Shown piece after piece: positions 1-64,000 of a stretch of DNA of 64,000 bases. The stretch spans positions 62,001-126,000 of the forward strand of contig JAMPUU010000012.1 in assembly GCA_030144965.1 (NCBI GenBank), written 5' to 3'. The notes below the pieces were generated by a model, which saw nothing but the letters and a program-made list of their open reading frames with translations, searched no databases and was not told where the DNA came from. Each line of letters opens with the position of its first letter. Position 1 is the stretch's first letter. Source of the stretch: Nitrospira sp. BO4. Lineage in GTDB: Bacteria; Nitrospirota; Nitrospiria; Nitrospirales; Nitrospiraceae. The position numbers and the translations under genes are program-made.

Positions 1-794
1 TCCCGAACGCGCTGGACCATCCGGTCTTTCAAGACACCATGGAGGTTCACCGATTCAATCTTGTTCACCACTTGCTGGCGGATTGCATCGAATTGCTTCT
101 TGTACTTCTTTTGTTTAACCGGATCACTGCCGATATGCTTGCCCTTCTCCGCCAGCGCCTTGAGCGCAAGCGAGACCTTCCGAACGGAGTTCAATGCCTC
201 CAGCGTCTTCACCCGCAGCTCTTCGTAATCCCGCTCCACCGGTTGCTGCTCTTCCTCAAAATCCTCCTCGGTCTCCTGAACCGGCACGATTTCGCGCACA
301 TCGATCTTGGCGTTCTTGAGCTGATCCCGAAGAGCCAGGACGAACTCGATGGTCATCGGCATACCGTAGATCACCGAGGCGATATCTTTTTTGCCCTCTT
401 CAATTCGCTTGGCGATTTCGATCTCGCCTTCACGGCTGAGCAGCGCCACGCTCCCCATTTCTTTGAGATACAGCCGCACAGGGTCGTCAGTACGGCTGAG
501 TGCGCCAGGCGTCAGATCGATCGCCTTATCGTTCTCTTCCTCGGCCTCCGCCTCGACGTCCTCCACATCCTCGCCCACCTCGCCTTCAGATCGTTTCTGA
601 AGCCGCTCCCCCTCCGCTCCTTCGACGATTTCGATGTCCATTTCACCGAACATCGCCATAATGCTGCCGAACTGGTCCGAAGACACCACTTCAGCGGGCA
701 AAGTGCTATTGAGCTCGTCATATGTCAGGAAACCTTTTTCCTTCCCGATCGTAATCAGCTTCTTCACCTCACCGAGCAACTCTTGTTTCGGCAT
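1..794 (-). CDS. rpoD: RNA polymerase primary sigma factor RpoD, N-terminal part (runs off window edge)
   Basis: Housekeeping sigma factor that directs RNA polymerase to promoters. The reading frame starts at the ATG at 794 (MPKQELLGEVKKLITIGKEK) and stays open to base 1, so about 264 N-terminal residues are visible. Region 1.1 comes first, then an acidic stretch rich in Glu and Asp, then the region 1.2 signature DPVRLYLKEMGSVALLSREGE at about residues 100-120, which matches the DPVRMYLKEMG motif of the family. The catalytically important regions 2-4 lie outside the window. The start lies two bases after the dnaG stop, so both genes should be on one transcript, the usual dnaG-rpoD macromolecular synthesis arrangement. 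I see no sign of damage. Confidence 0.95.
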   Translation of the reverse strand, partial: MPKQELLGEVKKLITIGKEKGFLTYDELNSTLPAEVVSSDQFGSIMAMFGEMDIEIVEGAEGERLQKRSEGEVGEDVEDVEAEAEEENDKAIDLTPGALSRTDDPVRLYLKEMGSVALLSREGEIEIAKRIEEGKKDIASVIYGMPMTIEFVLALRDQLKNAKIDVREIVPVQETEEDFEEEQQPVERDYEELRVKTLEALNSVRKVSLALKALAEKGKHIGSDPVKQKKYKKQFDAIRQQVVNKIESVNLHGVLKDRMVQRVR

Positions 795-796
795 GA

Positions 797-2620
797 CTAC
801 TCCTTCACCAATGAAACCACACCGGCGGTCTGCGTGCCGGCTTTCCGCATCCGTACTTCGTTGATCTTCACGTTCAGCAGACGCGCATCGTCCACCCGAC
901 CTTCGCGTTCGGCCGTTTTCAGTCCCGCAATGAGTTCCCTCAGCGCCTGTTCCGATCGCTTCCGGTCCAGACGATCCAGACAATCGTTAATGTGAGCCGG
1001 CACGTCGTCGAAATGATCATCACGAAGCGACAGCTCCGTGGCCAAGGTCCCGCAATCGGGGTCTTCCACTGACTCATCCAATACCGGCTGGATCTGGATG
1101 CGTCCGTCGCGGCCCACGTGGGTCAACGCCAGCTCCACAAGCTTGCGACAGGCTTCGACTGTAAACTTCTCAGGCTGCAGCCGCCGGACATCAGTCGCCG
1201 AGAGCTTGCCACCCAACATGAGGAGCACCAAGTCCCGCTCTTCCGGCATACCTTTGAATAGGAAATCTACCGTTTTACCGGTACCCCCCGGTCGCGCTGT
1301 CCCGGAATCCTGCCTCTGCCGGACAATGAGTGCCGGATAGCGTTCGATCAAACGCGACTGATTGATTCCCAACCGTTCGGCCGCAACTTTGAGGCGCTCC
1401 TCCCGCTCGATCGGATGTTCGCTCCTCTGTAGAATACGGAGGATCTCATCCACGCTGCGGATTCTGCCCTCGATCGTACTCGCTTCCGTCGCCTTGAGAC
1501 TATGCTCCAACGCGAAGTCCAGTAGACTCGGCGCCTGTTCCTCCAAACGTACGAACGAGTCGGGACCATGTTTTCGAACATACGTGTCGGGATCCTCGCC
1601 TGCCGGTAACGTGACGACTTTGACCCCCAACCCGCTGTTCACGAACAAATCCAACCCTCTCAAGGCTGCTCGCACACCTGCTGCGTCCGGATCGAAGAGC
1701 AGAACGACATTGTCGGCAAAGCGCCGCATGATTTGTACATGTTCAGGGGTCAAGGCGGTGCCCAGCGTGGCGACGGTATGTGCAATGCCGGCTTGATGCA
1801 GCGCAATCGCGTCAAAATATCCCTCGACCACAATCACCGTTTTCGTTCGGCCGACGGCGTCACGCGCATGGTCGAACGCAAAGAGCGTCTGGCTCTTCTT
1901 GAACAGAGGGGTGTCCGGTGAATTAAGGTACTTGGGCATGCCCTCGCCCAGCACGCGCCCGCCGAACCCCACCACGCGCTTGCGAAGATCAGTAATCGCA
2001 AACATCACTCGACCATGAAATTTGTCGCAATAGCCGGAGCCATTTTTTCTGGGACTGATCAATCCGGCGGTAAGAAGTTCGGCGGTTGAAAAGCCTTGCT
2101 TCGTCAATGCTCTGAGCAAGCCATCCCATTCCGACGAGCCGACGCCGATCAGAAAGCGATCAATAGTAGCTTGTTGAATTCCACGGGCTTCCAAATACTG
2201 GCGTCCACCGGTCCCGATTCGACCGTCCCGCAGGTTTTGCTGGAACCAGAGCGCCGCCGCATGATTCAGCTGCTCAAGCCGTTGTAGCTGTGACATCTGA
2301 GCCTGGGCATGCGGAGAAGCCTCCTGAACCTCGATCCCCACCTTTCGTCCAAGATCCCGAACCACGTCCGGGAAACTTTCACCGGTCAGCCTGGTCAGAA
2401 ATGTAAAGACGTTCCCACCTGCGCCACAGGCAAAGCAGTGAAAAATTTGCTTGGAAGGACTCACCGTGAAAGAGGGATTTTTGTCCGCATGGAACGGGCA
2501 GAGCCCTTTGAGATTCTGTCCGGTTCTGGTGAGGGAGATATGCTGTCCGACGACATCGGCAATGTCGACGCGATCCCTGATCCGGTTAATCACATCTTCA
2601 GAAATCAAACCTCTACCCAC
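797..2620 (-). CDS. dnaG: DNA primase DnaG
   Basis: Makes the RNA primers for lagging-strand and origin replication. The 607 residues have the family order: an N-terminal CHC2 zinc finger (CPFHADKNPSF... FHCFACGAGG, about residues 41-67), a central TOPRIM catalytic core (VVEGYFDAIALHQAG with its conserved Glu, and LLFDPDAAG with the Asp pair, about residues 255-320), and a C-terminal helicase-interaction region of lower conservation. Length is typical. The start MGRGLISEDVINRIRDRVDI fits the family N-terminus. It lies directly upstream of rpoD with two bases between stop and start. A sigma-70-like promoter is visible about 75 bases upstream. Confidence 0.96.
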   Translation of the reverse strand: MGRGLISEDVINRIRDRVDIADVVGQHISLTRTGQNLKGLCPFHADKNPSFTVSPSKQIFHCFACGAGGNVFTFLTRLTGESFPDVVRDLGRKVGIEVQEASPHAQAQMSQLQRLEQLNHAAALWFQQNLRDGRIGTGGRQYLEARGIQQATIDRFLIGVGSSEWDGLLRALTKQGFSTAELLTAGLISPRKNGSGYCDKFHGRVMFAITDLRKRVVGFGGRVLGEGMPKYLNSPDTPLFKKSQTLFAFDHARDAVGRTKTVIVVEGYFDAIALHQAGIAHTVATLGTALTPEHVQIMRRFADNVVLLFDPDAAGVRAALRGLDLFVNSGLGVKVVTLPAGEDPDTYVRKHGPDSFVRLEEQAPSLLDFALEHSLKATEASTIEGRIRSVDEILRILQRSEHPIEREERLKVAAERLGINQSRLIERYPALIVRQRQDSGTARPGGTGKTVDFLFKGMPEERDLVLLMLGGKLSATDVRRLQPEKFTVEACRKLVELALTHVGRDGRIQIQPVLDESVEDPDCGTLATELSLRDDHFDDVPAHINDCLDRLDRKRSEQALRELIAGLKTAEREGRVDDARLLNVKINEVRMRKAGTQTAGVVSLVKE

Positions 2621-2696
2621 GAGAGCCGGGCTCCTTCATGCCGTCTCGCACGACCGGACGGAACGGTTGCTAAATGACTAGAATAATTGACCGAGT

Positions 2697-2726
2697 AGAC
2701 TAACAGACGAAAACGAAAGGTGTCAA
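2697..2726 (-). promoter_or_regulatory. Putative sigma-70 promoter for dnaG-rpoD
   Basis: On the minus strand a perfect -35 box TTGACA (2726-2721) is followed after 18 bases by TAGTCT (2702-2697), a moderate -10 box. Transcription would begin near 2690, about 70 bases before the dnaG start. A 17-base spacing to TTAGTC is the alternative reading. Inference from sequence only. Confidence 0.55.
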
Positions 2727-2767
2727 TTGACTGAGAACGAAGCCGGCGGGCATTTTCACCATCGGGT

Positions 2768-3112
2768 TCAGCCTGGAGGCCAACTCATGTGCCGCCCGCC
2801 GAGCACGTGGAAATGGAGATGAAAGACCGTCTGCCCTGCATCTCTCCCGGTATTCGTCACCAGCCGATAGCCGGACTCCTGAAGCCCTTTAAGGGCTGCG
2901 ACTTTTGTACAACTCATCAGCAATCGCGCCAGCAGGGACTCATCGCCAGCCCCTAGATCCTGAATGGCCGACACATGCCGTTTGGGGATCACCAGCGTAT
3001 GGACGGGCGCTTGAGGATGAATGTCGTCAAAGGCCACAGTGTGTTCATCCTCTTGGACCAGCTTCGCCGGGATCTTCTTTTCCACGATCTTACAAAAGAG
3101 ACAATCGCTCAT
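2768..3112 (-). CDS. HIT family (histidine triad) nucleotide-binding protein, HinT-like
   Basis: Small soluble hydrolase of the HINT branch, expected to split purine nucleoside phosphoramidates. I chose the ATG at 3112 (MSDCLFCKIVEKKIPAKLV), which is the typical HinT N-terminus. The open frame extends 21 codons further upstream without family similarity. The 114 residues end with the triad motif HLHFHVLGGR at about residues 98-107. It lies 90 bases after hisIE on the same strand, so it may be the last gene of the histidine transcript, but no functional link to histidine synthesis is implied. A second, longer HIT protein is encoded at 33620-34048. Confidence 0.9.
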   Translation of the reverse strand: MSDCLFCKIVEKKIPAKLVQEDEHTVAFDDIHPQAPVHTLVIPKRHVSAIQDLGAGDESLLARLLMSCTKVAALKGLQESGYRLVTNTGRDAGQTVFHLHFHVLGGRHMSWPPG

Positions 3113-3202
3113 ATCGACCTCATGAAGCAGGTTTCTTTTTCCAATATGGGATGCCTGATCCAACCATCGAACCAAGCAGCGCTCGTCGAGGATGACCGAT
3201 GC

Positions 3203-3871
3203 CTACTTCTCGAACCGCAAGCCCGACTTCCCAAATCTTCGTCCCAACTCTCCATAAATGTCCTGTAACGAGATATCGTGGTACCCCAAGACCATCAGCG
3301 TATGGAAAAACAGATCGGCGATCTCGTACACGATCTCCTCTTTCTTACCGCCTTTCGACGCCAACAGGACTTCCCCGGCTTCTTCGGCCACCTTTTTGAG
3401 AATTTTGTCATGCCCCCCCTCGAATAGCTTCGAGGTATAAGAGCCTGCCTGCGGAGTGGAGCGGCGATCTTTGATGGTCCGGAGAACACTTTCAAGAATT
3501 CCACCCTGGGCATCTTGTGAGTTCGGACGAACGACGCAGCCTTCTTCATCTAATCTCGAAAAAAAACAGGCCCGTTCCCCTGTATGACAGGTCGGCCCGG
3601 CCGGTTGAGCTTTCACGAGAATGGTGTCATCGTCGCAGTCAATGAAGAGCTCTTTCACATGAAGCGTATGACCGGACGTTTCCCCCTTCTCCCATAGCTT
3701 GTTTCTGGACCGGCTCCAAAAATGCACCCTTCTTGTGGCAACCGTCTTGGCAAGCGCTTCTTGATTCATATACCCAAGCATCAACACCGTCCCATCGAGC
3801 CAATCCTGAATCACCGCCGGGAGAAGGCCTTGCTCGTTAAATTTAAAGCGATCAACCGCTATTTGGTTCAT
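3203..3871 (-). CDS. hisIE: Bifunctional phosphoribosyl-AMP cyclohydrolase / phosphoribosyl-ATP pyrophosphatase
   Basis: Catalyses steps 2 and 3 of histidine biosynthesis in one polypeptide. The HisI domain comes first (about residues 10-115), with the WSRSRNKLWEKGETSG motif and the zinc/magnesium residues of the CDDD and CHTGERACFF segments. The HisE domain follows (about residues 125-220), with the helical VAEEAGEVLLA segment. The ATG at 3871 (MNQIAVDRFKFNEQG) is chosen because it starts just after the hisF stop. The longer open frame from 3922 would overlap hisF by 47 bases. Fusion of the two domains is common in bacteria. Last of the tight hisH-lipoprotein-hisA-hisF-hisIE group. Confidence 0.95.
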   Translation of the reverse strand: MNQIAVDRFKFNEQGLLPAVIQDWLDGTVLMLGYMNQEALAKTVATRRVHFWSRSRNKLWEKGETSGHTLHVKELFIDCDDDTILVKAQPAGPTCHTGERACFFSRLDEEGCVVRPNSQDAQGGILESVLRTIKDRRSTPQAGSYTSKLFEGGHDKILKKVAEEAGEVLLASKGGKKEEIVYEIADLFFHTLMVLGYHDISLQDIYGELGRRFGKSGLRFEK

Positions 3872-3875
3872 TCGA

Positions 3876-4658
3876 TCACGCAACTCGAGCGATATTATGA
3901 TTGATGCGGACTGGGACACCACGTTCCTTTAGATAGGCCTTTGCTTGGGAGATGGTATAGGTCCGAAAATGAAAAATGGAGGCGGCCAAGACCGCGTCCG
4001 CTTTTCCCTTCACAAAACCATCGTAGAGATGGTCGAGCGTCCCCACTCCACCCGACGCAATCACAGGAATCGGGAGGGCTCCCGATACGGCGGCTGTCAG
4101 GTCCAAATCGTACCCGGTCTGCCGGCCATCCTGATCCATGCTGGTCAATAGGATCTCACCGGCGCCGTACTGTTCCATCCGTTTTGCCCACTCGACCACA
4201 TCGAGTCCGGTCGGTTGCCGACCGCCGTGGGTGTAGACTTCCCAGTGACCGCCCGTTGCTTGCTTTGCGTCGATGGCCACGACGATGCATTGCGTGCCGA
4301 ACCGCTGAGCGGCCTCTTGCACGAACTCAGGCCGTCGGACTGCTGCGGTATTGATGCTCACTTTATCTGCCCCTGCATTCAGTAAGGCCCGAATATCGTC
4401 AAGCGTTCCCACGCCGCCGCCGACCGTCACCGGCATGAATACACGGGCCGCCGTCCGCTCGACGACGTCGATGATCGTCTTCCGATTTTCATGCGAGGCT
4501 GTGATATCCAAAAAACAGAGTTCATCCGCCCCTTCGTGATCATACCCCACAGCTGCTTCAACCGGATCACCGGCATCGCGGAGATTCACGAAGCTGACAC
4601 CCTTGACCACCCGGCCCTCTTTGACATCAAGACAGGGAATGATGCGCTTGGTCAGCAT
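3876..4658 (-). CDS. hisF: Imidazole glycerol phosphate synthase, cyclase subunit HisF
   Basis: A (beta/alpha)8 barrel that uses ammonia from HisH to form imidazole glycerol phosphate and AICAR. The start at 4658 ([20 protein letters not shown]) is the classical HisF N-terminus with the catalytic Asp in CLDV. The 41 extra codons of the open frame upstream overlap hisA and are rejected. The second catalytic Asp is in LLTSMDQDG, and the phosphate-binding glycines are in VTVGGGVGT and VIASGGVGT. 260 residues, normal length. Only one base separates it from the hisA stop. Confidence 0.96.
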
Positions 4659-4659
4659 G

Positions 4660-5397
4660 TCACCCGGCGATGGGGTTGTGAGTAAGAGCGGCGACTGCGG
4701 CCCGATAGTCCAGCTTGCCATCGTAGAGTGCCTTGCCGACAATCGCTCCCTCAATTTTGGGACCAAGCGACTGGACCGCACGAAGATCCTCTAGGCGAGC
4801 AATTCCTCCCGAGGCGATCACCGGAAATGGCGAGGCCTCCACGATGTCTTTCAAGGCAGACAGATTCGGCCCGCTCAGCATGCCGTCCCGCGCAATGTCG
4901 GTATAGATCACCGCCCCAATCGCACAACTCGAGAGGTCTTTCAGGAGTTCGATCGCCTTGACGTCCGACACGGCTGTCCAGCCCTTGACCGCCACTCGGC
5001 CGTCCCGCGCATCGAGCCCAAGCACGATTCGCTGTGGAAATTCACGGCAAGCCTGATCGAGAAAGGCCCGATCCATAAGCGCGGCCGTGCCGAGCACCAC
5101 GCGTGAGACGCCGGCACTCAGATACTGCCGAACCGTTTCCAGAGTTCTGATGCCGCCACCGACCTGGATTGATGCACGGACCGACCTCATGACGGATTGG
5201 ATCTGCGGCAGATTCTTGGGCTCACCGTCGACTGCTCCGTTCAAATCCACGACGTGGATGAGACTGGCTCCGCTCTGGTCCCACCTGCGTGCGACCTCCG
5301 CGACATCGTCAGAATAGATCGTTTCGGCAGCCATATCGCCTTGCCGGAGCCGTACGCAACGTCCGTCCTTCAGGTCGATGGCAGGAATAACCAACAT
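4660..5397 (-). CDS. hisA: Phosphoribosylformimino-5-aminoimidazole carboxamide ribotide isomerase HisA
   Basis: Amadori isomerase of the fourth step of histidine synthesis, a paralogue of the HisF barrel next door. The 245-residue protein begins [20 protein letters not shown], with the catalytic Asp in AIDLKDG. The second catalytic Asp is in YTDIARDG (about residue 170). Phosphate-binding glycines are in QVGGGIRT and VIASGGIA. It could also have the tryptophan-pathway PriA activity known in actinobacteria, but nothing in the context suggests this. It is flanked without gaps by the lipoprotein gene and hisF. Confidence 0.96.
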
Positions 5398-5399
5398 AA

Positions 5400-6140
5400 T
5401 TACTTGTGCTCGCCTGCGCCGAATGGAAACTCCTTCAGGATCTCATCGACGCCGTATTCTGCCAGTTCCTCCGCCGTGACGAAGGCCCATCGCTGTAAAA
5501 ATCCCATGAGGTCTTCGGTCATGGGCCGTTGCCGCTCATAGTATCCCCCAGCCCAGAGCACTTGTCCGTCCGCCGCCACCACCTTGACATCGAAGCCGAC
5601 GGTCGCCGGAGGATTGGCCCCTAATCGACTGCCGACCCGCTCTTGGTACACGGATACGAGACCTATCAGGGCGGCATCCGCCTTCAGGCGTTTAGCAACT
5701 TCGGCTGCGGCATTTTCCGGCCTCATTCCAGCCAGCGCTCCATTACCCAAGGAAGCTCTCGCCGAATCGGCAGGAGACAGCACACGAACACCTTTTCGGT
5801 CTTGCAGGCGTCCCCAAAACAGCTCTGTCACCTTCTCAGCCGCGTATCCCGGCACAACCATCGTTTGCCTCGAAGGGGGTTGCGTATTCGGCGGAATTAC
5901 CAAAGAAATATCGGATCGGCGGACGCTGTCGGGAGTTGGGAGATAGAGTTCGCCTTGATCGGGCGCTTGAGGCGTCGCAATCGATGTAAACGGTATGAAG
6001 GCGATGGATCGAATGGCATACCGCGAGAGTTCCTTGGATAACTTCGTCTCAACTTTTGGCCCGCTGCAGCCTATCTCAATGCCTCCCAGCGCCACGAGAC
6101 CGATCGCCAGGATCATGCGGAACAGCCGGACATGCCGCAT
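5400..6140 (-). CDS. Conserved lipoprotein of unknown function embedded in the his operon
   Basis: Function not recognised. With the ATG at 6140 the product is about 246 residues. It starts with MRHVRLFRMILAIGLVALGG and reaches a Cys in the context EIGCSGPK, which reads as a lipoprotein signal with a slightly unusual -3 residue. The mature part has a loose resemblance to the penicillin-binding-protein activator/LpoB or GNA1162-type outer-membrane lipoproteins: a predicted alternation of helix and strand, an ADAALIGLVSVYQER stretch and VVAADGQVLWAGGYYE. That resemblance is inference. The start codon shares its A with the hisH stop (TGATG), so translation is coupled to hisH. An ATG at 6149 is an alternative start. 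An envelope protein inside a histidine operon is odd and may only reflect operon sharing. Confidence 0.7.
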   Translation of the reverse strand: MRHVRLFRMILAIGLVALGGIEIGCSGPKVETKLSKELSRYAIRSIAFIPFTSIATPQAPDQGELYLPTPDSVRRSDISLVIPPNTQPPSRQTMVVPGYAAEKVTELFWGRLQDRKGVRVLSPADSARASLGNGALAGMRPENAAAEVAKRLKADAALIGLVSVYQERVGSRLGANPPATVGFDVKVVAADGQVLWAGGYYERQRPMTEDLMGFLQRWAFVTAEELAEYGVDEILKEFPFGAGEHK

Positions 6141-6748
6141 CACTTCCATGCTCCAAAATTCTTGATCAGTTGCAGCCCTACCGCCTGACTCTTCTCCGGA
6201 TGGAACTGGCACGCCACCACATTGTCCTTCCAGATACTCGACGTGAAGGGGACGCCGTATGTCGTCGTCGTGGCCGTGATCTGTTTGTCGCGTGGATCCA
6301 CAAAAAACGAGTGGACGAAATACCAATCGGCCCCATCGGGGATATTCTCGAACACGGGACAAGGCCGTTCGATGTTCACCTGATTCCAGCCCATGTGAGG
6401 AACCTTGAGGGCGCGTTCCCTCGAAAAGGGTCGGACTTTCCCCGGAAGAATGTCGAGCCCCTCATGAGTGCCGAACTCCTCACTTTCCGTAAACAGGAGC
6501 TGGAACCCCAGGCAGATTCCCAAAAACGGCTTTCCCGACTGAATCGTGGTCTTGATCGGCTCGATCAAACCATACTGTCTTAAGTTCGCCATGCAGTCCC
6601 CGAACGCCCCGACACCCGGCAACACCACATGACTGGCATTCTGAATGGTCGATGAGTCACGGGTGACAATCGCCTGGTGTCCTACAGCCTCAAAGGCTTT
6701 CGAAACACTGCGCAAATTCCCCATCCCGTAGTCAATAATGGCAATCAT
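6140..6748 (-). CDS. hisH: Imidazole glycerol phosphate synthase, glutamine amidotransferase subunit HisH
   Basis: Class I glutamine amidotransferase that supplies ammonia to HisF. I chose the ATG at 6748 (MIAIIDYGMGNLRSVSKAF), the standard HisH start. The open frame runs 26 codons further upstream with no similarity. The nucleophile is in GICLGFQLLF (about residue 82). The catalytic His and Glu are in CQFHPEKSQ near the C-terminus. The oxyanion-strand region PGVGAFGDCM is intact. 202 residues. It starts 145 bases after a terminator-like hairpin that follows hisB, so this half of the pathway may depend on readthrough or on its own promoter. Confidence 0.95.
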   Translation of the reverse strand: MIAIIDYGMGNLRSVSKAFEAVGHQAIVTRDSSTIQNASHVVLPGVGAFGDCMANLRQYGLIEPIKTTIQSGKPFLGICLGFQLLFTESEEFGTHEGLDILPGKVRPFSRERALKVPHMGWNQVNIERPCPVFENIPDGADWYFVHSFFVDPRDKQITATTTTYGVPFTSSIWKDNVVACQFHPEKSQAVGLQLIKNFGAWK

Positions 6749-6893
6749 GTCAGTCACACGTAAGAGGTCGTAACAATACCGCAACTGGACGGTTCCTGCC
6801 ACTTCGAATTGACCATGCCGACGCATGGATTTTCCGCATTCGCCCCTCTTGTCGAAGACTCAGGTGTCAGGTGCTCCCCACAACCAAAATAAC

Positions 6894-6926
6894 AAGGGGG
6901 CAACCTTGTGAGAAGGCTACCCCCTT
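6894..6926 (-). terminator. Terminator-like hairpin between hisB and hisH
   Basis: A 14-bp stem with two G-U wobbles on the minus strand (arms 6926-6913 and 6907-6894) closes a 5-base loop. It is followed on the minus strand by GTTATTTT, a weak U-tract. The stem ends are AAGGGGG and CCCCCTT. Position and shape suggest partial termination or attenuation after hisB, ahead of hisH. The U-tract is imperfect, so strength is uncertain. Confidence 0.6.
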
Positions 6927-6958
6927 ACAGGATGTCAGTTCTTATTCGCGTGAATGGA

Positions 6959-7567
6959 CTACAGCATACCCTTCGTCGAAAGTACCTTCCCGGCCAGCCG
7001 CTCCTCCAGCATCGTCGCTTGGTCGAGCGCCTTGGCCAGCGCCTTGAAGATCGCTTCCATGATGTGGTGCGGGTTACGGCCATAGAGGAGATTCACATGG
7101 AGGTTTAGGCCGCCGTGGGTGACAAAAGCCTGAAAGAAATCCTCGAACAGGCCGAGATCGAACGCCTTGATCTTTCGATCCGGCAGATTCACGTTGTAGA
7201 CGAGGAATGGTCGGCCGCTGAGATCGACGGTGACTTGAGCCAATGTTTCATCGAGCGGCGCCGAGGCAAACCCAAATCGCTTGATGCCCGCCTTCTCGCC
7301 CAACGCCTGATGCAGCGCCTTCCCCATCACAATGCCGACATCTTCCACCGTGTGATGTTCGTCGATGTCGAGGTCACCCTTTGCCTGCACCGTCAGGTCG
7401 AAAAACCCATGTTTGGCCAGCAGCTCCAACATATGATCGAAAAATCGAATTCCGGTGTCGATCTTCCCCTGTCCGCTGCCGTCCAAGGTCCACTCGACAC
7501 GGATGTCGGTCTCCTTGGTGGCGCGTTGGATGCTGGCTTGTCGCAGTGCCGACCCGTTTTTCTTCAT
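6959..7567 (-). CDS. hisB: Imidazoleglycerol-phosphate dehydratase HisB
   Basis: Monofunctional dehydratase of the sixth step of histidine synthesis. The 202 residues carry the manganese-binding motifs of the family: [26 protein letters not shown] (about residues 68-80) and the second HH cluster [14 protein letters not shown]. There is no N-terminal histidinol-phosphatase domain, so a separate phosphatase is required. The start codon overlaps the hisD stop by four bases (ATGA). A terminator-like hairpin follows the stop. Confidence 0.96.
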
Positions 7568-8847
7568 GAGAACCTGATCTGTGCCGACTTGGCATGCGCG
7601 TCGAACCCTTCGATCTGCGCCAACCGGACCAACGGATCTTTGACCTTGGCCAGTTCTTGTTTCGTATAGTGTACGATGTTGCTGACCTTCACATAGTCGT
7701 TGACGGACAGCGGCGAAAAGAAGCGCGCCGTGCCACCAGTCGGCAAGACGTGATTCGGCCCCGCCACATAATCGGCGACCGCCGGGGGCGTATAACGCCC
7801 CAAGAACAATGCGCCGGCGTGACGGATCTTCTCCAAATAGTCGAATGGGTTATCCACTGAGAGCGTGAGATGTTCCGCCGCGATTTCGTTGGCTACCGCT
7901 ATGGCTTCGTCCATGGTGGGCACGACAAACGCCACGGAATGATGCGCAATCGACTTTGACGCGATCTTTTCTCGTTTGAGCCCTCTGAGTTGATCCTCGA
8001 TCGATTTCGACACATCCTTGGCCAACCGCTCGGAGGTCGTGACAAGAAACACCTGCGCATCTTCGTCATGTTCGGCTTCACAGAGTAGATCGGCAGCCAC
8101 ATGAGCCGGTTTCGCGTCCTCGTCAGCCACTACCAGCAGTTCACTCGGACCGGCGACCATGTCGATTCCCACGGTGCCATAGAGCAGTCGTTTGGCTGTA
8201 GCCACGTAGATATTCCCAGGCCCGACGATCTTATCCACTCGCCCGATCGTGTTCGTCCCGTAGGCAAGGGCCGCGACTCCTTGAACGCCACCGACACGAT
8301 AGATTTCCGTGACTCCGGCGATGTCGGCCGCAACCAGCAGATACGGGTTAATCCCGCCCTTTTGAGGCGGCGTGACCATCACGATGCGCGGCACACCGGC
8401 TACTTTGGCCGGAATCGCGCACATCAGCACAGACGACGGATAGACAGCCTTCCCTCCGGGCACATACACCCCGACGGCGTCGACCGGTCCGACGACTTGC
8501 CCGAGAGTGGCATCCCCGTCTTGATACATCCATGTTTTCGTCCGCTGCCGCTCATGGAAAGAGGTAATCCGTTGGGCTGCCAGACGCAGCGCGTCCCCTT
8601 CGTCTTTCCTGATGTGAAAGTAGGCGTTCTTGATCTCTTCCGGCGTCACACGTAGCGCGTCGGCTTTCAGCGCCACCTTATCGAATTGCTTGGTGTAACG
8701 AAGAACAGCTTTATCGCCCCCTCGCTCGACCGCTTGCAGGATTGTGCGCACGATCTTTTCAACAGCCGCGCCGGTTGTTCGACCTCGAAGAGCGGCTTTC
8801 TTCAAGGACGGGAGGAAACTGCGATCTGCCTGCGTGACGATCTTCAT
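7564..8847 (-). CDS. hisD: Histidinol dehydrogenase HisD
   Basis: NAD- and zinc-dependent enzyme of the last two oxidation steps to histidine. The 427-residue product has the family signature region [17 protein letters not shown], in which the Gln/His zinc and catalytic residues lie nearby, plus the strongly conserved segments [18 protein letters not shown] and [14 protein letters not shown]. The C-terminal [18 protein letters not shown] is also typical. Start and stop overlap hisG and hisB by four bases each, so hisG, hisD and hisB are translationally coupled. Confidence 0.97.
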
Positions 8848-9542
8848 GAACGAACCATCTTTTTCCTCCGCGCGCCGACGGCCGATGGGCGACCGTTACC
8901 GGATGGAGAACGCTGGTTCGGCACCACGGCCCGAAGCTTGCGAATCAACGTCATCAGTGGTTCCTGCTTGAGTCGAAGGCTCGCCCGATTGACGATGAAA
9001 CGAGCCGTCGATTGGGCAATGACTTCTACTTCGACAAGATCATGCGCCTTGAGTGTGCCGCCGGTCTCGACCAAATCCACGATTCGATCCGCCAGTCCCA
9101 CCACCGGAGCCAACTCAATGGAGCCGTATAACTTGATGATTTCAACCGGAATCCCGCGCGTGTTGAAATAGCGCTCGGTGATCCGAGGGTATTTCGTGGC
9201 GATGCGAATCTTGGACGACAGACGATCATTCGATGCCTCTCCCTGGAGCGCGGCGACGGAGATTCTACACGCTCCGAATCCCAAATCCAATGGTTCGTAT
9301 ACGTCACTATCCTGCTCCATCAAGACGTCTTTTCCGACAATTCCCGCATCGGCGCCCCCATACTCCACATAGGTCGGCACATCGCTGGGGCGAACGATGA
9401 GAAACGTCATATCATTCTCCGGACTGACAAAGATCAGCCGGCGGCTCTCCCCTGACAATCCGGCAATTTTGTACCCGGCTCGGCGGAAGAGACCTAGTGC
9501 GGATTCTATGAGTTTTCCCTTGGACAGTGCGATCGTCAACAT
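8844..9542 (-). CDS. hisG: ATP phosphoribosyltransferase HisG, short form
   Basis: Commits ATP and PRPP to histidine synthesis. The 232-residue length and the lack of a C-terminal regulatory domain place it in the short HisG_S group, which works as a hetero-octamer with HisZ. No hisZ is present in this window. Recognisable parts are LTIALSKGKLIESALGL at the N-terminus, GGADAGIVGKD, and the PRPP-binding loop region VVGLADRIVDLVETGGTLKA (about residues 147-166). The final ~20 residues are basic and probably disordered. It is the first his gene, 9 bases after the murA stop, so histidine synthesis is co-transcribed with murA, prmC and prfA unless an internal promoter exists. Confidence 0.95.
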   Translation of the reverse strand: MLTIALSKGKLIESALGLFRRAGYKIAGLSGESRRLIFVSPENDMTFLIVRPSDVPTYVEYGGADAGIVGKDVLMEQDSDVYEPLDLGFGACRISVAALQGEASNDRLSSKIRIATKYPRITERYFNTRGIPVEIIKLYGSIELAPVVGLADRIVDLVETGGTLKAHDLVEVEVIAQSTARFIVNRASLRLKQEPLMTLIRKLRAVVPNQRSPSGNGRPSAVGARRKKMVRS

Positions 9543-9551
9543 GGACAGCCC

Positions 9552-10820
9552 CTAGTGAGTCTTCGCCGTAACCTGCCGGCGCCAAACGTCGGCCCCTAAC
9601 GCTCCTAATTTCTCTTCGATCCGCTCATACCCTCGATCAAGGTGATAGACGCGTTGGACTTGAGTCGTCCCCTCTGCAGCCAAACCAGCGACAATCAGAC
9701 CGGCACTGGCACGAAGGTCGGACGCCATGACCGGAGCGCCGGTGAGTTTCTTTCGCCCGGTCACGACCAGTCGATTACCCTCCACACGGATATCAGCCCC
9801 CATCCGTCGCAATTCTTCTACATGCATGAACCGGCTCTCAAACACCGTTTCGGTTACCACACTTGTACCTTCGGCCAGGCTCATCAAGGCAACCACCTGA
9901 GCCTGCATATCGGTGGGAAACCCGGGAAACGGCAAGGTTTTCACGTCGGTTCCCCTCAGTTTGTCAGGCATGGTCAAACGCACCATGTCCTTCTCCTCCT
10001 GTACATCAGCCCCCATCTCGCGCAACTTCATCAGCACGGCCTCAAGGTGCCCCGGACGGCAGTGCCTAGCCGTCACATCGCCGTGGGTCATGGCAGCCGC
10101 AGCCAGGTAGGTGCCGGCCTCAATGCGATCAGGAATCACTTCGTGGTCTCCGCCATGGAGCTCACGCACGCCTTCGATCGTGATCACGTCTGTTCCGGCC
10201 CCTTGGATTCTGGCGCCGCGCTTCACGAGAAAGTCGGCAAGGTCCACGATCTCCGGCTCCTTCGCCGCATTTTCCAGTACAGTCACGCCTTCGGCCAGCG
10301 ATGCCGCCATCATGATGTTTTCGGTGCCGGTTACCGTCGGTGTATCACAGTAGATGTGTCCACCTCTCAATCGTTTCGCCTTGGCTGTGATATAGCCATG
10401 TTCGATCGCGATGTCAGCTCCTAATTTCGCCAATCCGGCCAAATGAAGATTCACCGGCCTGGAGCCAATCGCGCAACCTCCGGGAAGAGACACTTTGGCT
10501 TCGCCCCACCGGGCAACTAAGGGTCCAAGCACCAACACGGATGCGCGCATGGTCTTGACAAGATCGTAGGGAGCCTCGGTCGATTCAATCACACCGGCTT
10601 GGATGACCGCGCGATTCCCTTCGTGCGATACCTTGGCACCGAGAATTCCCAGGAGCTTTCCCATTGTAAGCACGTCAACGACCCTTGGCACATTGGTGAT
10701 CACACATTCACCGCCGCCCAGAATGGTTGAGGCCAGAATCGGGAGCGCGGAATTCTTTGCACCGCTGATGAGGACTTCCCCGTACAGCCGTTTGCCGCCG
10801 CTGATGAGAATTTCATCCAT
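9552..10820 (-). CDS. murA: UDP-N-acetylglucosamine 1-carboxyvinyltransferase MurA
   Basis: First committed step of peptidoglycan synthesis: transfers enolpyruvyl from PEP to UDP-GlcNAc. The ATG at 10820 ([20 protein letters not shown]) is chosen. The frame extends 19 codons upstream into the end of prmC. The substrate-binding Lys-Asn pair is in [10 protein letters not shown]. The loop that holds the fosfomycin-target Cys reads [15 protein letters not shown], so the Cys is present. 422 residues, normal length. It lies between prmC (10 bases) and hisG (9 bases). Confidence 0.96.
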
Positions 10821-10830
10821 ACAGTGGTTC

Positions 10831-11709
10831 CTACCCTGCCCGCCTCGCGATGAAGACTCGTTCAATGCCGGCCTCATCTTTCACAGTTTGAAGTCCCGTG
10901 TAGCCTCCGGCTTGTTCCGCCGCCTGTCGCACAAGCGATCCCTGTCCCAGGCCAATTTCCATGACGAGCAATCCATCCGGGACAAGGAATTCCTTCGAGT
11001 CTTGGAATAGCCGTTCGTGGACCTCCGTTCCTCGTGGTCCGGCAAGCAAGGCACCTCGAGGCTCGAAATTCCGCACCTCAGGTTGAAGTCGAACCCATTC
11101 CTCGTCAGAGATGTATGGAGGGTTGGAGACAATGACATCAACCGCTCTACCCACATCACGATCTCGAAGCGGCGATAAGAGATCCCCTTCTATCCAGGCA
11201 ATCTTGTCACCCACTGCATGTCGCTCTGCATTACCCTTTGCGACCGTCAGCGCAGCAGCGGAACAATCGAGAGCAAGAATTCGCACCCCCTCGAGAACGG
11301 TCGCGATCGTCACGGCGATACAACCGGATCCGGTACCAACATCAACAAGCGTCGCACCTGCGGCAAGCCCACCCTCCTTGAGAACAGCCTGGACCAGCAG
11401 TTCTGTCTCCGGTCGAGGAATCAGCACCGCTGGGTTCACACGAAACTCGAGCCCGCAAAACTCTTGCGTGCCTAAAATGTATTGCAAGGGTTCTCGTTTT
11501 ATTCGCCTCGACACCAACGCTTCTGCCCGCGCCAGTTGATCGGGCGTCACCGGTTGTTCCACCCGACTTGCCAACTGATGATGTTCCATGCTCAGAGCAT
11601 GGGCCAACAGCCATACGGCTTCCTGTGCTGAGTTGGTTGTCCCAGAGTGATCCAATGCCTGGCGCGTCCACGCCATAAGCGTACCGACCGTCTTCAGCTC
11701 TGTGTTCAT
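10831..11709 (-). CDS. prmC: Release factor glutamine N5-methyltransferase PrmC (HemK)
   Basis: Methylates the Gln of the GGQ motif of release factors, using S-adenosylmethionine. The 292 residues show an N-terminal helical domain and a Rossmann methyltransferase domain with [15 protein letters not shown] (about residues 120-134) and the substrate motif [12 protein letters not shown] (about residues 186-197). It lies 14 bases after prfA, its substrate gene, the classical prfA-prmC pairing. Confidence 0.96.
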
Positions 11710-11723
11710 GGAGAATTCCGCAC

Positions 11724-12803
11724 CTATACCTTCGCCGTTTCAGCCTGCTGCTGTTGAGCCTTCAGTGCCTGAACGATCTCATCAAGGTCGCCTTCCATCA
11801 CCAATTCCAGCTTGTGAAGCGTCATACCGACTCGGTGATCCGTGACCCGGTTCTGTGGAAAGTTGTATGTGCGAATCTTCTCGCTCCGTTCGCCGCTTCC
11901 CACCTGCGACTTTCTGTTCTGAGCGATCTCCGCATCTTGCTTTTCCCGTTCAGCCTCAACGATCCTGGCACGCAAGGTCCGCATGGCCTTGGTCCGGTTT
12001 TTCAGCTGCGACCGCTCATCCTGGCAGGTCACGACGACACCGGTTGGAAGATGCGTGATTCGAACGGCTGAATACGTCGTGTTTACGCTCTGCCCTCCCG
12101 CCCCAGATGAACAAAACGTATCGATTCGTAGATCCTTCGGATCAATCTGCACGTCCACTTCGTCGACCTCCGGCATGACTGCCACGGTCACGGTGGATGT
12201 GTGAATGCGGCCGCTCGCCTCCGTCACGGGGACCCGCTGCACTCGATGCACACCGGCTTCATACTTGAAGTGGCTGTACGCTCCCTTGCCCTCGATCAAG
12301 GCAACAATGTTCTTGTAGCCGCCGATGCCCGTCTCGGATGCTTCAACGGTATCAACCTTAAACCCTTTCTTTTCAGCATATTTGATGTACAGCCGAAACA
12401 GCTCGCCGGCGAACAATGCCGCCTCGTCTCCGCCGGTTCCGGCTCGAATTTCAAGCACCAAGCTCTTCTCGTCCCGTGGATCTTTTGGAATCAAGAATTC
12501 TCTGACTTGCCCTTCTATTTCCTCCCGTTGTCGCTCCAAGTCGGCTTTCTCTTCCACCGCAAGCTTATGCAACTCGCTGCCGGCAGAGGGGTCGGCAAGA
12601 ATTTGCATCGCGTCTTCCAGTTGTTTCGCGTATTCGTGGTAAGTGCCCAAAAGTCTGACCGCCGGTTCGAGATCAGTCCTCTCCTTACTGAGCTTGTGTA
12701 ACAAGGTCGGTTGGCTGACAACGGACGGATCCATGAGCTGATCGGTCAACTCCTGAAACCGTGACGCGAGGCTCTCCCATTTCTTGAGTAACACCGCTTC
12801 CAT
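11724..12803 (-). CDS. prfA: Peptide chain release factor 1 (RF1)
   Basis: Terminates translation at UAA and UAG. The ATG at 12803 (MEAVLLKKWESLASRFQEL) is chosen, since the upstream 22 codons of the frame run across the rpmE terminator. The GGQ peptidyl-hydrolysis motif is in SSGAGGQSVNTTYSAV (about residue 230). The PVTEASGRIHTSTVTVAVMPE segment before it is typical of RF1. The stop-codon recognition tripeptide PxT of RF1 should lie in the region of HRVQRVPVTEASGR (PVT visible). 359 residues. First gene of the prfA-prmC-murA-his run. Confidence 0.97.
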   Translation of the reverse strand: MEAVLLKKWESLASRFQELTDQLMDPSVVSQPTLLHKLSKERTDLEPAVRLLGTYHEYAKQLEDAMQILADPSAGSELHKLAVEEKADLERQREEIEGQVREFLIPKDPRDEKSLVLEIRAGTGGDEAALFAGELFRLYIKYAEKKGFKVDTVEASETGIGGYKNIVALIEGKGAYSHFKYEAGVHRVQRVPVTEASGRIHTSTVTVAVMPEVDEVDVQIDPKDLRIDTFCSSGAGGQSVNTTYSAVRITHLPTGVVVTCQDERSQLKNRTKAMRTLRARIVEAEREKQDAEIAQNRKSQVGSGERSEKIRTYNFPQNRVTDHRVGMTLHKLELVMEGDLDEIVQALKAQQQQAETAKV

Positions 12804-12843
12804 CGTTCCTACCTTTAATCTTACACGGTCACATCGAGGGAAT

Positions 12844-12885
12844 AAAAAAAGAGACCCTGCTTCGCTCACGAAGCAGGGTCTCTTT
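12844..12885 (-). terminator. Strong intrinsic terminator after rpmE
   Basis: A perfect inverted repeat (arms 12869-12885 and 12848-12864, 17 bp, 4-base loop) contains AGAGACCCTGCTTCG and its complement. On the minus strand it is followed by a run of T residues. It ends the rpmE transcript just before prfA, so prfA would need a promoter in the short space that remains or readthrough. Confidence 0.85.
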
Positions 12886-12901
12886 CATACCGGGTGCTGC
12901 G

Positions 12902-13108
12902 CTACTTGCCCGTCTTCGCGTACTTCTTTTTGAACCGCTCAACGCGTCCTTCAGTATCCACGATCTTTTGCGTACCCGTGAAGAACGGGTGGCAATTGGA
13001 ACAGATATCAACGCTGACGTCACCGATGGTAGTACGCGTCTTGAACGAGTTTCCACAGGCGCAGTGGACGGTCGCCTCACGATAGACCGGATGAATACCC
13101 TTCTGCAT
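12902..13108 (-). CDS. rpmE: 50S ribosomal protein L31, zinc-binding form
   Basis: Small protein of the large ribosomal subunit. The 68 residues start [19 protein letters not shown]. The four cysteines of the zinc-binding C+ form are present (HCACG near residues 15-19 and [10 protein letters not shown] near residues 36-45). The C-terminal [12 protein letters not shown] is typical. It lies downstream of rho and upstream of a strong terminator. Confidence 0.97.
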
Positions 13109-13204
13109 GACTTACGACTCCTTACCGAAAAATTTCAAACGCGAGTGCCCCATTCCTAAAAGGGCAATACTTTATCTGAAGGAAGCCCAAGAAACAAGCA
13201 CCGC

Positions 13205-14452
13205 CTATCGGTTCATCGATTGGAGAAACTCTTGATTGCTCTTGGAGCCACTAATCTTATCCATCAAGAATTCCATCGCTTCCATCGTGCCCAATGGGCT
13301 GAGCACTTTGCGCAGAATCCACATTTTATTGAGCCGATCCTTGTCCACCAACAATTCTTCCTTTCTCGTCCCGGACTGACTGATATCGATTGCGGGGAAG
13401 AGACGCTTGTCGGCCAGACGGCGATCCAAGTGAACTTCCATATTCCCGGTTCCCTTGAACTCTTCAAAGATAACGTCATCCATACGGCTGCCTGTATCCA
13501 CAAGCGCGGTCGCCATGATGGTCAGGCTGCCGCCGTTCTCAATGTTGCGAGCCGCTCCGAAGAAGCGCTTCGGCCGTTGTAGCGCGTTGGAATCTAGACC
13601 GCCGGAGAGCACCTTCCCGCTGGGCGGCGCTATGGTGTTATAGGCACGAGCAAGGCGCGTGATGCTGTCCAGGAGAATGACGACGTCCTTCTTGTGTTCA
13701 ACAAGACGCTTTGCCTTCTCCAACACCATTTCAGCAACTTGGGCATGCCGCTGAGCCGGTTCATCAAAGGTGGAACTGATGACTTCCGCCTTTACCTGTC
13801 GTTGCCAGTCGGTGACTTCCTCCGGTCGTTCGTCAATTAGCAAAACAATAAGAGTCACTTCCTTGTGATTCTTGAGGATCGCTCGGGCAATCGCCTGCAG
13901 CAGCATCGTCTTCCCGGTCCGGGGGGCCGCCACAATCAACCCCCGTTGGCCTTTACCGATCGGAGTGGTCAAATCCATCACGCGGGTACAATATTCCTCG
14001 CGGTCGAATTCCAGATTGAGTCGCTCTTCGGGATACAAGGGGGTGAGGTTATCGAATAGAATCTTATCCCGCGCGACTTCAGGGTCTTCGTAGTTGACCT
14101 TCTCGACCTTGAGCAGGGCGAAATATCGCTCGCTTTCTTTCGGGGGACGGATTTGGCCCGACACAATGTCGCCTGTGCGAAGGTTGAACCGGCGTATCTG
14201 TGACGGCGAGATGTAAATGTCGTCGGGACCCGGCAGATAATTGGAGTCCGGTGCGCGGAGAAAACCAAATCCATCGGGAAGAGTCTCCAGCACCCCTTCT
14301 CCGAAGACCACCCCATTTTTTTCGGTCTGAGCTTGGAGGATCGCAAAGATCAACTCCTGCTTTCTCAGATTGGCGGCTCCTTCGATTTTCAGTTCCCGAG
14401 CCACATCGTTCAGGTCGGCAATGGATTTCTGTTTTAACTCTGCAAGATGCAT
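13205..14452 (-). CDS. rho: Transcription termination factor Rho
   Basis: Hexameric RNA helicase that ends transcription. It has an N-terminal Rho_N helical domain ([20 protein letters not shown]), a cold-shock-like RNA-binding domain ([19 protein letters not shown]), and a RecA-like ATPase with Walker [12 protein letters not shown] and Walker [14 protein letters not shown]. The Q-loop and R-loop regions [21 protein letters not shown] are present. About 415 residues. I prefer the ATG at 14452 because it matches other Rho N-termini and follows AGGGGGG. An ATG at 14476, also with an AGGAG, is possible. A near-consensus promoter lies 326 bases upstream, so the leader is long. Confidence 0.96.
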
Positions 14453-14777
14453 TACTTCCCCCCTAGCTACTGACATACAACTCCTCTCCATCCTTGGCTC
14501 GGATACCGTCTAGAAGAATTCGCCCAAGCTGATTGGCCATGCAAAGCGCGTTTTGGTCTCGGCGATGAGCTTAATTAAGTTTTGGTTTGTCGGGTTGGAA
14601 GAACTCGTGGAAGTTCGTTGTCTATTTTTCTTCTCAGGAAACTATGGCTGCCCAAACAAAGTCTGCTGGTCGGCTTGCTAATGACTACACTCACACTGCT
14701 GCTAGGTTTGATTCGAGATAGGTTCCGGAATTGAATTCTAAATGGGAGAGAATCAGCTCGCTCTAGATCCTTTGGCA

Positions 14778-14806
14778 ATGATACCCACGCACCAATCGGT
14801 TGTCAA
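14778..14806 (-). promoter_or_regulatory. Near-consensus sigma-70 promoter for rho, with a long leader
   Basis: On the minus strand TTGACA (14806-14801), a 17-base spacer and TATCAT (14783-14778) form a near-consensus promoter. The start of transcription would be near 14771. The remaining leader up to rho (about 300 bases, 14453-14771) has no gene that I can support. The rest of the intergenic space up to 14924 holds no other clear element. Confidence 0.75.
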
Positions 14807-14924
14807 CTAGCATTTGGATTTTTGTTTCCTGCAAGAATTTTCCCGTCGCAGCCAATCGACATTATCATATTCTCGACTTGTTCACAGAATGTAAAGTATG
14901 TTACACAGACAAGACGATTACCAT

Positions 14925-15341
14925 ATGGCACGGGACGAAAACGAAACCAGCCCAGATCGGGTCTTCTCCCTCTTCGAGGCGAATCAGTTAATCCCTCAGC
15001 TCCAGGCGCACCTGTCGACGGTCCAAGAAAGTAAGGCCGTGCTTCTGCGAACCCGTGAGGAAGTGAGCAAAGCCTCGGCCAAGGCTTGTTTTGGAGGGGG
15101 GACACCCGCCGGAGTCCCGTATGTGAAAAGCCTCCAGGACATCAGCACCAACCTCCACGCTATCCATGAGTTGGGAGTCGTTGTGAAGGACATCGACCTA
15201 GGGTTGTGCGACTTTCCGCATATCCGCAACGGCCGAATCGTCTACTTGTGCTGGAAACTCGGCGAAAAGGAAATCCGTTGGTGGCACGAAGTTACAACCG
15301 GATACAACGATCGTTGTCCCATTGAAGAAGAACCTACCTAG
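14925..15341 (+). CDS. DUF2203 family protein
   Basis: Function unknown. The ATG at 14925 (MARDENETSPDRVFSLFEAN) is preferred over one nine codons earlier. The 138 residues have a helical N-terminal half (LIPQLQAHLSTVQESKAVLL) and the C-terminal signature of DUF2203: VVVKDIDLGLCDFPHIRNGR, then YLCWKLGEKEIRWWHE. Such proteins are small, soluble and widespread in deep-branching bacteria. It lies divergent from rho and 54 bases ahead of a YciI-like gene, with which it may be co-transcribed. Confidence 0.85.
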   Translation: MARDENETSPDRVFSLFEANQLIPQLQAHLSTVQESKAVLLRTREEVSKASAKACFGGGTPAGVPYVKSLQDISTNLHAIHELGVVVKDIDLGLCDFPHIRNGRIVYLCWKLGEKEIRWWHEVTTGYNDRCPIEEEPT

Positions 15342-15395
15342 TCCGATCCCTCGGCCCGATAGAACAGGGACAAACCTGATCAGCAAACCAGTGAT

Positions 15396-15674
15396 ATGAA
15401 GTTCGTCATCATCGGTTACGATAGCCCAGAGGGAGAAGCCAAGCGGAAGGTGCATCGTCCTGCTCATTTGGCCAACCTCGAACCGCTGGATAAGGAAGGG
15501 CGAGTGGTTTTGGCCGGCCCCCTGACGGATAAAACCGGAAGCTTGCTGGTATTGGAGTTCGAGACTCAGGCGGAGGCCGAAGAGTTCGCCCGCAATGACC
15601 CATATACGGTTCAAGGTGTCTTCGAAAGACTTGAAATTCACCCATTTATGCAGGTTTTTCCCAAACAAGCCTGA
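15396..15674 (+). CDS. YciI-like protein
   Basis: 92-residue protein of the YCII-related ferredoxin-like fold. The family's conserved His and Asp can be seen: RPAHLANLEPLDKEGRVVLAGPL has the His, and FARNDPYTVQGVFERLEIHPF has the Asp-Pro-Tyr and the Phe/His of the C-terminal motif. Family members are small putative enzymes of unclear substrate. It follows the DUF2203 gene on the same strand. Confidence 0.88.
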   Translation: MKFVIIGYDSPEGEAKRKVHRPAHLANLEPLDKEGRVVLAGPLTDKTGSLLVLEFETQAEAEEFARNDPYTVQGVFERLEIHPFMQVFPKQA

Positions 15675-15721
15675 CGCTCCCCTCGTGCGCTGTACAAGAC
15701 TTGCCCTTCACTTTAGAAGCA

Positions 15722-15750
15722 TTGTCTGACCTGAACCCGAGCGGTATAGT
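15722..15750 (+). promoter_or_regulatory. Putative promoter placed to give a leaderless transcript
   Basis: TTGTCT (15722-15727), a 17-base spacer and TATAGT (15745-15750). The first ATG of the next gene is at 15757, six bases after the -10 box, so transcription would begin at or next to the start codon. If initiation is instead at the ATG at 15772, the leader would be about 15 bases. Confidence 0.5.
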
Positions 15751-15756
15751 TGTGGC

Positions 15757-17028
15757 ATGACTTTTCGCCACATGTCGGGTGTGATTTCAATCATCACTGT
15801 CTCAGTACTCGCTCTGTATCAATACACGAATGCTTCGGAAACCACCATCGTGGCTGAAGGACACTATGTGATGGGAGATGGTGACACGCTGGCCCTAGCT
15901 GAGGAACGAGTGCTCCAGCGAGCCCAACGTAGAGCGGTTGAAGAAGCAGGATTATACATTGAGTCAACCTTTCACGACCTAGAAAGAATCGAGGCCGGCA
16001 CGAATTTCCAATCAAGTTCATTGGAGGTTCGCACTATTGCTGCCGCAATAACAAAAACCGAAATTCTGGAGTCACGCCGCTCTTTCGTAAATGACCGGCC
16101 TAGTTTCTATACTCGTATTCGCGCGGTCGTCGACCTCGATAACCTTCAAGCAGCAGTTCAGCGATGGCAGTCCGAACAGCGTTTGGCCGAACACTTTCGT
16201 CGTCTTCAGAAAGAGAATACCGAACTCAAAGCGCAGCTCGATGAGCTGAGGACCTCTCCTATTAGAGCGCGGACTCTTATTATCGAGCCCCTTGGCCGCA
16301 CTAATAAGGCCCGTGAACAGGCTCGAACCTTGGTCGAGAAAGCAATTCTCGCTCAGCTTCTTCCCCAGAAGCTTGACTTGACCTCGCAGGCGGCTGCCTT
16401 GGACCCTCAATCCGTCGAACCTTTGATCGTACGCGGCCAAACATACTTGCGGCTCGCTTCCGCTGCATATTCCAATAGATCTAGGCCAAGCGAATATTCG
16501 GAATATGTCGATAATGCCCGGATGGATTTCGATCGTGCACTGCTCATGGATCCGAGAAATACCTGGGCTCTTCTTGGTCATGGCGACGTCAACACGTGGC
16601 TCAATCGTCCCGAGGAAGCCGCGCACTCGTTCGAGCAGGCCCTCGCGTTGGATCCCTTCTTTGACCTGGCACGTCACCGGCTCATTGATTTGTACACCGC
16701 CGAGGCCCGAAAATTGGTCGCTCTCAAACAGTGGTCCGCTGCTCTAACAGTCTTGCACAAGTGCTTACCGCCTCGAATTCCTGACAGTTGGATTCCCTAC
16801 CAGAAAGAGGCGTATTTTCTCAGGAGCACGGTCTATAGGAAGTTGGAAAAACCGATCCAGGCAATCGACGACCTCAGCGCGATCCTACGAGCCGATCCCA
16901 CCGATTTTCATATCTTGCTCGCAAGAGCAAAGCTTTATCAGGAAGGACTTGAAGGGCGCTCCGCAAAAGACGATTACGAGCGAGCTTGTATGCTCGGATC
17001 AACGGAGGCCTGCGAACAGCTCCCATAG
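15757..17028 (+). CDS. Exported TPR protein with an N-terminal FlgT/LPP20-like domain
   Basis: Unknown function. About 423 residues. The N-terminus has a hydrophobic signal (GVISIITVSVLALYQYTNAS) and then an AEGHYVMGDGDT..ALAEERVL QRAQRRAVEEAG segment. This resembles the N-terminal domain of LPP20/FlgT-type envelope proteins, in which a glycine-rich turn precedes an Ala-rich helix. A short coiled coil follows (residues about 130-165, RLQKENTELKAQLDEL). Several TPR-like repeats fill the rest (residues about 205-410, e.g. FDRALLMDPRNTWALLGHG and FEQALALDPFFDLARHRL). It probably acts in the periplasm as a scaffold; this is inference. No neighbour explains its role. Confidence 0.7.
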   Translation: MTFRHMSGVISIITVSVLALYQYTNASETTIVAEGHYVMGDGDTLALAEERVLQRAQRRAVEEAGLYIESTFHDLERIEAGTNFQSSSLEVRTIAAAITKTEILESRRSFVNDRPSFYTRIRAVVDLDNLQAAVQRWQSEQRLAEHFRRLQKENTELKAQLDELRTSPIRARTLIIEPLGRTNKAREQARTLVEKAILAQLLPQKLDLTSQAAALDPQSVEPLIVRGQTYLRLASAAYSNRSRPSEYSEYVDNARMDFDRALLMDPRNTWALLGHGDVNTWLNRPEEAAHSFEQALALDPFFDLARHRLIDLYTAEARKLVALKQWSAALTVLHKCLPPRIPDSWIPYQKEAYFLRSTVYRKLEKPIQAIDDLSAILRADPTDFHILLARAKLYQEGLEGRSAKDDYERACMLGSTEACEQLP

Positions 17029-17103
17029 CGACTTTTCTTCACTTGGGGGTTCCTTGGGGTCACTGCGCAAGCCCTTGTTCCGGACCGGTCGTAGAACCCT
17101 CAT

Positions 17104-17133
17104 TTGACAATACAAAAGAGTGCTACCTATAAT
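17104..17133 (+). promoter_or_regulatory. Consensus sigma-70 promoter of the oxidoreductase operon
   Basis: Perfect TTGACA (17104-17109), an 18-base spacer and perfect TATAAT (17128-17133). Transcription should start near 17140, leaving about 210 bases of leader before the first gene at 17351. This is the best promoter in the window and fits a highly expressed central carbon enzyme. The leader has no clear hairpin or gene. Confidence 0.85.
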
Positions 17134-17350
17134 GCGGCGGGCATTGTGCGCGACGGTCTGTGCTCCTTAACCTGCTTGGGACAAAGGGCCTAATTTGTCT
17201 ATCCGATAGTGGCCCGAAAGCTCGTTTCCGTGGGCCTTCTGCGATGTTGCGGAATGATTGAGAAACAGCTTAGAGTGTTTAGAGAATCAAGTGGCTGAAA
17301 AAACACCATTTCTTCCATCAACCCAATATTTTCCCGGAGTGTAGGTTGTG

Positions 17351-17983
17351 ATGAGTGATTATCGTGTGCTCCCAGGACCAGAACACTTTCTTCCACCAGC
17401 CGCTGCCAGCATGGGGATTCGACTACCGAATCCAGGAGAAGCCCACATCAACGGTGTGATCACCTCGGAAGATCAAGCCTATGAAGAAGCAGCGCGTCAG
17501 TTCTTAATGGCGAAAGTCCCGACAATCTTCCCCGGGCCCTTGGTGCTGTGGGCATGGAACGAAAAGGCTGCAAAGAAAGCGACGGCCATTCGACATCTTT
17601 TTAACACGCTCAAGGAATGCGTTCAGCCGAGCCAAAGGCCGATGTTGATTCCAATGCCGGACTACCGCCCCAAGTATCCAAAGATCAACCCAGAAGTCGA
17701 GATCAACCCGAATCATCCCAATTTGACGATCTGGCACAACAAGATCGACTGCTGCATATTTATCGGCGTCCATTGTCACCAGGCTAATCTGTCGCTAAAA
17801 ATCATTCGCGGTGGAACATCCTGTTATACTATCGCTATGTGTGCGCAGGCCGGCCATGAGGATGCCATGCTTTCATTCCGCGATGCATCCGTCGACAAGA
17901 TCATGCGATTGGCCGATACCGTGAAGCGATTGAAAGGGACCGTCCAGCCACGTTTGTCAGCCAAAAACGGGGCTTCGAATTAA
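17351..17983 (+). CDS. Accessory (epsilon-like) subunit of 2-oxoacid:ferredoxin oxidoreductase
   Basis: First gene of the five-gene oxidoreductase operon. The 210-residue product (from ATG 17351; GTG at 17348 is an alternative) has no iron-sulfur motif of the CxxCxxC type. It does have a Cys/His-containing segment NKIDCCIFIGVHCHQANLS and RGGTSCYTIAMCAQAGHEDA. Five-subunit enzymes of Hydrogenobacter and Nitrospira carry an extra small subunit of this kind beside alpha, beta, gamma and delta, and the assignment rests on that context plus position. Its precise role is not known to me. It follows a long leader from a consensus promoter and is 40 bases ahead of the alpha gene. Confidence 0.65.
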   Translation: MSDYRVLPGPEHFLPPAAASMGIRLPNPGEAHINGVITSEDQAYEEAARQFLMAKVPTIFPGPLVLWAWNEKAAKKATAIRHLFNTLKECVQPSQRPMLIPMPDYRPKYPKINPEVEINPNHPNLTIWHNKIDCCIFIGVHCHQANLSLKIIRGGTSCYTIAMCAQAGHEDAMLSFRDASVDKIMRLADTVKRLKGTVQPRLSAKNGASN

Positions 17984-18023
17984 CGATTTGAGACCCACGA
18001 GCGTGTGAAAGGAGGCCGAGTCC

Positions 18024-19235
18024 ATGGCAGAAACAAAATCAGTCATTGGAACGAAAAATAAGAAAGGGCAAACCTATACAGATACCTGGAAAATGATGAA
18101 TGAGGCTCCGCGCACGCCTTCATTCTTCACGGGCAGCGAAGTCATCAAGGAAGCTCTGCGTCGGGCAAGTTGCGATGTCATGATCGCGTATCCGATCACA
18201 CCACAGAGTGAAGCCGCCGCATTGATCGGCGAATTATTTGCGGAAGGCTATATCGGAGACTATTTCCGAGGCGAGAGCGAATTTGCCGTCATGTCGCAAT
18301 GCGCAGGTTCCGCGTTTGGCGGGGCTCGTGTGTTCACGACAACAGCAGGACCGGGCACCATGCGCGCTATGGAAAACTTTCCAATGTGGGCTGGGTCGAG
18401 GTTGCCAATCCAAATGATCGTAACCTGCCGGGGTATCAACTCCCCCTTGTCAATACAACCGGACACTCTTGAGATTGCCTACTTGCTGAATACCGGCATG
18501 CTGGTGTGGCACGCAGAAACTGCTCAAGACTTCTTCGATTGGATTCTGAAGGGGTACATGGTCTCTGAAGAGCCGGATGTGCACCTCCCGCTCGCACTCT
18601 GCTGCGATGGATTCTTCGTTACACACACAAAAGATGTCGTGAATCTCACTCCTGCGGACATGTGCCTCCCGCCATATGATCCCTACCGATCCCCCGTACC
18701 GTGTATGGATATGGAATGTCCGCCTGTTCGCATGATGCGCGATCCATTTGTCATGAAGAGTAACTATATCAGCTATGCAACCCATGCCAGTTGGCAGCAA
18801 GAGATTTGGGCTGCTGTCGAACGCTCGCGAAAACATTCGATCCATTGGCTGAATGGTCTGATCGACACGGAAAATACAGACGCAGATGTCGTGATCGTAG
18901 CTTCAGGCACTGCTGTTTCTCAGGGTCGAGAAGCGATCCGGTTGTTGGAGGACGAAGGCGTGCGATGTGGTCTAGTGAAGGTTAAAACATTACGCCCCTG
19001 GCCGGAAGAAGAAATTCGAGAGGCTACCAAGAACGCGAAACACATTTTTGTGCCAGAGTTCAACGTGACCGGTTGGCTCGCCAAGGAAATCCGGGCGACG
19101 ATCCCAAATCCTCATCGTGTTCATGCCGGTCCGCATGTCTGCGGCGGCATGACTATGCCACCCGAAATTATCGTATCGGAGATCAAGACAGCCCTCGGGA
19201 TGAAGACCTTCTCCCTGGCTGGTCGTGGAAGCTGA
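18024..19235 (+). CDS. 2-oxoacid (probably pyruvate):ferredoxin oxidoreductase, alpha subunit
   Basis: Subunit with the pyrimidine-binding domain for thiamine diphosphate and the transketolase-C-like domain II. The 403 residues begin with a GGAGG ribosome-binding site six bases before the ATG. Motifs: AYPITPQSEAAALIGEL with the conserved PITP (about residues 55-70), RGESEFAVMSQCAGSAFGGAR with the catalytic-site Glu, and TTTAGPGTMRAMEN. The C-terminal domain (about residues 270-385) reads ADVVIVASGTAVSQGREAIR and GLVKVKTLRPWPEEEI. In Nitrospira the enzyme fixes CO2 in the reductive TCA cycle or feeds acetyl-CoA to pyruvate. Whether the substrate is pyruvate or 2-oxoglutarate is decided better by the beta subunit. 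Confidence 0.9.
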   Translation: MAETKSVIGTKNKKGQTYTDTWKMMNEAPRTPSFFTGSEVIKEALRRASCDVMIAYPITPQSEAAALIGELFAEGYIGDYFRGESEFAVMSQCAGSAFGGARVFTTTAGPGTMRAMENFPMWAGSRLPIQMIVTCRGINSPLSIQPDTLEIAYLLNTGMLVWHAETAQDFFDWILKGYMVSEEPDVHLPLALCCDGFFVTHTKDVVNLTPADMCLPPYDPYRSPVPCMDMECPPVRMMRDPFVMKSNYISYATHASWQQEIWAAVERSRKHSIHWLNGLIDTENTDADVVIVASGTAVSQGREAIRLLEDEGVRCGLVKVKTLRPWPEEEIREATKNAKHIFVPEFNVTGWLAKEIRATIPNPHRVHAGPHVCGGMTMPPEIIVSEIKTALGMKTFSLAGRGS

Positions 19236-19290
19236 GTTGCACTGACTTCGAACCTGTTCGCTCTAGATGAGCGTACCTGAGGAGGCCATA

Positions 19291-20202
19291 ATGAGCAAAG
19301 AACGTATCCAAATTTCCGAAGCCCTGTACGACATCATGCCGTCGGACTACCAAGACCTTGTGAAAAGTGCGACCTACGGCAAGGAAGATCGGGGTTGGAA
19401 AGACATCGGGACATCCAAGGAATTGATTGAGCAGCACTCACTGTGTGCCGGCTGCCCTGAATCGATGGCCTTCCGTTACATCTTGGCCTCTCTCCCGAAT
19501 CCAGAGGATACCGTCATGGTCGGTTCCACCGGCTGTACGAGCTTAGTATTTCCAATGGTCGCCGTTCATAACATCCACTCGTTGTTCGGGAACCAGAACG
19601 CAATCGCATCAGGTCTCAAGCGTGCCCTCAGTGTCCGGTTCCCCGATCGCGTGAAGGACGTCGTCGTCCTCGCTGGCGATGGCGCCACTGTCGACATCGG
19701 ATTGGATATGACGCTGCAAGCGTGGTTCCGCCAAGAGAAATTCACGACAATTTGCTTCGACAATGAGCTCTACGCCAACACCGGCGGCCAGGAGAGCGGG
19801 CTCATGCAAAAAGGCTTTGTCGCCAAGATGGCACCGGTCGGGAAGTTGTTCGATAAGGTGCGGTTGCCTGAGATCGCTCGCGAGTCCGGTTGTCACTATG
19901 TTGTGAACTGCACGGTCAGCAAGCCGTCGCTGGTTGAAAAGGTCATCCGCAACGCGGTCCATATCGCCCGCGAAATCGGCCCCACTTATCTCCAGCTCTA
20001 CACGCCATGCATTCTCGAAATCGGCAAGAACAGCATGGAAGGGTTGCAAGAAATGCGTGACTCTGAAAAGCCGACGGAGCGTTTCGCGTATAAGGAATAC
20101 GTCAGCGAACCGGCAAAGCAACTCTTGGCTGAACTGGCCGCAAAGGACAAAGAGCGGAAAGCAGCGGCTAAACAATTGGCCGCACAAGCACAAGCGAATT
20201 AG
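19291..20202 (+). CDS. 2-oxoacid (probably pyruvate):ferredoxin oxidoreductase, beta subunit
   Basis: Thiamine-diphosphate-binding subunit with the proximal [4Fe-4S] cluster. The ATG at 19291 is chosen because GAGGAGG lies five bases before it; the frame opens eight codons earlier. Cysteine ligands of the pyruvate-type enzyme are seen at about residues 44 and 47 (HSLCAGCPES), 74 (GSTGCTS) and 232 (LYTPCILEIG). The TPP motif is VVLAGDGATVDIG ... FDNELYANTGGQESG. The HxxCAGC and fourth Cys favour pyruvate over 2-oxoglutarate, but GGQ in place of the GIQ typical of many pyruvate enzymes keeps this open. The C-terminus is an Ala/Lys-rich helix. 303 residues. Confidence 0.9.
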   Translation: MSKERIQISEALYDIMPSDYQDLVKSATYGKEDRGWKDIGTSKELIEQHSLCAGCPESMAFRYILASLPNPEDTVMVGSTGCTSLVFPMVAVHNIHSLFGNQNAIASGLKRALSVRFPDRVKDVVVLAGDGATVDIGLDMTLQAWFRQEKFTTICFDNELYANTGGQESGLMQKGFVAKMAPVGKLFDKVRLPEIARESGCHYVVNCTVSKPSLVEKVIRNAVHIAREIGPTYLQLYTPCILEIGKNSMEGLQEMRDSEKPTERFAYKEYVSEPAKQLLAELAAKDKERKAAAKQLAAQAQAN

Positions 20203-20216
20203 ACCGGAGGCCATTC

Positions 20217-20924
20217 ATGATCAAGAAACGACTCAATATCCGGATGTCTGGCTTGGGCGGGCAGGGCGCCGTCACCGCCGCTCATGTCATGGCTATGGCT
20301 GCCAATCGGGATGGGAAATTCTCCATCTCAAACCCCTTCTTCGGCGCCGAGAAACGCATGGCACCGGCAGAAAGCTATTGCCGTATCGGCATCGAACGGA
20401 TCTATGATCGCGGCGAACTCGTATTCCCGGATGTGATCGAAGTATTCCATCCTCAGGTCATTACGATGGGGAAAAGCTATACCATGCCGTTCTACTCAGG
20501 GATTAAGGAAGGCGGCGTCGTTATTATCAATTCCGGCCAACCTCTGTTGTCGGAAGAAGACGTCCAGCGCCTCGAAGACTTGAATGTGGCCGTCTTTTAT
20601 ATCGCGGGAACCGAGCTGGCAATCGAGACTGCGGGTACGGAATTGTCGACCAATATGACCATGATCGGTTCAGTTGCCGGCATTACCAATTGCGTATCGA
20701 TGGAAGCTTTAGATGGAGCCCTCCAAGAAAGATTCGGCAAGAAGTTTGTCGCTTCCGGTGGAACCGCCTCACTGGACGAAGCGATCAAGAAGAAGTTCGC
20801 CAAGAAAGAAATGCTCCTGGCGAAAAATCTGGCGACCGTGAAGCGTGCTTACGAAATCGCCGGAGAATGGGCCGAGAAGAACAAGATCGAGCTGCGAGTC
20901 GGTAATCCGGCCGTCGCTGCGTAA
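20217..20924 (+). CDS. 2-oxoacid:ferredoxin oxidoreductase, gamma subunit
   Basis: Gamma (POR/KOR catalytic, domain III) subunit. The 235 residues begin with MIKKRLNIRMSGLGGQGAVT, where GLGGQGA is the signature of the family. The N-terminal 180 residues match the usual gamma domain; the last 50 form a Lys-rich helical tail (KKKFAKKEMLLAKNLATVKR). A GGAGG ribosome-binding site lies seven bases before the ATG. It lies 14 bases after the beta gene and 18 bases ahead of the delta gene. Confidence 0.9.
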   Translation: MIKKRLNIRMSGLGGQGAVTAAHVMAMAANRDGKFSISNPFFGAEKRMAPAESYCRIGIERIYDRGELVFPDVIEVFHPQVITMGKSYTMPFYSGIKEGGVVIINSGQPLLSEEDVQRLEDLNVAVFYIAGTELAIETAGTELSTNMTMIGSVAGITNCVSMEALDGALQERFGKKFVASGGTASLDEAIKKKFAKKEMLLAKNLATVKRAYEIAGEWAEKNKIELRVGNPAVAA

Positions 20925-20942
20925 CAGAAGGAATCACGTTGC

Positions 20943-21221
20943 ATGTATAATGTCGCGCAAGTCATTGATGAAAAATGCACGGCCAAGAAAGGCTGTCGGC
21001 TGTGCATCATGTACTGTCCAGAGGCCAACTGTTTAGATTTGAACACCAGCAAGATGGTAGCCGAAGTTATTATCGACCGCTGCAAAGGCTGCGAACTATG
21101 TGTCGTCGTCTGCAACGCCGCCAAGCACGAAGCCATCACAATGCAGGCTGTTAGCGCTACCGGACAGTTGATGTCGAAAAAGGGTGAATCCGCAGCCTTG
21201 GGGCAAGCCTACCAGGGCTAA
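20943..21221 (+). CDS. 2-oxoacid:ferredoxin oxidoreductase, delta (ferredoxin-like) subunit
   Basis: A 92-residue protein with two [4Fe-4S] motifs, expected to carry electrons from the beta cluster to soluble ferredoxin. The second motif is canonical (CKGCELCVVVC). The first reads CTAKKGCRLCIMYCP: five residues lie between the first two cysteines where two are usual, so the first cluster may be bound in an unusual way or use another ligand (another Cys occurs in PEANCLDL). It closes the operon, 19 bases ahead of a strong terminator. Confidence 0.88.
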   Translation: MYNVAQVIDEKCTAKKGCRLCIMYCPEANCLDLNTSKMVAEVIIDRCKGCELCVVVCNAAKHEAITMQAVSATGQLMSKKGESAALGQAYQG

Positions 21222-21240
21222 ACCGATTCGATTCGAATTG

Positions 21241-21275
21241 AAAGCCCCATAGCGTCAGCGCTATGGGGCTTTTTC
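21241..21275 (+). terminator. Intrinsic terminator of the oxidoreductase operon
   Basis: Perfect 14-bp stem AAAGCCCCATAGCG / CGCTATGGGGCTTT (21241-21254 and 21259-21272) with a 4-base loop, followed by a T-run. Closes the five-gene operon. Confidence 0.93.
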
Positions 21276-21296
21276 TTGCTGATCAGTGAGGCACCT

Positions 21297-21566
21297 ATGG
21301 AAAATGAAGACAACGTGATTGATGAGTTGCTCGGGGAAATTGCCGGCTTGGTCAACGAATATCCAAAGGCGATCGAGCGACGGGCAGCGGTCATCCAATC
21401 CACGGGCAAGGACCCGGAACTCGTCGAAAAACTCGTTAAAGCAGCCGACACCATGCGCGATAGCGGCAATCTCTATCTCACATGGGCCAAACATTATGCC
21501 GCACTGGCCAAAGGCAACACCGACGCTTTATCGGATGAAGACGAGACCGAAGATTTCGACGTCTAA
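21297..21566 (+). CDS. Small acidic hypothetical protein
   Basis: Not recognised. I use the ATG at 21297 (MENEDNVIDELLGEIAGLVN), which follows a GAGG. The 89 residues are helical and acidic, without membrane segments or cysteines, and end in DALSDEDETEDFDV. It lies between the oxidoreductase terminator and the tRNA-Asn promoter. Codon use looks like that of its neighbours, so it is probably a real soluble protein. Confidence 0.6.
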   Translation: MENEDNVIDELLGEIAGLVNEYPKAIERRAAVIQSTGKDPELVEKLVKAADTMRDSGNLYLTWAKHYAALAKGNTDALSDEDETEDFDV

Positions 21567-21578
21567 AAAATCTCCCTA

Positions 21579-21607
21579 TTGCACAAAAAGTTTTGCTAGA
21601 ATATCAT
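21579..21607 (+). promoter_or_regulatory. Promoter of tRNA-Asn
   Basis: TTGCAC (21579-21584), a 17-base spacer and TATCAT (21602-21607). Transcription should begin near 21614, about 16 bases before the mature tRNA. Confidence 0.7.
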
Positions 21608-21629
21608 TTTCTTTCACTTGAAACTCTGT

Positions 21630-21705
21630 TCCCCGGTAGCTCAGTTGGTAGAGCAGCCGGCTGTTAACCGGCTGGTCGCAGGTTCGAGTCCTGCCCGGGG
21701 AGCCA
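21630..21705 (+). tRNA. tRNA-Asn (anticodon GTT)
   Basis: A complete cloverleaf: acceptor stem TCCCCGG with CCGGGGA, D arm GCTC-AGTTGGTA-GAGC, anticodon stem GCCGG/CCGGC with loop CTGTTAA (anticodon GTT at 21663-21665), and T arm GCAGG-TTCGAGT-CCTGC. The 3' end GCCA, including CCA, is encoded. 76 bases. Confidence 0.97.
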
Positions 21706-22016
21706 ATTTATCTTGTGTCGGATTGCCCTTCGTTGAGATTCCTCCCTGTAGTGGCTTTCTCTCCCCCTGCAATGTCGACAATCCGGCCGGCGATTCAGTG
21801 CTCGCTTCTTCATACCATATGGCCATCTCTTGTCGGAATCCAACCCTGCTCACAACAAATCCTCATGACTTCACCGATAGCCGAAGCACAATTCCTCTAT
21901 TAGAATGGTGGTGTGGTTCCGAAAACGATGCTTCTCATGGGGCGCATATGGTATGAGGAAAACCGGCAGCAAGGTCCACTCCCCATCGAAAAGCCTGGCG
22001 CACCATACTGCAGCGT
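21706..22016 (+). other. Intergenic stretch without a recognised element
   Basis: 311 bases between tRNA-Asn and the hydrolase gene. I see no convincing gene, terminator or repeat here. An open frame running out of the tRNA is not credible. Confidence 0.5.
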
Positions 22017-23018
22017 ATGATCAATCACACGATACTTGATATTGCCTCGTCCTTTCAGCCTCCGGCCCCCCTTCGGAACGCTCATCTCATGACCCTCGTC
22101 CCTCGCTACCTGCCGCGGGACACGTCCTTGGCCAGATTGCCTCAAGAGTCGCGCTTCTTTTCCGTCGAACCGCATGCGCAACTCCAAGGATTCTGCCATT
22201 GGCAAGACAATCGCGAGACGTCTCCCACCGTGATCTTGGTCCATGGGCTTGAAGGCTGCAGCGATTCTCGCTACATGCGCGGCATCGCGGCAAAGGCCTA
22301 TCGCTCGGGTTTCAACGTCGTTCGCATGAATCAACGAACTTGTGGCGGGACCGAACATCTCTCCTCAACTCTTTATAACAGCGGCTTGAGCGGAGATTAC
22401 CGCGCGATCATCAGCGAATTGGTTCATCGAGACGGATTGGACGACATCTGGTTGGTCGGCTATTCCATGGGAGGGAATCTGGTGCTCAAGGCAGCCGGTG
22501 AGCTCGGCCAATCCGAGCCGGCGCTCGCTGGAGTTGCAGCTGTATGCCCGAATATCGACCCGACTGTGTGTGCGCGCGCGTTGGAGGAATCGCGCAATTG
22601 GATCTACCATCGCCATTTTCTGACGAGGTTGAAATCACGCCTTCGGCGCAAAGCGGCGCTGTTGCCTGGGAAGTGGGATCTGTCGGCACTCGACCGGATC
22701 GCCACGATCAGTGAATTTGACGATCGTTACACCGCTGGAGACGGGGGATATCGGGACGGCGCCGATTACTATGATCGGGCGGGAGCACGCCATGTGCTCG
22801 AAAACATCACCGTTCCTACCCTCATCATTACGGCACAAGACGACCCCTTCATTCCCTACCCGATGTTCACTGTGCCGAAGATTCAACGGCATCCCAGAAT
22901 TCGCATGATCGCTCCTCGCTACGGAGGTCATTGCGGATTTTTTCATCGAGGTCGGAACGGAGAGGATCCCTACTGGGCGGAGAATCGAATCGTAGACTTT
23001 TTAACGAGACGGATCTAA
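22017..23018 (+). CDS. YheT-type alpha/beta hydrolase
   Basis: Putative esterase of the YheT/EMB8 family, soluble, substrate unknown. 333 residues. Features: oxyanion-hole region VILVHGLEGCSDSRYMRG (about residues 71-88), nucleophile elbow VGYSMGGN (Ser at about residue 149), acid region TAQDDPFIP (Asp near residue 275) and catalytic His in RYGGHCGFF (about residue 305). The N-terminal PPAPLRNAHLMTLVP is the usual start of the family. It stands alone on the plus strand and converges with the membrane-protein gene at 23051. Confidence 0.92.
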   Translation: MINHTILDIASSFQPPAPLRNAHLMTLVPRYLPRDTSLARLPQESRFFSVEPHAQLQGFCHWQDNRETSPTVILVHGLEGCSDSRYMRGIAAKAYRSGFNVVRMNQRTCGGTEHLSSTLYNSGLSGDYRAIISELVHRDGLDDIWLVGYSMGGNLVLKAAGELGQSEPALAGVAAVCPNIDPTVCARALEESRNWIYHRHFLTRLKSRLRRKAALLPGKWDLSALDRIATISEFDDRYTAGDGGYRDGADYYDRAGARHVLENITVPTLIITAQDDPFIPYPMFTVPKIQRHPRIRMIAPRYGGHCGFFHRGRNGEDPYWAENRIVDFLTRRI

Positions 23019-23050
23019 CAAAGCCACGCCAGGGTCGCGGCCGAATCGGA

Positions 23051-23509
23051 CTATGCCGCCTTGTCCAGTTTATGAGGCTTTGTCGATGAAACGAGCGGAA
23101 CGCATTTTCGGATCCAACTCAGGATCAGCCACACGCTGTCGGCAACGATGGCCACAATGAAGACCCAGTTGTACATCACTCTTCCCGGCTTCCCGAGAAA
23201 CGGCTCCAGGAGATAGAGCAACACACCATAGGCGATGCCGAGCGCCAGCAGCGTTGCGAACGGCAGAATCACTCCTTGAAATGGCGCGATCCATTTCCAT
23301 TCCGCCGGCGGATCGACAGACAATTCACGTGCGCCCAGCCACGCAATCACTAATGATCCACCATAACCTGCGAACTGGACGAGGTCCGACGCCCGAAGCT
23401 TGCCCACCGAGGTTTCCCGGAACAACGGAATCTCGCTAAGAATGATCGTCAGGAGGGACGCCACACCCGTTGCCACGCCATACTCCATCATCCACCTGCG
23501 CGTTCTCAT
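23051..23509 (-). CDS. Integral membrane protein, four predicted helices
   Basis: Unrecognised family. The 152 residues hold about four hydrophobic segments: near residues 9-28 (YGVATGVASLLTIILSEIPL), 44-62, 76-100 (FQGVILPFATLLALGIAYGV) and 115-133 (WVFIVAIVADSVWLILSWI). The C-terminus is basic and cytoplasmic-like. ATGs at residues 7 and 8 are alternative starts. It is downstream of pafA by 116 bases in the same direction, so it could be on the proteasome transcript, but no link is known. Confidence 0.7.
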   Translation of the reverse strand: MRTRRWMMEYGVATGVASLLTIILSEIPLFRETSVGKLRASDLVQFAGYGGSLVIAWLGARELSVDPPAEWKWIAPFQGVILPFATLLALGIAYGVLLYLLEPFLGKPGRVMYNWVFIVAIVADSVWLILSWIRKCVPLVSSTKPHKLDKAA

Positions 23510-23625
23510 GACCTATCTCCAGTCCGGAGTCCTTCGTGCTGACACGCCGTCCCACATTCGGACAAAAGCTTAGCACGGGGGAATCTCTGCTGGAAAACAA
23601 ACTGCTATTAATGAAATTGGACGAC

Positions 23626-25113
23626 TTAGACGATCACGTTCTCGAGATGTGCTCGTACGTCTTCGAAATAGGTCTTGAAGGGGTCCGGCATGGGAAACGG
23701 CGTACGACCGCGCAGTTGAAAGATCGACCAGTTGATGACATAGGGAGGGAACAACCCGTCGGAATCCGTGAGATGATCCGCCTCGGTGGCAGGCCACATA
23801 TTCAAGAGGTGTTTTACCAGCGCGCTGCGGCCATACGCACGCGTATTCTTGGGCGCTTCTTCCATCGCCAGATGGATCAACGCGTCGGTCGTCAAGCGAG
23901 GCACACGCCCTTCTTCCAATAATCCATAGTACAGCCCTTTTTCTTGATTCAGATTGTGATACTCCAGATCCAAGCTCTTCAGCATGGGATCAGTCCATGC
24001 GACATGTTCCGCTTCTCGGAAGCATTCGAGCAACCAAAGCTTGGACGCCCAATCGACTCGCCCGACCAGTTTCTGGTAATCGCCGCGCAGATCGTGGAGA
24101 ACCGATGCCCATTGGGCAAGGACCCAATCGGTTTCCTCATCCTGCCCCTTGCAATGCTGCACGGCACACTCCAGAAAACGCTCTTGAATGTCCAGAGCCG
24201 ACATCGTTCTGTGGGGCCGCAGCTGGATCAACCAGTTCCGCTCCTGATCCTGAGAGATCTCCTGCAACGCTTCCACCGGTTCGTCGATCTCCAAATCTTG
24301 AGGCGCATGGCCTTCGTCAATCAGCTGCAACACCAACCCTGTCGTTCCCAGCTTCAGCGCAGTCGCATATTCAGCCATGTTGGAATCGCCCAACAGCAGA
24401 TGAATCCTCCGGTATTGATTGGGGTCGGCCAACGGCTCGTCTCTCGTATTCACGATCGCCCGATTGTGCTGAACCCATTCGAAGAAATCATTCACAATAT
24501 GGTCGGTGCGTTGGGAGATTTGAAACGGTAGTTCCGAGCCATGACGAGCACCGACGCCCGACCGTGGAACAATCAACCGATCCACCTGAATCCAAGCCTC
24601 CTGTGGACCAGCGGAGCCGATCCGCCCGGCACCGCTAAAAATCTGCCTCGTCACGAGAAACGTCACGAGCGGAGCCATCCCACTCCTCGAAAACGGAAAC
24701 CGCCGCGAAACGAGGTAATTCTCATGGGACCCGAATGTCGCATCCGTCTCATGATCGATGTTGTTCTTGATCAAGGACACTCGATCTGAGAAACCGAGGT
24801 CTTCGATGGCCCGCTGCAGCAAAAGATCCCCGGCGCGGTCTGATGCCACCACATCGGCCAGAGAATGGCATTCCGGGGAGGCATATTCCAAATGCCCCAT
24901 ATCGAGGTAGATTCGTCCGGCGTTGGTGAGAAATCCCCCATTACCAGGAGCCTCCTCATGCCCTCGGTGGTGGAGATCGAGCACGCCGCGGCGCAAGACA
25001 TGGAACAGATGGTCACGGATCCGATGGGCAAACCAGGTCGGCGTGTGGCTGGGACGATCTTCGTGAATCAAAAGCCCGTACTCGGTCTCCAAGCCAAAAA
25101 TTCGGTTCAGCAT
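23626..25113 (-). CDS. pafA: PafA-type ligase for UBact/Pup
   Basis: Ligase that attaches the small modifier through its C-terminal Glu to lysines of target proteins, using ATP. I chose the ATG at 25113 (MLNRIFGLETEYGLLIHEDR), the family N-terminus; the frame runs 84 codons further upstream across the end of prcA and is rejected. The metal/ATP-binding Glu is in GLETEYG (about residue 9). The catalytic Asp should be that of RIYLDMGHLEYASPEC (near residue 60). The fold core continues with LIKNNIDHETDATFGSHENYLV. There is no Dop-type loop insertion, which separates it from the paralogue at 26997. 495 residues. Four bases follow the prcA stop. Confidence 0.9.
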   Translation of the reverse strand: MLNRIFGLETEYGLLIHEDRPSHTPTWFAHRIRDHLFHVLRRGVLDLHHRGHEEAPGNGGFLTNAGRIYLDMGHLEYASPECHSLADVVASDRAGDLLLQRAIEDLGFSDRVSLIKNNIDHETDATFGSHENYLVSRRFPFSRSGMAPLVTFLVTRQIFSGAGRIGSAGPQEAWIQVDRLIVPRSGVGARHGSELPFQISQRTDHIVNDFFEWVQHNRAIVNTRDEPLADPNQYRRIHLLLGDSNMAEYATALKLGTTGLVLQLIDEGHAPQDLEIDEPVEALQEISQDQERNWLIQLRPHRTMSALDIQERFLECAVQHCKGQDEETDWVLAQWASVLHDLRGDYQKLVGRVDWASKLWLLECFREAEHVAWTDPMLKSLDLEYHNLNQEKGLYYGLLEEGRVPRLTTDALIHLAMEEAPKNTRAYGRSALVKHLLNMWPATEADHLTDSDGLFPPYVINWSIFQLRGRTPFPMPDPFKTYFEDVRAHLENVIV

Positions 25114-25117
25114 GAGA

Positions 25118-25927
25118 TCACGTGAGCGGGGTAACCAGGTGCCCTGGGAGCGCTCTTCCCAACTCATCGATACTGATCGTTCGATATTTGGAAGGGCCCG
25201 GCATTTGGCGATCCAGCTGGGCGCATTCAATCGTTTTGTCGGCAAGGCATTGGCGCATATGGGCATATAGCGTCTCGGAGTCGACCGGCTGCTGATCGGA
25301 ACCCGTCCGAGCTTCGCCATGTTCTCCGCCATTTTCGAGCGCGTGACGCTGAGCACGATCCCCAAGTGCCAACGTGCGTATGGCCGAACCGATGGCCTCT
25401 TCGAGCGAGGCTATCGGTTGCTGTTTCAGGTACGCAGTCATCTCCTGTTCGATGGCCGATGAAGCCGCCACCACAGCATGCCGAATCTTTTCGTCAAACG
25501 TCCCGTCGTAGTCGATCGTCAAGAAACTATCTTTCCCGGGTCTCTGACCTAACTCGACCAGCACAATTTTTACGATGAAGGGGGCTTTGAACACCTCTTC
25601 GAACGCCTGTTTGATCATCGGCGCAATGCCGTATTTCACCATCCGACCGCCCGTCACATCGGACGGTGAGCGATTGAATCCTTCGACATGCGCCATCTCC
25701 AATAGATTGAAGCGCAGCTTCTCTAAATCGGCCGGATGTCCCATCCCACCCAACGCGAGACGATCGTAAATCTCATACAACTTCGGCGTCCCCTTGCTCA
25801 TCGTCATGAGCAGAATACCGGTCTCGTACGCGACGCCGACGACCGGGCTTCCTTGCTTAAACTGTTCGTCGAGATATTGCCGGCGATTCCCGACCGCCTC
25901 GACCCATCGATACGGCTCTTCATACAT
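25118..25927 (-). CDS. prcA: 20S proteasome alpha subunit PrcA
   Basis: Structural ring subunit that gates the proteolytic chamber. The 269 residues begin MYEEPYRWVEAVGNRRQYLD and have the alpha-type core (SPVVGVAYETGILLMTM, KLYEIYDRLALGGMGHPADLEK). There is no catalytic N-terminal Thr. The C-terminal ~70 residues are charged (NGGEHGEARTGSDQQPVDSE) and then end in LGRALPGHLVTPLT. It lies 12 bases after prcB and 4 bases ahead of pafA, as in actinobacterial loci. Confidence 0.93.
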   Translation of the reverse strand: MYEEPYRWVEAVGNRRQYLDEQFKQGSPVVGVAYETGILLMTMSKGTPKLYEIYDRLALGGMGHPADLEKLRFNLLEMAHVEGFNRSPSDVTGGRMVKYGIAPMIKQAFEEVFKAPFIVKIVLVELGQRPGKDSFLTIDYDGTFDEKIRHAVVAASSAIEQEMTAYLKQQPIASLEEAIGSAIRTLALGDRAQRHALENGGEHGEARTGSDQQPVDSETLYAHMRQCLADKTIECAQLDRQMPGPSKYRTISIDELGRALPGHLVTPLT

Positions 25928-25939
25928 AGGGCATGATCC

Positions 25940-26764
25940 TTACAGGCTTCGAGAAACGTTTGCTTCGAACAACGATCGGAGTTGAGGATCCGACATCGTT
26001 CTCACACCGCCGGCAGTGATGAACTTGACGACCGGATAGAGCCCGGCTTCTCGGTTGACTCCACCGGTCGCGCTGTCGAATTCCGCGGCGCTCGTCAGTA
26101 ACCGCAATGCCTGAATAGTAGCCAGTTCCTCCGGCATTACATTCAGCGGCTGTTCTCCCCATGTGTTCAAGTAATGAAGGATTCCACGAATGGTCGGCGA
26201 TCCGGACCCCGAAACGGCGTATTCCACTCCCTCGAACTCCGCGCCGAGAATGTCGTAGAAGTAGATTTTCGCCGTTTCTTGCTCGGCATCGTACCCCGCA
26301 AAGATCGGGACCACAGCTCCTGTCCCCGCCAAGGCCGCGGCGACGTTATCCTTCAGTAATTTGGAGAGTGCGCGGAGCTTGCCCTCGAAGCTGAGCTCCT
26401 GAAGCTGGGTCCGCCGGTAGTACTTGAAAGAATGTTCGAGAATACGCGCCATCTCATACGCTGTGGCAGGCACTCCGGCGATGGCCATGACACTATGCCG
26501 GTCGATCTCCAACACTTTGTCGGTGCGGTCGTACATCACCATATTGCCGGCGGTGGCGCGACGGTCCCCTGCCACGAGAACACCATCACGGTACTTGAAC
26601 GCGAGGATCGTCGTAGCTGTCGTCAATTCCTGACCGGCTCCGGCCTGCCCCGGAACTCCAAAGACATAGCCCTGTTCCTTCAAGAGTTGATAGAAATCGC
26701 CCTGCATGCCCATCTCATCACCGATCCTCAATGAATAGTGTCGACTTCCAAGCGACGGCTTCAA
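25940..26764 (-). CDS. prcB: 20S proteasome beta subunit PrcB (proteolytic)
   Basis: N-terminal threonine peptidase made as a proprotein. The mature enzyme should start at Thr51 (cut in ELTTA/TTILAFKYRDGV). Counting from it, Asp17 (VLVAGDRRAT) and Lys33 (DRTDKVLEID) are in place, as is the SGSGSPTIRG segment near residue 130. I start at the TTG at 26764 because a GAGGGAG lies seven bases before it; this gives a 50-residue propeptide, close to the length in mycobacteria. The ATG at 26713 also has a GAGG and would give a propeptide of 33 residues. It lies 41 bases after the UBact stop. Confidence 0.92.
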   Translation of the reverse strand: MKPSLGSRHYSLRIGDEMGMQGDFYQLLKEQGYVFGVPGQAGAGQELTTATTILAFKYRDGVLVAGDRRATAGNMVMYDRTDKVLEIDRHSVMAIAGVPATAYEMARILEHSFKYYRRTQLQELSFEGKLRALSKLLKDNVAAALAGTGAVVPIFAGYDAEQETAKIYFYDILGAEFEGVEYAVSGSGSPTIRGILHYLNTWGEQPLNVMPEELATIQALRLLTSAAEFDSATGGVNREAGLYPVVKFITAGGVRTMSDPQLRSLFEANVSRSL

Positions 26765-26805
26765 TTCGCTTCTCCCTCAAATACTCTCCACTCCGTGTTT
26801 CTCCA

Positions 26806-27000
26806 TTACTCACCCGTTCGCTGCCGATATCGTTCCGCCTGTTTCGGGTCAACTTTTCGCATCCGCTTCATAAGGCTATCCTTATCCGGCGATCCGGTAT
26901 CAGGGCGTCGCGGGCCACCTCCTTCGTCTTGAGGACGAGGCGCTTTGGGCATCGGATCGACCGGACCTTCCCGCCGTTCCAGCGTCATGATGTGTTTCAT
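26806..27000 (-). CDS. UBact, Pup-like protein modifier ending in Gly-Glu
   Basis: A 64-residue, highly charged, disordered modifier that would be coupled to lysines by PafA and cut off by Dop. The ATG at 27000 (MKHIMTLERREGPVDPMPK) overlaps the dop stop by four bases. The sequence is rich in Pro, Arg, Asp and Lys, has no hydrophobic core, and ends KQAERYRQRTGE. Pup of most actinobacteria ends in GGQ and needs deamidation; here the last residue is already Glu. This fits the UBact family that was described from Nitrospirae and other Gram-negative phyla. The helical segment DKDSLMKRMRKVDPKQAERY probably contacts the ATPase coiled coil. Confidence 0.88.
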   Translation of the reverse strand: MKHIMTLERREGPVDPMPKAPRPQDEGGGPRRPDTGSPDKDSLMKRMRKVDPKQAERYRQRTGE

Positions 27001-28523
27001 ATCCCTGTATCCTTTCTGTGACGCCACGTCGCCAGTGCGTCAGCCGGAGAATGGGCACGTTGGAAGACGTTCATACATCGTCGCACTTCTTGTGGATCGA
27101 ACAGATCTCCCATGTCCAGATGGTGGGCTCGAATCCCACCGGCAAATTGGATGCGTTCCCATTGCACCGACGTAATTTGATGAGAAAACCGCTGTACACA
27201 GACTCCACGCAGCCCGCCGCGCGTATCGCCTGGCCCGTTCCGAATCGCCTCTTCAATCAGTTCATCGGTCGTCATTCGCCAAGCTTTCCCTTCGGCTTCT
27301 AACCCGAGGTAGAGCCCTTGTTCAGGGTTCACATTGTGATATTCCAGGTCCAAACTAGCCAACCACGGATCATCCCAACCGAGCCGTTCTTCCTGAATGA
27401 AGGTCTCGAGCAACCACTGTTTGGTGACCCAATCCAACTTCCCGATCAACTGTGAGCGGTCTCGCGTCAGCAGATGCAAGGTCTCGCCCCATTCCTTCAA
27501 CAACCAATCTGATTCTTCATCGGAACCCGTCAACTCTCGTGAAGCCGCCTCATAATACCGTTCTTGAATCGCCAAAGCAGAAAGTGTGCGGCCCTCTTTT
27601 GTTCTGACCAGAGCTTTGAGGTCCGGATCACGCGACACCTGTTTCAGAGCGACCACGGGCTGATCCAGCTCTACACAAGGTGCGGCGCCCCGCTCGATGA
27701 GTTCGAGAACCAGCCGTGTTGTTCCGACCTTGAGCGCAGTCGCATACTCGCACATGTTGGCATCGCCGATGATGAGATGGAGTCGTCGATATTTCCGGCG
27801 ATCCGCATGGGGCTCGTCCCTGGTGTTGAGAATCGGGCGGTCATGCATCGTATCAACACCCAACTCCGTTTCCATGAAGTCTGCGCGCTGCGAGAGCTGA
27901 TAGCCCCCTGGAACATATCTCGATTCCTGCGCTTCAGTTCCGACCTTTCCCGCGCCTGCGATGACTTGTCGGCTCACCAGGAACGGCACCAGGCCTGCCA
28001 CAAGAGAGGAAAAGGGAACGGCCCGTGGGACGAGATAGTTGTCATGACAACCGTAACTGTGGCCATGGAAATCCGTGTTGTTCTTGTACAGCCGGACCCG
28101 CGCGCCGCCGAGCGCCTGGTTACGCCGATGGGCGGCTCGCAGCACGATACGTTCTCCCGCGCGATCCTGAGCCAGGAGATCTCGAAGCGTCCGACACTCA
28201 GGAGTGGAATACTCCGGATGTGTGTGGTCGTTGTAGAATCGCGCGCCGTTCGGCAATACAAGGTCGCTTTTCATCTCGTGGAATGAAAAGGGGCGACGAG
28301 CATCGACCTTGGCGAACTCATCTTCTTCCTTATCCTGCTGCAAGCCGGACGCGCGAAAGCCCCGAGCATCTTCGTGCGGATCTTCGCCGCCATAATCCCA
28401 CCGTCGTTCGAAGGAGGCCGTCAGATATGCCCGCACCAATTCCATTGATTCGACGACCGGATCCATCTCCGGCACATCATCCCTGGTAATCCCATACTCT
28501 GTTTCGATACCGAAGAGAGACAT
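26997..28523 (-). CDS. dop: Dop-type depupylase/deamidase
   Basis: Paralogue of PafA that removes the modifier from targets. The ATG at 28523 (MSLFGIETEYGITRDDVPEM) is preferred over a TTG two codons upstream. Glu in GIETEYG, the Asp of ARFYNDHTHPEYSTPEC and LYKNNTDFHGHSYGCHDNYL are the active-site elements. An insertion rich in charged residues (about residues 40-85, YGGEDPHEDARGFRASGLQQ and DKEEDEFAKVD) corresponds to the Dop loop. 508 residues. With a Glu-ending modifier, its deamidase function would not be needed, so depupylation is the likely role. Confidence 0.9.
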   Translation of the reverse strand: MSLFGIETEYGITRDDVPEMDPVVESMELVRAYLTASFERRWDYGGEDPHEDARGFRASGLQQDKEEDEFAKVDARRPFSFHEMKSDLVLPNGARFYNDHTHPEYSTPECRTLRDLLAQDRAGERIVLRAAHRRNQALGGARVRLYKNNTDFHGHSYGCHDNYLVPRAVPFSSLVAGLVPFLVSRQVIAGAGKVGTEAQESRYVPGGYQLSQRADFMETELGVDTMHDRPILNTRDEPHADRRKYRRLHLIIGDANMCEYATALKVGTTRLVLELIERGAAPCVELDQPVVALKQVSRDPDLKALVRTKEGRTLSALAIQERYYEAASRELTGSDEESDWLLKEWGETLHLLTRDRSQLIGKLDWVTKQWLLETFIQEERLGWDDPWLASLDLEYHNVNPEQGLYLGLEAEGKAWRMTTDELIEEAIRNGPGDTRGGLRGVCVQRFSHQITSVQWERIQFAGGIRAHHLDMGDLFDPQEVRRCMNVFQRAHSPADALATWRHRKDTGI

Positions 28524-28607
28524 AATCAATCAGACATCACACCCCAGGGGGAAGGTACGAGATAATCACAATCGAGGCTCTTACCTCTCCCCAGGCTCTT
28601 TCTCTTT

Positions 28608-30344
28608 TCAAATAATTTGATTCACGAGACGCTCTTCAGTCTGGCGGCCTCGCCGGAATGAGGAAACGCCTACGACCTGTTCCGGATGATGGTCGAGTAA
28701 TTTCAGCCATTCTTCGGCCGCATCGTCCGGCGGCAACATTTCGCCTTCTCTGAACTCTTCCGAGACCGCGTCCAATAAATCCTGAGCCACTAATCCCGCC
28801 GGCTGTCCTGCCCGAATCATGCGGTCGATCGCCTTTTCCTTGGCGCGTTGGACAATCGAGGCCAAGATCGCTCCGCTCACGAGATCACCCCGATAGAGCA
28901 CCTTGCTTTGACCGTTCCTAAGTCGGATGGACAGAAGCCGGTTTTCTTCCGTCCGCCGAAAGATCGCCTCAATGACATCTTGAACGAGCGATGTAACAAC
29001 CTGCCCTTGCTCGCCGCCTCGTTCTTTCACCACCGCCGGATCCAGCGGGAGGTCTGCAGTCACGTACACTTTCAAGATCTCTTCCGACGCCTCCCTACTC
29101 GGGCGACCGACTTTGATCTTTCGATCGATGCGGCCGGGACGCAGCACCGCCGGATCGATCAAGTCCGGCCGGTTGGAGGCCAGAATAATGACCACATCCC
29201 GGAGCGACTCGATCCCGTCCATTTCACTGCAAAACATCGGGACGAGCGTGTTCGAGATATTGAAAGACCGCATCGCGCGCCGTGTTCCTAAAATCGACTC
29301 GGCTTCATCGATAAAAATAAACGGTAAGGCGCCGTCTTTGCGCCGCGCACGAGCCTGTTCGAAGAGGTCACGGACCATCCGCTCCGATTCCCCAAGCCAC
29401 ATGTTGAGGATTTCAGGCCCTTTCACGTGGAGAAATGCACCGCTCGTCACCGGGGGGCGTGTGTCCGTATCAGCAGCGCGCTCCGCTGTGGATTCGCCGA
29501 CCAGTTTGGCAAGGCTGCCCGCCGCCGCCTGTCCAATGAGCGTTTTTCCGCATCCCGGCGGGCCATAAAGAAGAAAGCCTTTCGGTTGGGAGAACTTGAA
29601 GCGTTCGAATGTCTCGCCATGCAACAGGGGGTACTCGATCGCCTTTCTGATGGCGTCGATCGCCTCGTGCTGCCCGCCGATTTGCGCCCACGTGACCGCA
29701 GGGACTTCGTCGAGGAGATGCTGGCTTGCCTTGCGGTCTACCATTTTCTCGATCGCCACGCGGTGACTGGGATCGATGCGAATTTCATCGCCCGCCTTGA
29801 GGTCCACACCGAGAAGATCGGTCGACCGCTGTAGGATCAATGATTGTCGGCCCATCTCCTGCTCGAACCGTAATCGACCGTCCGGCATGGCTTCGGTCAG
29901 TTTCAAAATAGGGCCGTTTCGATCATACCCCAGCGTTTTAATGACGGCGTAGGCTTCGTTGACGAGAATTTGGGTTCCGATCTTCAGGTCGGACTGAGGC
30001 ACACGAGGATCAACGTTGGCATAATACTCGGCCCCGCCGACGACGATACGTGCGAGTCCCTCTCCCGGGACCTCGAGTAAGGTGCCGATACGATTCGCCG
30101 GTGCCGTCAGTTTGGCGACGACCTCGCTGACCTTTTTGAATTCCAGCTCACGTTGTTGAGTGGTGGCTTGAGACAGCATCACGGCGTGACGCAACTTATA
30201 CAGCAGCTTTTGTCGCGGATCACCGTCGGGGAAAGAGGCCAGGCACTCCTCGATCAACTCGATCGGATCGGTCCCGGTCTTCAACGGCGGCTCATCGCTG
30301 CGATCTTTTGGCACATCCTGATCGGGAGATCTGCGATCACTCAT
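28608..30344 (-). CDS. arc: ARC/Mpa-type proteasomal AAA+ ATPase
   Basis: Hexameric unfoldase that recruits the modifier and feeds substrates to the 20S core. 578 residues. Order: N-terminal helix likely to form the coiled coil (about residues 40-80), tandem OB domains (about residues 85-210), then one AAA+ domain with Walker A GPPGCGKT (261-268) and Walker B FIFIDEAES (342-350), and the pore-loop region HVKGPEILNMWLGESE. The C-terminus reads RLVNQII. It lacks the penultimate Tyr of the GQYL motif by which mycobacterial Mpa docks on the proteasome. The start has GGAGGG eight bases upstream. It heads the dop-UBact-prcB-prcA-pafA group, 84 bases ahead of dop. Confidence 0.92.
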   Translation of the reverse strand: MSDRRSPDQDVPKDRSDEPPLKTGTDPIELIEECLASFPDGDPRQKLLYKLRHAVMLSQATTQQRELEFKKVSEVVAKLTAPANRIGTLLEVPGEGLARIVVGGAEYYANVDPRVPQSDLKIGTQILVNEAYAVIKTLGYDRNGPILKLTEAMPDGRLRFEQEMGRQSLILQRSTDLLGVDLKAGDEIRIDPSHRVAIEKMVDRKASQHLLDEVPAVTWAQIGGQHEAIDAIRKAIEYPLLHGETFERFKFSQPKGFLLYGPPGCGKTLIGQAAAGSLAKLVGESTAERAADTDTRPPVTSGAFLHVKGPEILNMWLGESERMVRDLFEQARARRKDGALPFIFIDEAESILGTRRAMRSFNISNTLVPMFCSEMDGIESLRDVVIILASNRPDLIDPAVLRPGRIDRKIKVGRPSREASEEILKVYVTADLPLDPAVVKERGGEQGQVVTSLVQDVIEAIFRRTEENRLLSIRLRNGQSKVLYRGDLVSGAILASIVQRAKEKAIDRMIRAGQPAGLVAQDLLDAVSEEFREGEMLPPDDAAEEWLKLLDHHPEQVVGVSSFRRGRQTEERLVNQII

Positions 30345-30409
30345 TGGTGGCCCTCCACAACACTCGACCGAATGATCCTACCATACGCATGTCTTGAAAT
30401 GCCGTCCCA

Positions 30410-31528
30410 CTAATTGACGGCCTGAAGGATCACCGAAACCTTTTCACGCCGATTCCCGCGTAGAATCTCCACACTCACCTGGTCGCCGACTTTATGCTCT
30501 TCCATCACATCCATCAGATCATCGGCGGTGGCGACGGGCTTTCCGCCAACCGACACGACGATGTCGCCGAGTTGGATCTGCCCGGCAACGGTTTCACGTG
30601 CCCCCTTGAGACCTGCGCGATCGGCGGCACCGCCACGCGTCACCTTGCCGATAATTAATCCCTTGATCCCCCATCGCTTTGCAATCGCATCCGGCACAAG
30701 AGAAACGCCCAACCCGGGACGAATGAGCTTTCCATGCTTGATGAGTTCCGGAACGATGCGGTTCACCGTATCGGCCGGAACAGCGAAACCAATTCCGGCG
30801 TAGGCTCCGCTCGGACTGACGATTTGCGTATTCACGCCGATCAACCGGCCGGCGCCGTCCAGCAACGGTCCGCCCGAGTTGCCGGGATTGATCGCCGCAT
30901 CGGTTTGGATCACCCCTTCGATCGTCCGGTTGGACAGTGACTTGATCGTCCGTCCCAACGCACTCACGATCCCGGTCGTCAAGGTATGATCGAGCCCGAA
31001 AGGATTTCCGATCGCCAGCACCTTTTGTCCGACGCGCAAGTCATGAGAGGAACCGATGGCCAGCGGCTCGAGGTGACCATCCGGCACCTGAATTTGCAGC
31101 ACCACCAGATCATGATCGGGATCGGCGCCGACCAGCTTGGCCTGGTGTTCGCTTCGGTCGGCCAAGGTGACCTTGATCGTGTCGGCCCCATAGATGACGT
31201 GAAAGTTGGTGACGATGTGGCCCTGCTTGCTCCACACAAAACCGGATCCTGAACCCTGCGGCACTTCCATGACATTGAGCGACCAGATGTCCTGTTGGAT
31301 TGCCGTGTTGGCAATGAAGACCACCGACTTGGCCGCTCGCTCAAACACCCCAATGGTCGATCGTTCGTCAGCGCTGAGTTCCGCGGTCGAGGGTGTCACC
31401 GGGCGCGGCTTGCCTTCAGGACCGTCATAAGCGGCACCCAGCGGCTTGCCCCATTCCGCGGCGTTGACCGAGGAGCCGAGCATTGCGGCGGCGAGGAGGA
31501 GCACGATGGATCGGATCTCGTTACTCAC
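30410..31528 (-). CDS. HtrA/DegP-type periplasmic serine protease
   Basis: Trypsin-like protease of the envelope with one PDZ domain. I start at the GTG at 31528 (VSNEIRSIVLLLAAAMLGSS), which overlaps the end of the yjbQ-like gene; the longer frame reads antisense to nothing but runs through that gene in another frame. A signal peptide is evident, with cleavage after VNAA. The triad is His110 (VTNFHVIYG), Asp140 (DPDHDLVVLQ) and Ser218 (NPGNSGGPLL). The PDZ domain covers about residues 280-368 (RPGLGVSLVPDAIAKRWGI, GDIVVSVGGKPVATADDL). 372 residues. The second PDZ of E. coli DegP is missing, as in DegS-like forms, but there is no membrane anchor beyond the signal. Confidence 0.88.
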   Translation of the reverse strand: MSNEIRSIVLLLAAAMLGSSVNAAEWGKPLGAAYDGPEGKPRPVTPSTAELSADERSTIGVFERAAKSVVFIANTAIQQDIWSLNVMEVPQGSGSGFVWSKQGHIVTNFHVIYGADTIKVTLADRSEHQAKLVGADPDHDLVVLQIQVPDGHLEPLAIGSSHDLRVGQKVLAIGNPFGLDHTLTTGIVSALGRTIKSLSNRTIEGVIQTDAAINPGNSGGPLLDGAGRLIGVNTQIVSPSGAYAGIGFAVPADTVNRIVPELIKHGKLIRPGLGVSLVPDAIAKRWGIKGLIIGKVTRGGAADRAGLKGARETVAGQIQLGDIVVSVGGKPVATADDLMDVMEEHKVGDQVSVEILRGNRREKVSVILQAVN

Positions 31529-31943
31529 CCAGGACCTGCACAACAAGCTCACGGGTTCTGGCGCGAGTGTCAAAATCGACAAGCACGATTTGCTGCCACG
31601 TTCCCAGCAGCAGGGCGCCGGCCGTGAACGGAATGGTGATGGAAGGCCCCTGGAGTTGCCCTCGAAGGTGGCTGTGGCCGTTGTCTTCCCCAGGATTGAC
31701 GGTGTTGTGCTGCCAGCCAGGATCGGGAGGAATGAGGCGATCCCAAAACATTTTCGTGTCGGCCCGAATCCCCGGTTCATCCTCAATAATCATGACGGAG
31801 GCAGTGGTGTGTTTGACAAAGACCGTCACGATCCCGGCCCGGAGAGTCGATCCGGCCACGGCATCGGCGACGAATTTCGTGATATTCTCGAGCTGCGTGC
31901 CACCCTCCATGCGAATCGCCAGCGGCACCGTTTGGACAGCCAT
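31521..31943 (-). CDS. YjbQ/UPF0047 family protein
   Basis: Small soluble enzyme of the secondary thiamine-phosphate synthase (YjbQ) family. 140 residues. Conserved parts: VTVFVKHTTASVMIIEDEP with the family HTTA, DRLIPPDPGWQHN, and GEDNGHSHLRGQLQGPSITIP with the His pair. The C-terminal GTWQQIVLVDFDTRARTREL is also typical. The start codon shares a base with the stop of the HD-domain gene (TGATG), and its 3' end overlaps the protease start, so the three genes are one coupled unit. Confidence 0.9.
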   Translation of the reverse strand: MAVQTVPLAIRMEGGTQLENITKFVADAVAGSTLRAGIVTVFVKHTTASVMIIEDEPGIRADTKMFWDRLIPPDPGWQHNTVNPGEDNGHSHLRGQLQGPSITIPFTAGALLLGTWQQIVLVDFDTRARTRELVVQVLGE

Positions 31944-32824
31944 CAGATTTTCCCACTCATAAGATTGCGAAGGTAGCGGTGGTCGTTTCGCGTCAGCGGT
32001 TCGCCCCGTGCCTCTTCCAGTACGGCGTCGAACGCGCCTTCAGCCGTCAGCGTCCGTACAACATTCAGGACCTCGCTGCCGAGGATGCCTTCCCGCTCCA
32101 GCTTATCGAGATACGCAAAGGCCTCCGACAAGCTTTCCTTGCTCCTCACATAATAATCACGACCCCGTCGCTGGTTGCTATAGGCCTCAAATTGCTCGCA
32201 GGCGACGAGAATCTCGGCCAATTGCTTCACCCAGGCCTTCGCCTTTGCCAACCGTTCGGGGTAATAGTAATACAACATCACCAGTCGCATCCAAGGCTGC
32301 CAGCCGACGCCAAGTTTCCTCAAGGTCGGCTTCACCGCCCGCAATCGCCTGGCAAGACGCCGGGCATAGCCCAACCGCATCTCGATCTGTTCTACAGCCC
32401 ACTTGTCCATAGGCACGCCGGAAGCCACAAGATCGCGGCGATACGAGGAAACGAACGCTTCCGTCTCCCGGCCATACGTCGTCTCCGGATGAATGGCCCG
32501 CCATTCACGAGGTCTCGTCGGAATACCCCGTTGCTTGGCCCAAGACCAAATAGATCCAAAGAGTTGCCGATCAAGGCCGGCACGGCCCAGGTCATGCAAA
32601 AGACAGGCAACGTGATAGAGCCGGACCCGATCGCGAGGATGTCCCAAACGATTGGCGACCGCAACACACATCGTTGCCGTCCGCACGGCATGCGGCCGAT
32701 CGTAGCCGTGAATAACTCGCCCGCGTTTGAGAGGATGCGGATAGTCGTAGAGTTTCATCAGGGCATTCACGAGGGCGCGGGAGATCTCCGGGACCTTTAG
32801 TCGGTGAGGGGCTGACAGCGTCAT
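31943..32824 (-). CDS. HD-domain phosphohydrolase-like protein
   Basis: Putative metal-dependent phosphohydrolase; substrate unknown. The ATG at 32824 (MTLSAPHRLKVPEISRALVN) gives 293 residues. The HD signature is seen as RPHAVRTATM (His near residue 45), then HVACLLHDLGRAGLD (His-Asp near 77-78), and a later Glu/His in RAIHPETTYGRE. This resembles the HD-GYP-like subgroup, but the GYP motif is not seen. The C-terminal half is helical and rich in Arg and Tyr. First gene of the unit with yjbQ and the HtrA-type protease. Confidence 0.75.
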   Translation of the reverse strand: MTLSAPHRLKVPEISRALVNALMKLYDYPHPLKRGRVIHGYDRPHAVRTATMCVAVANRLGHPRDRVRLYHVACLLHDLGRAGLDRQLFGSIWSWAKQRGIPTRPREWRAIHPETTYGRETEAFVSSYRRDLVASGVPMDKWAVEQIEMRLGYARRLARRLRAVKPTLRKLGVGWQPWMRLVMLYYYYPERLAKAKAWVKQLAEILVACEQFEAYSNQRRGRDYYVRSKESLSEAFAYLDKLEREGILGSEVLNVVRTLTAEGAFDAVLEEARGEPLTRNDHRYLRNLMSGKI

Positions 32825-32981
32825 AGGTAATAGAGAGCCCTGAATAACCACGCAAACCGGCGCGAAGAATATCGTCGGCGGAATTGGTGTGTCAAGGCGA
32901 CATGCGCGGGATTGCTCGCCGAATGCTTTCAAGTTTGCTATGCTGCCATTCGGCAAATCACGTTAGGATGATACCTCTATC

Positions 32982-33623
32982 ATGATGGCCTGGCTCAGAG
33001 TGTGCTACCTCCTCGTCGGAGCGCTTGCCGTCGCGGAGCTGGAGACCAGTATCGCAGGATCACTGGATCAGCTGACAGATTTCACCGGGAAAGTGCAGAC
33101 GATTGTGACCTTGAAGAGTCGTGACAACTTCACCAGTGAATACCGCTATGACGTGAGTGTCAGGAACCTCTCACCGGATGCGATCACCGGCGATTCCTTG
33201 GTGATCGTGCTGGAGAAGATTACCAATTTGGCCGGCGAAGACCGGGAGGGGCTGACAGGCGAATCCTTCCTGAAACGGTTCGAGGTGCTGGACCAAGATG
33301 GTCATACCAACGACGGAAAACCCTACTTTCACATCCCAGCGGGGCCTGCTCCGGACCTCTCGCCGCAAACCGATAGTCTTCCTGCCGTTGTTCGGATCAG
33401 GAACCGGGACTATGTGGCCGTCTTCACGCCGTCGTTCAGAGTGTTGGGGCAGAAGCGGCCCCCTCCTGACCCAAAGCGTGCCGAATCTCCGGCATCTCCC
33501 GGCTCGCCGGCCGCGGAGCCACTTGCGGCCGCCAATCGCAATACAGTCGATAAGTTGATTCAGCTGTTGATCAAAAAGGGCATCCTGACAGAAGCAGAGT
33601 GGCGCAAGGCCAATCAGCCATGA
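32982..33623 (+). CDS. Exported protein of unknown function
   Basis: 213 residues. The N-terminus MMAWLRVCYLLVGALAVAEL is signal-like. The core (about residues 30-155) is beta-rich and looks like an Ig- or CARDB-like fold (YRYDVSVRNLSPDAITGDSLVIV and VVRIRNRDYVAVFTPSFRVLG). A Pro/Ala-rich linker leads to a C-terminal SHOCT-like helix pair (NTVDKLIQLLIKKGILTEAE WRKANQP), which resembles short oligomerisation motifs. It overlaps the HIT gene by four bases (ATGA). Role unknown. Confidence 0.7.
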   Translation: MMAWLRVCYLLVGALAVAELETSIAGSLDQLTDFTGKVQTIVTLKSRDNFTSEYRYDVSVRNLSPDAITGDSLVIVLEKITNLAGEDREGLTGESFLKRFEVLDQDGHTNDGKPYFHIPAGPAPDLSPQTDSLPAVVRIRNRDYVAVFTPSFRVLGQKRPPPDPKRAESPASPGSPAAEPLAAANRNTVDKLIQLLIKKGILTEAEWRKANQP

Positions 33624-34048
33624 AAGATGCGACATGCAAAGCCTGCATGGGAAGCTGGCCCCGACAGGACCACCTCATCGCAGATCTCGGATTGTCGAAG
33701 GCCTATCTCCACGATGACCAATTCTTCCCTGGCTGGGCAGTCCTGGTCTTTCAGCGCCACGCCACCGAGTTATTCCAGCTGGCGCCCACTGAACGCTTTC
33801 AGCTGATCGAAGAGGTGAATCGCGTGGCCAAGGCCTTAGCCGAAGTGTATCAAGCCAAGAAGATAAACTATGAACTTCTCGGCAACCAGCTCCCTCATAT
33901 CCATTGGCACGTGATCCCACGACGTGCCGGTGATCCCGCCCCCATGGAACCGGTCTGGCGGGTGCCGCATGAGCCCGTCCTTCTCTCAGGATCGGTTCTC
34001 CAAGAAACCATCGACCGGCTGGCCCATTCCCTTCAAAACGCTGGGTAG
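33620..34048 (+). CDS. HIT family protein
   Basis: 142-residue histidine-triad protein from the ATG at 33620 (MKDATCKACMGSWPRQDHLI). The triad is QLPHIHWHVIPRR (about residues 91-103). An N-terminal CxxC (CKAC) may bind zinc. This is closer to the diadenosine polyphosphate hydrolase-like HIT branch than to the HinT-like copy at 2768. The start overlaps the stop of the upstream exported-protein gene. Confidence 0.88.
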   Translation: MKDATCKACMGSWPRQDHLIADLGLSKAYLHDDQFFPGWAVLVFQRHATELFQLAPTERFQLIEEVNRVAKALAEVYQAKKINYELLGNQLPHIHWHVIPRRAGDPAPMEPVWRVPHEPVLLSGSVLQETIDRLAHSLQNAG

Positions 34049-34075
34049 ACCCCGTTCGTGCTGTCTCTTCTCGGA

Positions 34076-34084
34076 TGGTATAAT
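34076..34084 (+). promoter_or_regulatory. Extended -10 promoter upstream of the TPR/CHASE2 pair
   Basis: TGGTATAAT (34076-34084) is a perfect -10 box with the TGn extension. No good -35 box is seen at the right distance, which is usual for extended -10 promoters. It lies 43 bases before the ATG of the TPR gene. Confidence 0.6.
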
Positions 34085-34127
34085 TTAAGGCTGATGTGCC
34101 TGGCTCTCGACGTATGAAAGTTATCCA

Positions 34128-35348
34128 ATGCGTCTCGGATTGATCCTGTTGTCCCTCACCGTCGCCGCGCTCGTTTTATCGCCGTTTCCTGCTTTCTCAC
34201 ATGCACCAGGAGAGCATAATTCATCAGGCGACGGAGAGGCCGCTGAGTCATCAGGGTCAGTTCCCGAACTGGGGTTCAACGAGCGACCTGATGCGGTGAC
34301 AGCCCTCGAAGCGTTGCGGCGGACCGTTCGCCTTTTGCCGGATGTCCCGGATTACCGGTTGAAACTAGCCGAGGCGCTTCTTCGCATCGGCGATCTGGAC
34401 GCCGCCATCGAAGAATGTCACTCCGCCATCAAGCTGCAGCAGGATGACGGAAACGCACATCTCCAACTTGGCCTTCTCCTCACGGCGAAACAAGACTGGC
34501 GCGCAGCTGCCTCCGCTCTGAAGGAGGCAATCAGGCTGGAACCGGCCTCTCCTCACGCCCATTACAGCTTGGGAGGTGTCCACTACTCGCTCGGCAATGT
34601 GACTGCGGCCGTTCAGTCCTATCGACGGGCGCTCGAACTGCGTCCCCACTTTCTCGATGCCCATTACCGCTTAGCGCTGCTGCTGAAAGTCACTGGACAG
34701 ACGCGAGAAGCCGCGCAACATCTGGAGACGGCGGCGGTCGGCGGTGTGCCGCAGGCTCGGTTGTTTCTCGGCAACGCCTACAAGAATGGGCAGGGAGTTG
34801 AGAAAAACCTGGAGCTGGCGATTTTTTGGTGGATGCAAGCCGCTGATCTCGGCCAACAAGCTGCCGCTGATGCGTTGTCCAAGGCGAGACGCCAAGCGCT
34901 GTCTTCGGAGTCGACGAAACAGCGCCGAATGGAATGGCAGAAAGCCTTGCGGGGCTATCGCAATGTACTATGGAACGAATTTCCCGATATCAGTCGTCCG
35001 ACAGAACAGCAATCGTTGGGAAAGATTCTCCTTGAGCAGAGCCGGGCAGAAGATGCAATTCCGGTACTGCTGAAGGAATGTTTTGCGCTGAGCGAAGAGG
35101 CGCAAGCTCAATTGGCCACACTCTATGAAACGGGATGGGACCAATACCTGAAGCCGTTCGACAAGAACATTCTCACCTGCTTCGAATTCACCTCATCGGA
35201 CGGTTTCATCCCGGCGAAGAAAGCCCTGACTCGCATCTATGCAAAAGGACTCGGGCTCGATGCCGATGTCGCAAAAGCCAAAGCGACTCTCAAAGGCATC
35301 CCGAAACAAGAAGCACAATCTCTGCTCGATGAGCTAGGCGTCCGCTAG
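34128..35348 (+). CDS. Exported TPR/Sel1-repeat protein
   Basis: 406 residues with a signal peptide (MRLGLILLSLTVAALVLSPF, cleavage near AFSHA). Canonical TPRs cover about residues 75-205 (DYRLKLAEALLRIGDLDAAI, AHLQLGLLLTAKQDWRAAAS, AHYSLGGVHYSLGNVTAAV). Sel1-like repeats follow (QARLFLGNAYKNGQGVEKN) and a final YAKGLGLDADVAKAKATLKG. It is expected to be a periplasmic scaffold. It is followed after 5 bases by the CHASE2 sigma-54 activator gene, so the two are co-transcribed and may work together; that is inference. Confidence 0.85.
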   Translation: MRLGLILLSLTVAALVLSPFPAFSHAPGEHNSSGDGEAAESSGSVPELGFNERPDAVTALEALRRTVRLLPDVPDYRLKLAEALLRIGDLDAAIEECHSAIKLQQDDGNAHLQLGLLLTAKQDWRAAASALKEAIRLEPASPHAHYSLGGVHYSLGNVTAAVQSYRRALELRPHFLDAHYRLALLLKVTGQTREAAQHLETAAVGGVPQARLFLGNAYKNGQGVEKNLELAIFWWMQAADLGQQAAADALSKARRQALSSESTKQRRMEWQKALRGYRNVLWNEFPDISRPTEQQSLGKILLEQSRAEDAIPVLLKECFALSEEAQAQLATLYETGWDQYLKPFDKNILTCFEFTSSDGFIPAKKALTRIYAKGLGLDADVAKAKATLKGIPKQEAQSLLDELGVR

Positions 35349-35353
35349 TTCAT

Positions 35354-38008
35354 ATGCGTGATCCTAAAAAACTTTGGCGTCTGTTTCTCGCGTCCGTTCC
35401 TCTGCAAGCGCTGGGCATAGGCGTACTGGCCACGCTCCTCTCAACGCTGCTGTGGTCCGCCGCCCCTGCGACCTTTACGGCGCTGGATTATGCCACCTAT
35501 GACACCTGGCTTCGCCACCGCACAACCATCGGTGTGAATCCTTCTTTGGCCGTTGTTGTTCGGGACGCAGCCAGTGAGGAACGCTTCGGCTCGGGCCCGT
35601 GGGACCGCGCCATCCTGGCACAGCTGATTGTCGCGCTACATGAAGCCGGTGCTGCCTCGATCGGCATCGACCATCGGCTGGATCATGCGAGTCCTGCCCA
35701 GCGCGGAGGAGCCGCAAGCGATACGCTCTTGCTGGAAGCTCTTCGCACGGCTTCACCCGTGGTCCTGATGTTTGATACCGACTCATTTCTTCAGTCTGAG
35801 GCTGTAATCGTCGGACACGTGGCAGTCGGGAGCGATCTTGATCACGTCTCCCGTCGCATCCCGCTGTCTATCAGGGTTGGAACTCAAACCGTACCGGCCT
35901 TCGGTTCGATACTGCACGAGGTATTTCGCCGGCAAGCCGCAGCGCCCGCACAGTTGGGTTCCGGCAATCCTGATGCGACGGTGCTGCTCAACATCGTCGG
36001 CGATGGATCACTCGCTGCTCTTCAGCCCATTCAACTGTCATCGGTCTGGGAGACGATCCAACGCCATGATGAGCAGCAACTGGAGACCTGGTTCAAAGAC
36101 AAAGTCGTCGTGTTTCGATCGAGCCCATCAAGCCCGGAAACATGGCTCTTGCCGTCCAACGCTTCGGTCGACGGCATGACCGCCCACCTCCATCACTTGA
36201 ATGCCTTGCTCAACCATGAACAAATCCGCGCTCTCGATTGGTTCGGCAACTTCATCATCACCCTATTGGTGGCGTCGCTTGTCGCGTGGTGCCTCTTGCA
36301 CCACCGCGGAACGATCGGCCTCCTGCTTGCCGGTGCTGTCGTCGTGCTTTATGGCATACTCAGCGTCATCATCTTGAGCACGATATCGCTCGTGACACCG
36401 GTCGCACTCCCGCTGGCGACCTCCCTGTTCGTCTTCATCGGCACGACGGCCTGGGCGAATCTGACGGCAAGCACACGCCTGATCTTGCTCGAGCGAGACA
36501 TGATCCGCGTCGAGCAAGAATCCGCGGCCGTCAGAGAAGCACTTCTTCTCCGCGAGGACCGAGCCGAAGCGCTTCAGGAAGATTTGGAGACGGCCAAGGC
36601 GACAATCGCCTCTTCCGCCGGCCAACAGGAAGCGTTGGCCAGAACGACAGAGGCACTACGACTCCAAATCGCGGAGACCCAAAGCCAGGAGCAGGAGGCT
36701 CGCCGATACCTGCGGGACCTGGAAGGACGGCTCGCCGATCTCCAAGCGGCAAGCACCGTCCCCAATACCATCGGCGATACGGAACTCACGCGGCTTCAAG
36801 CCGAATGCGGCCATTTTGGAATCATCACACAGGATCGCGCTTTGCTTCGCTTGTTTCACGACCTCAAGAAGAGCGCCAAGTCTCCGCTGACCGTCCTGCT
36901 CCTCGGGGAACCGGGAACCGGCAAGGAGCTCTTTGCCCGTGCCGTCCATCGGCTCAGCCTCCGATCAGGGAACACCTTCGTCGCCGTCAACATGGCGGCG
37001 ATCTCTCCGGAGTTGTTTGAAAGTGAACTCTTCGGCCATATGAAGGGGAGTTTCACCGGCGCGACGGCTGATCGCCGCGGCTATTTCGGACTCGCCGACC
37101 ACGGCACGATCTTTTTGGACGAAATCGGCGATCTCCGGATGGATCATCAGAGTAAGCTGCTCCGGGTGCTGCAAGACAAGTCATTCTATCGAGTCGGCGC
37201 CACCTCACCGACCACAGTGGATGTTCGCATCGTGGCCGCGACCAACCGCGACCTACGGAAGGGTGTATCGGAGGGATGGTTTCGCGATGACTTGTACTTC
37301 AGGCTGAACGGGATGGTCTTCCACCTCCCGCCGCTGCGCCAACGTATTGGAGACATTCCGCTTCTCGCCGACACCTTCTTGAGCCAGATCGCTGAACAAC
37401 TCAGGAGGCCGGTCCCGAAGCTGACGAATGAGGCGCTTCGCGCGTTGTCCGAGCATGAATGGCGGGGGAACGTGCGCGAACTCCGCCACTGTTTGGAACA
37501 GGCCGTGACTCTGAGCGACGGCCCGGTCTTGACCAAGGAGTCCCTGAGACTAGGCGACGAGCGTGAGCGGTTGACGGAGCGCGTGAAGCAGATTTTCCCC
37601 GATCCCGCCGGCGATGCTGCGGTCCTGAACTGTCTGAGGGAGCACGGCTTCGACATGCAGGCCACCGCCACCACCCTTGGTTGGGACCGCAGCACCGTCA
37701 CACAACGTTTGAAGGGGCTCTGTTTCCAGGCGCTGGTAGAATCCGAGGGCGACCAGGCGAAAGCCGCGCTGACCATTGCCGGTGATTCGAGCCACCTACG
37801 AACCGCTGAGGTGAAGCTCAGAGACTACTATGGCCATCTGCAGTCCGTGATTGAACCGTTCCTCACCGCTGAAGACGCTCTTGCCGATTGCCGACGCCGT
37901 TTCAAGAATCTTCCCGAACGCCACTTCACAGCCGTGGAGGCGCTGGTGCGACGATATTTTCTTAACGCAAAAGCCTCTTCCCTTTGCACGACTAACGAAC
38001 GCTCCTGA
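35354..38008 (+). CDS. Membrane-bound CHASE2 sensor fused to a sigma-54 AAA+ activator
   Basis: 884 residues. An N-terminal membrane helix (about 17-38) and a periplasmic CHASE2 domain (about 45-290, LDYATYDTWLRHRT, ASIGIDHRLDHA) come first. About three helices follow (about 297-375), then a long coiled coil (about 375-470). The AAA+ domain has Walker A LLGEPGTGKE (~515), the sigma-54 contact loop as GSFTGA (~565, Ser in place of Ala), Walker B TIFLDEIGDL and the arginine finger region FRDDLYFRLNG. The C-terminus has an unusual HTH (FDMQATATTLGWDRSTVTQR) and about 90 more residues. Unlike NtrC-type regulators, the output is anchored at the membrane. It starts 5 bases after the TPR gene. Confidence 0.9.
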   Translation: MRDPKKLWRLFLASVPLQALGIGVLATLLSTLLWSAAPATFTALDYATYDTWLRHRTTIGVNPSLAVVVRDAASEERFGSGPWDRAILAQLIVALHEAGAASIGIDHRLDHASPAQRGGAASDTLLLEALRTASPVVLMFDTDSFLQSEAVIVGHVAVGSDLDHVSRRIPLSIRVGTQTVPAFGSILHEVFRRQAAAPAQLGSGNPDATVLLNIVGDGSLAALQPIQLSSVWETIQRHDEQQLETWFKDKVVVFRSSPSSPETWLLPSNASVDGMTAHLHHLNALLNHEQIRALDWFGNFIITLLVASLVAWCLLHHRGTIGLLLAGAVVVLYGILSVIILSTISLVTPVALPLATSLFVFIGTTAWANLTASTRLILLERDMIRVEQESAAVREALLLREDRAEALQEDLETAKATIASSAGQQEALARTTEALRLQIAETQSQEQEARRYLRDLEGRLADLQAASTVPNTIGDTELTRLQAECGHFGIITQDRALLRLFHDLKKSAKSPLTVLLLGEPGTGKELFARAVHRLSLRSGNTFVAVNMAAISPELFESELFGHMKGSFTGATADRRGYFGLADHGTIFLDEIGDLRMDHQSKLLRVLQDKSFYRVGATSPTTVDVRIVAATNRDLRKGVSEGWFRDDLYFRLNGMVFHLPPLRQRIGDIPLLADTFLSQIAEQLRRPVPKLTNEALRALSEHEWRGNVRELRHCLEQAVTLSDGPVLTKESLRLGDERERLTERVKQIFPDPAGDAAVLNCLREHGFDMQATATTLGWDRSTVTQRLKGLCFQALVESEGDQAKAALTIAGDSSHLRTAEVKLRDYYGHLQSVIEPFLTAEDALADCRRRFKNLPERHFTAVEALVRRYFLNAKASSLCTTNERS

Positions 38009-38077
38009 CAATCGCGAATGACCAGCTATTTGAGTGGGAAGCGGAACGGGAGCTCGGATGGTTCTTGGCTACCCCTG

Positions 38078-39022
38078 CTACCGCCAGCTTTGAGGCACGA
38101 AATGTTGGTTGGCATAACGATCGAGCTTATCCAGAAGTTTATCAACTTCCATGACTTGGTTACTGGCGAACTTAGCAGGTCCATATTGTGCTTGCCACTG
38201 CTGTTCGTGAGGCACAGCACGCCTCCATGCTGCTCGTAAAGCATGCAGCTCTTTGTAACGCTCCCGCCACCATCGTTCAGGACGTCCGCCCGGCCAGTTC
38301 GGGTTGGGCTCGATTTCTTCGAAGATCACGACGTGCTTGACCGAATCAATCTTGAATGAGTACTTGGACATGAAATCCATGCCAACGAGCCCTTCAAAGG
38401 CAGGCGATACTGAGCGAGTGACGGTCGCAGGAATGAAGATATCGCTGGCTTCCCCGATCTGAACCTTATCAATGAATGTCCGGATAGCAGTAACCGAACC
38501 GCCGATACCACCGGCTTGCACTTCCACCTTTCCTTCGTCGCCACTAAATAGACCGAGCTGGTTGGCCAGCTTGGGAGAGATCACGAGGCCCGGGGCGCCT
38601 GTATCGAGAGCCATGGGCACCGTCACGGAATCGTTAAACTTGACGGACACGATCACCCGTTGAGCTGTGCCCTCATAAGCTTCGAATGGAACTTCATAAC
38701 TATTGAGCTTCGGCTTGTCTTTGAACGGCTCAGATGCCGGCTCCACAGCGCGGATCTCTTGAGCCTTGGTGAGGTTTCGGCCGGAACGAGACTCTTTCGG
38801 TACTTCTTCCTCCTTGAGCTTCTCCAACTTGATATGGCCACGATACCGTGGTGGCACGTTCGCCAAAGAATCAGAAAAATGGAGAACACCATTCTCGTCT
38901 GTCCATCGAACCAGATCTCCGGCTGAGACCGGGGGCAACGAGCCGGCAACGAGGACACCGATGAACGGCAGCACACAAAGCGTGATATGCCAGTTATGCA
39001 TGCCGGACAGTCTAACAAACAC
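38078..39022 (-). CDS. Exported retropepsin-like aspartic protease with DUF4124
   Basis: 314 residues. A signal segment (NWHITLCVLPFIGVLVAGSL) is followed by a DUF4124 domain (GDLVRWTDENGVLHFSDSLA) and a single retroviral-type aspartic protease domain (about residues 120-225), with the catalytic triplet in MALDTGAPGLVIS and the flap/second half in EGLVGMDFMSKYSFKID. The C-terminal ~80 residues are rich in Trp and Arg. Such proteins would work as dimers in the periplasm. It is convergent with the CHASE2 gene. ATG at residue 8 is an alternative start. Confidence 0.82.
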   Translation of the reverse strand: MFVRLSGMHNWHITLCVLPFIGVLVAGSLPPVSAGDLVRWTDENGVLHFSDSLANVPPRYRGHIKLEKLKEEEVPKESRSGRNLTKAQEIRAVEPASEPFKDKPKLNSYEVPFEAYEGTAQRVIVSVKFNDSVTVPMALDTGAPGLVISPKLANQLGLFSGDEGKVEVQAGGIGGSVTAIRTFIDKVQIGEASDIFIPATVTRSVSPAFEGLVGMDFMSKYSFKIDSVKHVVIFEEIEPNPNWPGGRPERWWRERYKELHALRAAWRRAVPHEQQWQAQYGPAKFASNQVMEVDKLLDKLDRYANQHFVPQSWR

Positions 39023-39125
39023 TGGACATATAACTAAGCAAAAACACAGAAACCGCGAGCAACTTCACTGACAAGAGTTTCGATTCGCACGTCTTTCCAT
39101 CAACGCACAATCCGGTGGGTGAGCA

Positions 39126-39587
39126 CTAGAGAGATTTGCAGGCATGGGATCTGACACGAAGCACGGCCTCTTGCTGGAAACGCATCTTGTAGGACGCGAC
39201 AATCTCCTGAACGGCCTTGTTCGGCATGGCCTCGTCCGAATGGACGAGGCTCAGGACGTAGGACGGCTCCCGGATGACTTCGCCTGAAGCCGCTCGCCAT
39301 TGGCCGGCGGCTTGCCACGCTGAAAGCCCTTCCGGAAACCGTGGAGTCACTGTATCGCTCAGAAATTTCGCCCAATCTTCCGGAGTGACGTGCCCGGAGG
39401 GCGTTTCGGTTCCGAAGTACAACAACTCTTGGACTGCAAGCTGCCCATCACCACAGGGAGTGACATTCATGGTGGCGCAGCCCACGGCCGAGACGAGAAG
39501 CAGCAGAGAACCCAACACACTCCGAAGCACGCTGCGAGGAGCTATCTGTGCCGCGACGTGTCTGGGAACAATGGAATCTATCCGCAT
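39126..39587 (-). CDS. DUF3574 lipoprotein
   Basis: About 153 residues from the ATG at 39587, which has GGAGGT nine bases upstream; the frame opens 30 codons earlier. The hydrophobic segment VLRSVLGSLLLLVSAVGC ends in a lipobox Cys. The DUF3574 core follows: ELLYFGTETPSGHVTPEDW, TVTPRFPEGLSAWQAAGQWR and EPSYVLSLVHSD. Function is unknown; the domain is small and found in many Gram-negative bacteria. Confidence 0.85.
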   Translation of the reverse strand: MRIDSIVPRHVAAQIAPRSVLRSVLGSLLLLVSAVGCATMNVTPCGDGQLAVQELLYFGTETPSGHVTPEDWAKFLSDTVTPRFPEGLSAWQAAGQWRAASGEVIREPSYVLSLVHSDEAMPNKAVQEIVASYKMRFQQEAVLRVRSHACKSL

Positions 39588-39728
39588 GAAAATTGGACCT
39601 CCGTGATGTCCGATGAATGGGCACATGAAGCAACGACAGAGTCCACTGCACCCTCTCACGTTTGAAGGCCCGACCATAAAGAAATGCGGCCAGGCTCACT
39701 ATTCATTTTCTCCAGACCATGACCCGCT

Positions 39729-40754
39729 CTATCGCGAAACACGGACTGGGAACCGCCTGGCCGGCCACTCGCTTCCATCGACAAACACCAGTTTGACCTC
39801 AACATAGGCGGAGGACATCGGAATTTCGACATAGGTCTCATCATCCTCCCCTATTCCTGGAGCGCCTGGGCCGGACCAGTCCGGTGTAAATCGAACACGT
39901 TGAGACAAGGATTGATCGTCGACAGAATAGTGAATGTATTTCAGACCATTCTTATAGGACACCAGGTGGGTAAAGTAGAGGAGCATCCTCTTCTCCGAAT
40001 ACTCCCTGAACGATACCCATGCGCTTTCGGTTGCTTCCAAGTCTGCCTTGGTCTCGGCTGCAATATACTGAACAGCATCGACAACCAGTGTATAGGGGCC
40101 ATAGCTGCCCCCCGTGGACGTTGTGTACTTCACAAACAGAGTCCGCGTGCCGGTAAAGAGCGGAACTTCTAGGTACCATTTCGGTTGAGGAAGCCCGGTC
40201 CTTCGGTCACGCACTTGAGAGAATCCGGTGCTCCTGAATACATTCTCCTCCGCAAACCGATAGAAAATTTCCGTGACCGGCTCATGAGTCAGGATTTCGA
40301 GAGTCCACATCCAGCCCGAATTGGTGAGGCTGCTGATGATCTTGATGGGCTCAGCAACGAGGAGACGAAGGCGGCTGACTGCGACGACTACGTCGGCCAC
40401 GAGATCGCCTTGCGGTCGCAGGACCGTAACCGCATTGAGGGAGGGAGGGAGCAAATCGGGGTCGAGATCTGAGGTCATCACCGGGAGAATTCGACCGGAT
40501 GGATTAACCCACTTCTGTTGAGCGATCCCTAATTCTGTGAGCGCATAACTGCCCGATGACACAGCGTCACGGCTGACGAGAAAGATAAACAGCTGACACT
40601 CGTCGATCGCGCTTCGGATGCGTGCATGATAGCCTTCCCCGGAAGGGAGGGAAGTCCGGTCAAAAAACACCGAATCACCCTCATTCCGCAGGCCATAAGC
40701 GATCCGCTCGGCGAGTTCACGATCGGATGACGAATAGGACAGAAATATGTTCAT
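39729..40754 (-). CDS. TIR-domain protein with a beta-rich C-terminal part
   Basis: 341 residues. The N-terminal TIR domain (1-~125) begins MNIFLSYSSSDRELAERIAY, has the BB-loop region FFDRTSLPSGEGY and a Glu at 74 (SGSYALTELGIAQQ) in the place of the catalytic Glu of NAD-consuming TIR enzymes. The remaining ~215 residues have no recognised domain: they are beta-rich, with many aromatic residues (FHxWYLEVPLFTGTRTLFV-like strands), perhaps a carbohydrate- or ligand-binding unit. There is no signal peptide, so it acts in the cytoplasm. It could be a signalling or phage-defence effector. No Thoeris or CBASS partner is adjacent. Confidence 0.85.
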   Translation of the reverse strand: MNIFLSYSSSDRELAERIAYGLRNEGDSVFFDRTSLPSGEGYHARIRSAIDECQLFIFLVSRDAVSSGSYALTELGIAQQKWVNPSGRILPVMTSDLDPDLLPPSLNAVTVLRPQGDLVADVVVAVSRLRLLVAEPIKIISSLTNSGWMWTLEILTHEPVTEIFYRFAEENVFRSTGFSQVRDRRTGLPQPKWYLEVPLFTGTRTLFVKYTTSTGGSYGPYTLVVDAVQYIAAETKADLEATESAWVSFREYSEKRMLLYFTHLVSYKNGLKYIHYSVDDQSLSQRVRFTPDWSGPGAPGIGEDDETYVEIPMSSAYVEVKLVFVDGSEWPARRFPVRVSR

Positions 40755-40999
40755 GGGTGCTCAGTGTAATGCGTCTTGACACATGAGCGAAAGCCAAGCG
40801 TCCCACCCAATTCGAATTCACCCGCGACAGCGCACTCAATAAACGAACATAAAACAGGCGAGAAGTAGTGCTGCTATCCATCGGTGTCGAGAGCAACACA
40901 ATCGCCCAAAAGAGATACGGCGTTGATCCCTGCGTTGTCGTGGGGTATAGAACCAAGCTCAAGGATGCCTGATCTCTTGGATCTTTACCCTCTGTGAAG

Positions 41000-41275
41000 T
41001 CAGGAACAACCTTGTGAAGCTAGGGCTCGCTCGGCTTGTGCGATCGCCTCCCGTAATGTCTTCAGCGCTTTCTCGGTTTTCCTCGCTTTCGGCAGACTAT
41101 TCACGAACCGAGAAGCCGCTTCCGTCAAGGTTTGCAACGTCTCTCTCGTATCATCCGGCTTGTTCAATTCCCCCGATGCCGACGCGCGCGCCATGGCCAG
41201 CCGTCGGCGTGGGCCCACGTATGGTTCGGGAGCAATCGGATTATCTTTTTCGAGTTCCGGCCGTCTGAATATCAT
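41000..41275 (-). CDS. Small hypothetical helical protein
   Basis: 91 residues from the ATG at 41275, which has a GGAGG eight bases upstream (MIFRRPELEKDNPIAPEPYV). No known domain. The C-terminal half is helical and charged (LTEAASRFVNSLPKARKTEK, LKTLREAIAQAERALASQGC) and may form a coiled coil. It is preceded by an untranslated stretch and followed by the region upstream of the TIR gene. I see no link to a neighbour. Confidence 0.55.
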   Translation of the reverse strand: MIFRRPELEKDNPIAPEPYVGPRRRLAMARASASGELNKPDDTRETLQTLTEAASRFVNSLPKARKTEKALKTLREAIAQAERALASQGCS

Positions 41276-41708
41276 GTGCTTCCTCCATGAAAGCAGGCAC
41301 CGTACCATAGCTCGCGGACAGTTTACATCGTTCCTCCTATGTCCCAGCCTCTCGAATCAAGACCCCATATTAGGGATTCCACAAGAAAGCCTCACAACAA
41401 CGTGTGACATCTCTGCTGCGCTTCAGACGGCCCCTGCAAATCCCCCTGCCATCCCCCTGACCAAGCTGCATTGGAATGAATGGACGTGTCCCCTTGGGAT
41501 GGTCCTGACCGGAGCCGCTATCGGACACATCCCGGATGGCAAAGGGAAGGACACGCGACCGGTCTACATACTGGCGGAATGTCGACGATTACTCCATAAC
41601 CCGTAGACGCTGAATCCGCGACCTCGTTGCCCAAATCAATGCGGAGACTCGCCGGCAGGATGCCGTGCGGGTCTCCGGCTCAACCTAGTTCGCTGCTAGC
41701 CTAGCCGT
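41276..41708. other. Intergenic stretch without a recognised gene
   Basis: About 430 bases between the small helical protein and an exported hypothetical. A plus-strand frame crosses it (up to 41606) but its first half is antisense to the 41000-41275 gene, and its product resembles nothing I know. It may hold a decayed gene. Confidence 0.4.
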
Positions 41709-42572
41709 TTACGGCTCGACTTGACGAAGGTTCGGCGCGCGCAAGGACCGCAAGCCGGCCGCGATGGCTTCGAGTTCAGAGCGGGCGCCGCTCCGGCGCA
41801 TCGCCTCATCGAGTGTCGAGCGGAGATCGGTTCGGACGTCAGGCAAGCGCGTGACACGGAACGTGAAACTGTAGTCCGGACCGTATGTCACGTCGCACAC
41901 ACTCTCGCCGCCGCTGCAAGGATTCAGTACGACGGTCTCGATATATTCATCGCCGACGTTGCGCAGGACCGCTTCAAGTTGCTGTACGGACAGATCAACC
42001 TGGGCGCTGCCGATGAAGTCATCACCATAGCCATCGTCCGCGCAATGCGGCCCACCATGCATGGAGGGCCCTCCCGTCAGGCATTTCTTAGGGAATCCGA
42101 ACATACTAAAGTCCTTCTCCCACATCTCGACCCGAAACTCCAGCGGGGCGGGCTCGCCGGTATCGTTGCATACCGAGGTCTTCCCAAGCACCACGATTCC
42201 GGCACGAACAGAAATGACGCAACTCCTAGCCGGCTCAAGCTTATGCGTTTCACCCGAATCGACACTGCCGATCTCATCGGAGACGGTCCAGCCTTTGGCA
42301 TCGTCGGTACGGATCATGACCTCGTCCGAGCCCAGCCAGTCGATACCGCTCTCGTCCCGTGCCTTGAAGCCTAGCGCCTCTACCTTATAGCGCCGCTCGA
42401 CCCACTCGATCGTGTCCCAGGCAATGTTACTCGACACTTGCTCCGAGGACGGGCCATCCGAACCGGCCGGCTGCGGGCTTGCCTGGGGCTCGTGCGCAGA
42501 CACGACTGCAGAGCCCCAACACCAGATCGCCAAACTGAAACAACAGGCCATGAAACGCATAGTGAATGTCAT
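41709..42572 (-). CDS. Exported hypothetical protein
   Basis: 287 residues from the ATG at 42572, preceded by AAGGAGA. Signal peptide MTFTMRFMACCFSLAIWCWG, cleavage near VVSAHE. The mature part is acidic and has several cysteines that could form disulfides (ARSCVISV, TSVCNDTG, KKCLTGG, PHCADDGYG, NPCSGGESVCDV). The middle resembles no family I can name. It probably lives in the periplasm or outside the cell. The frame opens 42 codons further upstream; the chosen start is better supported. Confidence 0.65.
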   Translation of the reverse strand: MTFTMRFMACCFSLAIWCWGSAVVSAHEPQASPQPAGSDGPSSEQVSSNIAWDTIEWVERRYKVEALGFKARDESGIDWLGSDEVMIRTDDAKGWTVSDEIGSVDSGETHKLEPARSCVISVRAGIVVLGKTSVCNDTGEPAPLEFRVEMWEKDFSMFGFPKKCLTGGPSMHGGPHCADDGYGDDFIGSAQVDLSVQQLEAVLRNVGDEYIETVVLNPCSGGESVCDVTYGPDYSFTFRVTRLPDVRTDLRSTLDEAMRRSGARSELEAIAAGLRSLRAPNLRQVEP

Positions 42573-42846
42573 CGCCAATCTCCTTTTGTCGGAAACGACT
42601 ATTGAGAGAGCTGCATGCTCCGGTTCTCCGTGCTCGATAGCCAAATCTCTCCGCCGGTTTGCGAGGGCAATTTCCCATCCCTGCTGGAAGGGGGGCAAGT
42701 CTACCGAAAAGCTCCTGACGACTCCAGTATGGAGGGTTGAGGAAAGCTAGGAATGCTTATAGAAAGAGAGGACTCGATACGTCCGCATGAACAATCGATC
42801 ACCGATTCTCATGCAGTTCACACCGAATGGCGTCCTGACATTCATC

Positions 42847-43518
42847 TCATCGGCCGCCTGGCCTATCATCCTCTGGTTCTCGGACCCGCTTCCTCCCTAA
42901 TGGGAAAAAGCCCGGTGTGACCGCCGCATACTTCTCATAGGCTTCGGCGAATACCTCGCGGGCCTCCGCCTCTTCTGTATACGCAAGATGGACGTACAAT
43001 CCCGCAAGCACAGGGAACATGAACAATGTCGGTAATGTCGGCCACTGAAGCAGGAAGCCGAGCATGATCATGATGAATGCCGTGTACTGAGGATGTCTCA
43101 TCCAGGCATAGGGCCCGGTCACAGCCAGGGTCCGGGCTCGTTGCGCCCAATACAAGATGCGCCATGAAACCGCCAGCAGGATCAGTCCCACAAAGACCAG
43201 CACTTCGCTGAAAATGTGCAACGGATCGGAATGTGCAGGACCTTCTCTACTGAGCAGCGTGTGCCAGAAATGGCCGGTATCGTGAGCAAACGGATCGACC
43301 TCGGGATAGTGGTTCGCAAGCCATCCTGAGAGGAGATACATGCTCAGGGGAAATCCATACATCTCTGCAAACAGGGCCACGATAAATGCGGAGAAGGCGC
43401 CGAGCGATCGCCAATCGCGCCCTGTCCGCGGGCGCGTGAAACTGAGCGCGAAAAGAATAAAGAAGACGGAGTTGACGAGAACCAGCCACCACACGCCATA
43501 GGCTGCATTGCTGTCCAT
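42847..43518 (-). CDS. Multi-pass isoprenylcysteine methyltransferase-like membrane protein
   Basis: 223 residues with about five hydrophobic segments. The C-terminal half carries the ICMT/phospholipid methyltransferase signature: LAVTGPYAWMRHPQYTAFI (RHPxY) followed by hydrophobic helices and TEEAEAREVFAEAYEKYAAV (two Glu and Tyr) ahead of PGFFPLG. This places it in the SAM-dependent isoprenylcysteine/phosphatidylethanolamine methyltransferase superfamily; the substrate in bacteria is unknown. No neighbours on the same transcript. Confidence 0.85.
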   Translation of the reverse strand: MDSNAAYGVWWLVLVNSVFFILFALSFTRPRTGRDWRSLGAFSAFIVALFAEMYGFPLSMYLLSGWLANHYPEVDPFAHDTGHFWHTLLSREGPAHSDPLHIFSEVLVFVGLILLAVSWRILYWAQRARTLAVTGPYAWMRHPQYTAFIMIMLGFLLQWPTLPTLFMFPVLAGLYVHLAYTEEAEAREVFAEAYEKYAAVTPGFFPLGRKRVREPEDDRPGGR

Positions 43519-43676
43519 ACAAATGGCCTCTGATAATGCGTTGTAGGCTCAGAACTGCTCCACGTCCTCCACACGATACCAAACCACCAACATACTATCC
43601 GAATAGTCAGTCGGTCGTGGTCGATCGTCTCCTCACTATCCGAGCATATCCAGACGAGAAGGGGCTCCCAGCTCGC

Positions 43677-43705
43677 TTGCCCACCCTTGCCGGAGGGAGT
43701 ATAGT
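43677..43705 (+). promoter_or_regulatory. Putative promoter placed for a leaderless transcript
   Basis: TTGCCC (43677-43682), a 17-base spacer and TATAGT (43700-43705). The ATG of the next gene is at 43713, seven bases after the -10 box. The -10 box is identical to that at 15745, and the spacing to the ATG is nearly the same. Confidence 0.45.
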
Positions 43706-43712
43706 TATTCGT

Positions 43713-44006
43713 ATGAGTGGAATTGGCTTAAAACGATTCTCCATTTCACCCCGGGGGACCAACTTGGCACTTTGGGTCCTCTTCGCGTGTCTCTGCGTAT
43801 TGGCGCAAATGATGGGAACGCCGGTCACGCTGATCGGACTGCTCGCGTCGGATATCTCCGTGGAATCTGTCTCTGAAGACTTTTCAATTCCTCCGATCAC
43901 GCCTGAGTTGGGACCTGCAAGCCGTCCCCGTCTACACGAGAAGAGCGAACCCATGCTGCACCTTCCGATCTTCGTGACCTCGGTCTTTCATCCTCCTCAA
44001 GCATAA
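43713..44006 (+). CDS. Small membrane-anchored hypothetical protein
   Basis: 97 residues from the ATG at 43713 (MSGIGLKRFSISPRGTNLAL). One hydrophobic segment (about residues 17-45, LALWVLFACLCVLAQMMGTP) follows a basic N-terminus, so it may be an anchored or exported small protein. The rest is Pro- and Ser-rich. No family recognised. The open frame begins 59 codons earlier; the promoter position argues for the short form. Confidence 0.4.
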   Translation: MSGIGLKRFSISPRGTNLALWVLFACLCVLAQMMGTPVTLIGLLASDISVESVSEDFSIPPITPELGPASRPRLHEKSEPMLHLPIFVTSVFHPPQA

Positions 44007-44175
44007 TCCTTCTTCTCATCACATCAGCGCGAATATTGGTGCTCCGATAGGCGAGCCGTGAAAGCGTCGGGCTTGGTATTCCGACCAAGCGACCTAATGA
44101 GGCTCACTGCGGACAACCGATGCGCTGAATGAGCTGAAAAGCATCAAATCGACCCAGCCAAGGAGGTGAATGGAT

Positions 44176-44265
44176 ATGCCTGGCATGAACGATGCGCTTT
44201 CGTACTTCTTTTTGGGCATCTTTGTTTTCGCGGTCATTGTGTTTGCCATGATGACGGCGGGCTAA
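44176..44265 (+). CDS. 29-residue single-helix membrane protein
   Basis: Too short for normal ORF calling. The ATG at 44176 has AAGGAGGTG nine bases before it, one of the best ribosome-binding sites in the window. The peptide begins MPGMNDALSYFFLGIFVFAV and ends MMTAG, a single hydrophobic helix. An in-frame ATG at 44170 is too close to the ribosome-binding site. A second small protein at 60632 has the same ribosome-binding site and a very similar helix (FLGIVVFALMMGG). A strong hairpin follows 14 bases after the stop. Such peptides are often small subunits of membrane enzymes; function here is unknown. Confidence 0.65.
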   Translation: MPGMNDALSYFFLGIFVFAVIVFAMMTAG

Positions 44266-44278
44266 AATCGGCGACTGA

Positions 44279-44333
44279 CTCCCTCCGAGCATCATGCTCC
44301 TCCCAACGAGGAGCATGATGAAGTCGGAGGGAG
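44279..44333 (+). terminator. Long hairpin after the 29-residue membrane protein gene
   Basis: Inverted repeat with arms CTCCCTCCGA + CATCATGCTCCTC and GAGGAGCATGATG + TCGGAGGGAG, with a 5-base loop and a small internal bulge. It lies just after the stop at 44265. No T-run follows, so it may be a stabilising 3' end, a rho-dependent stop or a processing hairpin rather than a simple terminator. Confidence 0.55.
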
Positions 44334-44397
44334 GCAGCATGACAGAAATGTCGGTACGAAGGGCTGTGCCGCGGCCTTCTTTTAGGTTTGTGCCGGA

Positions 44398-44500
44398 GAA
44401 GGCCGCCGCATTTGAAGAAGCGAGGCGTACGTTGTTCGGTGTGTCGAGTTTCTGAGTAATGCGGGAACGAAACCGAAGGATCGTTCAATGCCCTGCTAGA
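44398..44500. repeat. Dispersed intergenic repeat, copy A (degenerate)
   Basis: Aligns over its whole length with copy B at 48400-48516. Shared blocks in order are GAAGG-CCGC, GAAG(A/G)(A/G)GCGAGGCGTAC, TCTGAG, GCG(G/A)GAACGAA and TTCA(A/G)-C-CTGC. It abuts the 3' end of the lipoprotein gene at 44496. Its 5' edge includes a 10-bp hairpin GCGGCCTTCT / AGAAGGCCGC (44371-44406). Confidence 0.6.
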
Positions 44501-45035
44501 ATTTGCAGGCGTCCTCTGTGATCTCCGGACCGGGGATCGGATGTTGGCGAACCTGCTTCACATAGTTGCGGCAATCCATCTCGGCGCCTTCCTTCGTCGA
44601 TTTGCCTTCGCTGATCAAGCGACGCCATTGGACGATCCGATCGGCAAACGGGTCGTACACACAGGCATCTTTCCCAGAGGGTTTCCCGGACAGTTGTTTA
44701 CACTTGGTCACCCAAAGTTCCGGTGTCAGCGCTCCGCTTTCCGTGGACCTGGTCAATTCGTAGAGTTTGTCGGCAAATGACCCGAATTCGCAGATGGCAG
44801 GATCCACCGGTGGCGGCGCCGCGTGATTCCGATCGACCGTATTCAGCATCTGGCGACAGCTGGTTTCCCCGGCCTCCTTCGAAATCAGCCCCTTCTCGAT
44901 CTGCTGTTTGGTTTCCGTCCGCCGCTCATCGAACTCGGATTTGGACAGAAGGGCCGGGGCTCCGACAAACAAAGCCGTCGTGGTCGGACATCCGGCCAGC
45001 ACCAAGGGTAAGAGAGCAAGTAGGAGTCGTCGCAT
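44496..45035 (-). CDS. Lipoprotein of unknown function
   Basis: 179 residues from the ATG at 45035 (MRRLLLALLPLVLAGCPTTT), a textbook lipobox LAGC. The mature part shows three similar Cys-containing units: ISKEAGETSCRQMLNTVD, LTPELWVTKCKQLSGKP and STKEGAEMDCRNYVKQV, each preceded by a charged helix, so the protein seems to be built of internal repeats. It ends in DACKF next to the dispersed repeat. No family recognised. Confidence 0.75.
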   Translation of the reverse strand: MRRLLLALLPLVLAGCPTTTALFVGAPALLSKSEFDERRTETKQQIEKGLISKEAGETSCRQMLNTVDRNHAAPPPVDPAICEFGSFADKLYELTRSTESGALTPELWVTKCKQLSGKPSGKDACVYDPFADRIVQWRRLISEGKSTKEGAEMDCRNYVKQVRQHPIPGPEITEDACKF

Positions 45036-45286
45036 CGTCAACCTCGCTTCAAAGACAGAACAGGTCACGCCGGTGGCTAGTGCGCGCGATCATACGGCCC
45101 GCGTCCGTCGAGATCAAGAGTCTGGAGGGATTAGGGCGCAGTTGAGCGAGAGCAAAGGGCGGGTTCATCCATCCTAACCGTCTATCACGGCGTGCATCGC
45201 CCTCTGCCGACGAAAACTCTGGCACGGATTCTCAGCATCACGGTGGGTGCGAGCGCAATACGCGGCCTTCTCATATTGAGGCTTGG

Positions 45287-45721
45287 CTACTCCCCCTTGT
45301 GACAGTCTCTGGTGCGCTTACCATCGAGTTTCATAGTGACCGCTGTGCCTTTCCCCGATTTCGCCTTTGTCGTGCGCACGATAGAAAACTCGGAACTGGA
45401 CACAGTCCCCTCGACATGCGTCATCGTAAAGGAGGTCTCGACGTCATAGCTGATCGCACCCCCTTGCGACGCGTAGTTGATGACCTTATGGTCAGGCAAG
45501 GGCTTATATGGTTTCGCGAATGCATAATTAAAGACGCTATCCGGGTCAGCGACGTGTTCGACGGTCACACAGCGCTTACGTGTCTGGGTCCCACCCCCGG
45601 GCGCACCGGACACTACCACCTCATAGTATCCCGGTGTGAGCGGCACCGTTTCTGCCGGCGCCGGTCCCGCCCAAGCCGCCAATGCCGCGGTCATCGTGAG
45701 CCTCACAAACAATACATTCAC
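45287..45721 (-). CDS. Exported DUF3617-like protein
   Basis: 144 residues with a signal peptide (MNVLFVRLTMTAALAAWAGP, cleavage after APA). The mature part resembles DUF3617: a PGYYEVVVSG start, TRKRCVTVEHVADPDSVF with the conserved Cys, and a C-terminal Cys in GKRTRDCHKGE. Family members are periplasmic proteins of unknown function. It lies in a row of exported hypothetical genes on the minus strand. Confidence 0.7.
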   Translation of the reverse strand: MNVLFVRLTMTAALAAWAGPAPAETVPLTPGYYEVVVSGAPGGGTQTRKRCVTVEHVADPDSVFNYAFAKPYKPLPDHKVINYASQGGAISYDVETSFTMTHVEGTVSSSEFSIVRTTKAKSGKGTAVTMKLDGKRTRDCHKGE

Positions 45722-45855
45722 GTGCCTGCCTCCTTATCCGTTGAAGATAAAAGACCCTACTCTCCCCGTCTCTCCTCCCACGCCGCGGTGCGGATGGTCG
45801 TGCGGTAGAACTCATCCGCCACCGTCTTGTCTCCAGCGCGCCGCCCGCCCCTTCT

Positions 45856-46395
45856 TCAGGGAACGTGCGCAGCCGCCTTGTCCAAAAGCGCTTTCGCCTG
45901 ATCAATGGTGAGCGCCTTGGTCGGGCTCATGAACTGTATCGAAAGGCCATGGCCCTTCACCCCGCCCGCACAGGTGGACAGGTACATGCCATCCTTGGCG
46001 GAGGCCGGAGGTGACAGGGTCGAACACGAGGCATGGGGAAAATCCTTTGAAACCTCCTTGTAGTTCGCCTTTTTGAGATTGTTGACTCCTACGTTATCTT
46101 TAGACATCTTGAGCAATTGGTCGATCTCTTGATCGGTGATGGGTCCGACGTACCAGCCGATAGAGACTTGTCCTGTGTGAGTGGGGACGCTCAGCAGACA
46201 GCCCAGCGTTTTGATCACCCTGTTCGGGCCTGCCGGAACATCGTCAAATTTTAATGGCTGGGTGGCGCGCAATTGGCCACCGATGACACTTTCGACGTCG
46301 CCGGAGGTCAGCAAAGAGCACGCCGATTGTTCTTCAGCAGCAGCGGGCGAGGTCATTGCCGCCGCCAGAATCAAGGCCAGGCTTAATGGCAGCAT
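45856..46395 (-). CDS. Exported hypothetical protein
   Basis: 179 residues, signal peptide MLPLSLALILAAAMTSPAAA. The mature part begins EEQSACSLLTSGDVESVIGG, which is like the start of DUF3558-type exported proteins (a Cys, LLT and a helix). It has further cysteines in KTLGCLLSV, HASCSTLS and STCAGG, likely to form two disulfides. Function unknown. Confidence 0.7.
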   Translation of the reverse strand: MLPLSLALILAAAMTSPAAAEEQSACSLLTSGDVESVIGGQLRATQPLKFDDVPAGPNRVIKTLGCLLSVPTHTGQVSIGWYVGPITDQEIDQLLKMSKDNVGVNNLKKANYKEVSKDFPHASCSTLSPPASAKDGMYLSTCAGGVKGHGLSIQFMSPTKALTIDQAKALLDKAAAHVP

Positions 46396-46471
46396 GGAAG
46401 ACTCCTTAACTCAGATTTCGCGAGGCCGCGTCGCCCGTAGATGCTTAGTAACCCGCAAGGACAACGACTCC

Positions 46472-46858
46472 CTAATCAAACTGAGTCATGCCATCCAATA
46501 TTTTCCTGGCTTGGTTGGTATGGATCTCTGATGATGTCACCAAGACCGGCGTGGAATAAGAGTTTCTATCGAAATCTACGGCGACCATTATGCCACGCAT
46601 GTAAGAATGTTTCCCCGGTATCACATTACTTAATACGGCATGCCACTCTTCTTCATGCTTGACACCTGAGAAGTTCAACAGGACATACCCCTTTTCATAG
46701 CTCATGTTCTTGTCGGTTCTTAGATACGCTCTCCGTGAGGCTCGAATCATCGACACTGGTCGTGATCTTTGCGCGTGCCGAATCACGTCAATTAAGACGT
46801 CTCTACCTACCCAATTGGAGAGGAAGTCTAACGTAAAGTCACCCCGATATCTAGTCAT
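46472..46858 (-). CDS. Hypothetical protein
   Basis: 128 residues (MTRYRGDFTLDFLSNWVGRD). No signal, no membrane segment, no known domain. It has many charged residues and a mixed helix-strand pattern. Base composition in and around it is lower in GC than in the neighbours, which hints at recent arrival. Its reality rests only on the length of the frame and plausible composition. Confidence 0.45.
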   Translation of the reverse strand: MTRYRGDFTLDFLSNWVGRDVLIDVIRHAQRSRPVSMIRASRRAYLRTDKNMSYEKGYVLLNFSGVKHEEEWHAVLSNVIPGKHSYMRGIMVAVDFDRNSYSTPVLVTSSEIHTNQARKILDGMTQFD

Positions 46859-46898
46859 ACATTATTAGGTTATTTAAGCTAGCTATTGAACCGCTCAT

Positions 46899-47120
46899 TT
46901 GACTGCAATGATCTCGCCAAGATTTGCGTTCACCCTTGTTCTTAAGGGTGGGCTGAACCGGTCCTCTACCAAATTTTGGAGGGGCCTCGATCAACCAAAG
47001 ATCGTTCGACCCGAAGATTCTGAGCGAACGGGCAACAGACGGGAAAGAAGGGTCGGCGCGAGCCCCGGAGAGCCCATCGGCATGATCAGCGTTGATCGGG
47101 AAGCCTCTGCCCGCAAGTGA
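46899..47120 (+). pseudogene. Possible 3' remnant of an IS200/IS605-type tnpB with its end hairpin
   Basis: A short plus-strand frame ends ...RTGNRRERRVGASPGEPIGM and SVDREASARK. This is the style of the C-terminal tail of many TnpB proteins (Arg-rich, then a (V/D)xREAS-like motif). The DNA then has a GC-rich hairpin CTGCCCGC ... GGCGGGG (47107-47130) of the type that ends these elements and forms the guide RNA scaffold. No RuvC or zinc-finger part of TnpB is left. Weak call, based on pattern memory only. Confidence 0.25.
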
Positions 47121-47147
47121 AGTAGGCGGGGCTTACAGCCCTGGAAA

Positions 47148-47681
47148 TCAAACCATTCGGTGGGGAAGGCGCTCCAAGACTTGCTGGACCCGTCCTTCTC
47201 TCGTGCCTGTGACTTCAAGCACGACCATCTCAAGGTCGAACGTATTGTCGAGGAGAATCTCGCGAAGCTTTTCATCAACGGCAATCCTATAGTCATCGTC
47301 TTCGGACAAGGGAACAGGGATCCGGTTCTCTATGGGTAAGAAGACGATCAAGTCGAGGGCGCTCACTGCCTCGCGGAGTTGCGGTAACCAGACACGCACA
47401 TTGAATGAGTCAGAATCTGCCGAGCAAAGAGCATAGGCCACGAAATCCAGGGGGCATCGGTCAAGAATGACATCTTGGCGTTGTTCACGAACCAATTGCA
47501 GGGAACGGGTGAGTTGCGCTTCGAAATCTTCAAGCGTCGGCACCTCTCCAAAATCATACCCCTCTTCTTCCAGCACATAATACGGTTCCGCTATCGATTC
47601 CCAATGTGGCAATCGTTCAATCAAATCATCCACAAGGGTGGATTTGCCTGCGCAGTGCGTACCGGAAATAGCGATTTGCAT
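47148..47681 (-). CDS. P-loop kinase-like ATPase
   Basis: 177 residues from the ATG at 47681 (MQIAISGTHCAGKSTLVDDL). The P-loop GTHCAGKST and the DRCPLDFVAYA segment (DRx motif of deoxynucleoside/NMP-type kinases) mark an AAA_28 or thymidylate-kinase-like protein. Similar proteins act on nucleotides, NAD precursors or small alcohols. It ends at the presumed transposon remnant. Substrate unknown. Confidence 0.75.
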   Translation of the reverse strand: MQIAISGTHCAGKSTLVDDLIERLPHWESIAEPYYVLEEEGYDFGEVPTLEDFEAQLTRSLQLVREQRQDVILDRCPLDFVAYALCSADSDSFNVRVWLPQLREAVSALDLIVFLPIENRIPVPLSEDDDYRIAVDEKLREILLDNTFDLEMVVLEVTGTREGRVQQVLERLPHRMV

Positions 47682-47770
47682 CAGAGGAGAAGGCATCCTG
47701 TGGTTCAGCAAGAATATCAGATCTTGGATCGGGATCTTTGACGACCCGACAATAATCTATGAAAGAACTG

Positions 47771-47782
47771 GGAGCTGACCCC
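47771..47782 (+). repeat. GGTCTGACCCC-like motif, copy 1 (diverged)
   Basis: GGAGCTGACCCC followed by ATA. One of three similar short motifs within 3.2 kb. Confidence 0.35.
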
Positions 47783-47951
47783 ATAAACCTCTCTCCCCCA
47801 GCAGTTCTACGTATCGACCGCCGCATTGACAGAGGCGCTTACGAAAGTGCAACATGCGTATCTCGCCATCAAGAGTGCGTTGCGGGACATAAGGCGATAA
47901 AGAGGACGTGCGACGCTGTGTTAAATCTCAGACAATAAGGAGGCCAGGATT

Positions 47952-48299
47952 ATGGCACTGCTGATTACCGAGGAATGTATCAACTGTGGCGCCTGCCTGC
48001 CGGAATGTCCTAACGAGGCCATCTTCGAAACTCGCGGTGATGCGGAGGCGAAGGGCAATCATGTGGGCGACGGCCAGGGAGTGGGGGACAGCATTTACGT
48101 GATTACGCATGATCGGTGTACCGAGTGTGTCGGCCATTTTGACGAACCTCAATGTGCGGCAGTCTGTCCGGTCGATAATTGCTGTATTTCTGATCCAGCG
48201 TATCCGGAGGGGACCGATGTCCTGCTGGAAAAGGCGAGGACACTCAACCCTGACAAGCCTATCGATCCGGCAAAGGTTTGGAGCGGCGTGCGGAACTGA
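47952..48299 (+). CDS. YfhL/Allochromatium-type 2[4Fe-4S] ferredoxin
   Basis: 115-residue ferredoxin preceded by AAGGAGG. The first cluster motif is canonical (CINCGACLPECPNEAI). The second is split as CTECVGHFDEPQCAAVCPVD, with a long insertion between the second and third cysteines, which is the hallmark of this group; a further Cys pair (NCC) follows. A glycine-rich stretch (GNHVGDGQGVGDS) sits between the two. It is a low-potential electron carrier in the cytoplasm. It could accept electrons from the oxidoreductase at 17-21 kb, though it is not in that operon. Confidence 0.92.
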   Translation: MALLITEECINCGACLPECPNEAIFETRGDAEAKGNHVGDGQGVGDSIYVITHDRCTECVGHFDEPQCAAVCPVDNCCISDPAYPEGTDVLLEKARTLNPDKPIDPAKVWSGVRN

Positions 48300-48399
48300 C
48301 CGTTTCCACATTGAGGTTCCGTGCTACTCCAGCAAGCTGCGAAAAAGCTATTTGGTGCTGTCAGAAATGTACAACCATAGAAAGTCTAGAGCCGACTCA

Positions 48400-48516
48400 C
48401 GAAGGGCCGCATCGAGCGAAGAGGCGAGGCGTACTCCGGGCTGTACGTTGAGCCTCTGAGCGACGCGAGAACGAAGCTGGCAGGACTTTTTCAGCATCCT
48501 GCCAGGATGCTGAAAA
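48400..48516. repeat. Dispersed intergenic repeat, copy B, with terminal hairpin
   Basis: Begins GAAGGGCCGCATCGAGCGAA, goes through GCGAGGCGTAC and CTCTGAGCGACGCGAGAACG, and ends in a perfect 13-bp hairpin TTTTCAGCATCCT-GCC-AGGATGCTGAAAA (48488-48516). Homologous to copy A at 44398-44500. From memory, sequences of this kind are frequent between genes in Nitrospira genomes, but this needs a search. Confidence 0.65.
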
Positions 48517-48565
48517 CGCGGCCAGTACAATCACGGTTGCCTTGGCTTAACCGAAACGATTAGTC

Positions 48566-48868
48566 ATGGCTGATAAAGTTCCAAGGTTTTTGACCAATGC
48601 AACCGTCATCAAGGTGTTGGCGAAAGTCTTTGCGTTCCAAGCCATCGAGATTAACCTCTTGCGTTCCCATGCTGGAATATCCGATGCGAATTGGAAAACC
48701 CTGAAGCGGGAAGCATTTAAGAAAACCTACGCGAAGCAACGGGCTTTTTATGAGGATCGCTTAACGGGCGCCTTCGCGCTGGAGCACATTTCCCAGTCTG
48801 AACGCGAGACAAGACTTCTTGAACTCTGGCTCAAACAGAGCGAAGAGTCCCCCAAAGACGAATCATAG
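48566..48868 (+). CDS. Hypothetical helical protein
   Basis: 100 residues (MADKVPRFLTNATVIKVLAK). All helix by eye, with many charged residues, no Cys, no membrane segment. Family not recognised. It starts 50 bases after repeat B and has no strong ribosome-binding site, so the call depends on frame length and composition. Confidence 0.45.
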   Translation: MADKVPRFLTNATVIKVLAKVFAFQAIEINLLRSHAGISDANWKTLKREAFKKTYAKQRAFYEDRLTGAFALEHISQSERETRLLELWLKQSEESPKDES

Positions 48869-49028
48869 GCCATACTTCCGGTTCCAGAGGGTGGCTTCTT
48901 ATCCGGTGTCATCTATCAGCCTCCACAGAAACAGTCCTGCCGAAAACAAAGCATCTACATAGGGAAATGAGGGACAGGGTGAACGTCGCTCACGCATAGC
49001 CCGATGCGGCATGTGTGAAGAAAAAATA

Positions 49029-49039
49029 GGTCTGACCCC
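49029..49039 (+). repeat. GGTCTGACCCC motif, copy 2
   Basis: GGTCTGACCCC followed by GTACATTCG. It lies in the 5' end of the frame of the next gene and may have replaced the original start region. Confidence 0.5.
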
Positions 49040-49088
49040 GTACATTCGATTCCGCGTCCTCTTACAGATCCTCATCACGTTGACAGCC

Positions 49089-49790
49089 ATGACGACCAGC
49101 CATATAGTCCCCGCAACCTTCACCAACCCCGCCCTGACGGGCGCCGCGTTATACCTCAACATCGATGTGGGAAAAGACGGCAGCTTCCGCGGGAACTGGG
49201 GCCAGTACTTCTGCACTGCCTACCCGGGCGTCTACGGGATATCCATTTATTCGTGCAACCGGATTGGAAGTCACCGGGTTACCGGCAGGTTCGGGCAGGA
49301 TAGCCAGGGCGTGATCGAGTTGGACAGCCTTGGCCGCAGCACATTCACATGGACAGCGTCCGGCGACGAACTGACGATAACCCTGCCCAAGAATTGGCAG
49401 GGAGAAGATGCCATTCTCTACAGCGCGCGTTTAAACCGCGATGGCAAGCCCAAACCTGACGCCCCTGCGACGCCCCGTGATGAAGGCCCGCTGCCGTCCG
49501 CCAACACGCTCTACCGCGAATTTAAAAAGGACGCAGATGGGGCACTAGCACGTCACGGCGGCAAGACCTTGGTGCTGGAGGGACGCCGGGGTCCGTTGTT
49601 CGAACTCAGCGACGGTAGCGTGGCGGTTCACATCGCCGACGGGTTTACCAGCCGAGCTCTGGTTCTGTACTTCCCGAATCTGAAGGACATCGAGGGGATT
49701 AGCGAAGGCGAGCTGTTTCGATTCAAGTGCATCGTCGCAAGCTTCGAATACGAATACGTGCACCTGGACAGCTGCTCCATCGTGCGGTGA
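49089..49790 (+). CDS. Protein with a C-terminal OB-fold tRNA_anti-like domain
   Basis: The frame runs from 49011; the first sensible ATG after the repeated motif is at 49089 (MTTSHIVPATFTNPALTGAA), giving 233 residues. The N-terminal ~120 residues are beta-rich and unrecognised (GDELTITLPKNWQGEDAILYS). The C-terminal part (about residues 140-230) looks like the tRNA_anti-like OB fold of small bacterial exported proteins: SANTLYREFKKDADGALARH, KTLVLEGRRGPLFELSDGS, and RFKCIVASFEYEYVHLDSCS. A hydrophobic stretch ahead of the ATG (RVLLQILITLTAM) suggests a lost or alternative start with a signal peptide. Confidence 0.6.
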   Translation: MTTSHIVPATFTNPALTGAALYLNIDVGKDGSFRGNWGQYFCTAYPGVYGISIYSCNRIGSHRVTGRFGQDSQGVIELDSLGRSTFTWTASGDELTITLPKNWQGEDAILYSARLNRDGKPKPDAPATPRDEGPLPSANTLYREFKKDADGALARHGGKTLVLEGRRGPLFELSDGSVAVHIADGFTSRALVLYFPNLKDIEGISEGELFRFKCIVASFEYEYVHLDSCSIVR

Positions 49791-49930
49791 TACGGAACAC
49801 GACTGTGCAAAGATCGCCAATGCTGATGAGGTCCTCGGCTCCGTCAGCGGAAGCAAACAAACTGGGTTTGACTCGTTAAATTCGATTCGACCTGGGCAGT
49901 AAGCTTTCAGTGCGCGCCATCGCGTCAATT

Positions 49931-50842
49931 TCATTCGGCGAGGACACGTCCGGGCAAGCGAGGATCTTTCAAGCTTTCGAGCTCTTTCGACGTGCGCACA
50001 TCGACCTGCCAGCTGTACTCGAACTCGTATGCCATCGAACGCGCCAATCCGTCGAGGCCCGGGAACAGAGTGGCCTGAGTAATATTCATTGAATAGAGCG
50101 AAGCCATGGCTTCCGCACGCAGATTCTCCGTTTTCAAAACGAACTGAACCAAGAGTTCTCCCGAGCCAGGATATCGGGCAAGGATATCCTCGACAGATAT
50201 ACCCAGATGACTCGACACCAGGAACGTGCCCGATTGCGCAACAACTCGCTGAGGCATGCGAAATGGATCGCCCTGCCACACAAAGGAATATCGATTGGGC
50301 AAATAATACTTCTCGAAAGCAGCCGTGTCGCGTGGGTCTCCTTCCCTGACCTTGATGCCGCTTATTTTGTGCCGGTCATGAATCGCCCAGAGTAGCGGCA
50401 AATTGATCGCCCAGATCGCCGCATCACTTGTTGCTCGCTCAAGCGCGAAAAAGGCGGCGACGTACGGCGACCACGTGAAATCCAGTAACCGCGTGGGTGC
50501 GCCGTGATGTTGCATCAAAGCCAACCACTCGAGCTCATCGTTTGCGGGAAGGTCATCTAGGAACAGATGGGACTTACGCCGAAATATGCGACGGATTCGA
50601 TTCTCCTGAAGCTTCCAGGCCTGCTCAGAGACCTTCGATACCTCGATGTGCCGTGACAAGGAGCTTCTCAACGACCATTCAGCGCTGGCCTGACCGCGAA
50701 AACACCAATTGCGAAAGCCCTGCCAGCCTTGAATGATACCGACAAACTCAGCCCAGCTATGTATCGTGCGCTGCACAACGCGCTTATTCTGATTGGGCTT
50801 CGGCACCCCTTTATTGAGTGAGGTAGTCTTGCGACGAATCAT
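49931..50842 (-). CDS. FRG-domain protein
   Basis: 303 residues. The FRG domain is named for the motif seen here: WCFRGQASAEWSLRSSLSRH (about residues 46-65), followed by ELEWLALMQHHGAPTRLLDF (about 105-124) and SPYVAAFFALE. The fold has been linked to ADP-ribosyltransferase-like proteins and is often found in defence islands and near mobile DNA. The last ~150 residues are unrecognised. It lies 141 bases after another minus-strand gene of unknown role; a repeat motif sits between them. Possible defence or toxin function is inference. Confidence 0.85.
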   Translation of the reverse strand: MIRRKTTSLNKGVPKPNQNKRVVQRTIHSWAEFVGIIQGWQGFRNWCFRGQASAEWSLRSSLSRHIEVSKVSEQAWKLQENRIRRIFRRKSHLFLDDLPANDELEWLALMQHHGAPTRLLDFTWSPYVAAFFALERATSDAAIWAINLPLLWAIHDRHKISGIKVREGDPRDTAAFEKYYLPNRYSFVWQGDPFRMPQRVVAQSGTFLVSSHLGISVEDILARYPGSGELLVQFVLKTENLRAEAMASLYSMNITQATLFPGLDGLARSMAYEFEYSWQVDVRTSKELESLKDPRLPGRVLAE

Positions 50843-50941
50843 CGTTCATCACCTTTTGTGCTGGCAGATGTTCCATACACACGCTCGCAATACAGTAGAC
50901 TAGCTCAGACCTGAAGAAAAGAATGAGGTCTTGTGAAGAAT

Positions 50942-50954
50942 GGGGTCTGACCCC
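50942..50954 (+). repeat. GGGGTCTGACCCC motif, copy 3 (near-palindrome)
   Basis: A 13-base near-perfect palindrome (GGGGTC-T-GACCCC) between the FRG gene and the next gene. Matches copies at 49029 and 47771. Confidence 0.5.
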
Positions 50955-50983
50955 TATATCTGCCCCCCCTTCAATCTTTGATA

Positions 50984-52069
50984 TCATGATTTGGTCAGAC
51001 CAACAGCTTTGGCAAATAGTCCATATGCGTTCAAGAGCCATAGCGAATCTCTCCCATCGATGAGGCAATATCGCCGAGCACTATGAGGGCGGACTGCAAA
51101 GGCTCTCAGAGTCTCGCGGACAGCAGGTTGAATTGTATGGCAATGCTGAACCACAAGAACCTCGGCCGGCTCTCGCGCCAAACGCACTATCTGATCGTTG
51201 TTTTTCCCGAGATGATTCAATCCCATTGGAGCGAAATGAGCTGGTCCCTTGAGTAAGAATGCAGCCGTGACACGCTTACCCTTAAGATGAAGATGAGATG
51301 CGAAATGGTCCGATGTTTCTCCACCCCAGTCCTTCATTACATCATCGCCTAGCATTTCGCCGAGTGCCCACTTGAATCCTCGTTCTGAGACATTTTTCAT
51401 AGGAGAGATATCGCGAGGTTTTTCAGTGTCACTAACTTTTGCGAACTCGTCGAAGTCTTCGACGAAATGCTCGAAGAAATCACGATTCCACCACATCACA
51501 CGATCTTGCCAAGCAGGGTCGCTAGTGCGCAGCCATGGGAAGCCCATGAGTAGAGGATCAAATATGAGCAGATCTCCTCGGGTCTCGAACAATTCCGCGA
51601 CAATTGCCAATCTTTGGGTACCTGTATAAACGCGGCTTTTTAGCGTATCTGACCTGACCATCTTGGTTGAGTAGTGCAGTTCCACCCGGAACTTTGACTT
51701 TCCTTTCAGTACGCAGGGAGTTACTGCCCGCTGTACCTCATAAAAGTTTGGACATGGGCCCACACTTTCGATCGAGCAGAACATATGTCCAGACTTGGCG
51801 TGGAGGATATCGTGAAGAGCAGGAAGCTCATTTACCTTGCAAAAGTCGATAAAGACATCTTTGTATATGTGATCAATGCGCACTTCCCGCAGCGACTCTG
51901 GCACATTTGGTAGTCGTGCAATGAGATCATCGACTATTTTCATCCCCGCCTGCCCTAGCATGGTCTCAATGCGGCGTCGGTGAACAAACCCCGGATCGAC
52001 TGTCGCATCTAGTGGGAGCGCGCGCTGATCTGAGTTGAGATAGTCTCTTATTGACCTTGGTGTAGCCAT
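50984..52069 (-). CDS. Unrecognised 361-residue protein, possibly nuclease-like
   Basis: I do not recognise the family with certainty. There is no signal or membrane segment. The C-terminal third has a pattern like PD-(D/E)XK nuclease-type domains: MKDWGGETSDHFASHLHLKG, then KRVTAAFLLKGPAHFAPMGL, where a conserved Lys follows an alternating hydrophobic strand, and LVVQHCHTIQPAVRETLRAF with CLIDGRDSLWLLNAYG. The N-terminal half is mixed. It is next to the FRG gene, with a palindromic motif between, in the accessory part of the window. Lower GC than the housekeeping genes by eye. Confidence 0.55.
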   Translation of the reverse strand: MATPRSIRDYLNSDQRALPLDATVDPGFVHRRRIETMLGQAGMKIVDDLIARLPNVPESLREVRIDHIYKDVFIDFCKVNELPALHDILHAKSGHMFCSIESVGPCPNFYEVQRAVTPCVLKGKSKFRVELHYSTKMVRSDTLKSRVYTGTQRLAIVAELFETRGDLLIFDPLLMGFPWLRTSDPAWQDRVMWWNRDFFEHFVEDFDEFAKVSDTEKPRDISPMKNVSERGFKWALGEMLGDDVMKDWGGETSDHFASHLHLKGKRVTAAFLLKGPAHFAPMGLNHLGKNNDQIVRLAREPAEVLVVQHCHTIQPAVRETLRAFAVRPHSARRYCLIDGRDSLWLLNAYGLFAKAVGLTKS

Positions 52070-52232
52070 CTAAAATATGCTGGCATTGGCCTATCCAATA
52101 CCGGCGCAAGTCTACTTTAAGTTTCTTAGGCTATCTAGTAGCTTCAAGAGTTCACAAAATTAAAACTGGCCCCCCTCGAAAGGCTGCCGGACAGAAACCG
52201 TTCCTTCCAAGCTTGCTCGTCTCCCCTCCTCT

Positions 52233-52378
52233 GGAGCAGCACCCGTGCTGGTTCCCCTGCGCCCATTGAGCGAGCACCGCCCATGATCTGCGAATCCGAT
52301 AGATCCAGTGTGCGCGCTCGGGGAGCAAGGAACGAGCACGGGTGTCGCTCCTCTTCTTTTTGCGGGGCTAGCCCCGCA
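52233..52378 (+). ncRNA. Candidate structured RNA: long hairpin plus perfect palindrome
   Basis: Arms GGAGCAGCACCCGTGCTGGT(TCC) at 52233-52255 and GGAACGAGCACGGGTGTCGC(TCC) at 52329-52351 pair with few mismatches across a 73-base insert, in which GAGCGAGCAC and GTGTGCGCGCTC can extend the stem. TCTTCTTTTT follows, and then an 18-base perfect palindrome TGCGGGGCTAGCCCCGCA (52361-52378). The 560-base space 52070-52630 holds no gene I can support. It could be a small RNA with terminator, a large terminator of nothing visible, or a mobile-element relic. Confidence 0.4.
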
Positions 52379-52630
52379 TGATGTGATGGATATCGCTTCC
52401 CCGCATCTTTCGACTGACTAGCCCCACTTCATAACTCCTCAACTTTCCTCACACTTCTCGGACTTTTCCGCCATCTCTGCATCGGCATTCCGGTTGCTCA
52501 AGCAATCCTCAGTCAGCGCGCAGCAAGGCAAGCGAAAGGAGGTGGTTCGGGGAAGGGCGGAGACGGGTTTCGGGTTGTGAATGATTGAATGTTGAGTTGC
52601 TCGTTTAATCAATAAAGGAGGATTGCCATC

Positions 52631-53449
52631 ATGCCACAGGGTTCAGCACAGGTTTCGTCAGGAACTATCGCTCCCACGGTGAAGGGACCGGAGAGAGATA
52701 CGAAGGAATTCACGATTTTAGCCGCACTGATTCTTATCGTCAGTGGACTGCTCGCCGCTGCGTGGTACTACAGCCAGTCGAGTGACCAGGTGACGGTATC
52801 TCCCGCCACGGGAGCGATTGGGAATGCCAATGTGCCGGATCTTCTCAAACAAGCTGCGGTTTCGAATCAGGCGGGAATCTTGACCACACACTCTGCCCAG
52901 GGCGTGACCCCTGTGGCAGCGGTATCGGACATTATTCATACCGATATCTACTTCGAAGTTGGACGCAAGGGGCTGACCGATGAAGGGAAGGCGCAGTTGT
53001 CGTCTCAGGCAGACATGCTGAAGCGGAATGAGGACTACGGCGTGTTGATCCAGGGCTATACCGATCAACAGGGATCGGCAAGCTACAACAAGCAGTTGGG
53101 TATGAAGCGTGCCGAAACGGTCAAGGCGGAACTGGTCAATGCCGGAATTGCCGAGCACCGGATCAAGGCTGTGAGCTTGGGCGAAGAGGGCGTGCTCTGC
53201 ATCGATACCAGCGACACCTGCCGGCACATGAATCGGCGAGTGCACTTGGAAGTCCGGAAGGTCGGCCAGGAGCATATGGCGGTGCCGGCCGTGGCTGAAA
53301 CTCCCGCAGTCGAGACGACTCAAAGCGCAATCGAATCGAACCAGAACACCGACGATACCGGTTCATCGACCGACGGCTTGGTGCCCTCCACCAACGCCTC
53401 GGATGGGAACGGCGTCACACCGCTGGACGAAACCGCCGGCGGGAGCTGA
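52631..53449 (+). CDS. Inner-membrane-anchored OmpA-family protein (sortase-system type)
   Basis: 272 residues. AAAGGAGG precedes the ATG. There is one membrane helix near the N-terminus (about residues 27-47, FTILAALILIVSGLLAAAWY) and no cleavable signal. The OmpA C-like peptidoglycan-binding domain covers about residues 100-218 (DIYFEVGRKGLTDEGKAQL, LIQGYTDQQGSASYNKQLGM, RRVHLEVRK). The tail is Ser/Thr/Asn-rich. Proteobacterial dedicated sortase loci contain an OmpA-like protein (PdsO) beside the sortase and its target; position here, directly ahead of those two genes, suggests the same role, which is inference. Confidence 0.8.
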   Translation: MPQGSAQVSSGTIAPTVKGPERDTKEFTILAALILIVSGLLAAAWYYSQSSDQVTVSPATGAIGNANVPDLLKQAAVSNQAGILTTHSAQGVTPVAAVSDIIHTDIYFEVGRKGLTDEGKAQLSSQADMLKRNEDYGVLIQGYTDQQGSASYNKQLGMKRAETVKAELVNAGIAEHRIKAVSLGEEGVLCIDTSDTCRHMNRRVHLEVRKVGQEHMAVPAVAETPAVETTQSAIESNQNTDDTGSSTDGLVPSTNASDGNGVTPLDETAGGS

Positions 53450-53454
53450 TCACG

Positions 53455-53506
53455 CGCAGGGATTACCCCTGGGAAGCCTGTCCTTCCCGGGGGTGCCTCT
53501 GCGTTT
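53455..53506 (+). terminator. Terminator-like hairpin after the OmpA gene
   Basis: Stem with ACCCC-GGGAAG / CTTCCC-GGGGT in the middle and CGCAGG / CTCTGCG outside, followed by TTTACTT. It could reduce transcription into the sortase-target gene. Confidence 0.6.
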
Positions 53507-53538
53507 ACTTCAACATCACTCCAACTCACGAGGCTATC

Positions 53539-55659
53539 ATGCTGCATCGCTCGCTCCTGGCACGGCCGCACCGTGCCCTTCACCTGGCAACGTCTTTCGT
53601 ACTGTGCTCCGCTCTGCTTCTTCTTTGTCTCGATAGTCCCTCACCGGCCGAACCGATTGAACCCGAATCGCTCAGCACCGGCATCGTGCCGACGATGGGG
53701 CTTCATGACGTGAAGGAAGGCACGCTCCTATTCAAGACCAATCAGCAGGGCCGCTACCGGCCGGCTTCGATCCTGAAAACCGATGTACAGATCGCCGTGA
53801 CCGGCATGATCGCCCGCGCGGCAGTGCGGCAAGAATTCACAAACCCCAGCAAGAAGAAAGGCGACTGGCTCGAAGGCATCTATGTGTTCCCGCTCCCGGA
53901 AACCGCCGCGGTCGACCATCTCCGCATGAAGATCGGTGAGCGCATCGTCGAAGGCCAGATCAAGGAGCGGGCCGAGGCGAAGAAAACCTATGAACAGGCG
54001 AAGCACGAAGGCAAGCGGACAAGCCTGGTCGAGCAGGAGCGGCCCAACATCTTTACAACGTCGGTCGCCAACATCGGACCAGGCGAGCGCGTTATCGTCG
54101 AGATCGAGTATCAGGAAACCGTCCGGTACGACAACGGACAGTTTCAACTCCGCTTTCCCATGGCCGTCGGCCAACGGTACATTCCCGGCACCCCGGTGAT
54201 CATCGAAGGCCAAGAACCGAAAGGCTCAGGCACGGTCCTCGACACCGATCGCGTCCCGGATAGCTCGCGCATCACGCCTCCGGTGCACTCACCTGGCCAA
54301 GGCTCCATCAACCCTTTGAGCCTTGCCCTCGTTCTCAACCCAGGATTCCCGGTCGCCAAGGTGGAATCGCCCTACCACCCGATCATCGTCATCCCGGATC
54401 CAGACGGTGGATTTCAGGTCAGCTTGAAGGAGGAAGCGGTGCCGGCAGATAAAGATTTCCAGCTTATTTGGCATCTCGCCCCTCACACAGCTCCCTTGGC
54501 GACGATCTTCACTGAAGAGAAGCATGGGGAAACCTATGCCATGCTCACGATTGCCCCGCCGACTCAGCCGGACGAAAAAGCCGTACGCGTGCCGCGTGAC
54601 CTCATCTTCGTGATCGACACGTCCGGGTCGATGGCAGGCCCGTCCATCCAACAGGCCAAAGCTTCGGTGACAGCGGCACTGACAAGGCTCACCACGCTGG
54701 ACCGATTCAATGTGATCCAATTCAACAATACGGTCCGTTCCCTGTTCCCTACGCTCGAACCCGTGACGGCAGCAAGTATGAGAAAGGCTGTGCGTTACAC
54801 CGAGCGGATGTCGGCGGATGGAGGAACCGAGATTCTTCCCGCGTTGAGGCAGGCCCTGAAGAATCCGCAAGATCCGTCCCGGATTCAACAGATCGTATTG
54901 CTGACCGACGGACAGGTCGGCAATGAAGAGGAGCTGTTCGAGATGCTGCACTACAAGCTCGGCACCAGGCGACTGTTTACGATCGGCATCGGCTCGACGC
55001 CGAACAGCTACCTCATGCGCAAGACAGCGGAGGTCGGCCGGGGGACCTTCACCCATATCGGCAATATCGAAGAGGTCAAGGACCGCCTCGATGCGCTGTT
55101 CAAGAAGTTGGAGCGGCCTGTTCTCCATGACATTGCCGTCGATCCCACCGGTTGGTCGGGCACGGAACAGTACCCCTCGCAGATTGCCGATCTGTATGAG
55201 GGTGAACCGATCGTGCTCGCGATCAAGGCGCGCTCACTCCCACCACACGCGACGCTGAAGGGACTCGCAGGTCATCACCCCTGGACCCTGCCGGTCTCGT
55301 TCAACCAGGCAGCTTCACAGGGAGGTCTTTCCGTCTTTTGGGCCAGACAGAAGATCTCCGCGCTGATGGATGAGACATACAAAGGCGGAGTCGAGGAGGC
55401 GATCAAAAACGCCGTGATCGATGTCGCAGTGAGTCATCACCTGGCCAGCAAGTACACGAGCCTGGTTGCCGTAGATGTCACGCCCGCCAGGCCGACGGAT
55501 CGCTCAAGTACTGAACAGGCTCCGGCCGCTGTTCAAGATCAAGCTTCAATCGCCGCCCTGCCGAAGACCGCCACAATCGGGCAGTTGCAGATCCTGTTCG
55601 GGCTGGCGTTGCTGACGATCGCAGGGTTGGTGTGGCGCCATCGGAAATGGACGGCATGA
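53539..55659 (+). CDS. VIT/vWA sortase-target protein with LPKTA signal
   Basis: 706 residues. Signal segment near residues 12-35. VIT domain (about 60-190, TDVQIAVTGMIARAAVRQEF, IFTTSVANIGPGERVIVEIE). von Willebrand A domain with the MIDAS motif DTSGSM at about 360 and LLTDGQVGNEEEL later. The C-terminus is a sorting signal: LPKTAT at about 674, a hydrophobic helix (LQILFGLALLTIAGLVW), and RHRKWTA. In this, the usual LPXTG Gly is Ala. This matches the marine proteobacterial sortase-target family in architecture. The next gene is the sortase, overlapping by four bases. The protein would be displayed at the cell envelope; partner unknown. Confidence 0.92.
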   Translation: MLHRSLLARPHRALHLATSFVLCSALLLLCLDSPSPAEPIEPESLSTGIVPTMGLHDVKEGTLLFKTNQQGRYRPASILKTDVQIAVTGMIARAAVRQEFTNPSKKKGDWLEGIYVFPLPETAAVDHLRMKIGERIVEGQIKERAEAKKTYEQAKHEGKRTSLVEQERPNIFTTSVANIGPGERVIVEIEYQETVRYDNGQFQLRFPMAVGQRYIPGTPVIIEGQEPKGSGTVLDTDRVPDSSRITPPVHSPGQGSINPLSLALVLNPGFPVAKVESPYHPIIVIPDPDGGFQVSLKEEAVPADKDFQLIWHLAPHTAPLATIFTEEKHGETYAMLTIAPPTQPDEKAVRVPRDLIFVIDTSGSMAGPSIQQAKASVTAALTRLTTLDRFNVIQFNNTVRSLFPTLEPVTAASMRKAVRYTERMSADGGTEILPALRQALKNPQDPSRIQQIVLLTDGQVGNEEELFEMLHYKLGTRRLFTIGIGSTPNSYLMRKTAEVGRGTFTHIGNIEEVKDRLDALFKKLERPVLHDIAVDPTGWSGTEQYPSQIADLYEGEPIVLAIKARSLPPHATLKGLAGHHPWTLPVSFNQAASQGGLSVFWARQKISALMDETYKGGVEEAIKNAVIDVAVSHHLASKYTSLVAVDVTPARPTDRSSTEQAPAAVQDQASIAALPKTATIGQLQILFGLALLTIAGLVWRHRKWTA

Positions 55660-56258
55660 ATCGGGGCCGAATCATTCGACCGGCTCACGGCGCGCTGGTC
55701 GCATGCGTCCTCGCGATTGGGCTTTGGCAAGTCGGAGAAGGATCGTGGATCTATGTGAAGGCCGAGCTCGCGCAGTATCTCCTGCAGCGAGCTTGGTCTC
55801 GCACCCTGGCCGGTGAAACGGCCGTTAAGCCTTGGCCTTGGGCCGACACCTGGCCCATTGCGCGATTGGTGATCCCACGTCTGGGCGTTGATCAGATCGT
55901 GTTGGAAGGAGCATACGGACGAACGCTGGCATTCGGGCCAGGCCATGTCGAAGCCAGCGCGTTTCCCGGTTCGTCCGGCACCACGATTCTCACGGGCCAC
56001 CGCGACACCCACTTCAAATTCTTGAAACGCCTGCGTCCGCACGATGAGATCATGATCGAAACCGTGGAGGGACACCGGCTGCGTTTTCTGGTATCGGAAA
56101 GCCGCATTGTGGATTCACGATCCGGCACCATTCCACTCGATCACCCACAGAGCAGACTCGTCCTCGTCACTTGCTATCCATTCGGTTCGATGATGGTTGG
56201 TGGGCCGTTGAGATACGTGGTGACTGCGGAACGTGACGCAATAGGAACGGGAGGCTAG
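55656..56258 (+). CDS. Sortase of the Gram-negative (marine proteobacterial) class
   Basis: Transpeptidase that cuts the sorting signal of the preceding gene product. 200 residues from the ATG at 55656, which overlaps the target's stop (ATGA). One N-terminal helix (about 12-30, GALVACVLAIGLWQVGEGSW). The catalytic residues of the sortase barrel are His115 (LTGHRDTHF), Cys173 (LVLVTCYPF) and Arg186 (VGGPLRYVV). The translational overlap with a gene carrying LPKTA shows a dedicated enzyme-substrate pair. The stop overlaps that of the convergent nuclease gene in the bases CTAG. Confidence 0.93.
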   Translation: MNRGRIIRPAHGALVACVLAIGLWQVGEGSWIYVKAELAQYLLQRAWSRTLAGETAVKPWPWADTWPIARLVIPRLGVDQIVLEGAYGRTLAFGPGHVEASAFPGSSGTTILTGHRDTHFKFLKRLRPHDEIMIETVEGHRLRFLVSESRIVDSRSGTIPLDHPQSRLVLVTCYPFGSMMVGGPLRYVVTAERDAIGTGG

Positions 56259-56746
56259 TTCCGACCGGTCGTCTTCGCCGACTTCCATTTCCATGGCGGG
56301 ATCGGATTCGGCTCGGACCACAGGCCCTTCGCAGAAGCTCTGGCGAGCTCTTCCATATCTTTCAGGGTCTGATCGCTGGATTTTCCCGGCTGCGCCCAGG
56401 CGAGTCCTTCTTTGACCAACTCATGGGCGACATGCCTGCCGTCTTGCAGCAGAATGTCCGCCGTGATCCGACCCTGCCGGTCACGCTTCAAATCCCGCAC
56501 CACCACATCACGGTTGGCGACATAGACGTTCGTCGCGTGCTTTGCCTGTTTCCCGTACGGTTGTTTCATCTCCGGACAATCAATATCTCGAAGGTAGACC
56601 ATTTCCTTCCGTCCCTGATGATGGATCGTCAGACGATCTCCCTCATGGACCATGAGGACTCGTGCAATGAAATCTGCTTGGGCAAGCGCCGGACAGATCA
56701 TGCTCAAAGCGAGCACCAGACATGTAGCAAGGCGATGCTTCATCAT
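56255..56746 (-). CDS. Exported thermonuclease (SNase)-like protein
   Basis: 163 residues from the ATG at 56746 (MMKHRLATCLVLALSMICPA, signal peptide, cleavage near AQA). The SNase OB-fold is recognised by ARVLMVHEGDRLTIHHQG, VYLRDIDCPEMKQPYGKQAK and VAHELVKEGLAWAQPG. The usual Arg-Glu-Arg catalytic set seems altered: the second Arg region reads DVVVRDLKRDRQGRITADIL, which has several Arg, but no clear Glu stands in the VxxVELGxxRD context. Enzymatic activity is therefore uncertain. Confidence 0.82.
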   Translation of the reverse strand: MMKHRLATCLVLALSMICPALAQADFIARVLMVHEGDRLTIHHQGRKEMVYLRDIDCPEMKQPYGKQAKHATNVYVANRDVVVRDLKRDRQGRITADILLQDGRHVAHELVKEGLAWAQPGKSSDQTLKDMEELARASAKGLWSEPNPIPPWKWKSAKTTGRN

Positions 56747-57130
56747 GATGTCGTATGCTACCGTCAGCAGCACATTCAGCCAATCATTTATGTATATTCT
56801 GTATATTTAGACACGACGACGTTCACTGAGAATAGATAGGTGGGTCTTGCGAGGTACGTGAATGCCCGATGAAGCTCATCCAAACAGGATCCATTCCGGG
56901 CCCCCCAGTGTAGCTATTCGCACACACACCTGATAGGATGCTGATGTCTCATTGCGGAGGGCCTCGCATGAAACAAGAATCTCAATGGCCTGTCACCGAT
57001 GTTGTTCCTGCCGAGAATCTGATTGGAAGCCTGACCTGAGCCGTTCATCCACTACGTCTTTGGCCCTCTCCTTCCCCTCCGAAGTCCCTCTCGCGTCATG
57101 GACGATGTCATTTTAGAAGGAGGAACCCCC
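56747..57130. other. Intergenic stretch upstream of the RRM gene
   Basis: About 380 bases. I see a weak 23-codon frame at 56968-57039 with a GGAGG nearby but no other support, and no clear promoter. Nothing else recognised. Confidence 0.4.
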
Positions 57131-57451
57131 ATGGGTTCAAAACTGTATGTCGGCGGGTTGCCATACTCGGCAACGGAATCTCAACTCACCACCCTGTTTG
57201 CCGAGCACGGCACGGTCGAATCGGCCCGCGTGATTGCGGACAAATTCACGGGCCAATCTCGAGGTTTCGGCTTTGTCGAAATGTCGAGCGCCGAGGAAGC
57301 CAAGGCGGCGATCACGGCCTTAAACGGGTCACAGATGGATGGACGGTCGCTCACCGTCAATGAAGCGAAACCGATGGAACCGCGTTTCGGTGGTGGCAGT
57401 GGTGGCGGCGGTAACCGCTCCGGCGGTGGACAGAACCGCAACCGCTATTAA
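57131..57451 (+). CDS. RRM-type RNA-binding protein
   Basis: Cold-shock-like single RRM protein of the cyanobacterial Rbp type. 106 residues from the ATG at 57131, with AGAAGGAGG nine bases before it. RNP2 is KLYVGGLPYSA and RNP1 is RGFGFVEMSS. The rest is a Gly/Asn/Arg tail (GGGSGGGGNRSGGGQNRNRY). Probably binds single-stranded RNA and may act in stress adaptation. A GC-rich hairpin follows the stop by 27 bases. Confidence 0.95.
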   Translation: MGSKLYVGGLPYSATESQLTTLFAEHGTVESARVIADKFTGQSRGFGFVEMSSAEEAKAAITALNGSQMDGRSLTVNEAKPMEPRFGGGSGGGGNRSGGGQNRNRY

Positions 57452-57478
57452 CTGCGTCACGCGAAGTACCTGACTTCG

Positions 57479-57507
57479 GAAGGGGCGCTCCGATTGAAGC
57501 GCCCCTT
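57479..57507 (+). terminator. Hairpin after the RRM gene
   Basis: GAAGGGGCGCT ... AGCGCCCCTTC, 11-bp stem with a 7-base loop. There is no T-run after it, so termination strength is uncertain. Confidence 0.55.
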
Positions 57508-57569
57508 CAAGCTACCGATCACACTATGTGTCCGTGCAACCCCGTTTGCGAGGAACATGGGGTCCTCGC

Positions 57570-57914
57570 TCATGCCCACGTGCGGTGGACTTCACTCACC
57601 TGTTCGCCACCCTCGATCTTGGTGACCACCCATCGCACATCGTCGGGAATGGTCACGATCTTGAGCGCGGCAGCATGCCCGTCGGCTGCTTCCCCAAGTT
57701 CCGCAACCACGCGAACGAGTTTTTCATCATCCCGTGGAATGAGTTTCCCATATTGGTTCAGGCTCGGTTCTCGCGGCCCCGCAGCCTGAGGCCAATAAGC
57801 TCCAGTATCCGTTTCGTTCAACGCCTCTTGTTGCCCCAACTCACGCAACCGGACCAGTGCCTTATGGCTGATGCAGAATTGGTCATAGCTCCTGTTGATC
57901 ACGATTTGCTTCAT
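57570..57914 (-). CDS. Conserved hypothetical protein
   Basis: 114 residues from the ATG at 57914 (MKQIVINRSYDQFCISHKAL). A widespread family of small proteins with the order: VINRSYDQFCIS at the N-terminus, an internal RDDEKLVRVVAELGEAADGH, and the C-terminal signature LKIVTIPDDVRWVVTKIEGG and EVHRTWA. Function unknown. It is 54 bases downstream of the CsbD-like gene on the same strand. Confidence 0.8.
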   Translation of the reverse strand: MKQIVINRSYDQFCISHKALVRLRELGQQEALNETDTGAYWPQAAGPREPSLNQYGKLIPRDDEKLVRVVAELGEAADGHAAALKIVTIPDDVRWVVTKIEGGEQVSEVHRTWA

Positions 57915-57968
57915 GTTCGCTCCCTTCGTAGATAGCAGCCGTTCTTCGACCACCCAATGACGACCGGT

Positions 57969-58211
57969 CTACACCGCCGGCGCCTCTTCGGTATAACCGA
58001 GGTAGTTTCCGGTCCAATGGCAATAGCGTCGGTGGGCCCATGTCGTCACTTCATCCTTGTGGAGTTCGCCGTACCGCTTCTGAAGGACGGTGTCGAACGT
58101 ATCGAGGTTCCCTTTGATCTCAACGAGGTCCTCTTCGGTGATTTTTCCCCACTTTGCCTTGAGCGGCGCCTTGAGTTGCCCCCAGAACTGTCCGAATTGT
58201 TCCTTATTCAT
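57969..58211 (-). CDS. CsbD-like stress protein
   Basis: 80 residues (MNKEQFGQFWGQLKAPLKAK). The CsbD pattern is present: WGQLKAPLKAKWGKITEEDL, then EIKGNLDTFDTVLQKRYG. The C-terminal ~25 residues (WAHRRYCHWTGNYLGYTEEA) are an extension. CsbD-like proteins are small, abundant under general stress and of unknown mechanism. AAGGAG stands ahead of the start. Confidence 0.85.
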   Translation of the reverse strand: MNKEQFGQFWGQLKAPLKAKWGKITEEDLVEIKGNLDTFDTVLQKRYGELHKDEVTTWAHRRYCHWTGNYLGYTEEAPAV

Positions 58212-58723
58212 GTGAACTCCTTGGTGAGATGTGAGGCCTCCACTCCTCTCGGGACCAAGACACGTCGGCGTCTTGGTAGAGCGGCACTCGTGGAGACTCA
58301 GGCGTAGAAGCGGCGAAGACCGGAGAATCAGACGCGCAAGAACGGGATGGGGAGGAACGGCGCGAGCGATGGGAAGTCAGCGTAGCTCAGTACGTCATCT
58401 TATCAGCCTACAAGCATGACTCATGCTCTGTCAACGGAGACAAAGACGGGAAACACACGCCCTTGACGGGTCTATCATCAGGGCGTAGGGTGAACAGTGT
58501 ACTGCAGACCGCCTTCGTCTCGGAGGTGGTGACATGCTCTTCCGTCGACGTGAGATCCAATTGAAGGGAGAGGGCATGTATGCTCTCTTCTCCAGTTCGT
58601 CCCTCACCAATCCTCCCGCTAGGCTCTGCTTACGTACTGTCCTCGGGCTTGTGAGCCCGACGACCCTATTCCGATGTGACACGTCGCACACCTGCGATTG
58701 TCCGATATGGCAAGGAGGTATGT
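58212..58723. other. Intergenic stretch with a small hairpin
   Basis: About 510 bases between divergent genes. The only element I see is a 7-bp hairpin TCGGGCT-TGTG-AGCCCGA (58643-58660). No convincing gene. Confidence 0.4.
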
Positions 58724-59677
58724 ATGTCCTACCGTTACAACACCATCGACATCATCGTGGGTGTCGGACTCTGTGCCATTCTGTTTGGAGCACTGTTGTT
58801 ATTCGCCGCGGCCAATGGCACCTATCAAGTAGTCCTCCCACAGGCGCTGGCGTCGGAACAACCAGCAACCAGTGATATGGGCATGAGCGCGCTTCAACCG
58901 GCACTCGGTCAAGCCATCCTCGATCAAGCGCTCTTCGAGCGCCGCACCAATCACGCCATGGCTCAATCGGTCTCCGAATGGAATCGCGCGACCATGGCGC
59001 ATTATGAATTGTACTCCGGCTCACGCGGCTTGCTCGGGACTGTCCTCAATGAAGCGGCAACCGTCCCGGCCACCCATCTGGCTCGCGTGCAGGGCGTCAT
59101 GGGACGAGCGATCGTCAACGTCACGACTCGCGGTGTTCGGAGCGGCTTCTTGTCTGCTGATCACTATGGTTCAATGTACAACATGACGATGATCGGCGCG
59201 ATCGAAGCCAGGGGACAACAGCTTCATCATGCGTTCGCTTCCACTTGGCAAGCCACGCTTGGACGCCGCATCGTCGAGGCCGCTCAGCACGATTGGATAC
59301 AGGCCGGTGCGATCCAGGAACGGCTCGGGTGGGCTCTTGTCCGGGTAGTTGAGGCGCAACGGAGCATGGAGCAAGGACAAGCCACACAGCAAGAGCAGCT
59401 GGCCGGCTTGATATTTGCCGCGGTGCGCAGTGCAACACCGACGGACCGCATCTCCGCGCCGGCTCCTATCGCCTTATCCGCGAAGGGCGAGATGGTCGCC
59501 GTGAGCGAACCGATGGCATGGCCTGAAATTCCAATGGGCTATTTGGTTGTTGCCGGCTTCATGCTGTCGGCGGTTTTCCTTGGAGCGCTCTCACTGGCCG
59601 CGCAGGGCAGAGAAGCAAGAGCTCTCGCTCAGATCAGACGCGATGCAGATCGTTGGGTGTATCGCATGGCCGCGTGA
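58724..59677 (+). CDS. Membrane protein with two terminal helices
   Basis: 317 residues from the ATG at 58724 (MSYRYNTIDIIVGVGLCAIL), with AAGGAGG before it; the frame opens 16 codons upstream. One helix near residues 9-32 and one near 275-300 (GYLVVAGFMLSAVFLGALSL) enclose a large helical, Ala- and Gln-rich periplasmic or cytoplasmic part (LGQAILDQALFERRTNHAMA, QGQATQQEQLAGLIFAAV). The C-terminus is basic. No family recognised. It is followed after 72 bases by the response regulator, which may act on or with it. Confidence 0.7.
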   Translation: MSYRYNTIDIIVGVGLCAILFGALLLFAAANGTYQVVLPQALASEQPATSDMGMSALQPALGQAILDQALFERRTNHAMAQSVSEWNRATMAHYELYSGSRGLLGTVLNEAATVPATHLARVQGVMGRAIVNVTTRGVRSGFLSADHYGSMYNMTMIGAIEARGQQLHHAFASTWQATLGRRIVEAAQHDWIQAGAIQERLGWALVRVVEAQRSMEQGQATQQEQLAGLIFAAVRSATPTDRISAPAPIALSAKGEMVAVSEPMAWPEIPMGYLVVAGFMLSAVFLGALSLAAQGREARALAQIRRDADRWVYRMAA

Positions 59678-59749
59678 TCAACGAGCCACGAGACGTCACG
59701 TCGCTCGGCAGAGCATTGTGCGGGCAAGCCTTCGGGTGAGGTCACTCGC

Positions 59750-60466
59750 ATGAAAGGAGGGATTCATACGTCCACCCAACGCCGGGGAAGCGCCGCATAC
59801 CGCCGCAAGCATGGAGCGCAGCCCAGATCCATCCGGCTGCTCATTGTCGAGGCTCAACGGCTGTTCAGGCAAAGTCTGCGGCTGCTGTTGGAGCGGGAAC
59901 GGGATGTCGCTTCCGTCGTAGAGGCGCCGGATGGGCGCGAGGCCTATCGATTGGCGGTGGAGCACAAGCCCGATATCGTGCTCCTTGACGTCGACATGCC
60001 GGATCTCGATGTGGAATCGATCGCAAAACTCATCCAGCAGCACCTCCCCGATACGCGGGTGCTGCTGTTGGCTCGGTACGATGAAGATACACGGATTATC
60101 GCCGCCATGCAGGCAGGCGCGTTCGGCTACATTCTCAAGGACACCGATCAGACGGACTTTCTGCGCATCATCAGGGCCACCGTTCGAGGAGAACATATCC
60201 TGTCGCCGGTCATGCCGGACAGCTTCGCTCGTACCGTTCCCGGCGCGGTGGGGCGGACACAAGAGCACCACACCACCGTACTCATGAACTTAACCGACCG
60301 GGAACGAGAAATATTGGGTTGCGCAGCATCCGGTCGGAGCAACAAGGAAATCGCCGATCAGTTGTGCGTCTCCGTCGATACCGTGAAGACACACCTGCAT
60401 CATATCTATCAGAAACTTTCCGTGGACGGGCGCGTCGAGGCAATCCTCACCTACCTCCAGGCTTAG
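59750..60466 (+). CDS. NarL/FixJ-type response regulator with altered acidic pocket
   Basis: 238 residues. Receiver domain about 28-145: the phosphoacceptor Asp80 is present (IVLLDVDMP) and Lys130 is conserved (YILKDT). The usual Asp-Asp pair near the N-terminus reads Glu34-Ala35 (LLIVEAQRLF), and the Thr/Ser position is Ala108 (LLLARYD). LuxR-type HTH at about 176-236 (LTDREREILGCAASGRSNKE, VSVDTVKTHLHHIYQKL). The ATG at 59750 is followed at once by AAAGGAGGG, which would be a ribosome-binding site for a start a few codons later, but only ATT or ACG codons are in the right place. No histidine kinase is adjacent. Confidence 0.85.
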   Translation: MKGGIHTSTQRRGSAAYRRKHGAQPRSIRLLIVEAQRLFRQSLRLLLERERDVASVVEAPDGREAYRLAVEHKPDIVLLDVDMPDLDVESIAKLIQQHLPDTRVLLLARYDEDTRIIAAMQAGAFGYILKDTDQTDFLRIIRATVRGEHILSPVMPDSFARTVPGAVGRTQEHHTTVLMNLTDREREILGCAASGRSNKEIADQLCVSVDTVKTHLHHIYQKLSVDGRVEAILTYLQA

Positions 60467-60631
60467 TAGCTACTCCTTTTCATCACCCGATCGGTGTAGG
60501 CCGTAATTCAACCTTCTAGGCGATGTCGAAGGAGCAGTCCGCATCTTAATATGCTTGTGAATATGGAGGACGGTCTAGATATCCTTAATCAAGCGGAAGG
60601 CTGCAGGTTTCAAGCAAGGAGGTGAACGGCG

Positions 60632-60760
60632 ATGAGTGATGTACACTTAAAGGAAATCAAGGACGACATAACACACGAGCCAGGATGGGTGTATTTGTAT
60701 GGCTTGATCTTTCTCGGGATCGTTGTCTTCGCGTTGATGATGGGAGGTTTCGTGGGCTGA
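60632..60760 (+). CDS. 42-residue single-helix membrane protein
   Basis: Start ATG at 60632 with AAGGAGGTGAA 8 bases before it. The peptide is MSDVHLKEIKDDITHEPGWV, then YLYGLIFLGIVVFALMMGGF and VG. It has a polar, acidic N-terminus, a Pro-Gly turn and one membrane helix. The helix resembles that of the 29-residue protein at 44176 (FFLGIFVFAVIVFAMM). The gene is followed by a terminator. Function unknown; tiny subunits of respiratory complexes look like this. Confidence 0.7.
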   Translation: MSDVHLKEIKDDITHEPGWVYLYGLIFLGIVVFALMMGGFVG

Positions 60761-60812
60761 TCCGTAGCTGTGGCCGGAGGGCAGGTAACCATTGCGACCC
60801 TTCACGGAGGTG

Positions 60813-60853
60813 AGGGCTGCCCGAACCGTTGGGGTACGGCGGGGCAGCCCTTT
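60813..60853 (+). terminator. Intrinsic terminator after the 42-residue protein gene
   Basis: AGGGCTGCCC (60813-60822) pairs with GGGGCAGCCCT (60841-60851), with a GC-rich loop that can form an inner stem (AACCG / CGGT-like). TTTGTTGCT follows. It separates the convergent acyl-CoA synthetase gene. Confidence 0.75.
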
Positions 60854-60928
60854 GTTGCTCTAGGGCAACGCGAAGGGGGATGATGTATCCGTCCCTGTAC
60901 TCCTGATTCCGTACGCCGCTTCTCTCTA

Positions 60929-62647
60929 CTAGCATAATTCCTTGAATTGATGATAGCGGTAGGCCGTCAATACGGAAGCGAGGGAGGCTTTGAGTTCCAG
61001 ACGCTTAGGCTTTCCGGTCGAGGTATAGGGCACGTCTTGTCCAAAGAGAATAACTTTTGGACATTTTGAGAACGGCAACCGTCGCCGACAGTGTGCGAGT
61101 AACTCGGCTTTGGTGGGCGGACTGGCTTCGTCCCTCGGCACCACATACGCGGCGATCTCCTCACCATAGTAACGATGCTCGAATGGAACAGCCATCGCAA
61201 ATCGCACGAGCGGATGACTCTTCAACACGTCGTCGATCTCCAACGGCGCAATATTGACACCGCCTCGAATGATGAGTTCCTTCAGGCGACCGGAAATGAA
61301 GAAAAACGGTCGCCCTGACGTATCTCGGACATAAAATCCTTCATCCCCGGAACGGAACCAGCCCCATCGAAATGCCTCATCATTCGCATCCTCCCGCTTG
61401 AAATAACCGGCACAGACGGTTCCCCCGCGGATGCAAATCTCTCCTCTCGCGGTTTCCGGCCGCGGCTGCCCCTCGGCATCCAGAATCGCCATCATAGTGT
61501 GTCGGAGCGGAACACCGATCGAGGGAAACTCGTAATCGTTGAGCCAGTGACGATGCTCTTCACGCGAAAGTTCATTGGGCAGAAAGCAGGAGTAGCAGGT
61601 CGTCTCGGACAAGCCATAGCCGTGGCGAATCGGAAACCCGAATCGGTCTTCGAACCGCATGGCGGTGTCTTTGAGCAAGGGACCGGCGCCACAAATGAAT
61701 CCGCCGAATTCGTTCAGCCGGTATGCGGCGATGTCTTCATTTGCATCCAAGAGGAATTCCAACAGGGTCGGGACGACACTGACACAGGTGACCCGCTCTT
61801 CGTGTAGTCTCCGCCAGAACGCGGCGCTCTTGAACTTGCGATTCAAGATGATGCCGCCCTTGCAATAGAACGGTGTGATCACCGTCACGACGATCCCATT
61901 CACGTGATGAATCGGAAGCACGCACATGAGGCGGGAGTCCGCTCCGAACCGATGCCATGCGGCAATGGCGTCGGCATCGACGAGCAAGTTCCTTATGGTG
62001 AGAACCACGCCTTTCGGCGGACCGGTGGTCCCGGATGTATAGACGATGAGCGCTTCATCTTCCAGACCGGGAGTGTGAGATGCGGCACCAATAAATGGGG
62101 CTGCTCCAACCTTGGCCGTCTCCCTATGTTTCGGCCCTTGCACGACACCTTCATCATTCAGCACAATCACATGGCGCAAGGCGGGAAGTTCCGGTTGAAG
62201 ATTTTTCACTTCACTAAGGTACGTGTGCCAACAACAGACGGCCGACGCCTCGGAATGTTCCAGGATGTAGCGTTTCTTATCCGTGGATTCCTCGACGTTG
62301 ATCGGTACGATCGTGACGCCCAAGGTCCAGGCTGCAAAGTACAACACAACGGTGACGTCGTGGTTAAAAAGGAGTGTCGCCAGTCGATCCCCACGCCGTA
62401 CTCCCACATGATCATGGAGAAACGCGGCGAACAGTTCGACCACCGTTCCGAATTCCGCATAGGTGTAGGTGTAGCGCACCGCTCTATCGTCATCGCAATA
62501 GGTCATGAAGGTCCTACTGATCCCGGCGCGATCATGGACACGGGCTTTGAAGAACTCGGCAAACGAGCTCCACGGGAACAGGAGGCATGGCTCTTCGACT
62601 GTTCGTGCCCGCGCGATATGGTCAGGCACGGTGATCAAGGGGGACAT
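60929..62647 (-). CDS. AMP-forming acyl-CoA synthetase/ligase
   Basis: 572-residue class I adenylate-forming enzyme. The P-loop-like A3 motif is YTSGTTGPPKGVVLT (about residue 200). A5 is GYGLSETT. The hinge region reads SGRLKELIIRGGVNIAP with GWFRSGDEG ahead of it. The C-terminal catalytic Lys is in STGKPKRLEL. The start overlaps the end of the synthase gene by 26 bases. Context with the citrate/2-methylcitrate synthase and methylisocitrate lyase suggests a short-chain acid, perhaps propionate, as substrate; this is inference. Confidence 0.9.
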   Translation of the reverse strand: MSPLITVPDHIARARTVEEPCLLFPWSSFAEFFKARVHDRAGISRTFMTYCDDDRAVRYTYTYAEFGTVVELFAAFLHDHVGVRRGDRLATLLFNHDVTVVLYFAAWTLGVTIVPINVEESTDKKRYILEHSEASAVCCWHTYLSEVKNLQPELPALRHVIVLNDEGVVQGPKHRETAKVGAAPFIGAASHTPGLEDEALIVYTSGTTGPPKGVVLTIRNLLVDADAIAAWHRFGADSRLMCVLPIHHVNGIVVTVITPFYCKGGIILNRKFKSAAFWRRLHEERVTCVSVVPTLLEFLLDANEDIAAYRLNEFGGFICGAGPLLKDTAMRFEDRFGFPIRHGYGLSETTCYSCFLPNELSREEHRHWLNDYEFPSIGVPLRHTMMAILDAEGQPRPETARGEICIRGGTVCAGYFKREDANDEAFRWGWFRSGDEGFYVRDTSGRPFFFISGRLKELIIRGGVNIAPLEIDDVLKSHPLVRFAMAVPFEHRYYGEEIAAYVVPRDEASPPTKAELLAHCRRRLPFSKCPKVILFGQDVPYTSTGKPKRLELKASLASVLTAYRYHQFKELC

Positions 62648-63800
62648 ACTCCCTCCTCGACGGTCCCGTGTAGAGCGCGCGGGGCCTCATCAACCGATTA
62701 TGGTCCTGCTGTTCGATGACATGGGCGCACCATCCTGTGATACGCGAACAGACGAACAGCGGCGTATACAGCGAGAGCGGGATCTCCATCAGGAGATAGG
62801 CCACCGCCGTATAGAAATCGAGATTGGGATAGAGGCCTTTTTCCTGTTCCATCACATGCTCGATCGTCGTCGCGATGTCATACCACCGGCGGTTGCCACA
62901 GACCCGGCTCAACGATTCGGCATGCTGTTGGATGATGGCCGAGCGGCTGTCACCTTTCTTGAGCACACGATGGCCGAAACCCATGATGCGCCGCTTCTTT
63001 GCCAGTGCCTCCCGAACCCAGGCTTCCGCGCGGTGACCATCGCCGATATCCACGAACATTTCGGCGACTGCCTCATTGGCTCCTCCGTGGAGCGATCCCT
63101 TGAGCGTCCCGATCGCCGACGTGACGGCGGAGTACAAATCCGTCATCGTCGATGCCGTGACACGGGCGGCGAACGTGGAGGCATTGAATTCATGTTCGGC
63201 ATACAGCGTCAGCGAGACGTCCAGGACACGGGCCATGGCTTTCGCCTGCTCATCTCCTCTTCGGTCGGTCAGGAGATACAAGAGATTCTCTGCAAAGGTC
63301 AGATCATAGTGTGGACGTCGCCGCGGTTTGCCGGTGACGAGTCGATAGGATGTCGCCACGATCAGCGGGATTTGCGCCAGCAGCCGGATCGCTCTGCGAA
63401 CGTTGGCTTCATGCGAGTGGTCGGTCGTGTCCGAATCCACCACACCCAACAGCGAAACACCCGACCGGACGATGTCCATCGCATGTGAGCCGGAAGGAAC
63501 TGCGCCGAGAAATACTTGGAGGAGGTGAGGGAGCATGGCTTGATCGATGAGTCGCGCTGAGAAGTCATTGAGCTCTTGCCGATTCGGCAGACGCCCGAAC
63601 AGCAGGAGATAAGCCACCTCCTCAAAAGCACTGTGCTGTGCCAAATCACGGATCGCATAGCCTCGATAGAGAAGACCGGACTCCCCTTCATCGACGAGGC
63701 AGAGAGCCGATTCTCCGGCAATCACTCCTTCGAGACCGGGGCTATACGTTGAACCCTCCTTCATCTCAGTCGCGGGAGACTCGTGGATGACCGTGTTCAT
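62622..63800 (-). CDS. prpC: Citrate/2-methylcitrate synthase
   Basis: 392 residues. The catalytic set is His in GSLHGGANEAVAEM (about residue 240), His in IMGFGHRVLKKGDSR (about 275) and Asp in PNLDFYTAVAYLLM (about 327). The protein is of the short, hexamer-independent type I citrate synthase length. Because the upstream gene is of the methylisocitrate lyase type, 2-methylcitrate synthase (propionyl-CoA + oxaloacetate) is more likely than citrate synthase; promiscuity is common, so the symbol is tentative. 13 bases separate it from the upstream stop. Confidence 0.88.
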   Translation of the reverse strand: MNTVIHESPATEMKEGSTYSPGLEGVIAGESALCLVDEGESGLLYRGYAIRDLAQHSAFEEVAYLLLFGRLPNRQELNDFSARLIDQAMLPHLLQVFLGAVPSGSHAMDIVRSGVSLLGVVDSDTTDHSHEANVRRAIRLLAQIPLIVATSYRLVTGKPRRRPHYDLTFAENLLYLLTDRRGDEQAKAMARVLDVSLTLYAEHEFNASTFAARVTASTMTDLYSAVTSAIGTLKGSLHGGANEAVAEMFVDIGDGHRAEAWVREALAKKRRIMGFGHRVLKKGDSRSAIIQQHAESLSRVCGNRRWYDIATTIEHVMEQEKGLYPNLDFYTAVAYLLMEIPLSLYTPLFVCSRITGWCAHVIEQQDHNRLMRPRALYTGPSRREYVPLDHRA

Positions 63801-63813
63801 AGATCCTCCCTTC

Positions 63814-64000
63814 TCAGCGTTCGTGAGAATCCGTGTACCGGAGCAGACTGTACAGTTCTCGTCGCGTCATCATGTGATGGAGCCAGTCTTTCTGGGATCC
63901 GAACAACTTCAGCTCGCCCAGCAGCCTGTCGATGGCTTGCAAGGCCGTCCGTAAGCCCGTCACGGGAAAGAGCACCCCGTGATACCCGAGACTCTCGAAT
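63814..64000 (-). CDS. prpB: Methylisocitrate lyase-like protein, C-terminal end (runs off window edge)
   Basis: The last 61 residues of a frame that enters from the right edge. They read FESLGYHGVLFPVTGLRTAL ... KLFGSQKDWLHHMMTRRELY and end RYTDSHER. This fits the C-terminal helices of the isocitrate lyase/PEP mutase family, close to methylisocitrate lyase (the family has GTQKxxxxxMxTRxELYxxxxY at this place). It was not in the supplied frame list because it is open at the edge. Catalytic residues lie outside the window. Confidence 0.78.
   Translation of the reverse strand, partial: FESLGYHGVLFPVTGLRTALQAIDRLLGELKLFGSQKDWLHHMMTRRELYSLLRYTDSHER

Follow-up and report, generated by a model that had tools for sequence, protein, structure and literature searches.

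The class GN sortase of Nitrospira sp. BO4 and the VIT/vWA protein encoded just before it are, with near certainty, an enzyme and its target, and a gene for an OmpA-like protein precedes them both. On balance, we suggest that the three genes form a Nitrospirota type of dedicated class GN sortase system, in which the target is probably transferred onto diaminopimelate-type peptidoglycan and the OmpA-like protein holds the wall near the sortase. Judged by their family scores, enzyme and target belong to a catalogued, uncharacterised Gram-negative sortase family, as a new phylum-level variant with a different OmpA partner. Positions refer to the window, the 64,000-nucleotide stretch of contig JAMPUU010000012.1 that was analysed (Table 1).

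Table 1. Features of the sortase locus, with positions in the window.
Feature	Position	Strand	Remarks
OmpA-domain protein, predicted inner-membrane-anchored, in the PdsO position	52631..53449	+	272 aa; Pfam OmpA 66 bits, TM
Intercistronic hairpin	53464..53495	+	between OmpA-like stop and target start
VIT/vWA sortase target	53539..55659	+	706 aa; TIGR03788 727 bits; VIT, VWA
C-terminal sorting signal: LPKTAT, TM helix, RHRK basic tail, stop	55558..55659	+	TM 680-698; TIGR01167
Class GN sortase, one N-terminal membrane helix	55656..56258	+	200 aa; TIGR03784 210 bits

Three intact open reading frames fill 52631-56258 in the order OmpA-like protein, target, sortase, and the TGA of the target overlaps the ATG of the sortase as ATGA, which confirms the arrangement given in the preliminary description. 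The best start of the sortase is this ATG; the longer GTG frame from 55632 is superfluous. Chance frames or a wrong frame are excluded by family scores and synteny. The pair in the window stands far above chance (E-values of 1.7e-218 to TIGR03788 and 1.4e-62 to TIGR03784), the same order was found in 9/9 over-cut-off loci in the search of relatives, and the OmpA-like gene lies 5' of the target in 22/22 testable named Nitrospirota loci. The three-gene order was scored in intact Nitrospirota loci with sufficient upstream sequence and is present in every one.

The sortase reaches 210.4 bits to TIGR03784 ('class GN sortase', 'marine_sortase'; cut-off 158.25). Its catalytic residues His115, Cys173 and Arg186 are intact, as had been described before, and over 59 aligned class GN sortases the histidine and the arginine are kept in 59/59 and the cysteine in 58/59. 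The AlphaFold model (pLDDT 91.2) is nearest in fold to sortases D and C, and its top structural match is 4d70, the sortase D of C. perfringens (Z 19.1). The runner-up sequence families are also class D, one of them described as LPxTATN-specific. Class D, with B. anthracis SrtC, B. subtilis YhcS and C. perfringens SrtD, is thus the nearest other sequence family and the nearest solved fold. The Nitrospira enzyme stays below the class D cut-offs, with 87-88 bits against 140-165 (NF033746, 87.6 against 165; NF058671, 86.5 against 140). Unlike the monoderm class D enzymes, the Nitrospira sortase sits in a diderm envelope and has one dedicated VIT/vWA target.

The target passes the curated equivalog cut-off of TIGR03788 (727.1 against 551.65 bits), so both proteobacterial models proposed as a check recognise the pair. 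Its N-terminus resembles a signal peptide, Pfam places VIT at 79-191 and VWA at 354-512, and the MIDAS motif DTSGS is intact, with D360, T361, S362 and S364 invariant among 9 aligned targets. The C-terminus, LPKTATIGQLQILFGLALLTIAGLVWRHRKWTA, has the build of a sorting signal: LPKTAT, a membrane helix and RHRK, with the sortase gene adjoining. It scores 20.6 bits to the LPXTG anchor model TIGR01167 (cut-off 15.9). The alanine, earlier regarded as an unusual substitute for glycine, proves to be the norm of the family, as position 5 is Ala in 74 and Gly in 5 of the 79 family tails. Read from these tails, the family signal is xPxTAT rather than LPXTG, and LPKTAT fits the former. Class D sortases likewise use signals with alanine, such as LPNTA of B. 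anthracis SrtC (PMC12445088). Some relatives use a diverged motif, LAxGAT.

Profile searches of the genome returned one sortase and one TIGR03788 target, and the target tail is the only match in the genome over the TIGR01167 cut-off. A search for a second substrate with the pattern LPxTA[TS], which is blind to strongly diverged motifs such as LAxGAT, gave 60 genome matches, and only the protein in the window combines the match with a hydrophobic tail and an in-frame stop. By sequence criteria, LPKTAT appears to be the only recognisable sortase substrate signal in the genome. Hence the idea of a dedicated system in a diderm genome holds: the second gene lies inside the target family, and no LPXTG anchor elsewhere passes the cut-off. 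The pair resembles the known TIGR03784/TIGR03788 system in being adjacent with the target first, in comprising one sortase and one target, and in its tripartite C-terminal signal; however, it lies in Nitrospirota, whereas the literature describes the class GN system as restricted to marine or halotolerant proteobacteria (PMC10581121). That 2023 paper calls the role of class GN sortases in Gram-negatives unknown; our literature search gave no experiment on any member, and phrase searches for a dedicated sortase system gave nothing beyond annotation.

The OmpA-like protein consists of a short N-terminal part, a membrane helix (27-45), a linker, a periplasmic OmpA domain (about 100-210) and a low-complexity C-terminal tail. 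Pfam OmpA matches at 107-197 (cut-off 27 bits). In the AlphaFold model the domain has a pLDDT of about 90 and matches 4g4w with Z 16.4 and 3td5, the OmpA domain of A. baumannii in complex with m-DAP pentapeptide, with Z 16.1. Asp145, Arg160, Cys190 and Cys197 are invariant in 28 aligned sequences. Asp145 and Arg160 are spaced by 15, the same as Asp271 and Arg286, which bind diaminopimelate in A. baumannii OmpA (PMC5974059). The domain is therefore predicted to be of the peptidoglycan-binding type with the diaminopimelate-binding Asp/Arg pair retained. It shares the fold and this pair with OmpA/Pal-type domains; those are carried by lipoproteins or barrels, whereas the Nitrospira protein, like MotB or TagL, has a membrane helix at its N-terminus as its anchor.

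An OmpA-domain gene directly 5' of target and sortase is shared with the proteobacterial dedicated sortase system, as seen in loci L157 and L171, and a PdsO-type protein occupies the corresponding position in some gammaproteobacteria. The L157 and L171 proteins align to PdsO over almost the full length (137-139 bits), but the Nitrospira protein matches TIGR03789 in the OmpA part only (residues 99-207 on model 134-242) and, unlike PdsO, bears an N-terminal membrane anchor. It falls well short of the PdsO cut-off (55.4 against 152.2 bits); other Nitrospirota partners score 51-62 bits. The histidine kinase and regulator expected from such loci adjoin the target in some proteobacterial loci (PdsS and PdsR family members in L127 and L171), but none passes the cut-off in the Nitrospira genome. 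The best of 37 genome matches to PdsS (TIGR03785) has 103 against 612.2 bits and the best of 69 to PdsR (TIGR03787) 132 against 335.7 bits, with none in the window; these are generic kinases and regulators, all far under the cut-off.

Rarity of diderm sortases, asserted in the preliminary description, is overstated for class GN. The contig collection searched holds at least 549 loci, the system occurs in 28/245 Nitrospirota genomes, and besides proteobacteria it is found in Rokubacteria, Acidobacteriota and Deinococcota bins. Two assumptions are corrected by the loci, namely that the family signal is LPXTG and that the system is limited to halotolerant proteobacteria.

Between the OmpA-like gene and the target stands a hairpin with a 13-bp stem and a 6-nt loop, whose outer stem extends to about 53454-53504. 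With -37.1 kcal/mol (z -5.7) it is the strongest among 53 gene ends in the window. A stem of at least 11 bp follows the OmpA-like gene in 20/23 Nitrospirota loci and the sortase gene in 1/23. Its sequence varies, with 22 distinct 5' arms. No U-run follows the stem, and a canonical intrinsic terminator was rejected, as all loci except L156 have 0-3 T in the 8 bases past it; a search for known RNA families at the hairpin matched none. The chances that it divides expression are about even.

We propose the following sequence of events. The signal peptide would direct export of the VIT/vWA protein, and the C-terminal helix and basic tail would hold it in the inner membrane, where the membrane-anchored sortase would recognise LPKTAT; the family assignment supports both steps well. 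From sortase chemistry, Cys173 would attack between Thr and Ala to form a thioester, and the target would then be passed to an amine; by this analogy, cleavage at T-A is very probable. Meso-diaminopimelate of peptidoglycan or its precursor would be the acceptor. This is the least certain step, and we regard peptidoglycan as an acceptor that may or may not apply with equal weight. If it applies, the VIT/vWA protein would end up bound to the wall in the periplasm and not at the surface. The OmpA-like protein, anchored in the inner membrane with its domain on diaminopimelate-type peptidoglycan, would keep the wall near the sortase. The hairpin probably uncouples its expression from that of target and sortase, through protection of the mRNA 3' end or partial termination, so that the structural protein would be made in excess over the enzyme.

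Sortases attach proteins to the thick Gram-positive wall. A self-contained diderm wall-anchoring machine, with a diaminopimelate-binding OmpA protein in the inner membrane that brings the sacculus to the sortase, a sortase linking the target to peptidoglycan and an expression ratio set by a hairpin conserved in structure but variable in sequence, is a tentative and rather unlikely extension of our reading; if true, it would give the first defined acceptor for a class GN sortase. The Nitrospirota loci offer a testable handle, with one enzyme, one substrate and one partner of peptidoglycan-binding type, in a host group of environmentally important nitrifiers.

The sortase might instead be a releasing protease that cuts LPKT-A with water as the acceptor; the target would then be secreted or set free in the periplasm and not covalently anchored. 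Elsewhere the VIT/vWA family bears GlyGly-CTERM (rhombosortase) or PEP-CTERM (exosortase) signals (PMC3237569), which suggests that the common theme is processing that takes the protein off the inner membrane and not peptidoglycan attachment. However, the full transpeptidase triad and the fold are conserved, and a partner gene of peptidoglycan-binding type accompanies the pair in Nitrospirota, and we consider mere release quite unlikely. We judge it improbable that the sortase couples the target to a glycolipid or an outer-membrane component with an amine for display at the surface, in the way that type IX secretion cargo is anchored via a linking sugar. The adhesin-like character of VIT/vWA proteins counts for such display, and glycolipid anchoring occurs in diderms (PMC7468200). 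Nevertheless, the loci inspected have no recurrent outer-membrane export route or glycan genes, and outer-membrane features are absent from the sortase, which carries a membrane helix at its N-terminus.

Last but not least, the functional unit may be target and sortase only, with the OmpA-like protein an independent envelope gene and a chance neighbour. The hairpin separating it from the target favours such independence. So do four relatives that have lost or disrupted target and sortase jointly but keep the OmpA-like gene intact, and the latter hence has, or can have, its own role. In most loci from proteobacteria, acidobacteria and deinococci, target and sortase occur with no OmpA gene just upstream, and the partner is thus dispensable for the chemistry. 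Against this stands its position upstream of the pair in all Nitrospirota loci that could be tested, and also in a single locus from Rokubacteria whose sortase falls in the same clade. The PdsO-type proteins of some gammaproteobacteria argue for repeated recruitment of OmpA. A chance neighbour is therefore somewhat unlikely in our estimate, and we take it as fairly likely that the OmpA-like protein is a functional partner of the pair. Downstream, no tie to the sortase was found for a NarL-type regulator (59750-60466), which is retained also near the decayed locus L030.

The trio is genuine and intact; it belongs to a kind already catalogued, though uncharacterised, and is not categorically new. 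Two of its proteins pass the cut-offs of curated NCBI families, hence the core of the finding is of a known kind: the VIT/vWA protein reaches 727 bits with TIGR03788 (cut-off 552), and the sortase reaches 210 bits with TIGR03784, 'class GN sortase' (cut-off 158). The trio occurs in Nitrospirota, a phylum uncredited with it in the literature found, has a different partner and lacks over-cut-off regulators. It is of interest to envelope-biology specialists.

Features of the sortase locus and its downstream neighbours (window coordinates)
Feature	Position	Strand	Remarks
OmpA-domain protein gene	52631-53449	+	intact ORF
Hairpin	53464-53495		between OmpA-like stop and target start; -37 kcal/mol, z -5.7
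VIT/vWA protein gene (target)	53539-55659	+	intact ORF
Sortase gene	55656 (ATG)-56258	+	intact ORF; ATGA overlap with target gene
Thermonuclease-like protein	56255-56773		downstream of sortase
333-aa ORF	58676-59677		no NCBIfam match; between thermonuclease-like gene and response regulator
NarL-type response regulator	59750-60466		downstream of sortase

Sequence and modelled fold show that the last two genes of the trio encode a sortase of the transpeptidase type and one substrate for it, with a tripartite signal. Among solved structures, the sortase model most resembles class D and C sortases (4d70, Z 19.1). The whole genome (4.7 Mb, 30 contigs) contains one sortase and one TIGR03788 protein, and the window's VIT/vWA protein is the only one in it to pass the LPXTG-anchor model. 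A codon-level search of the genome for [LF]P-x-T-A-[ST] gave 60 matches, with a hydrophobic helix and then a stop following only in the same protein.

The preliminary description regarded the Ala of LPKTA as unusual, while it turns out to be the rule. The motif was read automatically in 79 of 83 target C-termini, with Ala in 74/79 and Gly in 5/79 at position 5, and Thr in 75/79 at position 6; the four remaining tails (L124, L134, L141 and L152) have GAT or TAT at the same place. Use of LPNTA by class D sortases has been reported (PMC12445088). One Nitrospira sortase subclade (loci L118, L120, L121 and L125) accounts for four of the five Gly signals; there the target signal switched from LPxTA to LPxTG, providing a natural specificity test at this position. 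In a Kiloniellaceae bin (L166, 4502-5053) a class GN sortase has Ser where the catalytic Cys would be (TSYPF instead of TCYPF), and the target is retained upstream.

Decay of the locus was found in four relatives. In three genomes of the same genus (G007, G019 and G094) the OmpA-like gene is intact, the sortase remnant starts from about residue 67 with the membrane helix missing, and no over-cut-off target is present in the entire genome; the common breakpoint suggests one deletion. In the fourth (G194) target and sortase are both in pieces beside an intact OmpA-like gene. Thus, target and sortase disappear together, as would be expected for an enzyme and its sole substrate, and the OmpA-like gene can persist after both are gone. 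The order of the thermonuclease-like and NarL-type genes is retained beside the decayed locus of G019 (L030).

The OmpA-like partner occupies the position of PdsO (TIGR03789), yet is not PdsO: it scores 55 bits against a cut-off of 152, the match being confined to the OmpA domain, and three homologues from other Nitrospirota loci score 51-62 bits, whereas the proteobacterial partners of L157 and L171 align nearly end to end with 137-139 bits, just below the cut-off. The gene immediately upstream of the target encodes an OmpA-domain protein in all nine over-cut-off loci of the relatives search, in 22/22 named Nitrospirota loci that have a target and sufficient sequence ahead of it, and likewise in the Rokubacteria locus L124. 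In proteobacteria, most loci lack an OmpA gene at this position and some have PdsO-like proteins. Two Deinococcota-labelled bins (L147, L169) have both target and sortase but no OmpA gene immediately ahead of them.

The partner has a single N-terminal membrane helix and a well-modelled OmpA domain matching that of A. baumannii OmpA with m-DAP pentapeptide (3td5, Z 16.1). Its Asp145 and Arg160, invariant in 28 sequences, have the same spacing as the diaminopimelate-binding residues of A. baumannii OmpA, Asp271 and Arg286 (PMC5974059); from motif and spacing, rather than from a superposition, we infer that they are counterparts. The sortase probably cleaves the target between Thr and Ala. We propose that it then transfers the target to peptidoglycan of the diaminopimelate type, and that the OmpA-like protein would serve as docking partner. 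The target may instead be released by hydrolysis or attached to another envelope amine.

The hairpin is the strongest among 53 gene ends in the window. A stem of at least 11 bp follows the OmpA-like gene in 20/23 Nitrospirota loci and the sortase gene in 1/23; all 40 shuffles are beaten in 20/23 and 0/23, respectively. The 5' arms (22 distinct) are nearly all different, hence the structure is retained while the sequence varies. The hairpin has neither the U-run of a canonical terminator nor an Rfam family match. Its role may be to protect the OmpA-like mRNA or to cause partial termination.

PdsS and PdsR family members adjoin the target in L127 and L171, the L127 kinase scoring 519 bits, below the PdsS cut-off of 612. 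No PdsS or PdsR member over the cut-off occurs in the window's genome.

A sortase-alignment scan of genome_contigs gave at least 549 relatives, the best 80 of which bear submitters' labels of Nitrospirota, Alpha-, Beta- and Gammaproteobacteria, Acidobacteria, Rokubacteria and, in two bins, Deinococcota. The closest sortases are from Nitrospira sp. Among sampled Nitrospirota genomes 28/245 are over the cut-off, with a single copy each, all from two families of one order. In the maximum-likelihood tree, Rokubacteria and Nitrospirota sequences form a supported group (99/92); the long-branched L156 is the one Nitrospirota sequence outside it. The sortase of a record titled Nitrosospira (L117) nests within Nitrospira; either the label or the bin is probably wrong.
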